From assembly GCF_038502225.1 (NCBI RefSeq), contig NC_091311.1:28204230-28268229 (forward strand): DNA of 64,000 bases, in the 5' to 3' direction. The notes beneath the pieces were generated by a model. That model was given only the letters and a program-made list of their open reading frames with translations, did no database searches and was not told where the DNA came from. Numbering within the stretch: the first letter of the stretch is position 1; every line of letters begins with the position of its first letter. Source of the stretch: Cherax quadricarinatus. Taxonomy: Eukaryota; Arthropoda; Malacostraca; Decapoda; Parastacidae. The translations under genes and the position numbers were made by a program. Below are positions 1-64,000 of the stretch, in pieces.

Positions 1-100
1 CTTGTATGCGTATTCTGCAATCGTACTGTGCATAGCTAAGCGTGTTCTGCAAATTAACGTGTTACGTTGGGGTATTCGTACTGTGCATAGCGAATAACTT
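1..100 (+). other. leader region of the Gmr1-like LTR retrotransposon
   Basis: This is the untranslated stretch before the first ATG of the gag-integrase ORF. A short stretch (TCGTACTGTGCATAGC) occurs twice, near 21-36 and 76-91. I see no similarity to the putative 3' LTR at 4728-5410, so the 5' LTR and primer-binding site are probably left of the window. Confidence 0.45.
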
Positions 101-3100
101 ATGCCACCTAGACGAGTCAGACGCCTGGTGTCGGCATATACTTTGCATAACCTACCTAAATTGTCCCTACAGCGTTGTTGGCAAATTGCTCGTTCCATTG
201 GCATTCCCTATAAACGCACTCTCACAGCTGCGCAACTGCGTTCACTTATTGCTGACATACTTATTGAAGAAGAGATGGCACATCAAACTCCTCCCTCTAC
301 GGGAGCTAGGGAAAAAACTCTTATGTTCTCGCATGAGGAAGATGATACACCTACGGAGCAAAATGGTCAGTATGGTGCAGCTGGGTTGTCTCGAGATGAA
401 TCAGCGTCGTTGGCACTTGAGCTGGCAAAAATCACGCTGGAGCAAACTAGGGAACAGAGAGCATTCGCAAGGGAAGAATTTGATAGGGAAAGAGAAAGGA
501 GGCAGTTTTCACATTCTGTAAACGATTTCAGTTTACAAAAAGCAGTACAGCTTGTTCCCCGCTTCAATGAGGCCGAACCAGAGCAATTTTTCGAAAGCTT
601 CGAAAATCAGGCTCGAGCCTTGAGGTGGCCGGAACAGCACTGGGCAGCGTTGGTTCATACAGCATTATTGGGTAAGGCACAGGAATTTACGTCGGTATTA
701 ACTGACGCTGAATTCTCTGATTATCAAGTAGTGAAGACCACAGTGTTGGGAGCATATACATGTATCCCAGCTAAATATCGTAAGACCTTCAAATTGAACA
801 GGCGGCAGCTTGGTCAATCCCTGGTGGACTTTGTGAGACAGCAAACCAAAACTTTTACCAGCTGGTATAAAGCGAGTGGTGTCTCTAACTTTGAGGAGCT
901 GGTGCAGCTTATTCTGATTGATAACCTGCTGGAGTCTGTGGGACCAGAGGTTCGTGTCTTTCTGCAGGATCGTGACTTAACCACTGCATTGGAGGCGGCC
1001 AGGTTGGCTGATACCTTCGAAACGAACCGCTCCTTGTCCGAGCGGTCCCGTCTCTCTTTTCAACAGTCTGGCGTGAGCAGAGATCGACAACATTGGAGAA
1101 TGAAGTGCCAGCCGGAGGGAGAGCGTCTACGTCATCCAACCAAGTCACCTGGTGAGCCACGCTTCTCAACATATGGTCCCCCTGCGGAGAGGCAAACTAC
1201 TTATGGAGCATCTCGACAACAATATCCAGAGAGGCACCAGCCAGAACGACACCACTTGCAACGTCATCAGGGAGTAAAGGGCAAGCCTGTCGTCTGCTTC
1301 AGGTGCAATAAAGTAGGTCACATCAGTTCCAACTGCCCCCAAAAACCTCAACCCATTGGGAAAATCTCTAATATCCCTAGTAACATGTCCCCTAGAGAAG
1401 TAGAAAAAGGTATGGCCCCTTATTATTGCGAAAGTCTTATTTCCCTTCAGGAAAACTCAGAACCAACTAAAGTAAATACCTTTAGAGATACTGGAGCCTA
1501 TTGCTCACTTGTCAGAGAAGGAATATTACCCCTTTCAGATAATACTTCCTTGAATTCCTCAGTTTTATTGGAAGCCTATGGAGGAGCTATATATTCAGTT
1601 CCTTTGCATAAAATTTATGTACAGTGCAAATATTACACTGGGTACTTGACTGTAGGTATCTCAAAAGGATTTCCCATGAAAAATGCCATGTTATTACTGG
1701 GTAATAACATTACTACTGTTACTTCGTGTCCTGAACCTATAATGATTAATGCTTCTCCAGTGTTGGCCATAACTCGGGCAACTTCCCAAGGGTTGTCTGG
1801 AGAGAATGTTGACCTATCCTTGGACGACTCCGATCTCGGAATAGCCACATTGTTTTACGAGGAAAACTGGCCAGAGCCTCGTAGATCAAGTGAACAGACC
1901 CCGATCAAGCCTTCCTATTCCCAGGTTGCAGGATTGCCAGATGTCTCTGTTTCCATGCCCGAGGGACTGTCCTTCCGGGAGGAACAACGAAAGGACCCTT
2001 CTTTAAAATTCGCTTTTCAGGCAGCCATGGGTAAATCCTCTTGGGGTCATCCAGTCAAGTATGAAGTTAAAAATGATTATTTGGTCTGCACTGAGACTGG
2101 TAAGGAGATAGAGGGCCGGCAATTATACGACAGGTTAGTGGTTCCAACCAAGTATAGACCTCAGATATTAAATATAGCTCATAATACGTCATCAGGAGGT
2201 CACTTAGGAATTACAAAAACCTTGTATAGAATCACAAAAGAATTTTATTGGCCAAAATTAAAGAAAAATGTGAAGAATCATATTAGGTGTTGCCGAGAAT
2301 GTCAGCAAGTTGGAAAACCTGGACATTCCATTAAACCTGCACCTCTCCAACCCATACCTGCTGATGGAGAACCTTTTGCAGATTTAATTATAGATTGTGT
2401 AGGTCCACTACCTAAGTCAAAGTCTGGAAATCAGTATTTATTTACAATTATGGATAAAGTAACCAGATATCCTGAAGCGATCCCAATGCGTAGTATCAAT
2501 ACTAAAGCTATTCTCAAAGCTTTAACAAAATTCATTTCTTGTTTTGGCATTCCTAAAACTATACAAAGTGATCAAGGTACTAACTTCACTGCCAAAGCAT
2601 TTAGGGAAGTATTAACTAGGTTAGGGATAATTCACAACTTATCCACTGCCTATCATCCTCAGTCCCAAGGCGCCTTGGAAAGATTCCACCAGACATTAAA
2701 AACAATGATGAGAAGTTTTTGCATGCACTTTCCTACAGACTGGGATGAATCTCTACCTTTGTTGCTGTTCTCAGTACGAGAGACGGTGCAAGAGTCTACA
2801 GGGTATAGTCCGTTTGAGCTGATCTTTGGGCACAATGTACGAGGTCCTCTTCGGGTGCTCAAAGAAGGATGGATGGGAGAAGACGTAAGCTCAGCACTCT
2901 ACAACCCGTCTTCAAGGTTGCAGGTGGCACGTGAGTTGGCCACGGCTAACCTAAAGATAGCTCAAAGTAAGATGAAACAGAGGTATGACAAAAGTGCACA
3001 ATTCCGCTCCTTCCATCCAGGAGACAAGGTGTTGGTGCAGGAACCTATACCTGGCCACACCTTGAAAGCTAGATATACGGGACCTATGCAGATTGTAAGT

Positions 3101-3232
3101 AGATTATCTGATTTAAATTATGTGGTAGCTCCCATTGATAAGACCTCAAAAACAAAAACTTACCACATTAATCAAATCAAGGCCTTTCATACACCAGATA
3201 AAGTCCCAGTAATGACTATCCTCTACCTCTGA
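101..3232 (+). CDS. Gag-protease-integrase polyprotein, Gmr1-like Ty3/gypsy retrotransposon
   Basis: A single intact 1043-codon frame encodes particle protein and integration enzymes. A charged Gag region fills about residues 1-390. A CCHC zinc knuckle (CFRCNKVGHISSNC, C399-C412) should bind RNA. The retropepsin-like motif DTGAYCSLV begins at D463. The integrase has an HHCC finger (H694, H701, C731, C734) and a D765-D824-E860 triad with the D,D35E spacing of retroviral-type integrases. There is no RT here: RT and RNase H are in the next ORF, so integrase precedes RT. That is copia-like order, although the sequences are gypsy-like, and it is the hallmark of the Gmr1 group. The frame ends with TGA at 3230-3232 and overlaps the open RT frame by about 14 nt. 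The first ATG is at 101. No internal stop or frameshift is visible, so the copy looks young. Confidence 0.9.
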   Translation: MPPRRVRRLVSAYTLHNLPKLSLQRCWQIARSIGIPYKRTLTAAQLRSLIADILIEEEMAHQTPPSTGAREKTLMFSHEEDDTPTEQNGQYGAAGLSRDESASLALELAKITLEQTREQRAFAREEFDRERERRQFSHSVNDFSLQKAVQLVPRFNEAEPEQFFESFENQARALRWPEQHWAALVHTALLGKAQEFTSVLTDAEFSDYQVVKTTVLGAYTCIPAKYRKTFKLNRRQLGQSLVDFVRQQTKTFTSWYKASGVSNFEELVQLILIDNLLESVGPEVRVFLQDRDLTTALEAARLADTFETNRSLSERSRLSFQQSGVSRDRQHWRMKCQPEGERLRHPTKSPGEPRFSTYGPPAERQTTYGASRQQYPERHQPERHHLQRHQGVKGKPVVCFRCNKVGHISSNCPQKPQPIGKISNIPSNMSPREVEKGMAPYYCESLISLQENSEPTKVNTFRDTGAYCSLVREGILPLSDNTSLNSSVLLEAYGGAIYSVPLHKIYVQCKYYTGYLTVGISKGFPMKNAMLLLGNNITTVTSCPEPIMINASPVLAITRATSQGLSGENVDLSLDDSDLGIATLFYEENWPEPRRSSEQTPIKPSYSQVAGLPDVSVSMPEGLSFREEQRKDPSLKFAFQAAMGKSSWGHPVKYEVKNDYLVCTETGKEIEGRQLYDRLVVPTKYRPQILNIAHNTSSGGHLGITKTLYRITKEFYWPKLKKNVKNHIRCCRECQQVGKPGHSIKPAPLQPIPADGEPFADLIIDCVGPLPKSKSGNQYLFTIMDKVTRYPEAIPMRSINTKAILKALTKFISCFGIPKTIQSDQGTNFTAKAFREVLTRLGIIHNLSTAYHPQSQGALERFHQTLKTMMRSFCMHFPTDWDESLPLLLFSVRETVQESTGYSPFELIFGHNVRGPLRVLKEGWMGEDVSSALYNPSSRLQVARELATANLKIAQSKMKQRYDKSAQFRSFHPGDKVLVQEPIPGHTLKARYTGPMQIVSRLSDLNYVVAPIDKTSKTKTYHINQIKAFHTPDKVPVMTILYL

Positions 3233-4697
3233 GGACGAATCTGACTCTTTGCACTCTATCTCTGAAATTAATACTAAACTTTCAAATTCTGTCCTCCTCA
3301 AGGATCCTAGCCCGTTAATGGATGGATTATCTGAAATACAAGCAACCAATTTAACTGAGCTTCTACAGTCATATCCTAATATTTTTTCGGATGTGCCGAA
3401 AAAATGTACGTTAGGTTACCATGATGTAGATGTGGGAAAATCTAAACCAATTAAACTCTCCCCCTACAGAGCTAATCCTGAAAAGCAAAGGCTACTTCAG
3501 CAGGAAGTAGACTTCTTGTTAGAACATGGTTTAGTGGAGGAGTCATCTAGTCCATGGGCTTCACCGTGCATCCTAGTAAAAAAGGCTGATGGAGGGTTTC
3601 GTATGTGCACAGACTACCGTAAAGTGAACGAGGTCACAATCACAGATGCTTACCCTCTTCCTCGTCTGGATGACGTAATTGACTTTGTGGGTAAGGCTAC
3701 TTTTGTGTCCAAATTAGATCTCCTTAAAGGTTACTATCAGGTACCTTTGACAGATAAGGCGAAGGAAATCTCTGCCTTCGTGATTCCAGGAGGTCATTAT
3801 CAGTATACAGTTACCCCCTTCGGAATGAAAAATTCCCCCTCTTCATTCCAGAAACTCATCCATCAGGCTATTAAAGGACTTGAAGGCACGGCAGCATACC
3901 TAGATGATATTGTTGTGGTGTCTGATACTTGGGATCAACACCTACTTAGACTTAAAGCTCTGTTTGAGACCTTTAAGAATTCCCAATTAACAGTTAATTT
4001 ATCTAAATCTTCCTTTGGCCAGGCCACTATCACTTTTCTAGGCCATGAAGTAGGTAGTGGTAATGTTGCACCTAAACTTGCTAAAGTTCTTTCGATTAAA
4101 GATTATCCAGTTCCTCATGATAGGAAATCTCTTCAACGTTTCCTAGGCATGATAGGATTTTACAGAAGATTCTGTAAGAATTTCTCAGATATTGTAGCCC
4201 CTCTTACCTCTCTTACCAGTCATAAAGTTCCCTTTAATTGGACGTCAGATTGTAACACTGCTTTTAATAAAGCAAAAAGATTATTGTGCTCTGCACCCAT
4301 TCTCCTGTCTCCAGACTTCTCCAAACCTTTTTCATTACAGGTTGATGCTTGTGAGTCTGGGGTTGGGGCGGTACTATTACAAATCGGGAACAAGGAGCTG
4401 CAGCCAATCGCATACTTTTCAGCTAAGTTCCAGCCACATCAGAGAGCTTACTCTACCATTGAAAAAGAAGCCCTCGCGCTGGTAATGGCTTTGAAGCATT
4501 TCGATGTTTATGTGGGCCAGACATCGCAGGTGGTCACAGTCTACAGTGATCACAACCCGTTAGTCTATCTCCAAGCCATGAAGAATCACAACACAAGGCT
4601 TATGCGTTGGACGCTCAGGCTGCAGCCCTACAACCTAAAAATAAATTATATTGCCGGCAAAGAAAATGTGTTGGCAGACTCTTTGTCAAGAGTCTAG
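3216..4697 (+). CDS. Reverse transcriptase-RNase H polyprotein, Gmr1-like Ty3/gypsy retrotransposon
   Basis: This frame copies element RNA into DNA. It opens after a stop at 3213-3215 and its first ATG is at 3318, 86 nt past the upstream stop. The sequence before that ATG reads like genuine acidic, Ser-rich coding sequence, so expression by +1 (or -2) frameshifting in the overlap 3216-3229, or by reinitiation, is plausible. RT motifs include SKLDLLKGYYQVPL (catalytic Asp codon 3717-3719), TPFGMKNSPSSFQ, and YLDDIVV with YLDD at 3897-3908. RNase H follows: Asp codon at 4344, the IEKEALA glutamates at 4461-4469, and VYSDHNPL with Asp codon at 4548. The frame ends right after RNase H; no integrase or chromodomain follows, because integrase lies in the upstream ORF. 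Both ORFs are intact. Confidence 0.9.
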   Translation, partial: LSSTSEDESDSLHSISEINTKLSNSVLLKDPSPLMDGLSEIQATNLTELLQSYPNIFSDVPKKCTLGYHDVDVGKSKPIKLSPYRANPEKQRLLQQEVDFLLEHGLVEESSSPWASPCILVKKADGGFRMCTDYRKVNEVTITDAYPLPRLDDVIDFVGKATFVSKLDLLKGYYQVPLTDKAKEISAFVIPGGHYQYTVTPFGMKNSPSSFQKLIHQAIKGLEGTAAYLDDIVVVSDTWDQHLLRLKALFETFKNSQLTVNLSKSSFGQATITFLGHEVGSGNVAPKLAKVLSIKDYPVPHDRKSLQRFLGMIGFYRRFCKNFSDIVAPLTSLTSHKVPFNWTSDCNTAFNKAKRLLCSAPILLSPDFSKPFSLQVDACESGVGAVLLQIGNKELQPIAYFSAKFQPHQRAYSTIEKEALALVMALKHFDVYVGQTSQVVTVYSDHNPLVYLQAMKNHNTRLMRWTLRLQPYNLKINYIAGKENVLADSLSRV

Positions 4698-4727
4698 TTT
4701 AATATTTTATTTAGGTTAGGATGTATT

Positions 4728-5410
4728 TGTGGTAACCCCCCTTTCAAGCTCTTTTTTTTATCCCCTGATGTGGGGGTTTTTTTTAGTGAGGGGATACGGG
4801 CTACCGTCCGCTTGTATCTTGGACCTATGTTGGCCTATCTGACTGCTGTCTCACTCTGAGTTTAGGGTTTGGCTTTTGGTCACTAGGAAAGCTGAGCTCT
4901 ATCTAAGAGTTGGATGGTGGAGAGGATAGGCGGTCCCATTATTTGGTGCCATGGCGGCACGGTTACCACTGGGAGGTGGCAGCCTAATCCTGAGCCTTCT
5001 CGGGGGTGGGGGTGTGGCATGCAAAGAGTACGTAACCTTTATTCGGCGCATGGACACACCCTCATTTACAGGCTATCTCCCCCAACCAGCGAACCAGGTT
5101 GCTAAGAGTTGATGATGGGGCCCCATCGTTCAACTAGTGACCAGGTTCTAGCCAATAAGAAGGTGGGATTGACAATCGCAGAGGTTATGTGGATACCGCT
5201 CTCCTGTCTGCCCTTGTCATTCCCATTCTAGAGCTGGTTGAAGCACGGTCTGCTATCTTGTGGCTTCTATTTCTGTCTTGCTTACCGTGGAGTGCACTAT
5301 ATTTATCACTGTACATAGTGTACATATTGCTGTTCTAAATTGGTGAAGGATAATATAAGTCTAAACTTTTTCTACTGTGTTTATTTGCTCCCATTACACC
5401 TGGGATAACA
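4728..5410 (+). repeat. candidate 3' LTR of the Gmr1-like element
   Basis: This non-coding block between the RNase H stop and the BEL/Pao relic starts TGTGGTAACC and ends GGGATAACA, giving TG...CA termini of plausible LTR length (683 bp). Without the 5' LTR, identity and exact borders cannot be tested. An alternative start lies nearer the T/G-rich run at 4764-4790. Confidence 0.35.
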
Positions 5411-5414
5411 GGCC

Positions 5415-7120
5415 ATTTGAAATCCTAGGTTGTAATACCGTTCCTACTTCAAGCGACGATAAATGCACACCTTAAACGTATGGGAAGTCCACTGAGTAAA
5501 GTAATGAGCAAACAATTTTATGTGGACAATTTCCTGGGTGTGACATCAACTGAAGAGGAACTGTTAATTACTTATGGAGAGGCTAATAAAATAATGCAAA
5601 GTGCAAATATGCCTCTGAAGGAATGGAATAGTAATTCGTCCAAATTAAAGGACAAAATAAGTAAGGATTACCCTGGAGATGAAGTGCCAAAATGTAGTAA
5701 TGTATTGGGTTTAACTTGGGATACTGAGAGAGATTTGTTAATGTTAAAACCTAATAATTAGAGTATGCCCAGTAAATTAACTAAGAGTGTCTTGCTTGCT
5801 GAAGTTTTCAAATGTTTTGATCCACTAGGTTTAGTGTCAACCCTTACTATAAGAGGGAAATTATTAATTCAGGAAGCATGGAAACTTAAATGTGCTTGGG
5901 ATGAAATTCTACCTGAGGAATTCATTAACAGGTGGGATGAATTAATTGGTGATTATGAGAAAATTCCAATGTTGGAGTTCCCACGCCAGGTGGGCAATCC
6001 AAATGGGAAAAATGTACTCCACATTTTTTGTGATACTTCAAAATTGGCATATGGAGCAGTTGCTTACCTTCAATGTAATAGTGTTATTTCTCTTGTTATG
6101 TCTAAGGCTAAAGTGTCTCCAATTAAATCACGTACTTTGCCTCAGTTGGAATTAACAGTCATTTATGTAGGTGTCAAATTAGCTAATTAGATAAGAAATA
6201 AGTTGCAGGAGATAAATATTAGCGACACTGTAATTTGGTCTGATAATGAGGTATCCTTACAATGAATTCGTAATGGAAACAGTAAAATTGTTTATGTACA
6301 AAACAGAGTCGCTGAAATTAATCAGACGCAAGAGAAGTATAATAGTTTGGGTCAGCATATGTTAACCTTTAATCATATACCTGGTGAGGAGAATCCAGCT
6401 GATTTCTTGTCTCGAGGTTTACCTTATGCTAAATTTGTAAATGCTGTATCATGGTTTAAAGGACAGAGCTGGTTGGTAAATAAAGCTAATTGACCTGTAT
6501 AAAAGGCGTATATTACTCCTGTTGAAATTACTGTGACCACCGCTCCAATAGTTTGTCCTTCCTTAGACATTGATATAAATAGGTATTCTTCTTTACCCAA
6601 ACTAATCAATGTAACTAAGTTGGTGTTTAAATTTCTAAACAAGATGAATATTTCATTTAAGTTTTCACATCCTCTTGAATATTGGACAAAGAGGGTACAA
6701 GAAGAAATCTATGGAAATGAGATGAAATTGATGATGGAAAGAAAAATTGTGAAAGGTTCCATAATAGAGAAATTGGGGCTGTATTTAGAGAACAATGTAA
6801 TTAGGTGCAGAGGTAGGTTACAAAATGCTGAATTGGGTGATTATGCTAAACACCCTATCTTACTGCCCAAAGCTCATCATCTAACAAATTTAATTGTTCT
6901 AAATGACCATAAAAATGTAATGAATTGTTGGGTACAAGATACCTTATTAGGGAAACTTTCTGGATTCCACAAGGACGGCAGAGTGTAGAAAGGGTGATTA
7001 AATCTTGTGTAATATGTCGCCGTGTGGATGCCAGATCCTATATGCACCCAGGTCCTCCACCATTGCCAAATGAGCAATTTGAGTCGTTTAGCAACGAACT
7101 CCGCCGGGAATGTCCAATTT
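5415..7120 (+). pseudogene. BEL/Pao-type LTR retrotransposon pol relic
   Basis: Pieces of a Pao-type polymerase lie in order but are broken. 5480-5761 holds the RT palm motif as YVDN (FYVDNFLGV), where YVDD is usual, so the second catalytic Asp is lost. 5765-6190 carries the Pao segment FDPLGLVSTLTIRGK and an RNase H start (HIFCDTSKLAYGAVAYLQ). 6230-6430 continues RNase H with stops. 6533-6988 and, after a frameshift, 6925-7110 give the integrase zinc finger (RVIKSCVICRR) and the following proline-rich linker. No integrase DDE core follows before about 7320, so it is deleted. Stops at 5759 and 6188 and several frame changes show that the copy is dead. It starts directly after the presumed LTR of the neighbouring element. 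Confidence 0.8.
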
Positions 7121-7382
7121 TAGCAGCATGTGGAAAATACTGTATATATTTTCCGGAAATACGGTAATTTGCTGGATAGGTAGATTCCCTATACATGTAT
7201 TGTATTTTCGAAGAAATTGGTCAAAAGAAGTATTTTGATCGAAAATGGGAAACCTGCGGCTGGGGAGGACAGTCAATTGCCATTGCTTTTTGAATGTGTT
7301 ACAAGCACGTTAATGTGAGGTGTATAATTTTCGTGCTCTAGAGGTAAAATTGGGTTGACACCTCTCAAATAGGAGGCGAAAT

Positions 7383-7960
7383 TGTTGGATGTGCATTCCT
7401 GCATAACTTGAGATATCAGGCGACTGGACAAGACAGCTCCAGGAACCTCAGATAAGTCTTATGTAGTAACCTGGCCAGTGTTATTTTCATAGATAGACAG
7501 TGAGGTTTTCTGAGTATGATACACATTAATCTCCAGTCAAATTGGTGAGTGATATTAAGATATTTTCCTTCTGTTATATAAATGTGTGTATATATAATCC
7601 TTTTTTTTATTTTAATATACAGTCCACAAATTTATATATTTACCAGTATTCCTGGAGATGTATAATTCATTTAATTAATAGGTCCAGAGCAACTTGTGGA
7701 TATGACAGTGGTAGGTATCGAAGGGGGACATTTTTTGCGACCTACGTGTCCCAAATTCCTACTTGTCTAACTGATAAATAATAATTATCTGTTCATTTAC
7801 TGTTATGTATATAATGATACATTCAGATAAATGCAATTTTCCACAAAAACATTGTACATATATATCTATATAAAATAAAAAAATCTTTGTGTAACTATAT
7901 ATGCCTGTGTAAAAATTACAGTAAATATCATATGTACTTTATTCTCAGGTCCCACTTCAG
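7383..7960 (+). repeat. possible BEL/Pao LTR remnant and AT-rich flank
   Basis: A purine-rich run (AGGAGGCGAAAT, 7371-7382) directly precedes TGTTGGATGTGC, the arrangement of a polypurine tract followed by an LTR start, and it lies just downstream of the Pao relic. The right border cannot be placed and no second LTR is present, so this is only a suggestion. The rest is AT-rich with no recognisable gene. Confidence 0.25.
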
Positions 7961-8035
7961 CAATTTTTAACCAAATCTGAAATTGATGTGCTTGTGCACT
8001 TGAGATAGTTTTTGTGCAATATAAAATCCTAAAAA

Positions 8036-8165
8036 TAACCTAGTATAATCCAACCAAACCCAATGTAACCCAACTGAACCCAAGGTAACCCAACTGAACC
8101 CAATGTAACCCAGCCAAACCCAACATAACCAAACCGAACCCAACGTAACCCAACCTAACATAATA
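8036..8165 (+). repeat. degenerate 10-bp tandem repeat, telomere-like
   Basis: About twelve decamers of the form AACCCAANNN run in register (for example AACCCAATGT, AACCCAACTG, AACCCAAGGT). The unit resembles two diverged copies of the arthropod telomere pentamer AACCT. No gene is present. Confidence 0.6.
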
Positions 8166-8334
8166 TTATATTTAATGCCAAGAGTGAAAGCATGTGATAT
8201 TGCATCGAGGAAGTAATGAAAGATAGCGAGGTGGTGGTGATAAGAGTGTATCCAGCAGCCAACCAAAAAGCTGGGTCACTGGTTCATGGTATCATGCAAC
8301 TGTATTCCTAGATAACCATTTCAAAACAACTATG

Positions 8335-8470
8335 TTTCCTGTGGTATGGACAGCCAATGTTATTATTCAGTCACTGTCTGACTTTTTTGGGTTATCCTAG
8401 GTTCTCTACATGTATGCTGCTATGTATGATAATCTATATATATACATGAATAAACTTATTACTTATTATA
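8335..8470 (+). mobile_element. LINE C, 5'-truncated 3' end
   Basis: The stretch GGTTATCCTAGGTTCTCTAC, then GCTGCTATGTATGATAATCT and an ATGAATAAACTTATT tail, is the reverse complement of the left (3') end of the LINE C copy at 52370-53800. It holds only 3' UTR sequence and no coding part. Confidence 0.65.
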
Positions 8471-8669
8471 TGAAATATTAATAGGGTTTTGCATCATGCG
8501 GCTCGACTCCTGAGAGTAAAATCATGGCAATGATTTCAATAAATAACAATTCTCACAACTGTTTTTCTTGTTATGGAGATGACCAATTGTAAAGTATACT
8601 GTGTAGTGTTGACAGGGATGTGACCCAGGAATGAAGTACATATTGACCAAAAATAAAACAACATAACTG

Positions 8670-9145
8670 TGTCAAGTGGTTCAGTTGACAGTACGCTCGA
8701 CTCACCTAGTGAATGTGTGTGGTTCGATCCCCCCCTCATGGAAGGTTCCTTGATGTTGGTGAGGGGCTCTTGATTTAGGGAATTGGAACTGTGCTCCAGT
8801 TCCCTGAATTAAGCCTGAATGCCTTCCACATCCCCCCCCCCGGGCACTTCATAATCCTACGGGTTTAGCGCTTCCCCTTTGATTATAATAATAATAATGT
8901 GGTTCGATCCCTGGCAGAGATGAAAACATTAGGCATGTTTCCTTACATCTGCTGTCCCTGTTTACCTAGCAGTAAGTAGGTACCTGTGTGCTTGTTAGAC
9001 TGCTGTGGGTCACATCTTGGGACACATTAAGCACCCCCAATGGAAATTACAGTCAGTCCCCGTTGATCCACTGGTTTTATTGGGTTATCCTGGGTGGCTA
9101 ACCTTCCCCCCGTTTAAAATCCCAAAAATCTTATCTTGAGCCCAT
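8670..9145 (+). mobile_element. tRNA-derived SINE (family T) split by another SINE
   Basis: The tRNA-like head has a B box GGTTCGATCC at 8721-8730. The body resumes after the nested SINE at 8898 and matches the copies at 21299-21607 and 39722-40022 in order: TTTCCTTACA, CACCTAGCAG-type, GGTACCTG, GGGTTATCCTGGGTGGCTAAC, and a tail ending AAATCTTATCTT. The B box appears twice because it was duplicated when the inner SINE inserted. Confidence 0.8.
8732..8897 (+). mobile_element. SINE family S (no tRNA head), nested in a tRNA-type SINE
   Basis: It starts at a C-rich palindromic head (CCCTCATGGAAGGTTCC) and ends in GGGTTTAGCGCTTCC plus a (ATA)n tail. It is flanked by the 14-bp direct repeat TGTGGTTCGATCCC at 8718-8731 and 8898-8911, an exact target duplication. 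Other copies lie at 36711, 40269 and 51650, with a 3' fragment at 10629. I could not assign it to a known SINE head class. Confidence 0.85.
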
Positions 9146-9825
9146 AAAAGAGTCACAGCCTGCCTGTGTTATCCTAGGATAGATTCTGTATACAAAAAAT
9201 CATTATAAAAGCTTAAACTTAAGTATGAAATAAGTTTATCCAGGTTTATCTGACTAGTTTAGTTTTTTTGCAACTGCTTTACATAGATATAGGAATAAAT
9301 TACCGTGGATAACCTAATAAGACAAAGTAACATATTTCCGCTGGAACTTTGAGATTCTCACACAGTCTGACTTTACTAGGTTATTTTAAGTTACATTATG
9401 CATAATTTACTACAGAAAGCCATTATAAAACGTGCTAAATAACCATAAAGACTAAATATAAATTTATATAGTGGAGAGTGAGACAAGACAACCTGCTACA
9501 TTAACCTAGCACAGCCTAGCACCCCTAGCTCATGTCCAGCTGGTGCCTCGGAGAAGCCAGCTGGTGGCACTAGAACCACTGGTGCCCCTGGGGAGCCAGG
9601 TGGTACAGCTCTAGCCCTCACAACAACAACAGCAGCAGCAGCCAGCACCTCACACATTATTCCAGCTGTACAACAGTGTTACACCTCACTACCTGCTCGC
9701 TCTTCAGCTGTGAAGACTTCTGAGGCTTCTTGCGCAGCACTGTCACTGTGTCCCAGTCACTGTCCGTCATACTGCCAGTATTTTAGTGCGAATCTTCTGG
9801 AAGTGATGGGTTATAGCAGCACAAT

Positions 9826-9862
9826 CTGCGTGTGTGTGTGTGTGTATGTGTGTGTGTGTCAG

Positions 9863-9894
<32 letters not shown>

Positions 9895-9896
9895 AG
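9826..9896 (+). repeat. (TG)n followed by (CTG)n microsatellite
   Basis: A GT dinucleotide run with one A interruption (9828-9858) is followed by about nine GCT triplets (9866-9892). A short frame crosses it, but its polyalanine or polyleucine is only the repeat translated. The surrounding sequence from 9150 to 10620 is AT-rich with nothing recognised. Confidence 0.9.
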
Positions 9897-10628
9897 GTTT
9901 CTCTCTTCATTTATGCTCTACTACGCCTCTCCTCTCACTTTCAGAACTCTTCTAATATATTTATTAAATGCATTGGTGTCTGGGTAATCAATATTACGAC
10001 TTTGTACAATAATTAATATTCTAAAATTAGACTAACGTTTTCTATAATATATTTTGGTGACTAGAAAGAACGAAATATGGGAAAACTTGGGTAACTATTC
10101 TCTTTTAGTAAGTTTTTTGGGGGGATAATAATAAATTTATTTCTTTAAAACATATGGGGTTATTACAATAGATAATACATGCAAAATACAATGAATGAGT
10201 TAATCAGTATATGTACACCGAGTCACATGGGTAGCCCAGTATTATTTTTCTTTAAATAGTTTTGCAAAACATTAGCCAATATTTTTTTACAATAGTTTTA
10301 AGGCCACTTAGATACTATGGAAATACATATCGAGTACATTATGTAGATTTAACCTAGGATAACTCAATAAATTCATACAGTGTAACTGATTTCCATTTCC
10401 TGAGATTTATCATGCAACACGTATGAATACTTGCATCACAATTTGAAATTCGTGCAATAAGTAACAAATCTCATTATTTCTCTCCCACGTAAGGGAACAC
10501 TTTAAAAATAAATGTAATCTGTTCCTAACATATGGAGGGTGACTAAATTTGCAGTGTCCTACATGACAACAACAACATAGACCCAAGAATTTCATAAAAT
10601 GATGCAAACCTTTCTCAGTTTTAATATT

Positions 10629-10684
10629 TCGCGGGTGCTGTATGGCTCAAATGGGTTTAGCGCTTCCTTTTTTATAATAATACT
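10629..10684 (+). mobile_element. SINE family S, 3' fragment
   Basis: GGGTTTAGCGCTTCC followed by an ATAATAATA-type tail matches the 3' end of the S family. The 5' part is missing. Confidence 0.65.
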
Positions 10685-10774
10685 AATGTTTTAATATTTC
10701 GAAAAAAAAAATGCAATTTTAGTTGAGTTTTGCATGATATTAAATATTCCACATGGTCTGTTAGGTGACGTACT

Positions 10775-12728
10775 TGTTGTGACACACTGCGCTGTGTTAC
10801 ATGTTGCGACACACTGCGCTGTGTTACATGTTGCGACACACTGCGCTGTGTTACATGTTGCGACACACGGCACTGTGTTACATGTTGCGACACACGGCAC
10901 TGTGTTACATGTTGCGACACTGCGCTGTGTTACATGTTGCGACACAATGCGCTGTGTTACATGTTGCGATACACGGCACTGTGTTACAAGTTGCGACACA
11001 CTGCGCTGTGTTACATGTTGCGACACACTGCGCTGTGTTACATGTTGCAACACACGGCACTGTGTTACATGTTGCGACACACTGCGCTGTGTTACATGTT
11101 GCGACACACGGTACTGTGTTACATGTTGTGACACACTGCGCTGTGTTACATGTTGCGACACACTGCGCTGTGTTACATGTTGCGACACACTGCGCTGTGT
11201 TACATGTTGCGACACACTGCGCTGTGTTACATGTTGCGACACACGGCACTGTGTTACATGTTGCGACACACTGCGCTGTGTTACATGTTGCGACACACTG
11301 CACTGTGTTACATGTTGTGACACATGGCACTGTGTTACATGTTGCGACACACTGCACTGTGTTACATGGTGCGACACACTGCGCTGTGTTATGACATGTT
11401 GCGATACACTGCGCTGTGTTACATGTGACACACTGCTCTGTGTTGCATGTTGCGACACACTGCGCTGTGTTACATGTTGCGACACTGTGCTGTGTTACAT
11501 GTTGCAACACCCTGCGCTGTGTTACATGTTGCAACACACTGTGCTGTGGTACATGTTGCGACACACTGCGCTGTGTTACATGTTGCGACACACTGCGCTG
11601 TGTTACATGTTGCAACACACTGTGCTGTGTTACATGTTGTGACACACTGCGCTGTGTTACGACATGTTGCGATACACTGCGCTGTGTTACATGTGACACA
11701 CTGCGCTGTGTTGCATGTTGCGACACACTGCGCTGTGTTACATGTTGCGACACACTGCGCTGTGTTACATGTTGCAACACACTGCACTGTGTTACATGTT
11801 GCAACACACTGCGCTGTGTTACATGTTGCGACACACTGCGCTGTGTTATGACATGTTGCGATACACTGCGCTGTGTTACATGTGACACACTGCGCTGTGT
11901 TGCATGTTGCGACACACTGTGCTGTGTTACATGTTGCGACACACTGCGCTGTGTTACATGTTGTGACACACTGTGCTGTGTTACATGTTGCAACACACTG
12001 CGCTGTGTTACATGTTGCGACGCACTGCGCTGTTACGACATGTTGCGACACACTGCGCTGTGTTGCATGTTGCGACACACTGCGCTGTGTTACATGTTGC
12101 GACACACTGCGCTGTGTTACATGTTGTGACACACTGCGCTGTGTTACATGTTGCAACACACTGCGCTGTGTTACATGTTGCGACGCACTGCGCTGTTACG
12201 ACATGTTGCGACACACTGCGCTGTGTTGCATGTTGCGACACACTGTGCTGTGTTACATGTTGCGACACACTGTGCTGTGTTACATGTGACACACTGCGCT
12301 GTGTTACATGTTGCAACACACTGCGCTGTGTTACATGTTGCGACACACTGCGCTGTGTTACATGTTGCAACACTGCGCTGTGTTACATGTTGCGACACAC
12401 TGCGCTGTGTTACATGTTGCGACACACGGCGCTGTGTTACATGTTGCAACACACTGCGCTGTGGTACAAGTTGCAACACAATGCACTGTGTTACATGTTG
12501 CAACACACTGTGCTGTGTTACATGTTGCAACACACTGTGCTGTGTTACATGTTGCGACACACTGCGCTGTGTTACATGTTGCGACACACTGTGCTGTGTT
12601 ACATGTTGTGACACACTGCGCTGTGGTACATGTTGCAACACACTGTGCTTTGTTACAACATGTTGTGACACACTGCACTGTGTTACATGTTGCGACACAC
12701 TGTGCTGTGTTACATGTTGCGACACACT
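10775..12728 (+). repeat. 27-bp satellite array, main block
   Basis: About 72 head-to-tail copies of a 27-bp unit that begins TGTTGCGACACACTGCGCTG and ends TGTTACA. The period is nine codons and five of the six frames lack stops, which explains the Cys/Thr/His/Gln-rich open frames on both strands; none looks like a gene. Units differ mostly at two CpGs (GCGAC to GTGAC or GCAAC; TGCGCTG to TGTGCTG or TGCACTG). A short stem ACACA/TGTGT with CTGCGC between lies inside each unit. Longer blocks repeat at 189, 269 and 163 bp, which is higher-order structure. The array continues at 17195, 18270 and 18906. Confidence 0.97.
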
Positions 12729-12844
12729 GGTCCGAACCCTGGACTGGTTTCAAACGGTTTCGTTGTGCACTACCTAGCAGGTTATTAATAGAATATTCAA
12801 GAGGTTGCTAGTAGAATTGCAGTAAATCAACCATTCAAATCATT

Positions 12845-14419
12845 ATGAAGCTGTGTGTAGTCTGTGGTCAGTCAAACAAACGGGCTTCCACATGCATAAA
12901 TTGTCATTTTTGTGGAAATTGGTGTCACGCCCCTTGTGCAGATATCCAAGAACTAGCTACAAGCAGTATTAAAACAGGGAAGTGTTTTTGGGTATGCCCA
13001 AATGAGATAAATCTGTGGACTAAAATCACAAGGGTATTAAAAGAGGTCAACATCAAAGCTGCTTTCATAGAAAACCTGGAAGCTTTCTACAACAGATGGG
13101 AACATAAAAAGTCTGGGCTGAATGGTACTGCCCTTGATACTGGCCATGTAGTCAGAAACTGTAAGGCTGGAGATGATGTCCTGGTAGTCAGTAAATGGGG
13201 GACTGATAGTGCTGTCCTGGGAGACAGTAATGGTGAAGCTGGAGGTGCTGTCCTGGGAGACAGTAATGGTAAAGCTGGAGGTGCTGTCCTGGGAGACAGT
13301 AATGGTGAAGCTGGAGATGCTGTCCTGGGAGACAGTAATGGGGAAGCTGGAGATGCTGTCCTGGGAGACAGTAATGGTGAAGCTGGAGATTTTGTCCAGG
13401 TAGTCGGGAATTATACGCAGGAAGGAATACATATAAATGACCTCATAGGGGACAGGAGCCATAGTAGGGAAACAAGTGTAGTCAAAGATAAGATAAAACC
13501 AATATTGCAAACTAGAAATACCGCAGGAAATAGCAAACAAGAGGACTCCACTAGCAATAGTGAGGATATATTACCAAAAACAACTGGTGGGAGCTCCATT
13601 GTTGGTGCTAGGGAGGATAGAAGTAAGACAGGGAAACATGCACCAACAGGGAATACAGTCACAGAAACCCAAGGCAAACGGAAACCAAGCCTGTGCACAT
13701 ACTATGCACTCGGTATCTGCTGGCATGGGAAATCTGAAAAAACAGATGGGACGTGCAACTATGACCACCCTAGAAAATGCCATGCCCATATGACAACAGG
13801 AAAATGCAAACTCCCTTCCTGTAAGCTTTTTCACCCTGAACTGTGTAGCTCTTCAGTACAGGAAAGACTGTGCTATAACTTAAATTGCCAGGCATACCAT
13901 CTAAAGGGGACAAAAAGATACAAAACATCCAGGCCATGGGAAAACCTGGGTAGCCACAGCCACTCAAGAGGGGGAGGTTTTTTAGTGCCAGGAAGGAAAA
14001 AAAAACTGGCAGGAAATGGCAGAAATCGTACACCAAATCCAGTCATTCCTGGAGTGGAACCACAGTCGATGGCCTCCACTCCAAACCAACAGATACAGAT
14101 ACTAATGCCGGAAAAAAAATCCCCCCCCAGTACCAACAATACCACCAGTCCGATAACATTCTTCCTTGCAAATATACAGGGTCTAAAGCCAGCAACAAAC
14201 AACAAAATACCTTTCATCCGTGGACTGCTTGCAGAGGCAAAGGCAATGTTCGCGGCTTTCACTGAGACCCACATAAAGGATCACTTGGACAACGAAATAT
14301 GGATCCCACGTTACAACCTATACAGATGTGACAGAGTGAACAGGCAAAAGGGGGGGGGGGGTTGGCCTGTACATTGCAGAGTCACTTGTTTGCACAGAAC
14401 TGCTAAATGCCTCAAATGA
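12845..14419 (+). pseudogene. LINE A N-terminal region: PHD-like finger, CCCH fingers, start of endonuclease
   Basis: The frame opens at ATG 12845. Residues 4-50 carry paired cysteines (CVVCGQ, CINCHFCGNWCHAPC, FWVCP) like the PHD-type finger in ORF1 of CR1/L2-group LINEs. A 36-bp minisatellite at about 13207-13390 encodes five copies of AVLGDSNGEAGD-like units. Residues 284-352 hold three CCCH fingers with spacings C7C11C3H, C8C4C3H and C8C4C3H. The same frame then enters an exonuclease-endonuclease-phosphatase domain (FFLANIQGLKP; FTETHI with the catalytic Glu). A G run at 14350-14361 shifts the frame, so the last residues before 14419 are out of frame. The nucleic-acid-binding module is therefore joined to the endonuclease rather than being a separate ORF1. 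CCCH fingers fused to EN-RT are unusual, in my judgement. Confidence 0.75.
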
Positions 14420-15600
14420 TGTAGTGGAAGTTTTAGCAGTAAAGGTCGAGAACCAAAACCTAGTCATTGTGGTAGTCTACAAGCCTCCGGATGCAACATC
14501 CCAGCAATTCCAGGAACAGCTGTTAAAAATTGACCACTGTCTGGAAAACCTTCCAGCTCCTGCACCCAACATCTTGCTCCTGGGGGATTTCAACTTAAGG
14601 CACCTAAAATGGAGGAATATAGCAAATAATATTGTTGAAGTAATAACACCAGGAGGCAGCTCTGATGAAAACTCACACTCACGCGAGCTTTTAAATCTCT
14701 GCACAAAATTCAATTTAAACCAGCAAATAATAGAGCCTACTAGACTGGAGAATACACTAGACCTCATCTTCACTAACAATGATGATCTGATAAGAAATGT
14801 CACCATATCAAAAACAATATACTCAGATCACAACATAATTGAGGTTCAGTCATGTATGCGCGGAGCCCCAGACCGACATAATGAGATTAGTCACGAGGGA
14901 GCATTCACCAAATTCAACTTCAATAACAAAAACATAAAGTGGGACCAAGTAAACCAAGTCCTAACCGATATAAGCTGGGAAGATATACTAAGCAACACAG
15001 ACCCCAACTTATGCCTAGAACAGATTAACTCGGTGGCACTCGATGTATGCACAAGGCTTATTCCTCTAAGAAAAAGGAGGAGTAGATGTAAAACAGAAAG
15101 AGACAGGCGCTCCCTTTACAGGCGACGGAAAAGAATAACAGAGCGGCTAAAAGAGGTCAATATATCTGAAATGCGTAGGGAGACACTGGTCAGAGAAATA
15201 GCAAGCATCGAACTTAAGCTAAAAGAATCCTTTAGGAGTCAGGAATCGCGGGAAGAACTAAAAGCCATAAATGAAATCGAAAGAAACCCAAAGTATTTCT
15301 TCTCCTATGCCAAATCAAAATCGAGAACAACGTCCAGTATTGGGCCCCTACTTAAACAAGATGGGTCCTACACAGATGACAGCAAGGAAATGAGTGAGCT
15401 ACTCAAGTCCCAATATGACTCAGTTTTTAGCAAGCCGCTAACCAGACTGAGAGTCGAAGATCAAAATGAATTTTTTATGAGAGAGCCACAAAATTTGATT
15501 AACACAAGCCTATCCGATGTTATCCTGACGCCAAATGACTTCGAACAGGCGATAAATGACATGCCCATGCACTCTGCCCCAGGGCCAGACTCATGGAACT
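14362..15600 (+). pseudogene. LINE A endonuclease C-terminal half and linker to RT
   Basis: After the G run the endonuclease continues in another frame: VVVYKPPDA, LLLGDFNLRH (GDFN metal-site motif) and YSDHNIIEV (the SDH motif). Then comes a basic linker (RKRRSRCKTERDRRSLYRRR) and the conserved pre-RT segment ending in APGPDSWN. At about 15598 a deletion shifts the frame, and the true continuation (FIKNCKKPLSRA) is read in the frame of 15556-17160. The open frame downstream to 15734 is out of phase and not meaningful. Confidence 0.85.
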
Positions 15601-17160
15601 GTGTTCATCAAGAACTGCAAGAAGCCCCTATCACGAGCCTTTTCCATCCTATGGAGAGGGAGCATGGACACGGGGGTCGTCCCACAGTTACTAAAAACAA
15701 CAGACATAGCCCCACTCCACAAAGGGGGCAGTAAAGCAACAGCAAAGAACTACAGACCAATAGCACTAACATCCCATATCATAAAAATCTTTGAAAGGGT
15801 CCTAAGAAGCAAGATCACCACCCATCTAGAAACCCATCAGTTACACAACCCAGGGCAACATGGGTTTAGAACAGGTCGCTCCTGTCTGTCTCAACTATTG
15901 GATCACTACAAGGTCCTAAATGCACTAGAAGACAAAAAGAATGCAGATGTAATATATACAGACTTTGCAAAAGCCTTCGACAAGTGTGACCATGGCGTAA
16001 TAGCGCACAAAATGCGTGCTAAAGGAATAACAGGAAAAGTCGGTTGATGGATCTATAATTTCCTCACTAACAGAACACAGAGAGTAGTCGTCAACAGAGT
16101 AAAGTCCGAGGCAGCTACGGTGAAAAGCTCTGTTCCACAAGGCACAGTACTCGCTCCCATCTTGTTCCTCATCCTCATATCCGACATAGACAAGGATGTC
16201 AGCAACAGCACCGTGTCTTCCTTTGCAGATGACACCCGAATCTGCATGACAGTGTCTTCCATTGCAGACACTGCAAAGCTCCAGGCGGACATCAACCAAA
16301 TCTTTCAGTGGGCTGCAGAAAACAATATGAAGTTCAACGATGAGAAATTTCAATTACTCAGATATGGTAAACATGAGGAAATTAAATCTTCATCAGAGTA
16401 CAAAACAAATTCTGGCCACAAAATAGAGCGAAACACCAACGTCAAAGACCTGGGAGTGATCATGTCCGAGGATCTCACCTTCAAGGACCATAACATTGTA
16501 TCAATCGCATCTGCTAGAAAAATGACAGGATGGATAATGAGAACCTTCAAAACTAGGGAGGCCAAGCCCATGATGACACTCTTCAGGTCACTTGTTCTAT
16601 CTAGGCTGGAATATTGCTGCACACTAACAGCACCTTTCAAGGCAGGTGAAATTGCCGACCTAGAAAATGTACAGAGAACTTTCACGGCGCGCATAACGGA
16701 GATAAAACACCTCAATTATTGGGAGCGCTTGAGGTTCCTAAACCTGTATTCCCTGGAACGCAGGAGGGAGAGATACATGATTATATACACCTGGAAAATC
16801 CTAGAGGGACTAGTACCGAACTTGCACACGAAAATCACTCACTACGAAAGCAAAAGACTTGGCAGACGATGCACCATCCCCCCAATGAAAAGCAGGGGTG
16901 TCACTAGCACGTTAAGAGACCATACAATAAGTGTCAGGGGCCCGAGACTGTTCAACTGCCTCCCAGCACACATAAGGGGGATTACCAACAGACCCCTGGC
17001 AGTCTTCAAGCTGGCTCTGGACAAGCACCTAAAGTCAGTTCCGGATCAGCCGGGCTGTGGCTCGTACGTTGGTTTGCGTGCAGCCAGCAGCAACAGCCTG
17101 GTTGATCAGGCTCTGATCCACCAGGAGGCCTGGTCACAGACCGGGCCGCGGGGGCGTTGA
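15599..17160 (+). pseudogene. LINE A reverse transcriptase and C-terminal domain
   Basis: RT blocks in order: NYRPIALTSHIIKIFERVL, GFRTGRSCLSQL, DFAKAFDKCDHG (first catalytic Asp), VPQGTVLAPILF, and SFADDTRICM with FADD codons at 16222-16233. One in-frame stop at 16045-16047 probably arose from CGA to TGA, a CpG transition; the frame is otherwise open. The C-terminal part ends in a motif (GCGSYVGLRAASSNSLV) shared with the copies at 35579 and 48609. TGA at 17158-17160 is followed by the short 3' tail. With one stop and two frameshifts the copy cannot make active protein. Confidence 0.88.
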
Positions 17161-17194
17161 CCCCCGGAACTCTCTCCAGGTAAACTCCAGGTAA

Positions 17195-17270
17195 ACACTG
17201 TGCTGTGTTACATGTTGCGACACACTGCGCTGTGGTACATGTTGCGACACAATGTGCTGTGGTACATGTT
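17195..17270 (+). repeat. 27-bp satellite, second block
   Basis: Nearly three units of the 27-bp satellite resume directly after the LINE A tail. It shows that LINE A landed inside a pre-existing array. Confidence 0.95.
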
Positions 17271-18269
17271 TCCCCGACAGTGAAGTTCTGCTGTCCCTCT
17301 AGATTTTCAGGTAGGCCTCATCATGTATCATGTCTCGCCTGCGTTCAGCAGTGAGGTTTGGGAAGAAACCCTCAAGCATTCCTTCCCAGCCTCATTGGTG
17401 TTTTCCATCTTCTGTTATGCACGCGCTAATTAATTCTGCATGTACATTTCTAGGTCGGCGCAATTTCACCTGCCTTGGAGTGCTGGGACCAGTGGTGCAG
17501 CAAGCCAATTAATTCCAGCCTCAAGATACTGAAGTGACTGAAAATGTCATCGCTGAACCTGCTTGGCCGGTTCCCTCGGTGCTCCAGGTTCTCGTGATGG
17601 CTAACGAATGCGATTTTCATTAGCGATGTTGTGGTCGCTTGTCCCAAGTATTCCTCGGTCATGATCAGTCCGGGAATCTGAAACGTTGGTATCAACTGTT
17701 ACAAGGCTGTTCCGCTTGTTTGCTGGCCGTCGATGTAATTTCCTCGTGATGCCGCTGTTCTGCATGGTTGGGAGCCATATCTCGGTCGTTGAAGTCGGCT
17801 TGTTCATTCGTTGGCGGCTTTGCTAATAATTTGATGTCCGCCCGCTGAAGACTGGTTGGATGATAACGCCATTGAAAGGCTCAGTTACGGGTGAATCTGC
17901 AGGTAGACGCGAACAGCTGTCGGTGCGTCAAGTGTCGGATGTGGATGAGACGCAGTTACTGTTGGTGTTGCCTGCTTGTGTCAGAATATGGCTGCAAGGC
18001 AAGGACCTCGAACTGACCTGGTTGGCAGGCCTGCTATGGGTTCTGACCAGGCTGCCAATGTGTTCTAGATCCAATCGACCGACTTTTCCTGTTGTTTATC
18101 ACTTTGCATTTGTGCTGCTATTACGCCATGGTGACACTGTCGAGGCTTTTGCTGAAAGTCTAATATGTTACATCTGCATTCTTTCGTGTTTCATAAGTGC
18201 ATTGAATAGTGTCATGCAATGATCCCGTTAGGTTGAAGACAGGGAAGCGATTTAATTACTAAACCCGTG
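17271..18269 (-). mobile_element. antisense, strongly diverged LINE A relic inside the satellite
   Basis: Several stretches match the reverse complement of LINE A in order. CTCTAGATTTTCAGG and ATGTCTCGCCTGCGTTC (17300-17345) resemble 35895-35935. CGCAATTTCACCTGCCTTGGA (17460) resembles the antisense of the KAGEIADLE segment. GAGGCTTTTGCTGAAAGTCT (18143-18162) and TTACATCTGCATTC (18168) match the antisense DFAKAFD region near 36872-36915. No coding capacity is left. Confidence 0.6.
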
Positions 18270-18470
18270 TTTTACATGTTGCGACACACTGCGCTGTGTT
18301 ACATGTTGCGACACACTGTGCTGTGTTACATGTGACACACTGCGCTGTGGAACATGTTGCAACACACTGTGCTGTGTTACAACATGTAACACACTGCGTT
18401 GTGCTACGTCAAGTTGCGACACACTGCGCTGTGTTACATGTTGCGACACACTGCGCTGTGGTACATGTTA
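18270..18470 (+). repeat. 27-bp satellite, third block
   Basis: About seven variant units, including shortened ones, lie between the antisense LINE A relic and the LINE D fragment. Confidence 0.95.
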
Positions 18471-18905
18471 AGAACATAAGAACATAAGAACGAAGGAACA
18501 CTGCAGAAGGCCTACTGGCCCATGCGAGGCAGGTCCAAGTCTCCTACCGGCTTAAGCCAATGCACCCAACCTAGTCAGGTCAGGTCACATTGACTTAAGG
18601 GAGGAACACGGCAACCTACCTGTTAGCACAAGCTATCAGGTCTAACTCACACCCACCCACATCTACTCATGTATTTATCCAACCTATTTTTAAAGCTACA
18701 CAACGTTCTGGCCTCTATAACGGTACTTGGGAGTTTGTTCCACTCATCCACAACTCTATTACCAAACCAGTACTTTCCTATATCCTTCCTGAATCTGAAT
18801 TTTTCCAACTTAAAACCATTGCTGCGAGTCCTGTCTAGGCTAGATATTTTCAGCACACTATTTACATCCCCTTTATTTATTCCTGTCTTTTATTTATTCC
18901 TGTCT
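18471..18905 (-). mobile_element. LINE D, 5'-truncated 3' end on the minus strand
   Basis: The left end is an AAGAACATAAGAACATAAG tandem, that is (TTCTTATG)n on the element strand, a CR1-type 3' tail. On the minus strand, 18647-18856 encodes an RT C-terminal tail (NRVVDEWNKLPSTVIEA). It closely matches the copy at 27228-27825. The right end has a 17-bp duplication (TTTATTTATTCCTGTCT) against the satellite. Confidence 0.82.
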
Positions 18906-19206
18906 GTTGCAACACACTGTGCTGTGTTACAACATGTTGCCACACACTGCGCTGTGTTACATGTTGCAACACACTGTGCTGTGTTACATGTTGCGACACA
19001 CTATGCTGTGTTACATGTTGCGACACACTGCACTGTGTTACATGTTGCGACACACTGTGCTGTGTTACATGTGACACACTGCGCTGTGCTACATGTGACA
19101 CACTGCGCTGTGTTACGGCATGTTGCGACACACTGCGCTGTGTTACGACATGTTGCGACACACTGTGCTGTGTTACGACATGTTGCGACACACTGCGCTC
19201 TGTTAT
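18906..19206 (+). repeat. 27-bp satellite, fourth block
   Basis: About eleven variant units, several with the TTACGACATG spacer variant also seen in the main block. The array ends here. Confidence 0.95.
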
Positions 19207-20339
19207 GTTGTGATTTATAAAGATTGTTACGATATGCTGATAAGCTACGATAAGGTGTATATCAATGGTATACCATTCTACTGTCTTCTGTGTATGTGTG
19301 GAAAATCTAGATAATTTTTCCTGTAATTTATGAGAGAGAATTGTCGGGGTTAATATTTATATAAAATTGTGTAGGTGTGTATCTTAAGTACGACTTTTTG
19401 AGAAGTATTGTCAAATGGAAACCTATATTATCTATAATTTCCTTATATACTGTAAGTTAAGTGATTGAAAATTGTTGTAATTTAGAGGAAATTAATATTC
19501 TAATAAGAAAAATGTAATACACACAGGGAAATGCCACTAAATTTAAATGTATGTGTAAAAGATAAAACTTTTAGTGAGGAGAGAAATCGAAAATGGTAGG
19601 AGGTAAACATTCACTGGTGAGTGCGGCAGAATATGATCGTGGGTAATCGAGGCCGATAGAGGGTGTATTGGCAAGAATTAGGAACCATGAAATGAGTGAA
19701 TATAATAATATGTATCCGGAAGGGTTCAGATACACTGTAATATGGTCAGAATAAGACTGATAATGAAGATAATAGTGGACGCGGTGATGGCGACTATGTC
19801 GTGTACTTCAATAATTTGTTTGCCTTCCAGTGTTAATTTAGGTCTCACACAACGGGTAAGGTAGCTTGTTATTGGCCAATATTAGTGTACCTGCCTATAG
19901 GGAGGCATTAGGATATATCACCAACATAATAATACCTTGGTAAGTAAGTCTTATGTTCTTCACAATGTAACTGAACCACTGTGTTGTATAGTTAATGCAC
20001 AAGAAATTACTTGAATTAAGTCACATAATTAACAAATATACAATCCATAAATATATTAAATATGCTAGGTTCACTGGCTTGAAATTCTTTTATTAATCAA
20101 TATTCCAGAACTATATGTTCACATAAATTTTAGCTTCGAAATGTAAGTTGGGGAGATGAGACAGTAGGCATCCAACGACAAAAAGGCCGCCTATTGTCCC
20201 TATAGTCCCACATATCTCCGAGGTACATCAATATCAGTAAGTAAAATATATGTTTTAGATGTACCAAAGTTCTCCCCAGTTATGTTGGTGAAAGGTTAAT
20301 TCAAGATTGTACTTGTAAAAATTCATCCATATAATTTCT
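19207..20339. other. AT-rich interval without recognised feature
   Basis: No open frame, repeat or motif here could be assigned to a family. Confidence 0.5.
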
Positions 20340-20830
20340 CACAGCACCCTGTCTTCCTTTGCAGATGACATCCGAATTTGCATGACAGTGTCCTCCATTG
20401 AAGACACCGCAAGACTCCAGGCAGATATCAACCAAATCTTTAAATGGGCCGCAAAAAAATAATGTGAAGTTCAATGATAAGAAATTTTAATTACTCCAAT
20501 ATGGAAAACGTGAGGAAATTAAAACTACATCGGAGTATAAAACAAATTCCAACCACACAATAGAGTGAGAAACTAACGTAAAAAACCATGAGAGTGATCA
20601 TATCAGAAGATCTCACCTTCAAAGACCATAACATTGTTTGAATGACATCTGCTAGAAAAATGACGGGATGGATAATGAGAACCTTCAAAACTAGGGATGC
20701 CAAGCCCACGATGACACTCTTCAGGTCACTTGTTCTATCTATGCTGGAATATTGCTGCACACTAACAGGACCTTTCGAGGCAGGTGAAATTGCTGACCTA
20801 TGTGATATGTCAAGATGTCTTATTAATGAA
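20340..20830 (+). mobile_element. LINE A RT fragment, degenerate
   Basis: It begins at the antisense-free RT motif (TTTGCAGATGACATCCGAAT, the FADD block) and runs through MTGWIMRTFKTR and LEYCCTLTGPFEAGEIADL in a short open piece at 20642-20815. Indels break every frame. Both ends are truncated. Confidence 0.8.
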
Positions 20831-21240
20831 ACTAAGATACCAGATATACTAAGCAAATTTCCTAAATTTGTTTGTAACAGATAAGTGAACTGAAGATATA
20901 AATCCAAATGTACATCTGCTAATCCTTTTGGAGCCTAGTTCCTAGCCTTTTGTGTATCCATATTCTCTTGCGCTACCGTCCACAGGATGGATGTGAGGTG
21001 CACAATAAACTAGCCACTTCGGTGGCAAAATCTAATCCATAGAGGAATTATAATAGATTTGTATAATTTGCTATAAGAGTAGGCACAGAAGAAAACTTCT
21101 AGTCGTGCGCTGTACTTCAGGAAAACTAGTCTAAAGGATTACATAGTACGTACTTAAACCTAGTGTCAGCATAAGACTTAAGACACATAGTATCAGTACA
21201 GCTTGTATAAATCACAGATTACCAATGACAAATTGCTCAG

Positions 21241-21650
21241 TGGAAGGTCTCGGTCAAATGACCAAAAGTTTCAGCTGCGAATCACATGACTAAGACGCGC
21301 GTGGCCCGGTGGTCTGATGACTGGTGGTCTGGTGGCTAAAACGCCCGCTTCACACACGGAGGGGCCGGGCTCGATTCCCGGCGGGTGGAAATTCCGACAC
21401 GTTTCCTTACACCTATTGTCCTGTTCACCTAGCAGCAAATAGGTACCTGGGTATTAGTCGACTGGTGTGGGTCGCATCCTGGGGGACAAGATTAAGGACC
21501 CCAATGGAAATAAGTTAGACAGTCCTCGATGACGCACTGACTTTCTTGGGTTATCCTGGGTGGCTAACCCCCCGGGGTTAAAAATCCGAACGAAATCTTA
21601 TCTTATCAGGAAACACTAGTCCTGTTTCCTGACAAACCTTATCTAGACTG
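21241..21650 (+). mobile_element. short repeat X, interrupted by a tRNA-type SINE
   Basis: The left part (GGAAGGTCTCGGTCAAATGA ... GACTAAGACGCG, to about 21298) and the right part (AGGAAACACTAGTCCTGTTTC, from 21608) together match the uninterrupted, oppositely oriented copy at 31020-31140. The break falls where the SINE lies. I do not know the family. Confidence 0.6.
21299..21607 (+). mobile_element. tRNA-derived SINE (family T), nearly complete
   Basis: The head reads as a tRNA-like promoter: A-box-like TGGTCTGGTGGCTAA and B-box-like GGGCTCGATTCCCGG, driving internal pol III transcription if active. The body has TTTCCTTACACCTATTG, CACCTAGCAGCAAATAGG, GGGTTATCCTGGGTGGCTAA and an ATCTTATCTTATC tail. 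A partial head duplication (CTGATGACTGGTGGTCTGG) is present. Confidence 0.82.
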
Positions 21651-21839
21651 GTCAAATTCAAATAAATTACATAGCATTTACACCATTTTAATTATCTACA
21701 TTTTGTGGAGTGGTCGAACAAAGGTGGTGAAATCAAAGCTCTAGAATTTACTGACAGTTAATGGATATTACATTTTTGTGAAATTTAATAGGTGCTTTTC
21801 AACAATATTAAAAGATGTTGGTAGATGGGGGCTTATGGT

Positions 21840-22198
21840 AATTTTAGACAGCGAGTTCCAAATTTTTTAGCCATTCATTTGTATGGAGTTTTTGTACAGG
21901 TTGCGATGTACACCTGGAATGCCAGAGATAATTATTCCTTGTACTGCGTCCATGTGCTCTGTTACAGCTCTCCAGATAGAATTTAGGCTCTGGGTTAATT
22001 TTCGAATTTAGAGTCCTGTAGATATAGCGTGCACAGTGAAAAGTGTGAATAATTTGCATGTGAAGCCAGTTTTAAACTTTTGAATAAGGGATGTGTGTAT
22101 TGTTTGGAGTGTTGCGAGTAATTATTCTGAGAGCTGGTTTTTACTGAGTAATAAATGATTAAGGTGACTAGTTGTTGTTCCTCGTGCACAGAAACCAC
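21840..22198 (-). other. unassigned minus-strand open frames
   Basis: Two overlapping minus-strand frames (21844-22059 and 21995-22198) are open for 60-70 codons with Cys/Trp/His-containing sequence (for example RSTRNNYLWHSRC). They may be a broken transposon gene, but I do not recognise the family. Confidence 0.25.
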
Positions 22199-22219
22199 AG
22201 GTGAGGTATAGATAGTTTA

Positions 22220-22330
22220 CAGCAGGGGTCCCCAAACTCTTCAGCTCATCGACCCCTTCATGAAGTTTTATATTGTTCATCAACCCCTAAAAGTTTGTGT
22301 TATATGAAAATAATTTAATAGCACCTTAAC

Positions 22331-22363
<33 letters not shown>

Positions 22364-23205
22364 GAGGGTCAGAGATGGCCAGTAGTTTTAGTTAGCCAAG
22401 GAAATTTCCGACGTTGGAGTCACCGTCCAGCTGAAGTGACTCCCTGTGTCCTCGCAAAGTCAGGTTCTGAGTCACAAGGAATTTTATGCAGTGAAGAAGT
22501 TTCGTTAAGATATCACGCCACTTCTGCTTTTCCTCCTTAATCTGTGACTGAAGTTTTGCATCAGTAACTTCTCGATTTTCAGTTAAATTTCTTTCCACTG
22601 TGTGAAGCACTCCCGATGGTTCTTAGCATTTTCATGAACATTAATCCTTTCAGTTGCTTTCCACTGGTTGAATCCACTTTCCTTCTCCAATGAGGATTGA
22701 AAGTCTGAGGTCTGACGGGGAATAGAGACGACAACAGATACGAAATGCCAACTTTTTAGAAGGGAAATAAACCAACCAAGAGCCAGTCACTTCCTCACCA
22801 CGCACGTTTCCCAGTTTCCTCTTGAAACAAGTTTTGTTCATTGATTGGTTATTTGTTGGCAGGAAAGGCCCCACACTGTTCCGGAAATACTTCGAACCCA
22901 GCTTTCAAGACTCTTTGACACCGTCCAGTTCACTAGGTTCAGTGTTGTCAGGTTCAGTCTCGTCAGGTAATATCTCGTCAATAATCTCAACATCACCACC
23001 ACCACCAACGTTTTCCCCTCCTCTCATGTCCACTTTCTCTCTAGCTGCCTCACTTTTAATCTCGTCATACTCGGATTTATCTGACTTGACTTGCTCTTCG
23101 GCTTGTGACGCATTTGTACTTGAAACTCCAACTCCTTCGGTTTCTAACAAACCTGTAGCATGGAATGTGTCGAACAACTTGTACCAGGCTTTTCAAAGGG
23201 CATAA
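22220..23205 (-). pseudogene. hAT-type transposon relic encoding a TTF-finger/ZMYM1-like transposase N-terminus
   Basis: The left end has a hAT-like terminal sequence CAGGGGTCCCCAAACT at 22224. Reading the minus strand from 23205: an acidic N-terminal region (22905-23177), a stop near 22898, then a TTF-type zinc-finger segment (GSWLVYFPSKKLAFRICC ... GEGKWIQPVESN, 22650-22874), then in another frame the start of the hAT transposase body (KWRDILTKLLHCIKFLVTQN; LTLRGHRESL; 22392-22610). The frame then runs straight into the terminus, so the catalytic body is deleted. An (AAT)n run (22329-22361) lies near the end. I cannot see the opposite terminal repeat. Confidence 0.65.
22329..22361 (+). repeat. 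(AAT)n microsatellite
   Basis: About eleven AAT triplets lie within the hAT relic terminal region. Confidence 0.9.
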
Positions 23206-23728
23206 ATAATTGTTCGACTTCTTGGTATCCTCCAACTTTCATCTCTTCCGTCCTTCAGCTCCACTTTCCTTCTTCTCTGTGAAGAAATATTTTATGGTCT
23301 TCTTACACAATCCTCTGAAATATAGAAATGGCACTTTTAATAAAAACATTAAATTTCACAGATTTTGCACAAAATTCTAGAATACCTCCCTAGTTTGTGC
23401 AGAATGGAATCACTGCTGGTTAGCAATGAGCAGTGATGCCACTGTGAGGTATGTGGTAATGTAGCTCCCAGCACTGTATTTTTATCTAATGATTTATATA
23501 AGTGTTTTAACGATCTAACCATCCTAGTGCCTCTCACCCATGATAATCAAAGACAGATCATACATCTGAAGAAAATTTTTTTTTTTTCACTATCCGAGGA
23601 TGGCTTATCGGAGTTTAATAGAATCTGCTCATTGTCGCCTCCATCAAGTGTTGCTGTGCCATACCTTAGGTATGCCACTGTCGGGCTTGACGTCAAGAGG
23701 TGACGCTGGGAGTGACATCGGATGTGAT

Positions 23729-23870
23729 GCTGTGGTGTGACATCACGTCAAGGCGTGCCATCACATGTCAAGGCGTGACATCACATGTCAAGGCGTGACA
23801 TCACATGCCAAGGCGTGACATCACATGTCAAGACGTGACATCGCATGACATCAATGTGCGATGTCGCATG
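23729..23870 (+). repeat. 20-bp tandem repeat with CRE-like words
   Basis: Four to five near-identical 20-bp units (AAGGCGTGACATCACATGTC), then shorter TGACATC/TGACGTCA-like words to about 23930. I see no gene. Whether the words matter is unknown. Confidence 0.8.
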
Positions 23871-23939
23871 AGATCAGGGTGTGACATGATGTAGGATTGA
23901 CGTAGCGTGACGTCAGGGCGTGACGTTATGTTAAACATG

Positions 23940-26900
23940 ATATCATAGTAGCACAAACAATAGCAAACTGACTCCAGAATAGCTAGACAGTGCGGGGAAG
24001 GTATGTATATGTTTCCAGCAGCGAGCGCAGAAAGGGTTACAGACTGCTCAGGCTGCACTCAGGACACACGTATCTGATGACTGGCTGCGCTACTGGACAG
24101 AACATGCAGAGGGCAGTGCACACAGGAAAACACTAAAACTCACCTCAGGCTACAGTAGCTTGAGCACAATGGTACAAATCTGTATAAAGCTTCAGGTAAC
24201 GTAGCCATGATCCTTGGACATCAGGCTTGGACATCCATATGGTTTTGTGATCCGCATGACTTTGAGTGGTTTGGACACACTAATACACGGCTCTGGCCAG
24301 AAATTCACGAAAGGACAGCATAGGAGAGAGTAAATGAAAGTGGTGACAGAGATGCGAGCGCTGGGTCCAGCGGGTGCGGGTCAAGGCGAGATGTGGAGCC
24401 TCTGCACCCACCCACGTGGAACCTGGGGTGAAGCTCGACCACCTCAGTCAAGCTGAGACTGGCAGTTATGAGTTGCAGAGCTGAAGCAGCAGAGTACAGG
24501 TGATGCTGAATATGTGACTAAGAACAGCATGGGATGCTGAGAGAAACCCAGTTAACGCTGCAAAAGATTTCCCGAGGAAATTAAGCATGTTTGGGCATAA
24601 ATTCATGGATATACCTGTGACTGGATGCTGAGAGTTGCAGACACAGCATCAGGATAGCTTGTTGGTAGATGGATGCTGCCTATATAGGGCAATGAACATG
24701 TAACTTCCACATTCCTTCCTCTCTTTGAGCATAACACCACCGTCACTGAATATAGGATCCCACTGCTGCTGCCAGATATATAAAATTATTAAAAATATGT
24801 CCGGAGGGATAATAATAATAGTACAGCATTATGTGTGTGTTTGGTGGCCCCAGCCACGGCCGAAGACCTAGCTAAGAGGACTTGGGGAAAGCGCGTCTTG
24901 TTGCTAGGTAGTCTGGTGTAGTAGTGAGCAATGCAGGATAGTATAAACTCACGTAGACTAGACCGTAGAGTGTTGGCTGTGAAATACACCAGGGAGAGAA
25001 GAGTGAAGGCAGCCAATGCCAAGACTAAGGGGTTGAGGGGAAGGTGCTCACCAAAGGGTAGCTGTCGAGAGAAAGTGACGTGTGGACAAGGCTTTACATT
25101 CAGTGCAGGCCTAACAGAAAGTCCTAAGTGGGATTTTCAAATTATGGGTAAAAACCTCATTACAGTGTGTGTGTGTATGCAGGTATTTATGTATACAACA
25201 TTTATGCATGTATTCATATATGGATGCATAATGGTGCATGTGTACTCACATGTATATGCATACATGTGCATATATGTTGCCATCGCCACTGCTATCAACC
25301 ACAATCACCACCACCAGTAACACTGCCACCTTCACCACCACTATCACTGCCATCACTACCACCTTCATCACCATACAACCACTATCACCACCACTAGCAC
25401 TATCATGTGTCTGTATATATGTGAATCTATAACCAATAATAAATATAAGTTAATCACTCGGTGAAACCTAAATTGTGATGCCGGTCGAGAGAGGAATCTC
25501 CTGGAAACCAATTTTTGGAATGGCCTATATAAAAATTGAACAGAGATTACCTGCATAAATCAGTTGCTTTATGAACCTTCACCTAGTAATAGTTAACTAA
25601 GGTTTGAAATTTGAATCCATTTGGATAAGGCGTTCTCTGGTTATAAACGAAAACTTTAGAAGTTTTGAGGAAACTGTAGCTAACGGACGGACGGCTCTGG
25701 CATCATATCGTCCAGCAATAAGGGTTCAATCAACTCAGGAAATTTAAAAAAAATACAAAAATGCGAGTTTTCAATAATTTTCTAGTTTCTTTTTGCAGTT
25801 GTATTAGCTTTAAGTTCTCTACAATCCTATAAGAAAACAATATTTTGTGTTTTTAAACACAGTTCAATTCAATTAAAATTCCAGCGATTCAAATTGTGTA
25901 AAAAATATATTTATTGCAGTGACAAATTTGCCCATACACAAACTCAACTGAATGAGCATTATTCTAACTGTAAGATGCTTCAGCCACTGAACAATGAAGC
26001 TGTTCAAAAATTCTAGACATACATTTTGATAATGATTAAACGGGTATCAAAATTTTACACAATTTTACACATAAAATGATCAACTCATCACCTACCCACT
26101 TGAATTTCACTCTGAGTCGTTGACAAATTAAGAGACACCTTCCTGGAACGTTTGAAGTTATCGTGCTCAGGGCTTTGAAAATTATCTAAATCATTTAAAA
26201 TGCTGAGAACGGTGTCAATGACTTTGGAACTCAGTGTTCACACATAGGAGTATTTTATAAGATGATTTGTCAGATTTTTTTTTTTTTTTTAATATTTTTT
26301 TTATGCCAGTTATCAAGGAGGGGCTCCTATCACCGCCCTTATCTTCGAAAAGTTTTGTGTCATGCTTGCCTGAATTTACCACTTGCATGTCTGGGGTGCA
26401 AGCACACCGAGACCGTTTTACTTAACGACATTACATTAGTAATCAAAGACACATAGGCAGAACAAGTCGTTGTTAAAACGAAATTTGGCTCAGTGACAGC
26501 TTTATCGACTTGCTGAAACTACGTAAGTTGTATTACAAAATTTAAGGTGGAGTTTGGGTTAGTAGGAATAATTATTATTTTTATTCTTATTGTTGTTGGA
26601 CATGGAAATTAATCAGATTTGATCCATAGAAAGGGAGGGTAACAAATTCCTACTCCCACTCCCTCTATGGAACTCCCGCCCCCTCCCAGTGGAGAGAGTG
26701 GGAGTGATGGTGTGCGTGCCACAGCTCCTCATAAAGGTTTAGGTGACAGGTTACTGGAACAAGTTTGGTGCTCAGGAGGCAGCAAGTTGTGGGGGATGGT
26801 TGTGGGTAACAGTGACGGCAGGGGGTGATGATGATGGGGGAAAGAGGTAAGGAAGGGCTGTGGGTGATAGTGAAGGGAGGTGTGGTGATGGGGGGTGGGA

Positions 26901-27165
26901 CGTAAGGCAAAAGTGGTGTTGGAACAAGAGATAAGGACAGGGTTGTGGGTTAAAAGTACCAATAAGAGACATATGGTAATTAGCACTGCTGACCTTCCCA
27001 GCAAATTATAAATGTCAGCAATAAGGTGGGAAGAGGAGCAATTGGTGGAATGATGGGGTATAAAAGGTTGGTGAGGGAGAAAAGTTAGCATATGAGAGAT
27101 TTTTTTTTCAGTGTAAAAGTGATATTAGAAGTGGAGAGATAAAGACAGGTTAAAAGAGAGAGTAG
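23940..27165. other. gene-poor interval with short simple repeats
   Basis: It holds ATGTATAC-rich sequence near 25170-25280, a degenerate CAC/CAT triplet run (25285-25400), a T run (26273-26290) and a G/T-rich stretch (26690-27070). The frames at 24931-25320 and on the minus strand near 26700-27090 have low-complexity composition and no recognisable domain. Confidence 0.5.
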
Positions 27166-27227
27166 GAAGTGCAAAAGAGAACCACTATGAAAGTGGGTGA
27201 GACCTCATCAACAACTTTGACGAATAA

Positions 27228-27825
27228 GAACATAAGAAAGAAGGAACACTGCAACAGGCCTACTGACCCATGCGGAGCAGGTCTATGTCCTCCCCCCCGG
27301 ATCAGACCAATGACCCACCCCCCGGATTATCCCAATGACCCACCCAGTCTGGTCATCCCCACTCAAGGATGGAGCACTGTACCAGACCCAGCAGCACAAG
27401 CTAGTCAGGTCCAACTCACACCCACCCACACCCACTCATGTATTTATCTAACCTATTTTTAAAACTACACAACGTTTTAGCCTCAATAACTGTGCTCGGG
27501 AGCTTCTTCCACTCATCCACAACTCTATTACCAAACCAGTACTTTCCTATATCCATCCTGAATCTGAATTTTTCCAACTTGAAACCATTGCTGCGAGTCC
27601 TGTCTTGGCTGGAAATTTTCAGCACACTATTTACATCCCCTTTACTTATTCCTGTTTTCCATTTATACACCTCGATCATATCCCCATAATTCTACGCCTT
27701 TCAAGAGAGTGCAGATTCAGGGCCCTCAGTCTATCCTCATAGGGAAGATTTCTGAAACATGGGATCATCTTTGTCATCCTCCTTTGTACGTTTTCCAGAG
27801 CATTTATATCCATTCTGATTTAATT
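27228..27825 (-). mobile_element. LINE D, 5'-truncated copy on the minus strand
   Basis: The left end is AAGAACATAAGAAAG, the element 3' tail. Minus-strand 27416-27679 encodes the RT C-terminus (KISSQDRTRSNGFKLEKFR; YWFGNRVVDEWKKLP). It extends about 170 bp further 5' than the copy at 18471 (antisense of a segment ending near 27825). Confidence 0.82.
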
Positions 27826-27940
27826 CTAATTACTAAATCAAAAGAGAAGTGTTAAATGAATAAATGGAGATGCTGGGAAGATAGAGGGAATATTCTGAGG
27901 AATATAAAGTTTATTAAGAAAGCCAGACAGCTATTTCATT

Positions 27941-28481
27941 GTGCAAGACTGGTATACAATACCGACAAGATGAAAGTTAAGACACTTGTGCAACATCTGG
28001 TTATCTTTAATGTAGACGTTCTACAATAAAGATAACCAGATGCTGCACAAGTGTCTTAACTTTCATCTCGTCGGTATTGTATATCAGTCTTGCACAACTT
28101 GTCAGGCACTGCAACATCATGGTATCTTGATTCAGAGGACATCTACATGACTTTCTTCAAGACTTCTACAACTAGCCCATCAATTTGGGAAGGACCTACT
28201 TCCACTGGGGAATCCCGCCTACCAGTGACTATGCCTTCGTCTGCTACACGTCCCTTTCACTGACGCCTATATAAGCGCCAGTCTCCTTGCCTGTGCTTCA
28301 GAATCTCTACAACCACGGTGCTCTAAACACCACCTCCACGGCCGAGGGACTGATTACCTCATCTTTTGTATATAGTTCTTCGTTTTTCTTATTATGTCCA
28401 AGAATTTGTATTGATAAAGCCACTGGATGGCGAAACGTCTACAATAAAGATAACCAGATGTTGCACAAGTGTCTTATCTTT
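27941..28481 (+). mobile_element. complete fold-back non-autonomous element with hammerhead-like fold (Penelope/retrozyme type)
   Basis: A 541-bp insertion flanked by a perfect 13-bp direct repeat CAGCTATTTCATT (27928-27940 and 28482-28494). It opens with a 76-nt inverted arm (27941-28016) that pairs with 28020-28095 with four mismatches. The plus copy then runs from 28022 to a hammerhead-like fold at 28406-28444, after which the same 42-nt start repeats (28440-28481). The distance between equivalent points (28022 and 28440) is 418 bp, a unit bounded at the predicted cleavage site. A TATA-like CTATATAAGCG lies at about 28267. There is no coding capacity. It combines a pseudo-LTR partial tandem with a 5' inverted piece, as known for Penelope-like insertions. 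Confidence 0.8.
28406..28444 (+). ncRNA. hammerhead ribozyme-like fold H1 (partly decayed)
   Basis: Stem I is TTGTA (28406-28410) with TACAA (28440-28444). The core reads TTGATAA where CUGANGA is expected, so C3 and G8 are changed. An extra A (28418) precedes stem II, GCC/GGC with a 7-nt loop. Then GAA (28432-28434), a self-complementary ACGT in place of stem III, and C at 28439 as the cleavage nucleotide. The two core changes should abolish cleavage in this copy. Confidence 0.65.
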
Positions 28482-28494
28482 CAGCTATTTCATT

Positions 28495-30480
28495 ACCATT
28501 GTCAGTATCCAGGCAATGTAACCCGTGGAAACGAGAAAAATTATATGCAAACAAACATCTGAGCCTCATCTTTAACACTCCAGGACGTCAGAACTTCACT
28601 GCTGACAACAATTGAGATTAAGTTTAAATTTAAGTGTTCCTAAGTCCTAGTTCGTTCATCAATTCGAATGTTCCATTTTTTTTTATAGTAATTTGCACTT
28701 CAATCACTCATCTTTTATTATTCAAATTCTTTTAGGATTATTTTCAGCTTTCTAAATAAAATTTATATATTCATAAACATTTATAAGTCAGTGGCAATGA
28801 CTGCAGTGTTGTTGAGTGTTAAGACGAGCGTCAGTGTGTCTGGAGGGAAGTCGAGCTGCCACGCAGAAACAACATAGCAGAACATAATATATTATATATC
28901 ACCCCAACACTCTAGCAACAAAAATAACACCTGCTGTAAAATAATAACTACGACACTATTTTCTTACCGACGATTCTTTTCTCCCCCTTTTTTTCTTAAA
29001 TATAATTACAGCTCCAGCGCTGACATTTGGGTCTTAATTAAATAAATGCAGGTGGTTGCCTGTCATTATGTAGCAGACGTAGCACGGAACACAGGTATAA
29101 TCTCACCCAAAGTCTTCCTTCATACCTGCCATAAACCCCACTAATGAAGCCAGGGCTAAAATGAACTCCCGTTACCAACTTTTTATATCACTGGCGGAAA
29201 AAATATTTGAGTCATTCTTAAATGAAACAATTCTGGAGAACGACTGTGTTAGAGGTTATGTACGTGTGTGCGTTGGTTACTGCACTAGGCGTATTCTTCC
29301 TTTTAAAGGCCGGGAACTTATTTTAAGTTTCATATTTTTTCTATCTTTTATTATATTCTTGGTGAGAGCTAAGCGAGTAACAGTCATACATTGCCTTAGG
29401 GATGCCTATCAGAATTAAATTAATGGATTTAAAATTACTCCTCATATTTTACTGAATGATTCCTTGATGATGTATGTTTTAGTATCGAAATATAAATTTA
29501 TTTTTTATTAGATATTCCTTTTGCTTTTTGTAAACATTTATAAATGCGTCTTTATAACTTTCTCGCGCTTTGCGCTTACGTGTCAGTAACTGGAGGGTAT
29601 CAATTCTCTGTAGCTGACTGGTCCTTCCAACGATTAATTACTAGTGTGTGCTTTAGACATAGTCTAGAGTAATTATTATCTATTACCCAGTGAACCTGGG
29701 GGGACTTTGGACAGATTGTGTAGAGATGGGGCAAGTGAATAGAACTGAAGGGACTCCTAACACCCCCCTCCCATAAAAATGAAAGTGGTGGTCAGCTTCA
29801 ACTCAGGATCATAAGACAGAGTTCCTTGTAAAAGTTGGTCTTTCGACCCGGGAGCAGAGAGGACCGTGTTTCCCACAACACCACGGAAAAGTCAGTTAAC
29901 GCCAAGCTTTGGTCCAGGACGAAGTTGTACCAGAGGGTGTGAAGGGTAAAGTGGAAGTTCAGACAGGAGAGAGTTAATGTGAGAACGACGTTCTACTCTG
30001 TCCCTTAGCACCCTCCCTGCCTTTGTGACTACCCGATTCTCAGATTCCTATTTCACTTATCTGTAAAACTGCAGGAGCACGATTATAAACTCATTGTTGT
30101 TCAGTGTAATACATAGTAATACATGTAAAACACCACAGACACCAAAAAATAGCTTCAAGAAAATCACAATCATAGCTACATCAATATACAATATAAACTG
30201 GAATAAACTAACCAAACAAAATCCATTTTATAGCAGACAAAATACCAACTGCAACAAAATCATTATCACAAATGCCACACACTCACAACAGAACCACTTT
30301 CATAACGGTAAGATAATCACATGAACAATGGCATAACTACCACGAGAAAAAAATCACATTAATAACACCTCAACAATGTCAGTAACGGTTATTATCAGCG
30401 CTACATACTCTAACAACATTACATACATCAAAAATAATAGCATTATAACCACCAACAGTGCTTCACCATCACTACCATAA
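28495..30480. other. interval without recognised genes
   Basis: AT-rich. The open frame 29161-29418 has no recognised domain. From about 30060 to 30480 the sequence is an A/C-rich degenerate low-complexity stretch leading into (CAC)n. Confidence 0.5.
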
Positions 30481-30523
30481 CATCACCACCACCACCACCA
30501 CCACCACCACCACCACCACCACA
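30481..30523 (+). repeat. (CAC)n microsatellite
   Basis: Fourteen or so CAC triplets, with imperfect CAC/TAC triplets on both sides up to about 30610. Confidence 0.92.
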
Positions 30524-30764
30524 ACCATTACTACTACAACCACTGTTTTTTACTGCCTCTGTCGCTACCCCTACGACCACCACTATTTTCACCACCACTA
30601 TCACCGCCACTGTAAACCTACCTTGTAATTTCATATTTCCTATCACATGCCTGTGTGCCTAGGACGTCATCTGGCATTTACACTGAGCCTAGCTGAACCA
30701 TTAGCACGGCTCATCCCTTGAGTGTCTAACACTCGGGGGATCTCGTCAAGAGGATAAAAGGCGC

Positions 30765-31860
30765 ACGCATCAGGAACAAGAAATTCTGCAGCTTCGACAT
30801 CGCATCATTATTCACCAAGTTGCCTGTCACATAAGCTTTGTGGAAAAAATTACGGTGGTCTTAACCTCCAGATTCCTGCCAGACTCACTCTGTGGTATTG
30901 AGCTATCTATGAACTTTAATTACTTCTTTTTTTTTTTTTGGCTCTATATACAAGCAGTCACTTGGGATGGCCTATTAATAACTCACCAGTGAGCGCACCC
31001 ATGGAACACATGGAAGAGGTTAGGTTAGGTAATATTCGTCAGGAAACAGGACAAATGTTTCCTGATGCGGGTCTTAGTCACATCATAACCCGCCGCTGGA
31101 GCCTTTGGTCATCTGACCGAGGCCTTCCGTTGGCTTACTGGTCCACTCCTTCAAAAAAATAGGGGTTATATCTTAAAATTTGGAAGAGGAAAGGTGATAT
31201 TCTGGTCATTGTTTCAAAACATTTTTAAACCTTTAACCATCGTAGGATGATAAATTCAGTAGAAAATAATATTAAATTTATCAGTGATGAAAACGCTGAA
31301 CAGATGAATTATCTGCCATGCGGCGCAAGAACGAAGTTAAATATGATTTTAAGGTATACCACAAACCTACTAAAGAAATTATTTACTACTCTACCGATTT
31401 CACGACGACAACAGAGCAAAACGTGGTTTTAGGGGGCACACAGGATATGTTCGTCATCCACCTTTTTAGAAGAATAATTCGACTATGCTATCCACAATAC
31501 TTCACTGCTGACCGCGAGAGAAGAGTGAAAAACACATTACACAACTCTAGACAAGATTCCAACCCTGGCAGATACATAGTTCTAGCTATGGTTAAAAAAG
31601 AAGACAGCACTCAAAAAGTCACAAAGTCACCACTGACGGCGTCCACTTAATATTATGAGGAAACTGTGACAGGTTTGGCGTTGGTGGAACTTCTAGAGGA
31701 CTGAACACGAGGATCAGCGAACACAGTAGTGGTCAGTGCCTTGCCTGCCAGAGAGATGACACCAACAATGTCGACCCTATTTACTGCAACACAGAAAACC
31801 ATCTGACGAGCAGACAGATGGAACAGACATTGTTTAGATTCTGCTCAGATCGCCAACACT
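30765..31860 (+). pseudogene. Penelope-like element relic: RT pieces and GIY-YIG endonuclease
   Basis: Penelope-like elements encode RT plus a GIY-YIG nuclease. At 30770-30830 a frame reads NKKFCSFDIASLFTKLPVT, the conserved FDVxSLFTxVP block, then a stop. About 400 bp later, 31250-31317 and (frame-shifted) 31318-31650 give the RT thumb region: LP before RRKNEVKYDFKVYHKPTKE (VYxKPT motif), then RRIIRLCYPQYF and ERRVKNTL. Downstream, past a stop at 31650, another frame reads FGVGGTSRGLNTRISEHSSG, like a GIY-YIG half (YIGxTxRxLxxRxxEH). The central RT palm is missing and repeat X occupies 31020-31140. The copy is dead. Confidence 0.7.
31020..31140 (-). mobile_element. short repeat X, uninterrupted copy
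   Basis: This is the reverse complement of the two halves of the element around 21241-21650 (for example TTGGTCATCTGACCGAGGCC here, and the AGGAAACAGGACAAATGTTTC hairpin). It lies inside the Penelope-like relic and carries a TTAGGTTAGG word at its edge. Confidence 0.6.
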
Positions 31861-31935
31861 AACACATAACAATTACTACTGAATCTCGGCCTAATCTACC
31901 AAATTTTAAACTTCAAAAGTTTCCACTTGGTAACG

Positions 31936-31936
<1 letters not shown>

Positions 31937-32010
<74 letters not shown>
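31937..32010 (+). repeat. (TA)n microsatellite
   Basis: About 37 TA repeats; a further (TA)n run lies at 32290-32322, next to the Tigger element. Confidence 0.95.
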
Positions 32011-32012
<2 letters not shown>

Positions 32013-32250
32013 AACACTGATCTCTGGCTGAAGGAGACTCGAACCTACGAACCTTGGAACAAGGTACGCAGTGCTTTACAGGGGATGAGATGAAAAGCTG
32101 TAAGCCTTCTCCCTGAAAGCTGGCTGCCTTGGATCAAAGTCTAGCGCAAGCTGGACTCCAAGGTATTGGTCCAGTGTGGGTAGATTGGTAAAGCACTGCG
32201 TACCTTGTTCCAAGGTTCGTAGGTACGAGTCTCCTTCAGCCAGAGATCAA
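32011..32250. mobile_element. head-to-head pair of tRNA-like SINE ends
   Basis: About 65 bp at 32011-32077 and its reverse complement at about 32187-32253 form an inverted repeat around a 110-bp spacer. The right arm reads like a tRNA promoter: TTGGTAAAGCACTGCG (A-box-like) and GGTACGAGTCTCC (B box, one change from GGTTCGAGTCTCC; the left arm keeps the intact form on the minus strand). (TA)n runs lie near both sides. It may be a dimeric tRNA-derived SINE or two insertions. Confidence 0.65.
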
Positions 32251-32286
32251 TGTTTGTGTATATTTCGCCTGCTCTTGCGAATTCCT

Positions 32287-32322
<36 letters not shown>

Positions 32323-32325
<3 letters not shown>

Positions 32326-33475
32326 TGGAACCTCAAATTTTGAACGTATCACTTATCGAATGTTTCAAAAATAGAATCCTATTTTCGAACCAACTTTGTC
32401 CCTATTATCGAACTTGCCCCTATTTTCGGACCGCTGGGTACCAGACCTGCCCGCCAGCCCGCTCTGTCCACGTCCCCGCGCAGGTGCCGTGAGCCAGTCT
32501 GGCTTTGTTGATGCTTGAGGGAACACTAACCTTCACTCTCATTCAAACATTTTACGATTATTTTATTGTGTTTAGTGCTTGTGGGACTGTGAAATAAGCT
32601 ACCATGGGCCCAAAGAAACTTGCTAGTGGCACCCCTGTGGTAAAGAAAGTGAGAAACGCCATAGATGTGAAGAAGGAAATAATACAGAAGTATGAGAGTG
32701 GTGTGAGACTTGCTGAGCTTGCCAGGATGTATAGGAAAAACAAGTCGACCATCCGTTTTATCCTGGCAAAGAAAGAACAAATCAAGGAAGCTGATGTTGT
32801 GAAAGGTGTTAATATGCTAACCAAAAAAAGACCACAAATAGTTGAAGAGGTTGAGAAGTTGTTGTTGGTGTGGATCAAGGATAAAGAGATGGCAGATGGT
32901 AGTGTTTCAGAGACGATTATTTGCGAAAAGGCAAGGAAGTTGCATGCCGATCTGGTACAGAAAACTCCTTGAACCAGTTCAGTGACAGAACCATGTCCCA
33001 TTTTAGGGAAATGTTAAAGAGGCACCAGAAGCAAAGGACTGTGGACAGTTATTTCGTGAGACAGGGGTCAAGTGACTCAAGCTGGTCCTAGTGGCATTAA
33101 AAGACAGAAGGGAAGTAACCCCAGAGAGGGCTTTACCTGAAGTCCTCATGGAGGGGGATTCTCCTTCCAAATACTAACCCCAACTCCCTCTCTCCTCCTC
33201 CCTATCTTCCGGATGCCATCATCAATCTTCAGTAAAGGTAAGTAAAAATGTTATTTTATATTTATATGCATAATTGAACACTATAGTATTTGTTGTATGT
33301 AAAACTGTAATTAATCTCTACAAAATGTATTTTTTTGTGAATATTTTTGGGTTTCTGGAACGGATTAATTGTATTTCTATTATTTCTTATGGGAAATATT
33401 GCTTCGATTTTCAAACTTTTCGAATTTAGAACTAGCTCCTGGAATGGATTAAGTTCGATATTTGAGGTTCCACTG
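32323..33475 (+). mobile_element. internally deleted Tigger/pogo DNA transposon
   Basis: Terminal inverted repeats CAGTGGAACCTCAAATTTTG (32323-) and its partner ATTTGAGGTTCCACTG (ending 33475) are each bordered by TA, the target used by this superfamily, within a (TA)n tract. Its length of 1153 bp is well below a full Tigger. It carries a transposase N-terminus and a C-terminal scrap but no DDE domain. Confidence 0.9.
32604..32972 (+). pseudogene. Tigger transposase N-terminal DNA-binding domain (truncated)
   Basis: A 122-codon frame starts at ATG 32604 with MGPKKLASGTPVVKK. A CENP-B-type helix-turn-helix follows (VRLAELARMYRKNKSTIRFI, about residues 33-52), then the start of the second CENP-B/Tc5-like helical domain (VEEVEKLLLVWIKDKEMADG; ICEKARKLHADL). 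The frame stops at 32970-32972, where a deletion joins it to a scrap of the usual C-terminus (EMLKRHQKQRTVDSYFVRQG, about 33007-33066). The catalytic DDE domain is absent. The protein, if made, could bind element ends but could not transpose them. Confidence 0.85.
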
Positions 33476-33509
33476 TATATATATATTATATTGCAAAAAT
33501 CGCCAACAA

Positions 33510-33685
33510 GCGATGCAAGATGAAAAACAACCATAGGGAGAGAGGGAGAGTTGAATGATAGCTCTAGGCTTTTCGTGTTGCAATCACATCTTTTCTGCAA
33601 CATTGCAAGCTCCTAATGTGTTGACTGCAACATGAAAAGCCTAGAGCTATCATTCAACTTCCTCCGCGGTTGTTTTGTATATATA
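33510..33685. repeat. fold-back (inverted repeat) element
   Basis: AACAACCATAGGGAGAG, then GTTGAATGATAGCTCTAGGC and TTTTCGTGTTGCA on the left, are mirrored on the right by TGCAACATGAAAAG, CCTAGAGCTATCATTCAAC and GGTTGTTTTG. The arms are about 60 bp with a roughly 40-bp centre. The family is unknown; TA-rich edges lie on both sides. Confidence 0.7.
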
Positions 33686-33689
33686 ATGT

Positions 33690-34444
33690 ACTAAATAATC
33701 CGAATAGGATGAACTCCCTTAAAAATTTAACTTTTCCAAGCAAATTTTTTACAGATTAATAGCTATTTTTTTCAATAAAATGATGTAAAGAGTTTTATTT
33801 TTGGACCAAAATTAACATAGAAACCTCACCTAAATTAATATAATTTTTTAGCTAAATTCCATTCTGCTATTTTATGTATATATATAATTTAAATTTTTTT
33901 TGCTATTCCTTAATATCAATGATATATATTTTTTTCGTAATGCTCAGATCGATTTCCGCAGATTTATGGCAAAAACAAAATTTTAATTCGGATTTTCACT
34001 ATAGTGAACCCTTGGTAAATAGACCAAACTGGACGATGTGACTCATTATACACCACATATGTATACACAATATACGATTTTTTTTCTCCAATCTTTGTGA
34101 GAATTAATAAAGTTTCTGGTGGACACAAGATCGTCTCTGTAAAATGTTATAAACTTAATATTATGTTTTACTAACATAGTTGAATGTTAATATTTACCTG
34201 GAAATATATCTGAAGGATATTATAGATAATTGGACTTAAATGAAATTACGCTTTTGAAAGAAAGTTGTGAGGGAAAATAATAAATAAGTTTAAATTTATT
34301 CTATTTTTGGAGATATTTAATGCAAAGTTTGGCAAGAATAATTATTGTAAATATGAAAAAAATGCTGATTCATGAATAAAAAATTTCTAAGTTAATTTCT
34401 AAAAAGAATTCAATTGCAGCTTTTCTTTTAAAATAACTTGTAAG
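33690..34444. other. AT-rich interval, nothing recognised
   Basis: Long A and T runs, with no open frame of note and no repeat match inside the window. Confidence 0.5.
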
Positions 34445-35500
34445 CCAACATGTATGTATCCTGATGCATGGTACTACCAGTCTTGGAATATTCTCATCAA
34501 AAATTGTACAGCTTGGATCTTATTACGTAGGCATGAAGGGAGGACGTTGAAGAGTCGTGGTCCCCTAACATTTATTAAATTCTTTCTCAGTGTACTCATT
34601 GCTTCCCTGCTTCTCCCTGGAGTTTTAAGACTAGTCATTCCAGAATTATCCAGGTATAGATTATCATGTACCTTTCTCGCCTCCGTTCTAAGGAGTACAG
34701 TTCAAGGGATTTCAATTGCTCTCAGAAATTTAGGTACATGACCGAGTTTATACGAACTGTGAATGTTCTCTCTACATTTTTCCAACTCTGCAGTTTCGCC
34801 TGCCTTGAAGGGGGCCGTTAGCACACAGCAATATTTCAGCCTAAAGAGAATGAGTGACTCGAAGAGTGCCATCATTGGCCTGGCATCTCTTATTTGAAAG
34901 TTCTGGTTATCCAACATATCATTTTCATTGCAGCTGTGATAAAATTTTTGTGCTCCTTGATCATGAGATCTGACATTATCGTTCCCAGGTCTCTCGCATT
35001 CGACATCTGTTCTATTTAGTGATTTGAATTTGTCTTGTTCTCTGGTCCTGTTTTTATTCCCTCAATCCTTCCATAACGTAGGAACTGAAATTTGTCTTCA
35101 CTGAAAATCATATTGTTGTCAGTGAATCACTGGAAACCCTGGTTGACATCAGTTTGAAGGCTCGCTGTGTCTTCTGTGGATGTCACTGGAAACCCTGGTT
35201 GATATCAGTTTGAAGGCTCGCTGTGTCTTCTGTGGATGTCACTCTCATACAGATTCCAGTATCGTCTGCAGAGGATATAAGTATCTTCTTTCGAATATAA
35301 AAATGAAAAAGAGAAGTGGGGTGAGTACCGTGTGTTAGGAAACAGAGCCTCTCACTGTACCAGTATCTTATTTCACTGTAGCAGTATCTTATTTCACTGT
35401 AGCAGTATCTTATTTCACTGTAGCAGTATCTTATTTCACTGTTTTCCATTACTTTTCATGTTCTATTAATTAGAAAGTTAAATATCCGTCTGCCCATCAT
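34445..35500 (-). mobile_element. LINE A-related fragment on the minus strand, with internal tandem duplications
   Basis: Minus-strand 34702-34917 reads RDARPMMALFESLILFRLKY and CCVLTAPFKAGETAELE, aligning with the LINE A post-RT region. The antisense FADD-side sequence lies near 35240-35290. Two tandem expansions are present: a 56-bp unit twice (about 35127-35238) and a 21-bp unit (GCAGTATCTTATTTCACTGTA) about four times at 35355-35445. Every frame is broken. Confidence 0.75.
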
Positions 35501-35551
35501 CACTATCACTGCCTCTACTACCACCTTTATCAGCACTACTATTCCTACCAG

Positions 35552-37715
35552 GAGTCTACTTGGAGAGTATTCCGCGAATCAACGCCCCCGAGGCCCGGTC
35601 TGATCAATCAGGCTGTTATTGCTGGCCGCACGTAGTCGAACGTACGAACCACAGCCCGGCTGATCCGGCACCGACTTTAAGTATCTGTCCAGCTCCCTCT
35701 TGCAGGCAGCCAAGGGCCTATTGGTAATTCCCCTTATGCATGGTGGGAGGCTGTTGAACAGTCTTGGGCCCCGGACAGTTATGGTATTTTCTCTTAGTCT
35801 ACTTTTCATTGGAGGTATTTTGCACCGCCTGCCCAGTCTTATTTTCGAGGGGAGTGATTTCTGTGTACAGATTTGGGACCAATCCTTCTAAGATTTTCCA
35901 AGTGGAGATTGTGCTATATCTCTCTCGCCTTCGTTCCAGTGAGTACAAGTCAAGTGCTTTCAAGCGTTCCCAATAGTTGAGGTGTTTGATGAAATTTATA
36001 TGCAGTGAAGGTTTTCTGAACACTCTCTAGGCCGGCAATTTCACCTGCATTGAACGGAGATGTTATTGTATATGAGTATTCCAGCCTAGAGAGAACAAAT
36101 GATTTGAAAAGAATCATCGTTGGCTTGACATCTCTTGTTTTGAACGCTCTCATTATCCATTCTATCATTTTCTTTGCAGTTGTGATCGTGGCACTGTTGT
36201 GAGCCTTGAAAGTGAGATCTTCAGACATTACCACTCCCAGGTCCCTCACATTACTTATTTACTCTATTGTATGATGATAGTTTGTAGTACACTCAGTTCT
36301 AATTATCTCCTCCAGTTTTCCATAATGGAGTAGTTGGAATTTATCTTCGTTGAACATCATATTGTTTTCCGTTGCCCATTGGAAAATTTGGTTTATATCT
36401 TCTTGGAGGCTAACCGTGTCCTTAATAGATGACAGTCTCATGCAGATCCTAGCACTGTTTGCCAAGGATGACAATGTGCTGTGGATTACATGTCTATGAT
36501 ATGAGGATGAGGAACAGGATGGGGGCGAGTACTGTGCCTTGTGGAACAGAGCTTTTCTATGGCAGCTTCCAAAAACTCTGTTGATCACTGCTCTTTGTGT
36601 TCGATTGGTTAGAAAGTTGAAGATCCATCTCCCCACTTTGCCAGTTATTCCTTTGGTACGTATTTTGTGCGGTATTATGCCATGATCGTACTTGTCGAAG
36701 GCTTTTGCAATTATTATTATAATCAAGGGGGAGCACTAAACCCGTAGGATTATGCAACGCCTGTGGGGGGGATGTGGAAGGTATTCAGGCCTAATTCAGG
36801 GAGCTGGAGCACAGATCCAATTCCCTAGATCAAGAGCCCCTCACCAGCATCAAGGAACCTTCTTTGAGGGGAGGCTTTTGCAAAGTCTGTGAATATTACA
36901 TCAGCATTCTGTTTTTCTTCCAGTGCATCCAAGACCATATCATAGTGATCCAGAAGTTGCGAGAGGCAGGAGCGACCTGCCCTGAACCCATGTTGCCCTG
37001 GATCGTGCAGGTTTTGGGAATCCAAGACGTTTGCAATCGTGCTTCTTAGCACTTTTTCAAATATTTTTATGTGGGACGTCAGAGCTATTGATCGATAGTT
37101 CTTAGCTAATGCTTTTCTCCCACGTTTATGGAGTGGGGCTATATCCGTTGTTTATAGTGACTGGAATTTCACCCATGTCTAAGCTCCTTCTCCATAGTAT
37201 ACTCAGGGCACGCGAAAGGTGTTTCTTGCAGTTCTTAATGACATAGTATACTCAGGGCACGCGAAAGGGGTTTCTTGCAGTTCTTAATGAATACAGAGTT
37301 CCACGAATCTGGGACTGGGGCTGAGTACATGGGCATGTTGTTAACGGCTTTCTCAAAGTTTATCGGATTTAGGGTAATGTCGGAAATCTGGCATACATTG
37401 ATGGAGTTTTGAGGCTCATTCATGAAAAAATCATTTGGATTGTCGATCTTTAGACTAATTAGTGGCTCGCTAAACACAGAGTCGTACTGGGATTTCAGTA
37501 TCTCACTCATTTCTTTGTTCTCATCTATGTAAATCCCATCTTGTCTGAGCAAGGGCCCGATACTACATGTGGCATTTGGCTTGTTTTTGGCATATGAAAA
37601 GAAATATTTCGAATTTCTTTCAATTTCACTAATCGCTTTTAGCTCCTGTCTCTCCTGGGTCCTGTATGAGTCCTTTAACTTAAGTTCGATACTTTCCACT
37701 TTCCTGGTCAGCGCT
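35552..37715 (-). mobile_element. LINE A copy on the minus strand, 5'-truncated
   Basis: Its 3' end is near 35552. Minus-strand pieces in order from 37715 down: the pre-RT linker with YFFSYAKNKPN and PVPDSWNSVFIKNCKKPL (37235-37699), GQHGFRAGRSCLSQLLDHYD (36825-37052), the DFAKA block split by a SINE, KAFDKYDHGIIPHKIRTKG (36259-36726), then 35950-36249 and 35799-36023, and the C-terminal GCGSYVRLRAASNNSLI (35579-35809). Stops and shifts occur throughout. A 49-bp direct duplication lies at 37193-37290. Confidence 0.88.
36711..36871 (-). mobile_element. SINE family S inserted in LINE A
   Basis: TTATTATTATAATCAAGGGG at the left and AAGGAACCTTCTTTGAGGGG at the right, flanked by the exact 12-bp duplication AGGCTTTTGCAA (36699-36710 and 36872-36883). 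It interrupts the RT DFAKAFD codons of the minus-strand LINE A. Confidence 0.93.
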
Positions 37716-37719
37716 TCCT

Positions 37720-37890
37720 TCCTACCACCACCACCACCACTATCACCACAACTATTACCACTATCACTACCACCCCCACCCCCATCATTATCATCACTAC
37801 CACCCTTCTATTATCACCAGCACTACCACGACCCCTACCAGCATCCCCCCATCTCTCCCACCCCCTTCTATTATCACCAACATTAGCCCC
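37720..37890 (+). repeat. degenerate (ACC)n / (TATCACC)n low-complexity tract
   Basis: Interrupted ACC/CCACC triplets at the 5' border of the LINE A copy. Confidence 0.8.
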
Positions 37891-38764
37891 GGGAAGTAAT
37901 CTTAAAAATGACTTCTGTAAAATGGCGCCATGCATACTTATAGCAGCTTTAACGCCACGTTTGGCCGCGAATCTCTTAAAATATAGCGCCTCCATGACCG
38001 TTACTGTGGTGGGAGTAATTAAAACAAGGACCGTCTTCGTATCCCTGAGCGCCCCTCCTCGACTCCGTCTTGAGCTTCCCCTCCCAGCGCCCTCTCGGTA
38101 CCCCTTATCCACTCGCTAAGGCTCAAACGCAAGAGGGGAAAGTTTAGAAAGTGATGCATAGAGGCAAATGTGATGTTTCTGAGGGTAATTTTCGTGATAG
38201 ATCAAGGAATTAAGAAGATGGAAACCGGTAATAAGAGATGTGGACGGGTTTACAAGGGAGGGCGGCTGGTAATGAAGGAGGGAGCCTTGTTTTTGCTATT
38301 TTTTTTTTTTTTAAGTTTTGTCTTGGGATAAAGTACGAAGCTATGTGTGAGGTTTATGTTTTGTTCGCGACGTCTGTGGACAGGCTGTGGTTTATATCTC
38401 CTTGTGTCAACTGTGGTTTATGTCTGCGACTTTTGTGGTTTTTGTCTCCGTATGACGTCTGTGGTTTATGTCTCTGTTTCTCCTTCCATTTATCCTGTAA
38501 ATTAATTTATTATTAATAATAAGGATGATAGCTAACTACATTTCTTTTCCAAGTAGTCTCTTGTAGACACTACTTGACCTGTTACTTAGGAGCTCATCGG
38601 ACTTGAGGATTACTCCCAGACTAGGCTTCGATGTTGATCAGGCAGGTTGTTGGTGCTGGGAGTCCCACACTGGGACCACTGGTGATGGTGACCAGTAACT
38701 AATGACTTGTGAAACAGATCTACCGTTAAATTTCTACAGTTCTTTGTACATTTCTTTGTTTCAC
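37891..38764. other. interval without recognised genes
   Basis: A moderately GC-rich part (37900-38110) with short open frames on both strands and a TTTGTGGTTTATGTCTC-like degenerate repeat (38385-38480). No domain recognised. Confidence 0.45.
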
Positions 38765-39600
38765 TCATTTCTCTGTCGCTCTCTATCTCTGTTCCCCACT
38801 CCCTTGTCTGTCTCTGTTCCCCACTCCTCTGTCTGTCTATGTTCCCCACTCCCCTGTCTGTCTCTGTTCCCCACTCCTCTGTCTATGTTCCCCACTCCCC
38901 TGTCTGTCTCTGTTCCCCACTCCCCTGTCTGTTTCTGTTCCCCACTCCCCTGTCTGTCTCTGTTCCCCACTCCCCTGTCTGTCTTTGTTCCCCACTCCCG
39001 TCTGTCTGTCTTTGTTCCCCACTCCCCTGTCTGTCTCTGTTCCCCACTCCCCTGTCTGTCTATGTTCCCCACTCCCCTGTCTGTCTCTGTTTCTCATTTA
39101 CCTGTCTGTCTCTGTTCCCCACTCCCCTGTCTGTCTATGTTCCCCACTCCCCTGTCTGTCTCTGTTCCCCAATCCCCTGTCTGTCTATGTTTCCCATTTC
39201 CCTGTCTGTCTCTGTTCCTCACTCCCCTGTCTGTCTCTGTTTCTCACTCCCCTGTCTGTCTCTGTTCCCCACTCCCTTGTCTGTCTCTGTTCCCCATTTC
39301 CCTGTCTGTCTCTGTTCCCCACTCCCCTGTCTGTCTCTGTTCCCCATTTCCCTGTCTGTCTCTGTTCCCCACTCCCCTGTCTGTCTCTGTTCCCCACTCC
39401 CTTGTCTGTCTCTGTTCCCCATTTCCCTGTCTGTCTCTGTTCCCCACTCTCCTGTCTGTCTCTGTTCCCCATTTCCCTGTCTGTCTCTGTTCCCCATTCC
39501 CCTGTCTGTCTCTGTTCCCCACTCCCCTGTCTGTCTCTGTTCCCCATTTCCCTGTCTGTCTCTGTTCCCCATTTCCCTGTCTGTTCCTCACTCCCATGTC
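38765..39600 (+). repeat. 25-bp CT-rich minisatellite
   Basis: About 33 copies of a 25-bp unit containing TGTTCCCCACTCCCCTGTCT, with CACTCCC and CATTTCC variants partly alternating in the second half. The period is not a multiple of three and the unit lacks stops in these phases, which produces long overlapping Ser/Pro/Cys-rich and Gly/Arg/Asp-rich frames. They are not genes. Confidence 0.96.
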
Positions 39601-39721
39601 TGATTCAGTACCTCTCTTTCTCTCTCGCACACACACGCAACCGAGGAGGAAGTGAAGAGGCTGCTAAGTGAGCTAGATACCTCAAAGGCGGTATTACCAG
39701 ACATCTCTCCATGGGTCCTGA

Positions 39722-40022
39722 GAGGTAAGATAAGATTTTGTTCGGATTTTAAATCCCGGAAGTTCAGCTACCCAGCATAACCCAAGAGAGGCAGTGCGTC
39801 ATCAAGGACTGTCTGTCTTTCCAATCGAATCCTCAGTCTTGTCCTCCAGGATGCGACTCACACCGGTCGACTGACATGCTGGTACCTACATGTTTACTAG
39901 GTAAAAGAGACAACAGGTGTAAGGAAACACGCCCAGTGTTTCTAGGCTTTCCGAGGAGCGAACCACGGACATTCAGCGTGTGAAACGAAAGCGGTGCCTA
40001 CCAGGCCACGGGCCACCGTGGC
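39722..40022 (-). mobile_element. tRNA-derived SINE (family T) inserted in LINE B
   Basis: Left AAGATAAGATTTTGTTCGGA is the reverse complement of the family T tail. The right part (GTGGTTCGC-like B box in antisense, then CCTACCAGGCCACGGGCC) is the head. It separates the SPWVLR and EALCEPL codons of LINE B. Confidence 0.8.
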
Positions 40023-40268
40023 CTGGTAGCAGAGGCACTATGTGAGCCACTAACAACAATCTTCAAGACATCTGTTGAAACAGAGCAACTACCTGAGGTG
40101 TGGAAGACAGCAAATGTAGTCCCAATTTTTAAGGAGACATTAACTATAGACCTGTGTCATTGACATGTATAGTATACAAAGCAACGGAGAAGCTTATCAG
40201 AAGAGTGGTGGAGCACCTAGAAAGGAATGGGCTTTTAGACGATAACCAGCACGGTTTCAGGGAAGGGA

Positions 40269-40425
40269 TTATTATTATAATCATGGGGGAGCGCTAAACC
40301 CGTAGGGTTATTCAGCGCATGTGGGGGATGGAAGGTATTCAGGCTCAGTTCAGAGAACTGGGGCACAGATTCAATTCCCTAGATCAAGAGCCCCTCACCA
40401 GCGTCAAGGAACCTCACTTGAGGAG
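40269..40425 (-). mobile_element. SINE family S inserted in LINE B
   Basis: Flanked by a 13-bp duplication, TTCAGGGAAGGGA (40256-40268) and TTCAGAGAAGGGA (40426-40438), with one difference. It interrupts the HGFREGRSC block of LINE B. Its sequence matches the copies at 36711 and 51650. Confidence 0.92.
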
Positions 40426-41157
40426 TTCAGAGAAGGGAGATCCTGTGTCACAAACCTACTGGAGTTTTACGACGATGTGACAGAAGTAAGACAAGAAGGA
40501 GAGAGAGATATGAGTAGGGGGTAGACTGCACTTTCTTGGACTGCAAGAAGGTTTTCGACACAGTTCCACACAAGAGATTAGTGCAAAAGCTAGAGGATCA
40601 GGTAGGTATAACAGGAAAGGCACTGCAATTGATCAGAGAATAAGTGCCAGGCAGGCGACAGTGAGTCATGGTACATGACAATGTGTCAGAGTGGGCGCCT
40701 GTGACGAGCGGGGTTCCACAGGGGTCAGTCCTAGAACCGGTGCTGTTTCTGGTATATGTGAATGACATGCCGGAAGGGATAGATTCAGAGGTGTCCCTGT
40801 TTGCAGACGATGTGAAGCTAATGCGGAGAATTCAAACGGATGAGGATCAGGTGGGACTTCGAAGGAATGTGGACAGACTGCATCCCTGGTCCAACAACTG
40901 GCTAACTGGATTTTAACCCCACCAAGTGCAAAGTCATGAAGATTGGGGAGGGTCAAAAAAGACCGCAGATGGAGTACGGGCTAGGGGGGCCATAGGCTGC
41001 AAACCTCGCTCAAGGAAAAGGATCTTAGGATTAGTATAATACCGAGTACATCTCATGAGGAGAACATCAACCAAATAACTCTTGCAGCACATGGGCGCCT
41101 GGCAACCCTGAGAATAGCGTTTCGACACCTGAGTAAAGAGTCATCAAGACACTGTAC

Positions 41158-41353
41158 TGTACTCGCCTAATTGTACTCACCTAATTGTGGTTGCAGGAGT
41201 CGATACTCAGCTCCTGGCCCCGCCTCTTCACTGATCGCTACTAGGTCCTCTTTCTGCTTCCTGAGCTTTGTCATACCTCGTCTTAAAGCTATGTATGGCT
41301 CCTGCCTCCACTACACCACTTGCTAGGCTATTCCAGTTTTTGACGACTCTGTG
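41158..41353 (-). mobile_element. antisense LINE B 3' end inserted in LINE B
   Basis: TACTCGCCTAATTG then TACTCACCTAATTGTGGTTG is the LINE B 3' tail reversed. It continues into antisense C-terminal sequence ending GACGACTCTGTG. A 7-bp direct repeat ACTGTAC flanks it (41151-41157 and 41354-41360). It interrupts the TLYTVYVRP codons of the host copy. Confidence 0.85.
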
Positions 41354-41891
41354 ACTGTACACTATACACCGTGTAAGTCAGACCCATATTGGAGTATGCA
41401 ACACCAGTATTGAACCCACACCTGGTCAAACAAGTCAAGAAATTAGAGAAAGTGAATCGGTTTGCAAAAAGATTAGTCCCACAGCTAAGGGGTATGTACT
41501 ACGAGGAGAGGTTAAAAGAACACGACCTGACGACAATTGGGGACTGGAAGGGAAGGGGAAGACATGATAAAGACGTATAAAATACTAAGAGGAACTGACA
41601 AGGTATACAGAGACAGGATGTTCTAGAGATGGGACACAGCAACAAGGAAGTTAAGATGGAAGTTAAGACTCAGACGAGTCACACGAACGTTAAGAAGTAT
41701 TTCTTCAGTCACAGTGTTATCAGGAAGTGGAATAGTCTGGAAAGTGAGGTAGTGGAGGCAGGATCCATACATAAGTTTAAGAAGAGATATGATAAAGCTC
41801 ATGGAGCAGGGAGAGAGAGGACCTAGTAGCGGCCAGTGAAGAGGCGGGGCCAGGAGCTATGAATCGACCCCTGAAACCACAATTAGGTGAG

Positions 41892-42153
<262 letters not shown>

Positions 42154-42301
42154 AGAACTTGCAGCAACAACTTTGTCAAGTAAAAATGGGGTTGGACATT
42201 TGCATTTATTTCAGCTAACACCTCAAATTTTTTATGTTATAATTAATCCAAGTAGGGAATTATCCTCCCTTGGATCATATGCCTGGTTCATGCATATTCA
42301 G

Positions 42302-45300
42302 CAGGGGGAGGGAGGAAGGGAGGGAAGGAAGGAGGGAGGAAGGGAGGGAAGGAAGGAGGGAGGAAGGGAGGGTAGGGAGGAAGGGAGGGTAGAAAGGAGG
42401 GATGGAGGGAAGGAAGGATGGGGAAGAGAGAAGGAAGGGAGGGAGGGAGGGAGGGAGGAGGGAAGGAAGGAGGGAGGAGGAAGGAAGGGAAGGAAGGAAG
42501 GGAAGGGAAGGAAGGAGGAAGGAGGGAAGGGAAGGGAAGGGAAGGGAAGGGAAGGAAGGGAAGGGGAAGGAGGAGGAAGGGAAGGAGGGAAGGAAGGAGG
42601 AAGGAGGGAGGAGGGAGGAAGGGAGGGGAGGAAGGGAGGAGGGAAGGGAAGGAAGGAACGGAGGGAGGAAGGGGAGGAAGGAAGGTGGAAGGGAGGGAAG
42701 GAAGGAGGGAGGAAGGGGGGAGGGAAGGGAGGAGGGAGGAAAGGGAGGAAGGGAAGGAGGGAGGAAGGGAGGGAAGGAGGAGGGAGGGAAGGAAGGAGGA
42801 AAAGGAGGGAGGAAGGGAGGGAAGGAAGGAGGAGGAAGGAAGGAAGGAAGGAAGGAGGAGGAAGGGAAGGAAGGAGGAGGGAAGGAGGAGGAAGGAAGGA
42901 GGGAGGAGGGAAGGAAGGAGGGGAGGAAGGAAGGGAAGGAAGGAGGAAGGGAAGGAAGGGAGGAAGGAAGGAGGGAAGAAGGAGGAAGGAAGGAGGAAGG
43001 AAGGAGGGGAGGGAAGGAAGGGAGAGCAGGAAGGAGGGAGGGGAAGGGAAGGGAAGGGAAGGAGGAAGGGAGGGAAGGGAAGGAGGGAGGGAGGAAGGAG
43101 GGAAGGAAGGGAGGAAGGGAAGGAAGGAAGGAGGGAAGGAGGGAGGAAGGAAGGAAGGAGGGGGAGGAAGGGAAGGGAGGAAGGAAGGAGGAGGAAGGGA
43201 GGGAAGGGAAGGAGGGAAGGAAGGAGGGAAGGAAGGAGGAGGAAGGAGGGAAGGGAAGGAAGGAGGAGGGAGGAAGGGAGGAAGGAAGGAGGGAAGGAAG
43301 GAGGGAGGAGGGAGGAAGGAAGGGGGAGGGAGGGGAAACGAGGGAAAGGGGAAGGAGGAGGAAGGGAGAGGAAGGAGGAAGGGAGGGAAGGAAGGGAAGG
43401 AAGGAAGGAAGGAGGAGGAAGGGAGGAAGGGAAGGAAGGAAGGAAGGGAGGAAGGGGAAGAGGAAGGAGGAAGGGAAGGGAAGGAGGTAAGGAAGTATGG
43501 AGGGAGGGAAGGAAGGAGGTAAGGAAGTATGGAGGGAGGGAAGGAAGGAGGGAGGTAAGGGAGGGAAGGAAGGAAGGAGGAAGGGAGGGAAGGAAGGAAG
43601 GAGGGAAGGAAGGAAGGAGGAAGGAAGGAGGAGGAAGAAGGAAGGAAGAAGGAAGGGAGGAAGGAAGGAAAGGAGGAAGGGAGGGAAGGAAGGGAGGGAA
43701 GGAGGAAGGAGGGAAGGAAGGAGGAGGAGGAAGGGAGGGGAAGGAAGGGAGGAAGGAAAGAGGAAGGGAGGGAATGAAGGAGGGAGGGAAGGGAAGGGAA
43801 GAAAGGAGAGAGCAAGGAGGGAAGGAAGGAAGGAGGAAGGAGGAAGGAAGGAAGGAAGGAGGGAGTAAGGGAGGGAAGGAAGGAGGAAGGGAGGGAAGGA
43901 AGGAAGGAGGGAAGGAAGGAAGGAGGGAGGAAGAGAGGGAAGAAGGAGAGAAGAAGGGAGGGAAGGAAGGAAAGAGGAAGGGAGGGAAGGAAGGAGGGAG
44001 GAAGGGAGGGAAGGAAGGAGAGAGGAAGGGAGGGAAGGAAGGGAGGGAAGGAAGGAGGAAGGGAGGGAAGGAAGGAGGGAGGAAGGGAGGGAAGAAAGGA
44101 GAGAGCAAGGGAGGGAAGGAAGGAAGGAGGAAGGGAGGGAAGGAAGGAGAGAGGAAGGGAGGGAAGGAAGGAAGGGAAGGAAGGAAGGAGGAAGGGAGGG
44201 AAGGAAGGAGGGAGGAAGGGAGGGAAGGAAGGAGGGAGGAAGGGAGGGAAGGGAAGAGGGAGGAAGGGAGGGAAGGAAGGAGGGAGGAAGGAGGGAAGGA
44301 AGAAGGGAGGAAGAGAGAGAAGGAGGGAGGAAGGAGGAGGAAGGGAGGGAAGGAAGGAGGTAGGAAGGGAGGGAAGAAAGGAGGAAGGGAGGGAAGGAAG
44401 GAGGGAGGAAGGGAGAGAAGGAAGGAGGGAGGGAGGAAGGGAGGAAAGGAGGGAGAAAGGGAGGGAAGGAAGCAGGGAGGAAGGGAGGGAAGGAAGGAAG
44501 GAGGAAGGGAGGGAAGGAAGGAGGAAGGGAGGGAAGGAAGGAGGGAGGAAGGGAGGGAAGGAAGGAGGGAGGGAGGAAGGGAGGGAAGGAAGGAGGAAGG
44601 GAGGGAAGGAAGGAGGGAGGAAAGGAGTGAAGGAAGGAGGGAGGAAGGGAGAGAAAGAAGGAGGAAGGGAGGGAGGTAGAGAAGGTAGGCAGGCAGGGAG
44701 GTAGGGAGAGAAGGAAGGAGGGAGGAAGGGAGAGAAAGAAGGAGGAAGGGAGGGAAGGAAGGAGGGAGGAAGGGAGGAAGGAAGGAGGGAGGGAAGGGGA
44801 AGGAAGGAGGGAGGAAGGGAGGGAAGGAAGGAGGGAGGAAGGGAGGGAAGGAAGGAGGGAGGAAGGGAGGGAAAGAAGGAGGAAGGGAGGGAAGGAAGGA
44901 GGGAGGAAGGGAGGGAAGGAAGGAAGGGAGGGAAGGAAGGAGGGAGGAAGGGAGGGAAGGGAGGAGGGAGAAAGGGAGGGAAGGAAGGGAGGGAAGGAAG
45001 GAAGGAGGAAGGGAGGGAAGGAAGGAAGGGATGGAAGGAAGGATGGAGGTAGGGAGGGAAGGATGGAGGAAGGGAGGGAAGGAAGGAGGGAGGAAGGGAG
45101 GGAAGGAAGGAGGGAGGAAGGGAGGGAAGGAAGGAGGGAGGTAGGAAGGGAGGGAAGGGAGGAAGGGAGGGAAGGAAAGAGGGAGGAAGGGAGGGAAGGA
45201 AGTAGGGAGGAAGGGAGGGAAGGAAGGAAGGGAGGGAAGGAAGGAAGGAGGGAGGAAGGGAGAGAAGGTAGGAAGGGAGGGAAGGAAGGAAGGAGGGAGG

Positions 45301-45586
45301 AAGGGAGGGAAGGAGGGAGGAAGGGAGGGAAGGAAGGAAGGGAGGGAGGGAAGGAGGGAGGAAGGGAGGGAAGGAAGCAAGGGAGGGAAGGAAGCAAGGG
45401 AGGGAAGGAAGCAAGGGAGGGAAGGAAGCAAGGGAGGGAAGGAAGCAAGGGAGGGAAGGAAGCAAGGGAGGGAAGGAAGCAAGGGAGGGAAGGAAGGAAG
45501 GGAGGGAAGGAAGGAGGGAGGAAGGGAGGGAAGGAAGGAGGGAGGAAGGGAGGGAAGGAAGGAGGGGTATGGAAGGATGGAGAGAG
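42302..45586 (+). repeat. 3.3-kb polypurine tract, (GGAA/GGGA)n
   Basis: Almost only G and A on this strand, in GGAAGG, GGGAGG and GAAGGAGG words, with few pyrimidine interruptions (for example GGTAGG, AGCAAGG). A 17-bp GGAAGGAAGCAAGGGAG periodicity appears at 45370-45490. The longest frames in the window (over 1000 codons, Ser/Pro/Leu/Phe or Gly/Arg/Glu/Lys only) come from here and are not genes. Such mirror purine tracts can form triplex DNA. Confidence 0.97.
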
Positions 45587-45869
45587 TAAGTACAGTCATG
45601 GGTTCCAGAAACATTAACTCTCATCATCTGATCTATTGAAGAGAAATCCGTTATTACGAAGAGTAAAAATTAAAATTAAATTATTTGAAGGTGAAAATCA
45701 ATCAATATAAGAAATAGAAAAATGTAAAAAGAAAAAAGACACATTATAAAAAATCATAATAGTAGGGAAGAACTGTGTCTGAAGTGTATCTGGCCAAGAC
45801 TTTGCTCTAACACAGTAATTATCACACTTAGTAGCCATACATAAATCTGATTAACACACATTTTCAACA

Positions 45870-46134
45870 GTTGCGTTTTATTGTCGAAACATTTCGCCTA
45901 CACAGTAGGCTTCTAAAGTCATATACACAGACAGCAGGTGTAGTAGCGGAATGAAGATGATGTAATCAGTCCTCCAACCTTTTTGCAATAGTATCTGAGG
46001 TGGTCAGTCCCTCAGCCTGGAGAATTCAGCTCCATTGACTGAAGAAGTCTACTGTGTAGGCGAAACGTTTCAACAATAAAGATACCCAACTGTTACACAC
46101 GTGTCTTAATAATCAACTTGTCAGTATTTCATAC
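45870..46134 (+). mobile_element. second fold-back element with hammerhead-like fold
   Basis: Flanked by the 11-bp direct repeat CATTTTCAACA (45859-45869 and 46135-46145). The left part (45870-45985) is in minus orientation and includes TTTCGCCTACACAGTAGGC. The right part is in plus orientation with CTACTGTGTAGGCGAAACG. After the fold, ACAATAAAGATACCCA and GTGTCTTA match the tail of the element at 27941 (ACAATAAAGATAACCA, GTGTCTTA). Non-coding, and it shares the fold-back design of that element. Confidence 0.75.
46035..46073 (+). ncRNA. hammerhead ribozyme-like fold H2
   Basis: Stem I is TTGA (46035-46038) with TCAA (46070-46073). The core CTGAAGA (46039-46045) fits CUGANGA. One extra A precedes stem II, GTCTAC/GTAGGC (46047-46052 with 46056-46061; one T-G pair) around TGT. 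Then GAA (46062-46064), self-complementary ACGT (46065-46068) and T at 46069 as cleavage nucleotide. Stem I differs from H1 yet still pairs. A reverse-strand, core-damaged relative lies at 45880-45925. Confidence 0.68.
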
Positions 46135-46243
46135 CATTTTCAACATAGATAACTGTATTATAGGATGGCTGGCTGAGTGGTCAAGGTGACGCGTGTGTTG
46201 TGTTGTCTCTGAGGCGATACAACGTTCGTCGGGTCGAGTCCTG

Positions 46244-46251
<8 letters not shown>

Positions 46252-46302
<51 letters not shown>
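46252..46302 (+). repeat. (TA)n microsatellite
   Basis: About 25 TA repeats. Confidence 0.95.
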
Positions 46303-46304
<2 letters not shown>

Positions 46305-46716
46305 TAGTAGGTTGGTAGACAGCAACCACCCAGGGAGGTACTACCGTCCTGCTAAGTGAATGTAAAACAAAAGCCTGTAATTGTTTTACATGATGGTAGG
46401 ATTGCTGGTGGTTTTTGTCTGTCTCATAAATATGCAAGATTTCAGGTACGTCTTGCTACTTCTACTTACACTTAGGTCACACTACACATACATGTACACG
46501 TTTATTTATACACACTCATCTGAGTTTTCTTTGATTTTATCTTAATAGTTCTTGGTCTTATTACTTTACCTTTTATATCCATGAGGAAGTGGAATAAGAA
46601 TCTTTCCTCCGTAAGCCATGCGTGTTGTAAAAGTCAACTAAAATGCCGGGAACAATGGGCTAGTAACCCCTTTTCCTGTAAAGATTACTAAAAAGAATAA
46701 TAAGAAGAAAATTGTC

Positions 46717-47923
46717 AAAGTGGGAAATCTGAATGTGCGTGGATGTTGTGCAAATGATAAGAAAGAGATGATTGTGGATGTTATGAATGAGAAGAGGCTG
46801 GATGTCCTGGCTTTAAGTGAAACAAAGCTGAAGGGGGTGGGAGAGTTTCAGTGGAGAGGAATAAATGGGATTAGGTCAGGAGTTTCAGAGTTAGAGCTAA
46901 AGAAGAAGTAGCAATTATGTTGAAGGATAAGATAAGGCACGAAAAGAGGGACTATAAATGTATTAATTCAAGGATTATGTGGAGTAAAATAAAGGTTGTA
47001 TGTGAAAAGTGGGTTATAGTAAGCGTATATGCACCTGGAGAAGAGAGAAGTGTAGAGGAGAGAGAGAGATTTTGGGAACTGTTGAGTGAATGCGTGGGGA
47101 GTTTTGAACTAAGTGTGAGAGTAATGGTGGTTGGGGATTTCATTGCTAAAGTGGGTAAATATGTTGTGGAGGAAGTAGTAGGTAAATTTGGGGTGCCAGG
47201 GGTAAATGTAAATGGGGAGCCTTTAATTGAGCTATGTGTAGAAAGAGATTTGGTAATAAGTAATACATATTTTATGAAAAAGAGGATAAATAAATATACA
47301 AGGTATGATGTAGCACGTAATGAAAGTAGTTTGTTAGATTATGTATTGGTGGATAAAAGGTTAATGGGTAGGTTCCAGGATGTACATGTTTATAGGGGGG
47401 CAACTGATATATCGGATCATTATTTAGTTGTAGCTACACTTAGAGTAAGAGGTAGATGGGACAAGAGGAAGGTGGCAACAACAAGTAGGAGGGGAGTGAA
47501 AGTGTATAAACTAAGGGAGGAGGAAGTTCGGGTGAGATATAAGCGACTATTGGCAGAAAGGTGGGCTAGTGCAAAGATGAGTAGTGGGGGGGGGTTGAAG
47601 AAGGTTGGATGAGTTTTAAAAATGCAGTATTAGAATGTGGGGCAGAAGTTTGTGGTTATAGGAGGGTGGGGGCAGGAGGAAAGAGGAGTGATTGGTGGAA
47701 TGATGAAGTAAAGGGTGTGATAAAAGAGAAAAAGTTAGCTTATGAGAGGTTTTTACAAAGCAGAAGTGTTATAAGAAGAGCAGAGTATATGGAGAGTAAA
47801 AGAAAGGTGAAGAGAGTGGCGAGAGAGAGTGCAAAAGGAGAGCAGATGATAGAGTGGGAGAGGCACTGTCAAGAAATTTTAATGAAAATAAGAAAAAAAT
47901 TTGGAGTGAGTCAAACAAGTTAA
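46717..47923 (+). pseudogene. RTE LINE endonuclease region
   Basis: Apurinic-type endonuclease that nicks the target. 46720-46911 has VGNLNVRGC and LDVLALSETKLKG (catalytic Glu). After a frame change, 46917-47612 has VIVSVYAPGEE, VVGDFIAKVGKY (the GDFNA motif with N changed to I), LLDYVLVDKRL and ISDHYLVVATLR (SDH motif). A further shift at about 47605 leads into 47609-47923, the basic linker (REEEVRVRYKRL before it; DWWNDEVKGVIKEKKLAYER within). It fits the RTE family often annotated as craniofacial development protein 2-like. Two frameshifts and the lost Asn make it non-functional. Confidence 0.85.
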
Positions 47924-49989
47924 GAAAGCCTAGGGAAAGTATGGATTTGTCAGTTAAAAACAGAGTAGGAGAGTTAGTAGATGGGGAGAGGGAGGCATTA
48001 GGTAGATGGCGAGAATATTTTGAGGAACTTTTAAATGTTGAGGAAGAAAGGGAGGCGGTAATTTCATGCACTGGCCAGGGAGGTATACCATCTTTTAGGA
48101 GTGAAGAAGAGCAGAATGTAAGTGTGGTGGAGGTACGTGAGGCATTACGTAGAATGAAAGGGGGTAAAGCAGCTGGAACTGATGGGATCATGACAGAAAT
48201 GTTAAAAGCAGGGGAGGATATAGTGTTGGAGTGGTTGGTACTTTTGTTTAATAAATGTATGAAAGAGGGGAAGGTACCTAGGGATTAGCGGAGAGCATGT
48301 ATAGTCCCTTTATATAAAGGGAAGGGAGACAAAAGAGATTGTAAAAATTATAGAGGAACAAGTTTATTGAGTATACCAGGAAAAGCGTACGGTAGGGTTA
48401 TTATTGAAAGAATTAGAGGTAAGACAGAATGTAGGATTGCGGATGAGCAAAGAGGTTTCAGAGTGGGTAGGGGATGTGTAGATCAAGTGTTTACATTGAA
48501 GCATATATGTGAACAGTATTTAGATAAAGGTAGGGAAGTTTTTATTGCATTTATGGATTTAGAAAAGGCATATGATACCTGGAGGTTACCTGGAGGTTAT
48601 TCCGGGGATCAACGCCCCCGCGGCCCGGTCCACGACCAGGCCTCCCGATGGTTCAGGGCCTGATCAACTAGGCTGTTACTGCTGGCCGCACGCAGTCCGA
48701 CGTACGAGCCACAGCCCGGCTGATCCGGCACCGACTTTAGGTATCTGTCCAGCTCTCTCTTGAAGGCAGCCAGGGGTTTATTGGCAATTCCCCTAATGCT
48801 TGATGGGAGGCTGTTGAACAGTTTTGGGCCCCGGACACTTATGGTGTTTTCTCTTAGTGTACCAATGGCGCCCCTACTTTTTATTGGCGGCATTTTGCAT
48901 CGCCTGCCCAGTCTTTTACTTTCGTAGGGAGTGGATAGGGGAGCAATGTGGCAGATGTTGCAAGTATATGGAATAGGTGGTAAGTTACTAAATGCTGTAA
49001 AGAGTTTTTATGAGGATAGTGATTCTCAGGTTAGTGTGTGTAGAAGAGAGGGAGAATACTTCCCGGTAAAAGTAGGTCTTAGACAGGGATGTGTAATGTC
49101 ACCATGGTTGTTTAATATATTTATAGATGGGGTTGTAAAAGAAGTAAATGCTAGGGTGTTCGGGAGAGGGGTGGGATTAAATTATGGGGAATCAAATACA
49201 AAATGGGAATTGACACAGTTACTTTTTGCTGATGATACTGTCCTTATGGGAGATTCTAAAGAAAAATTGCAAAGGTTAGTGGATGAGTTTGGGAGTGTGT
49301 GTAAAGGTAGAGAGTTGAAAGTGAACATAGAAAAGAGTAAGGTGATGAGGGTATCAGATGATTTAGATAAAGAAAAATTGGATATCAAATTGGGGAGGAG
49401 GAGTATGGAAGAAGTGAATGTTTTCAGATACTTGGGAGTTGACGTGTCGGCGGATGGGTTTATGAAGGATGATAATCATAGAATTGATGAAGGAAAAAAG
49501 GTGAGTGGTGAGTTGAGGTATATGTGGAGTCGAAAAACGTGATCTATGGAAGCAAAGAAGGGAATGTATGAAAGTATAGTAGTACCAACACTATTATATG
49601 GGTGTGAAGCTTGGGTTGTGAATGCAGCAGCGAGGAGGTGGTTGGAGGCAGTGGAGATGTCCTGTCTAAGGGCAATGTGTGGCGTAAATATTATGCAGAA
49701 AATTCAGAGTGTGGAAATTAGGAGAAGGTGTGGAGTTAATAAAAGTATTAGTCAGAGGGCTGAAGAGGGGTTGTTGAGGTGGTTTGGTCATTTAGAGAGA
49801 ATGGATCAAAGTAGAATGACATGGAGAGCATTTAAATCTGTAGGAGAAGGAAGGCGGGGTAGGGGTCGTCCTTGAAAAGGTTGGAAGGAAGGGGTAAGGG
49901 AGGTTTTGTGGGCGAGGGGCTTGGACTTCCAGCAGGCGAGCATGAGCGTGTTCGATAGGAGTGAATGGAGACGAATGGTATTTGGGACC
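47854..49989 (+). pseudogene. RTE LINE reverse transcriptase region, interrupted
   Basis: Frame 1 carries GKAAGTDGIMTEMLKAG, then a TAG at 48286 (tryptophan position), CIVPLYKGKGDKRDCKNYRG, ADEQRGFRVGRGCVDQVFTL and FIAFMDLEKAYDT (first catalytic Asp). There the LINE A fragment intervenes. After 48928 it continues with FYEDSDSQVSVCRREGE, GLRQGCVMSPWLFNIFIDG, LFADDTVLMGDS (FADD near 49224), then YGCEAWVVNAAARRWLEAVE and the C-terminal WFGHLERMDQSRM. Stops at 49540 and 49873 complete the decay. Most breaks are single-base stops in one frame, so decay is moderate. Confidence 0.88.
48578..48927 (-). mobile_element. LINE A 3' fragment inserted in the RTE LINE
   Basis: It starts with the reversed 3' tail (CCTGGAGGTTACCTGGAGGT) and encodes on the minus strand the LINE A C-terminal domain, open from 48893 to 48609 (SVRGPKLFNSLPSSIRGIAN; DQPGCGSYVGLRAASSNSLV). 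It splits the RTE codons GCATATGATA and GTGGATAGGG. No clear target duplication is present, as at the main LINE A copy. Confidence 0.9.
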
Positions 49990-50328
49990 TGACGATCTGT
50001 TGGAGTGTGAGCAGGGTAATATTTAGTGAAGGGATTCAGGGAAACCGGTTATTTTTATATAGCCGGGCTTGAGTCCTGGAAATGGGAAGTACAATGCCTG
50101 CACTCTAAAGGAGGGGTTTGGGACATTAGCAGTTTGGAGGGATATGTTATGCATCTTTATACGTATATGCTTCTAAACTGTTGTGTTCTGAGCACCTCTG
50201 CAAAAACAGTGATTATGTGTGAGTGAGGTGAAAGTGTTGAGTGATGAAAGTATTTTCTTTTTGGGGATTTTCTTTCTTTTTGGGTCACCCTGCCTCGGTG
50301 GGAGACGGCCGACTTGTTAAAAAAAAAC

Positions 50329-51635
<1,307 letters not shown>

Positions 51636-51649
51636 GGTGGAAAGGTTAT

Positions 51650-51810
51650 TATTATTATAATCAAGGGGGAAGCGCTAAACCCGGAGGATTATACAGCGCC
51701 TGGGGGGGGGATGTGGAAGGCATTCAGGCTTAATTCGGGGAACTGGAGCACAGATCCAATTCCCTAAATCAAGAGCCCCTCACCAACATCAAGGAACCTT
51801 CCTTGAGGGG
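51650..51810 (-). mobile_element. SINE family S, complete
   Basis: Flanked by the exact 14-bp direct repeat GGTGGAAAGGTTAT (51636-51649 and 51811-51824). TATTATAATCAAGGGGGAAG at the left and AAGGAACCTTCCTTGAGGGG at the right match the copies at 36711 and 40269. Confidence 0.93.
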
Positions 51811-52155
51811 GGTGGAAAGGTTATAAGCAGCCATAATGACCTTCTTGTAGTCGATAGGCTCTAAACCTCGTTAACCATTAAGAGGAATGTTGTACCATCT
51901 GCCCAAGAGTCATTAGGAAGACTTTAATTCTTCCCTTTAAAATGAGTGCCTTGATGGCGTAGAACTCTTGATTCAAGATGCTAGAGCTACCTGCTCTTTT
52001 CTCGGATCAAATTTTACTGTCTTCCAAACCCCAGATGTTGTATGATCATAGTTCCAGACGTAGCTTAAAGAACTGGGAACAGCATGGAGAATCGAATATG
52101 GGTAGGAGTCAGCAGTTGAACCGCGAGAAAAGATGAAGTACCAATATGTATGTCT

Positions 52156-52157
<2 letters not shown>

Positions 52158-52238
<81 letters not shown>
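52158..52238 (+). repeat. (GA)n microsatellite
   Basis: About 40 GA repeats. The 51830-52157 stretch before it holds nothing I recognise. Confidence 0.97.
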
Positions 52239-52245
<7 letters not shown>

Positions 52246-52369
52246 TTGAACCAGGAAGGGAGACCTGCATGTTACACAAAACACATCAGATACAGAGAAC
52301 GCAGATTACAAGAAGTTTCTGGGGACGGCAAAATATAGCCTACAAGGCCTCGGACTGAGGAATATGTAA

Positions 52370-53800
52370 GTAAAGAAATTTATTCAGGTATACACACATA
52401 CAGTTACATAGATTATCATACATAGCAGCATATGTGTAGAGAACCTAGGATAACCCCCCTAAAAAAAAAACCCAGAGTAACTTATTTCCATGTTTTATTA
52501 CCTCATTATTATACTATAAAGGAGATAATATCTTATTATACTATAAAGGAGATATGCTAGGAATAGGGTAAATTGAGTTATTTATATTTACATGTGTTAT
52601 AGCTAAAAAAATAAAAAAATAATTCTCCTCCCCTGCTGTCGCTACATTCATTAGGTATCATTTGGCTCTCTTCTTGAACTGGCTCATGCTATGACTGGCT
52701 TTGACATGTGCAGGCAATCTGTTCCATTCCTTTATTGCTGTAATATAAGGTGTTTGAAGCCTGGCCACTAACTGTAGGTACTACAAAGTTGTGCTCTCTC
52801 CCCCTAGTACTGTGATTGCTTTGGTTCCCAGCCTTGACAAAATTGGAAGCAAGATATTCTGGACACTGTGAGCAATTTTATAAACTTGATTTAACTTCAG
52901 TTGTTTTACTCTGTCTTCAACATTCAGCATATCCAACTGTAATTCATCATAGCCTTCATGCTCTCTTGGACCCAGGTCCAGGATGAAGCATACCATTTTG
53001 TTCTGGGTTATTTGTAGTCTGTCTTTCTTGTTTTTTTTTTGTCAAGCCAAAGTACCATGAAGAGCAAGCGTAGTCCATATGACATTGTACAAGGGCTAGA
53101 CATAGGGTCCTGCGAGCCTCAGTAGGTAGACACTGTGCTTGTCTGTAGAGGAACTCCAGTCTGACATTCGCTTTCTTTACTACACTGTTCTCTATCAATT
53201 TTCCTGACATGCATGGGTCTAAGGGGATTCCCAGATATTTCACTGAGGAAACTGAAGTGATGGGTTCCCATTACACTGGATATTAAAATTATTTACCCTC
53301 CTCAGTTTATGTTTCAGGCCAAAGAGTATGGCTTCCCGAGGTGTAACAATAGTTTGTTGTCTACTAACCATTTATTGCAGGACTCCAGTTCCAGTGTTAT
53401 TACATTAGCTATATCTTGTAGGTCTTTACCTGACACTAACAGAGTACTGTCATCTGCATACAGCAAGAGTTTGCACTTGACACTGATGGACATGTCCTTC
53501 ACATAACATAAGAATAATAAGGGACCTAGAATACTACCCTGGGGAACCCCACATACTACCGGCAGAGGTTCTGATTCTGTTTTGCTGATTTTGACAATTT
53601 GTTTCCTGTTGCTAAGGTAGGACTTAAACCAGTCTACGGAACCAATGCCGATAGCCTGAAGTTTCTTACCTAATGTATTGTTGTTGACAGCATCGAAGGT
53701 CTTTAGCAAGTCTAAACTTACCATTCCTATGAGGTTCCCTATCGACATTTCAGCTTTCATTTCAGTGGGAAATGTAACTAGAAAGAAATACAGCAAAAGA
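52370..53800 (-). mobile_element. LINE C, 5'-truncated, minus strand, RT partly open
   Basis: Minus-strand 53314-53796 encodes RT blocks: SLDLLKTFDAVNNNTLGKK (first catalytic Asp; the usual KAFD reads KTFD), GVPQGSILGPLLFLCYVKDM, LLYADDSTLL (YADD) and CNKWLVDNKLLLHLGK. After a shift, 52956-53243 has MKYLGIPLD and RRTLCLALVQCHMDYACSSW, and 52781-52996 the tail. A T/A run near 53030 causes one shift. The 3' end (CATACATAGCAGCATATGTG; GAGAACCTAGGATAACCC) matches the fragment at 8335-8470. It is a jockey/CR1-group style LINE whose exact clade I cannot fix. Confidence 0.83.
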
Positions 53801-54369
53801 GTATTTAACTTTAGTGCTAAGAGATGGAGAAAAAGTAATAAAACAACAGAAAAGAAGAAGAACAGAGAGACCCAGTGATTTACCCACAGATGCAGAACTG
53901 CAGAACACGAGAGTGTGGGAAAAAAAAGCTAGAGTACACAAAAGATGACAGAGAACAGAGAAGAGAGCAGAATAGCCAGGAATAAATAAGCGAGAGTGAA
54001 AAAAGAGGAGCTGTAATTTTAGAGCATAAATATGTTAAACCTGAACCGAAACCATTAAACGACCACATCATAAAAATGACGTCAGTAAAAGGATCAAGTA
54101 ATAATTTTAAACAAGGAAATGAAAATGTTTACTGAAAGCGAGAAAGAAATCTATGAGGAATTGAACGTAGTATTCAAAGTGCTTTATCTGAAGAGAGATA
54201 ACACCGAGGAGACGAAGATGTGGGGAAGAATAAAGAAGATTAGAAATGCCTACACAGCATAAAATGCAAGCAAATATTAAGCACACTAGAAACATCAAAA
54301 ACAATGGTGCTTAACACTATCACCAAGAGTTCCGACAGAAGGAGTAGAAACAGTGTGAAGCTCCAGTAA
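53801..54369. other. purine-rich interval without recognised genes
   Basis: A/G-rich sequence (AAAAGTAATAAAACAACAG, AGAGAACAGAGAAGAGAGC). No domain or repeat match seen. Confidence 0.45.
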
Positions 54370-54960
54370 AATTCTGCAACAAGTCACTGGAAATGGTACA
54401 ACTGCCATAACGATGGAAAACAGCAAATATATTGTCAATATTCAAGCAATGGAACATGCAGGCAGTGTTGAGCTACATACTAGTGTCCTTTACATGGATA
54501 TCAAGTAATGTAATGGAGGAGATAACCAAAAAGCAAGTGGTGAAGCCATAACAGGCTACCAGGAGATTAGAGAAAGAAACTCTCTGGATATTGAACTTGC
54601 TTAAAATATAAAGTTTCACAACAAAACTAGTCATATCTGAGGAGGCTGACCTACTAGGCGAAGCTATAAGACCTGAAACTGGCAACCTTAGAGGACATGA
54701 GAACCAGGAAAGACGTAACAGCGACGAACAACATATTCAAGAGACTTGTTAAGGCACACAGGGGATAACTGTTTTCAAGGTGCAACCGACGACAAAAGTA
54801 AAATATGAGGATGAATAACAGAGTTGTTTGGAAGTACTTCATCTTTCTGAGTGCCATTGGGAAATCTGCATGAAGATGTAGTGCAAACAGATTCCTTACA
54901 TATTTTTAAGAATAAATATGATAGTACCTACGACGTCATGGATTTAACGTGGGTTATCGA
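54370..54960 (+). mobile_element. old LINE B-like remnant
   Basis: 54375-54545 translates with stops to RWKTANILSIFK, ILVSFTWISSNVMEEITKKQ, aligning with LINE B WKTANVVPIFK and VSLTCIVCKVMEKIIRRR. 54851-54930 (LGNLHEDVVQTDSLHIFKNK) resembles a LINE C-terminal tail. Too diverged for finer placement. Confidence 0.5.
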
Positions 54961-55024
54961 GTATTGGAAACAAGAGTGGTGGAAAATGGAAATTCAACAT
55001 TATAATCACGAGAAGGTTACACTA

Positions 55025-55026
<2 letters not shown>

Positions 55027-55086
<60 letters not shown>

Positions 55087-55100
55087 ACATACACACACTA
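55027..55100 (+). repeat. (CA)n microsatellite
   Basis: About 35 CA repeats with a few TA interruptions. Confidence 0.95.
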
Positions 55101-57293
55101 AATAGATCCGGAAGTTGTCTAACTAAATATGTTAACATTACGCTGACTTATGAATTTAAGATAGACCAATATGCTTTTGAAGAAAATGATGTCCCTCATT
55201 CGACAGAAAGCTAAATAAGAGGACATATTAAAAACCTGTTCTCAATAACATTGTAGCGAGTACAGGTCCCAGCAGGGCTGACGTAGTCACCTGTATTTCA
55301 TTACTGGACTCGTTTCCAATTCTTGCTGCCTCTGTAAAAGCAATAAGTGTGGCAATGATCCTAAAACTGCTGTTTCCATAAGTTCTCTGCTCTTTGTTGA
55401 TATTATTACAGCTATTACTAGTGCTGTTATTGCGTTTACTGTTATTGTTATTGTGTTACTGTCATGGTTATTGCTTGTGTTATTGAAAGTAATTATTATT
55501 ATTATTGTTGTTGTTTTTGTTGATAATGTTGTTCCAAGGTTTCTCGACAGCAAGAAAAATATTTTAAGGCTTCACTTCTCCTAAAGACTAATATAGTGCA
55601 TTCTTTTATTGGCAAAAGAGAGAAAGAAATTTAACGGGAGTCCATCCCGAGGAACACTCCTGGGTATGAAGACTGACCATTGACCAGTACTACTAGTTCG
55701 GTCATTAGCAATCCTGCAGTACTAACATATGCTTTACAACGGAATGAGGATCATGTGGTTCACCACATGGTTTCCATGGCTGTTCTTCAGGAACTCATCC
55801 ACATACCCACGGGACAAAGTAAGACTCATCACATCTGTCTTGAGTAATTCACATGGCAGTAAAGCCACACTCGACTCGATTCCAAGCCACACTGATATCC
55901 AAGAGGCTGGGACGAAGCTTCCAAAAGAAGTCAGTAGGAGTCAGCAGGTACTTGTTCTCATACCAGTTAGCCTACGACAGACTCTGTAAATGAACCATAT
56001 CGCTGCAACACAAACATAACACTTCCTCAGGCACGCATCATGATCGGATTTTCTTGAAGCTGCTTCACAGCAACAACCCTCAACTGTCAACAGGGACGTT
56101 ACTTGACATTCATTGGTTGTGTCCTAGATACACTAAAAATAATCGAGAGCTCAAGAGAAGAGCTTTGCCAGATTTACCACTACACTGTTCAATTATTTTG
56201 CTGTACTACCTACTAGACTGCCAAGTGACACTTAATTAAGAGATCACCTGTTACTACCGTTGCCATTACGCCAGGAGTCAGCCAAAACTGATGCCTCTCT
56301 TGTATTCCTATGGTAAATAACCTAAGGGCATCGATACCCATCTTAATTGCATAATCACCCCCTCCCCCCAAAAAACTCTACTTAAGATTATATTAAATAA
56401 TAAAAAATACAAATAATAATTAACAAGTACTAAAGTGTTAATGGGGGTCAATATATAGTTATTATTAAGATACACACAGCATGTTAGTATTATCTCTTTA
56501 TTGCCCCTCGTCTAGTGTATTGGAATGTAGCGGCCGTTGTGTATAGGAATAACTGTGCTGCCTTGCTTATAAACAACTCATATGCTCATCTTAAGGAAGG
56601 TACCAAGTTGACCCACTGTTATTCCCTTGGTCCTTAAAGTACGTGAGCTCGCAGCCCTGATCTGGCCTGCTCGAGTGCCCATTTCACAGACATGCCATAG
56701 GGTAAACATTGACTGCCACAAGAATGATCTTCGATAAATTTTAGGCTGGCCAGACGTCCTGTTTTAGGCCTAACAGTCCTGCTTTTGAGCACTCTGGCCT
56801 CCGTCCTGCGCCACCTCAAGCTGGACGTTAATTTGTCCTTTTTGAGACCTGTCTAAAAAGAATTATATAAATTACTTTACATATACTAAAAAAAACGGGA
56901 TCTGAAGGCCACAATAACCACTGATGTATTTTTATTATAATTTTATGTAGTTGCCGTTGGCAACACTACTCGCGGAGCCGCAGTGCACATGTACAAGACG
57001 AGTCCAGCTATGAATTAAGTACACGTTGGGGTCTGAAAGGGTAAGTCTGCCAAAGGCCGCAGTGGCCGCTCGTTGACTGTATTAGAAAAAAATACCACAA
57101 AATAGCATTCATCACATTATAGTGATATTTGACAAACAAATAATCAAATAATTCTAAGTATATTTTGCATATTTTTACAATTTTTTATATATTTCAACTC
57201 ATCATAAAACATGTTTGATTTAGGTTAAATTTCCAGTCTTAGGCCTTTGGTAATTAATTTGCTAGTTACTAGAATTTGGTAATTTGCATATTT

Positions 57294-57296
<3 letters not shown>
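55101..57296. other. interval without recognised genes
   Basis: Contains a degenerate ATT/GTT tract (55490-55530). Near 56742 TTAGGCTGGCCAGACGTCCTG looks like the end of a hAT-type element as I remember such ends, but no matching opposite end is visible. Otherwise nothing assigned. Confidence 0.35.

Positions 57297-57378
<82 letters not shown>
57297..57378 (+). repeat. (TA)n microsatellite
   Basis: About 40 TA repeats. Confidence 0.97.
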
Positions 57379-57381
<3 letters not shown>

Positions 57382-57389
57382 GTAATGAC

Positions 57390-59045
57390 TGTGTGTGTAC
57401 TCACCTAATTGTACTCACCTAATTGTGGTTGCAGGGGTTGAGACTCAGCTCTTGGCCCCGCCTCTTCACTGATCGCTACTAGGTCATCTCTCTCTCTGCT
57501 TCCTGAGCTGTATCATACCTCTTCTTAAAACTATGTATGGTTCCTGCCTGCACTACTTCACTTGCTAGGCTATTCCACTTCCTGACGACTCTATGACTGA
57601 AGAAATACTTCCTAACGTCCCTGTGACTCGTCTGAGTCTTCAGCTTCCAGTTGTGACCCCTTGTCCCTGTGTCCCCTCTCTGGAACATCCTATCTCTGTC
57701 CACCTTGTCTATTCCCCGCAGTATCTTGTATGTCGTTATCATGTCTCCCCTGACCCTTCTGTCCTCCAGTGTCGTCAGTCCGATTTCCCTCAACCTTTCC
57801 TCGTACGACATTCCCCTGAGCTCTGGGACTAGCCTTGTTGCAAACCTTTGTACTTTCTCTAACTTCTTGACGTGCTTGACCAGGTGTGGGTTCCAGACTG
57901 GTGCTGCATACTCCAGTATGGGCCTAACATACACAGTGTACAGTGTCTTGAACGATTCCTTATTAAGGTATCGGAACGCTATTCTCAGGTTTGCCAGGCG
58001 CCCGTATGCTGCAGCAGTTATTTGGTTGATGTGTGCCTCCGGTGATGTGCTCGGTGTTATGGTCACCCCAAGGTCTTTCTCCCTGAGTGAGGTCTGTAGT
58101 CTTTGTCCACCTAGCCTATACTCTGTCTGCGGTCTTCTTTGCCTCTCCCCAATCTTCATGACTTTGCATTTGGCTGGATTGAATTCGAGAAGCCAGTTAC
58201 TGGACCACATGTCCAGCCTGTCCAGGTCTCTTTGCAGTCCTGCCTCATCCTCATCCGATTTAATTCTTCTCATCAACTTCACATCATCTGCGAACAGGGA
58301 CACTTCAGAGTCTATTCCTTCCATCATGTCGTTCACATATATCAAAAATAGCACTGGTCCTAGAACTGACCCCTGTAGGACCCCGCTCGTCACAGGCGCC
58401 CACTGTGATACCTCTTCACGTACCATGACTCGTTGCTGCCTCCCTGTCAGGTATTCCCTGATCCATTGCAGTGCCCTCCCTGTTACATGCGCCTGACCCT
58501 CCAGCTTCTGCACTAATCTCTTGTGGGGAACTGTGTCAAAGGCCTTCCTGCAGTCTAGGAAAAGGCAATCTACCCACCCCTCTCTCTCGTGTCTTACTTC
58601 TGTTACCTTGTCATAAAACTCCAGGAGGTTTGTGATACAAGATTTGCCTTCCATGAACCCATGCTGGTTTTCATTTATAATCTTGTTCCTTTCCAGGTGT
58701 TCGACCACTCTCCTCCTGATAATCTTCTCCATGACTTTGCACACAATACATGTCAGAGACACAGGTCTGTAGTTTAGTGCCTCGTTTCTGTTTCCTTTCT
58801 TAAATATGGGGACTACATTAGCTGTCTTCCATTTCTCAGGTAGTTGCCCAGTTTCAAGGGATGTGTTGAAGATTGTGGTTAGAGGCACGCACAGCATCTC
58901 TGCTCCTTCTCTAAGGACCCATGGGGAGATGTTGTCTGGTCCCATCGTCTTTGAGGTGTCAAGGTCACTTAAGAGCTTCTTCACCTCCTCCTCGGTTGTT
59001 CGTATGCCATCCAACACTTGTTGGTATATTCCCTCTTGATGTTCC
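57390..59045 (-). mobile_element. LINE B, 5'-truncated, with an uninterrupted RT frame
   Basis: The 3' end (57395-57425) is the tandem TACTCACCTAATTG, that is (CAATTAGGTGAGTA)n on the element strand. The 5' end is cut just upstream of RT, so the endonuclease is missing. The coding part is described separately. Homologous copies lie at 39640-41896, 41158-41353 and 63030-63280. Confidence 0.9.
57479..59044 (-). CDS. LINE B reverse transcriptase, open but 5'-truncated
   Basis: More than 512 codons are open without stop. The frame extends above the TTG at 59017 to the element truncation, so no native start is present. RT blocks: SDLDTSKTMGPDNISPWVL, NYRPVSLTCIVCKVMEKII, NQHGFMEGKSCITNLLEFYD, CLFLDCRKAFDTVPHKRL (catalytic Asp), VLQGSVLGPVLFLIYVNDM (VPQG reads VLQG), SLFADDVKLMRRI (FADD) and LGVTITPSTSPEAHI. 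A C-terminal domain follows with YVRPILEYAAPVWNPHLVKH and YFFSHRVVRKWNSLASEV. The absence of stops suggests the most recent LINE insertion here. It lacks endonuclease and promoter, so it is not an active element. Affinity: CR1/jockey group. Confidence 0.88.
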   Translation of the reverse strand, partial: EHQEGIYQQVLDGIRTTEEEVKKLLSDLDTSKTMGPDNISPWVLREGAEMLCVPLTTIFNTSLETGQLPEKWKTANVVPIFKKGNRNEALNYRPVSLTCIVCKVMEKIIRRRVVEHLERNKIINENQHGFMEGKSCITNLLEFYDKVTEVRHEREGWVDCLFLDCRKAFDTVPHKRLVQKLEGQAHVTGRALQWIREYLTGRQQRVMVREEVSQWAPVTSGVLQGSVLGPVLFLIYVNDMMEGIDSEVSLFADDVKLMRRIKSDEDEAGLQRDLDRLDMWSSNWLLEFNPAKCKVMKIGERQRRPQTEYRLGGQRLQTSLREKDLGVTITPSTSPEAHINQITAAAYGRLANLRIAFRYLNKESFKTLYTVYVRPILEYAAPVWNPHLVKHVKKLEKVQRFATRLVPELRGMSYEERLREIGLTTLEDRRVRGDMITTYKILRGIDKVDRDRMFQRGDTGTRGHNWKLKTQTSHRDVRKYFFSHRVVRKWNSLASEVVQAGTIHSFKKRYDTAQEAEREMT

Positions 59046-59047
59046 CT

Positions 59048-59079
59048 TCTGTGCGTGCGTGTGTGTGTGTGTGTGTGTG
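59048..59079 (+). repeat. short (GT)n microsatellite
   Basis: About 14 GT units between LINE B and the next LINE relic. Confidence 0.85.
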
Positions 59080-59084
59080 AATGT

Positions 59085-60190
59085 TGATTCAGTGTCTACT
59101 GACTTCGCGAAAGCCTTTGACACGTGCGACCATGGGTAACTGCGTACAAAATACATGCAGAAGTTGCAACTGGATAGGTGGGAAGATGGATATTTAGCTT
59201 TCTAACAAACAACTTCCAAATAAACCGAGTAAAATCATAGTCTGCTACAGTGAAAAGATGTGTTCCCCAGGACACTGTATTCACCCTACTTCTCTTTCTC
59301 ACATCTGACACAGAGACATAAACTATAACACTGTATCATCCTTTGCAGACAGTGCTAGAATTTGTCTGAGAGTAGCATCTATGGAAGACAGCAAGCATCC
59401 GAGTCATATTGTTGTCAGTGGGCTACTGACAACAATATGATGTTCAATGAGAACAAATTTCATTTACTACGTAATGGAAGGATGGAGGAAATATAACCAA
59501 TATCGAAATGCAAATCAAACTGAAAGCTATTAATAGAACCTAAGTCTAATGTGACAGACTTAGGAGTGATAATATTAAAAGATCTCACATTCATGGAGCA
59601 CAATAGTGCAAGGAAAATGATGGATTGGACTACTGAAACTTTGGAAACAATAGATGTCAGGCCAATAACTCTCTTTAGGCTGGAATATTGCTGAATATTA
59701 ACGGCCCTCTTCAAAGCAGGCAAAATTGTAGAGATGGAAAATGTAGAGAATCGTCACAGCTCGTATAACCTCATTCAAGCATCTAGATTACTGAGAGCGC
59801 TTGAAGCCCATCGACCTGTACTCCTGAGAACACGGGCGTGAGAGATGTATAATTATCTACATCTCGAAGATACTGGAGTGATTGGTTCCAGATCTGCACT
59901 CTGAAATCATTATATATGAAAACAAGAGGCTTTGCTCACGATGCAAGATACGTCCCGTGACAAGCAGGAAAGCAATGAGTATACTGAGAGAGAACTCAAT
60001 AAGAGTAAATTGTCCATGACTCTTCAACTCCCCTCATTCATAAGGGGGCTTGTTAACGAAACCCTTGTTATCTTCTGGAGAGAAATAGATAAAATCTTCA
60101 CAAATTAGTTCCTTATCTGCCAGTCTGGGATACATACATTGGACTTCAGGCGGCGGGTACCAATAGCTTGATCAGTCAGGTCAGCAACCA
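59085..60190 (+). mobile_element. LINE A-related RT relic, strongly degenerate
   Basis: It starts at STDFAKAFDTCDHG (59095-59137), then shows, in changing frames, the VPQG-equivalent at about 59265, CTTTGCAGACAGTGCTAGAA (FADD block, 59340) and the later MTLFRSL-like region near 59660. It ends near 60185 at GCTTGATCAGTCAGGTCAGC, matching the LINE A C-terminal sequence. No frame is open beyond about 90 codons. Confidence 0.72.

Positions 60191-62765
<2,575 letters not shown>

Positions 62766-62852
<87 letters not shown>
62766..62852 (+). repeat. (GT)n microsatellite
   Basis: About 43 GT repeats. Confidence 0.97.
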
Positions 62853-62854
<2 letters not shown>

Positions 62855-62960
62855 TTTTTACCTTATATATTTCCTTCAAATACGAGGATAATTATTTTAA
62901 GATAAATGCATACACACCGGTGTGTGTACCACACGGACAAACGTAGACAGGCAGACTACG

Positions 62961-62963
<3 letters not shown>

Positions 62964-63025
<62 letters not shown>

Positions 63026-63030
63026 ACACA
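62964..63030 (+). repeat. (CA)n microsatellite
   Basis: About 32 CA repeats with one TA, directly before the LINE B fragment. Confidence 0.96.
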
Positions 63031-63285
63031 CAAAAAAATACTCAGTGGGATAGATAAGACGGACAGAGACATGATGTTCCAGAGATGGGGCACAGTAACA
63101 AGGGGTCACAATTAGAAGTTGAAGACTCAGATGAGTCAAAGGGATTTTATGAAGTATTTCTTCAGCCATAGAACTGTTAGGAAGTGGAATGTCTGGCAAG
63201 TGATGTAGTGGACGCAGGAGCCCTACATAGTTTTAAGACGAGGTATAGTAAAGCTCATGGAGCAGGGAGACAGAGGATCCAGATC
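63031..63285 (+). mobile_element. LINE B C-terminal fragment
   Basis: GGGATAGATAAGACGGACAG, ATGATGTTCCAGAGATGGGG and GAAGTATTTCTTCAGCCATA match the 3' coding part of LINE B (equivalent to 41600-41820). A continuous frame is lost through indels, and the usual 3' tail is absent. Confidence 0.8.
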
Positions 63286-63324
63286 TTAACTATGCAAGAC
63301 AAGCCACAAGAGGGTGGAAATCTT

Positions 63325-63368
63325 TAGCTCAAGTACTTTCGCACTTCTCAGTGCGTCATCAGGAGCTA
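63325..63368 (-). ncRNA. hammerhead ribozyme-like fold H3 (all core positions intact)
   Basis: On the minus strand: TAGCTC (63368-63363) pairs with GAGCTA (63330-63325), six of six. The core CTGATGA is exact (63362-63356). One extra C (63355) precedes stem II, GCACT/AGTGC (63354-63350 with 63345-63341) around GAGA. Then GAA (63340-63338), self-complementary AGTACT (63337-63332) in place of stem III, and T (complement of 63331) as cleavage nucleotide. Of the three folds it is the most complete. Confidence 0.72.
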
Positions 63369-63382
63369 TGCAATGTTGCAAG

Positions 63383-63500
63383 GTTGCAACTGGACTGGAA
63401 TTGAAACCGAGGCTATACATTTGCGAATCCTGCGGTCTGCCACTGTGCTATGGTGATTACAAGAGAAGAAAGTCAACCTCAGTGAGTGATGTTTGGAAGC
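63383..63500 (+). other. possible transposase cysteine-rich tail fragment
   Basis: The frame from 63314 reads GLELKPRLYICESCGLPLCY then DVWKHLGLQC. The CESCxxPLC arrangement is reminiscent of the cysteine-rich C-terminus of piggyBac-type transposases. No catalytic region accompanies it. The rest of the window to 64000 shows nothing I recognise. Confidence 0.3.
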
Positions 63501-64000
63501 ACCTCGGCCTCCAATGTCTTCCCCATCGCCAACAGACTTATGATAGATTTAACTCCTGTCCTTTCAAAGCCAAATTCACTGTTCATTTATTTCCCAGAAG
63601 ATTCTGGATTTCAAGGGACAAGAGCTAGATCTATCATTAGGGCTGATAGTGATACTGAGGAAGACAGTTTTAGAACCTCGCAGCTGTCGTTGCTAAACGT
63701 TGCGTGGCGTATTTACGGTATATTTGATGTCTCCTCAATGCTTTCCTTTCTCCTGTATTTCTTCAGCCCTGTGTGAACATCAAGTCTCGTGTATGTCAGA
63801 GCCTGTGTACTGTATACCAACCTCTGCGTGCGTCAAACCCCTTGTATAAATCCGGACTCATGTGCTCCAGTGCATTAGCACATGATATCCCTGCATAAGT
63901 TTGGGGAGTCTTGAGGGTGGAGGCTCCACTTCTTGTGACTGGTGGAGGAGACAGGATTTACAGCCACACGGGTCGATGGTCTCCTCTATCTAACACCGTG

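Follow-up and report, generated by a model that had tools for sequence, protein, structure and literature searches.

A minimal hammerhead-like motif with a palindromic, loop-less stem III in a putative Penelope-like repeat family of the crayfish Cherax quadricarinatus

Minimal type I hammerheads that lack helix III have been described as dispersed copies or in the pseudo-LTRs of Penelope elements (PMC6155905, PMC7761336), and such variants cleave RNA as dimers according to the title of Lunse, Weinberg & Breaker 2017 (cited in PMC11620745 and PMC8490949). A 2020 review calls their role "still a mystery" (PMC7761336). In a study on a Penelope element (PMC11167929), hammerhead-dead mutants are reported to insert RNA in vitro as before, and the authors reportedly found no RNA ends mapping to the cut site of the element.

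Here, we analyzed a 44-nt hammerhead-like motif on the minus strand of a 64,000-nt stretch of the Cherax quadricarinatus genome (hereafter, the window). Like the Penelope minimal hammerheads (Cervera & De la Pena 2014; Lunse, Weinberg & Breaker 2017; as presented in reviews), it has a type I layout with a missing or palindromic stem III, and it shares with them a proposed action as a dimer, dispersed copies and a seemingly Penelope-like host element. It departs from them by an extra base, a C that can pair with G12, and by second copies that stand head-to-head, whereas the review describes tandem motifs. The Poseidon hammerhead of Anolis (PMC11167929) is also made of stems I and II only and belongs to a Penelope element, but the ORF of that element starts at stem II, whereas the reverse transcriptase (RT) ORFs of the crayfish regions end 1.4-3.0 kb before the motif. 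The satellite hammerheads of axolotl and newt, as presented in PMC7229834, resemble the crayfish motif through their weak helix III, their palindromic sequence and their better performance as dimers, but they have a single pair closed by a palindromic tetraloop, loop 1-2 contacts and tandem repeats of 330-350 bases. The crayfish motif is best filed as an ordinary member of the Penelope-type minimal hammerheads that have already been described. Our preferred reading, to which we give a probability of roughly 0.88, is that it is the minimal type I hammerhead motif of a Penelope-like family of Cherax quadricarinatus and that the copy of this family in the window is short and 5'-truncated and lies beside the end of a LINE.

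Layout, predicted folds and chance controls

Read on the minus strand, the motif runs TAGCTC CTGATGA C GCACT GAGA AGTGC GAA AGTACT T GAGCTA (Table 1). All the parts that an earlier note on this DNA had listed, namely the core, the GAA, the six-pair stem I, the five-pair stem II and AGTACT, are found there exactly, and so is the extra nucleotide that it had placed between A9 and stem II; since the plus strand has no CTGA, the assignment to the minus strand is correct. The window contains one copy of this motif, in which a core of CUGANGA and GAA is joined to stems I and II, although G12 is able to pair with the extra C. The T that follows AGTACT provides a base other than G at the cut, and an A15.1-U16.1 pair can be made, but only between two copies.

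Table 1. Positions of the hammerhead-like motifs and of the neighbouring features in the window
Feature	Position	Strand	Evidence
Minimal type I hammerhead-like motif, whole	63325..63368	-	layout, descriptor scans, copy alignment
Stem I, 5' strand TAGCTC	63363..63368	-	sequence layout, fold
Core CTGATGA (C3-A9)	63356..63362	-	sequence layout, copy conservation
Extra C at the A9/stem II junction; pairing with G12 (63340) possible	63355	-	layout, Rfam alignment, fold, copies
Stem II GCACT (63354-63350), loop GAGA (63349-63346), AGTGC (63345-63341)	63341..63354	-	layout, fold
Core GAA (G12-A14)	63338..63340	-	layout, copy conservation
AGTACT, palindromic loop-less stem III	63332..63337	-	layout, dimer fold
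U17 (T); predicted cut on its 3' side, 63331/63330	63331	-	inferred from hammerhead layout
Stem I, 3' strand GAGCTA	63325..63330	-	sequence layout, fold
Body of the dispersed repeat that holds the motif, 5'-truncated copy, 103 bases	63290..63392	-	common to 47 other matches listed, nearly all covering query 79-181
3' end of a LINE-type RT gene, on the strand opposite to the motif and 47 bases from it	63035..63277	+	similarity to other window copies
Second minimal hammerhead-like motif	46035..46073	+	descriptor scans
Diverged copy of the repeat that holds the second motif, inverted and head-to-head with it	45850..45921	-	score 45, 0/2000 shuffles

The 44-mer folds at -16.2 kcal/mol, compared to -7.09 +/- 2.12 kcal/mol for shuffled sequences, none of which was as good (0/200). 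AGTACT proved to be self-complementary and to make no hairpin alone, as previously claimed, and two strands folded with the core held open are predicted to form a double hammerhead in which stem III has six pairs (-30.6 kcal/mol versus 2 x -12.2 kcal/mol). The folding of monomer and dimer that had been proposed as a check thus gave a stable monomer and a double hammerhead as the predicted dimer, and 106 of the 111 palindrome cells across copies are paired, pointing to a stem III that is competent for dimers in the predicted fold. When the folds were left free, the extra C paired with G12 in both predicted monomer and dimer, where this pair is favoured by 2.6 and 4.0 kcal/mol, respectively. Hammerhead activity has been reported to drop when bases are inserted at other places in the core or next to it (PMC3088659).

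No Rfam model matched the window at its gathering score, and no Rfam hammerhead was found in 63100-63600 at E values up to 10. The scan with hammerhead covariance models, also proposed in the earlier note, gave as its best match, from a scan of 66 bases, RF02275 (Hammerhead_HH9), which aligns in the expected fold with the C as an insertion but scores 12.0 bits when its gathering score is 52 (E 1.1), no better than nearby chance matches. Since three snoRNA models match the same 66 bases at similar E values (0.32, 1.6 and 5.3), the match to RF02275 alone is no evidence. The Rfam models used miss the hammerhead form without stem III.

The bare core pattern is common, with six rows in the window where 3.19 are expected, a number that 18 of 100 shuffles reach. 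A descriptor scan that also requires the stems finds two places in the window, while 40 random 64-kb sequences generated from the dinucleotide frequencies of the window gave one loose match and no strict one. The same two places are returned by a descriptor combining a palindromic stem III, a stem II of at least five pairs and at most two core mismatches, for which 30 random sequences gave a single match and none with an exact core. This descriptor was designed after the first motif was seen, so that the second motif is the fairer test; the chance of one such additional match is a few per cent. In viral controls, which contain many near-duplicates, none of 73 core matches had both stems with four pairs, a related pattern gave 34 matches without a single one that had more than one stem I pair, and neither of these looser sets contained anything hammerhead-like. 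Searches of a phage collection with the motif DNA and with one RT piece gave no match, nor did searches of viral contigs with the first and with the second motif, a motif search of a genome-contig collection, protein searches with two stop-free frames across the motif (one as residues 1-60), and a search for six words of the motif sequence in an open subset of the printed literature. The motif at 63325-63368 is beyond chance.

Copies in the genome and their host element

The motif belongs to a dispersed repeat, with at least 48 matches in the 3.95-Gb assembly, a lower bound that comes from scoring the best 40 of 1287 candidates. Among the matches listed, all but the window's own start at query position 73 or later and nearly all at 79, which corresponds to 63392, showing that the repeat begins there in the window copy and that a tRNA-like stretch at 63450-63395 lies outside. 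Other copies share further upstream sequence of variable length, which would fit 5'-truncated copies of a retroelement.

We then aligned 38 copies from 30 loci, including the window copy, and counted changes (letters only) relative to the base found in most of the 37 others; these copies were selected by similarity to the window copy, which may flatter conservation, and they have a shared history. The core was changed in 4 of 407 cells (11 positions, 37 copies), compared to 153 of 2166 in the flank (132 of 1961 in gapless columns), and 11 flank columns picked at random never reached this conservation in 20000 draws, so that the core stands above its surroundings among these similarity-chosen copies. 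Over the same 37 copies, changes affected 2 of 148 cells in loop II, 9 of 222 in stem III, 20 of 444 in stem I and 33 of 370 in stem II, and 16 copies kept the core, stems and palindrome fully intact. Paired cells with both bases changed amounted to none in stem I and one in stem II, the copies being too alike to speak for or against covariation. The 44 bases of the window copy are identical to the family consensus. The extra base is a C in 31 of the 37 copies and changed in six; the idea that it bars activity in the window copy in particular is weakened, the C being the family norm. As a separate observation, G12 is kept in 36 of the 37 copies while C (18 copies), T (17) and A (two) all occur at the adjoining 63341; this CpG thus decays almost only on one side, which could reflect shared descent or selection on G12.

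Second copies were found in 8 of 30 loci of ~3.1 kb; each of them runs on the opposite strand, and the 5' ends of the two copies face each other (head-to-head). Second copies of at least 69 bases were present in two of eight longer regions, again on the opposite strand and head-to-head, and by eye the table of genome matches shows eight head-to-head pairs among the matches listed. In one of the longer regions (L138), an inverted copy directly precedes the RT ORF and a forward copy follows the ORFs; another (L141) has a similar inverted partner. No direct tandem pair was seen in the 30 loci or among the second copies of the longer regions, and the proposal that the element makes tandem RNAs is not supported.

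An RT domain (RVT_1) was detected upstream of the motif and on the same strand in three of the eight longer regions and in none of the five others: in L138 at 1745-2377 with 33.3 bits, above the curated cut-off of 29.6, and below this cut-off in L140 (2214-2690, 25.7 bits) and L141 (3603-3938, 28.9 bits). The three RTs are 68-82% alike, and blastp against 120 LINE proteins found no match for them (best E 0.024). By eye, further ORF pieces look like a Penelope RT end and a GIY-YIG domain, the GIY-YIG-like ORF lying ~0.7-0.9 kb before the motif. In the scanned pieces, Pfam and NCBIfam gave no model naming Penelope or GIY-YIG; among solved structures, there was a weak match for the RT (best E 0.0031) and nothing useful for the GIY-YIG-like piece. 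All ORFs seen in the fetched regions are broken. We infer from this inspection by eye that the RT is probably of Penelope type. Penelope elements average 2.3% in Astacidea according to PMC10454600. Of the interpretation given in the earlier note, the link to Penelope elements gains from the dispersed repeat, the conserved core and the presence of an RT upstream in the same element and strand in three of eight regions (one above cut-off).

A second motif and other features of the window

The second motif (46035-46073) is composed of TTGA, CTGAAGA, an extra A, GTCTAC/TGT/GTAGGC, GAA, ACGT, T and TCAA. It thus has a palindromic stem III and one extra base, as the first motif does, and its stems differ from those of the first motif yet are paired. 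It matches no Rfam hammerhead, and its monomer fold is no better than shuffles (z -0.67). In the inverted diverged copy, 113 bases away, the core is broken (CTTTAGA) while stem II is still paired. Homology between the 3' flanks of the two motifs was considered and was not significant (321/2000 shuffles). Downstream of the second motif, on the plus strand and at a distance of ~100 bases, a tRNA-like stretch at 46170-46244 has a perfect box A and a box B with one mismatch, and is possibly a SINE head.

The LINE end beside the first motif is 82% identical over 244 bases to 57484-57727 and 80% identical over 245 bases to 41579-41821. An ORF at 57482-59017 on the minus strand is an RVT_1 and is 91% identical over 87% to a Cherax quadricarinatus protein.

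Several other features were observed in the window. An imperfect long hairpin at 63500-63690 folds at -75.4 kcal/mol (shuffles -47.56 +/- 4.02, z -6.9) and corresponds to an inverted repeat of ~150 bases that is possibly a foldback element. A 27-base satellite forms a main array of 72.7 copies with shorter arrays nearby (10771-12729, 17195-17270, 18268-18469 and 18905-19205), and a GGGA-rich purine array extends over 3.3 kb (42306-45566). LTR-retrotransposon-like ORFs occupy 101-4694 on the plus strand, the first with a zinc knuckle and integrase and the second with RT and RNase H, an order that places the integrase upstream of the RT.

Proposed action of the motif and alternative explanations

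If the motif is the minimal hammerhead of a Penelope-like family, stems I and II would form within one RNA molecule, where AGTACT makes no hairpin. When two copies meet, their AGTACT stretches would come together as a six-base stem III that completes two cores, each expected to cut after the U at 63331. That the motif RNA would be transcribed, form dimers and be cleaved is what we infer from its layout and predicted folds.

An unlikely alternative is that the same element retains the motif for a non-cleavage role, such as that of an RNA fold recognised by the element's own protein. Such a role would agree with the in vitro insertion of cleavage-dead Penelope mutants (PMC11167929) and with the C-G12 pair favoured in the predicted fold, but the catalytic core comprises the least changed positions, less changed than the stems, and a plain structure would not require CTGANGA and GAA. 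By comparison, it is rather probable that the window copy itself is a dead remnant, unable to act even though its family did: it is 5'-truncated to a 103-base body, has no shown promoter and is alone in the window. Its match to the family consensus nevertheless means that its ribozyme part has not decayed.

Other origins of the motif appear far less probable. A chance resemblance of an inverted repeat, which the frequency of the bare core pattern could suggest, carries next to no weight considering the random-sequence descriptor scans and the conservation of the core among copies. That the motif is part of a tRNA-headed SINE is very improbable: a box A word and one close to box B do occur at 63450-63395, on the minus strand directly upstream of the repeat copy, but this tRNA-like stretch (query 1-72) is outside the repeat family and is reached by none of the 47 other genome matches listed, and neither ARAGORN nor Rfam at E values up to 10 found a tRNA there. 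For the sampled family, a tRNA-headed SINE is thus refuted. We have similarly little belief in a metazoan retrozyme with its unit in tandem repeats. Retrozyme-like repeats have been reported from crustaceans (PMC7229834), but the 30 loci lack direct tandem pairs and, in the review PMC7761336, the hammerheads of invertebrate retrozymes are said to usually have a stable helix III.

Within the preferred reading of a Penelope-like minimal hammerhead, the palindromic stem III might conceivably be a handle that pairs two element RNAs, with an RT that switches between RNAs held as a double hammerhead and head-to-head pairs as its genomic trace; we regard this as a long shot. If it were true, a ribozyme acting only as a dimer and the inverted insertions would belong together as two aspects of a single step in the mobility of Penelope elements. 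Since the crayfish family brings together many alike copies, a best-kept core, a fixed extra base and head-to-head pairs, it is one system in which to test whether the motif cleaves, whether the core is under selection and how inverted insertions arise.
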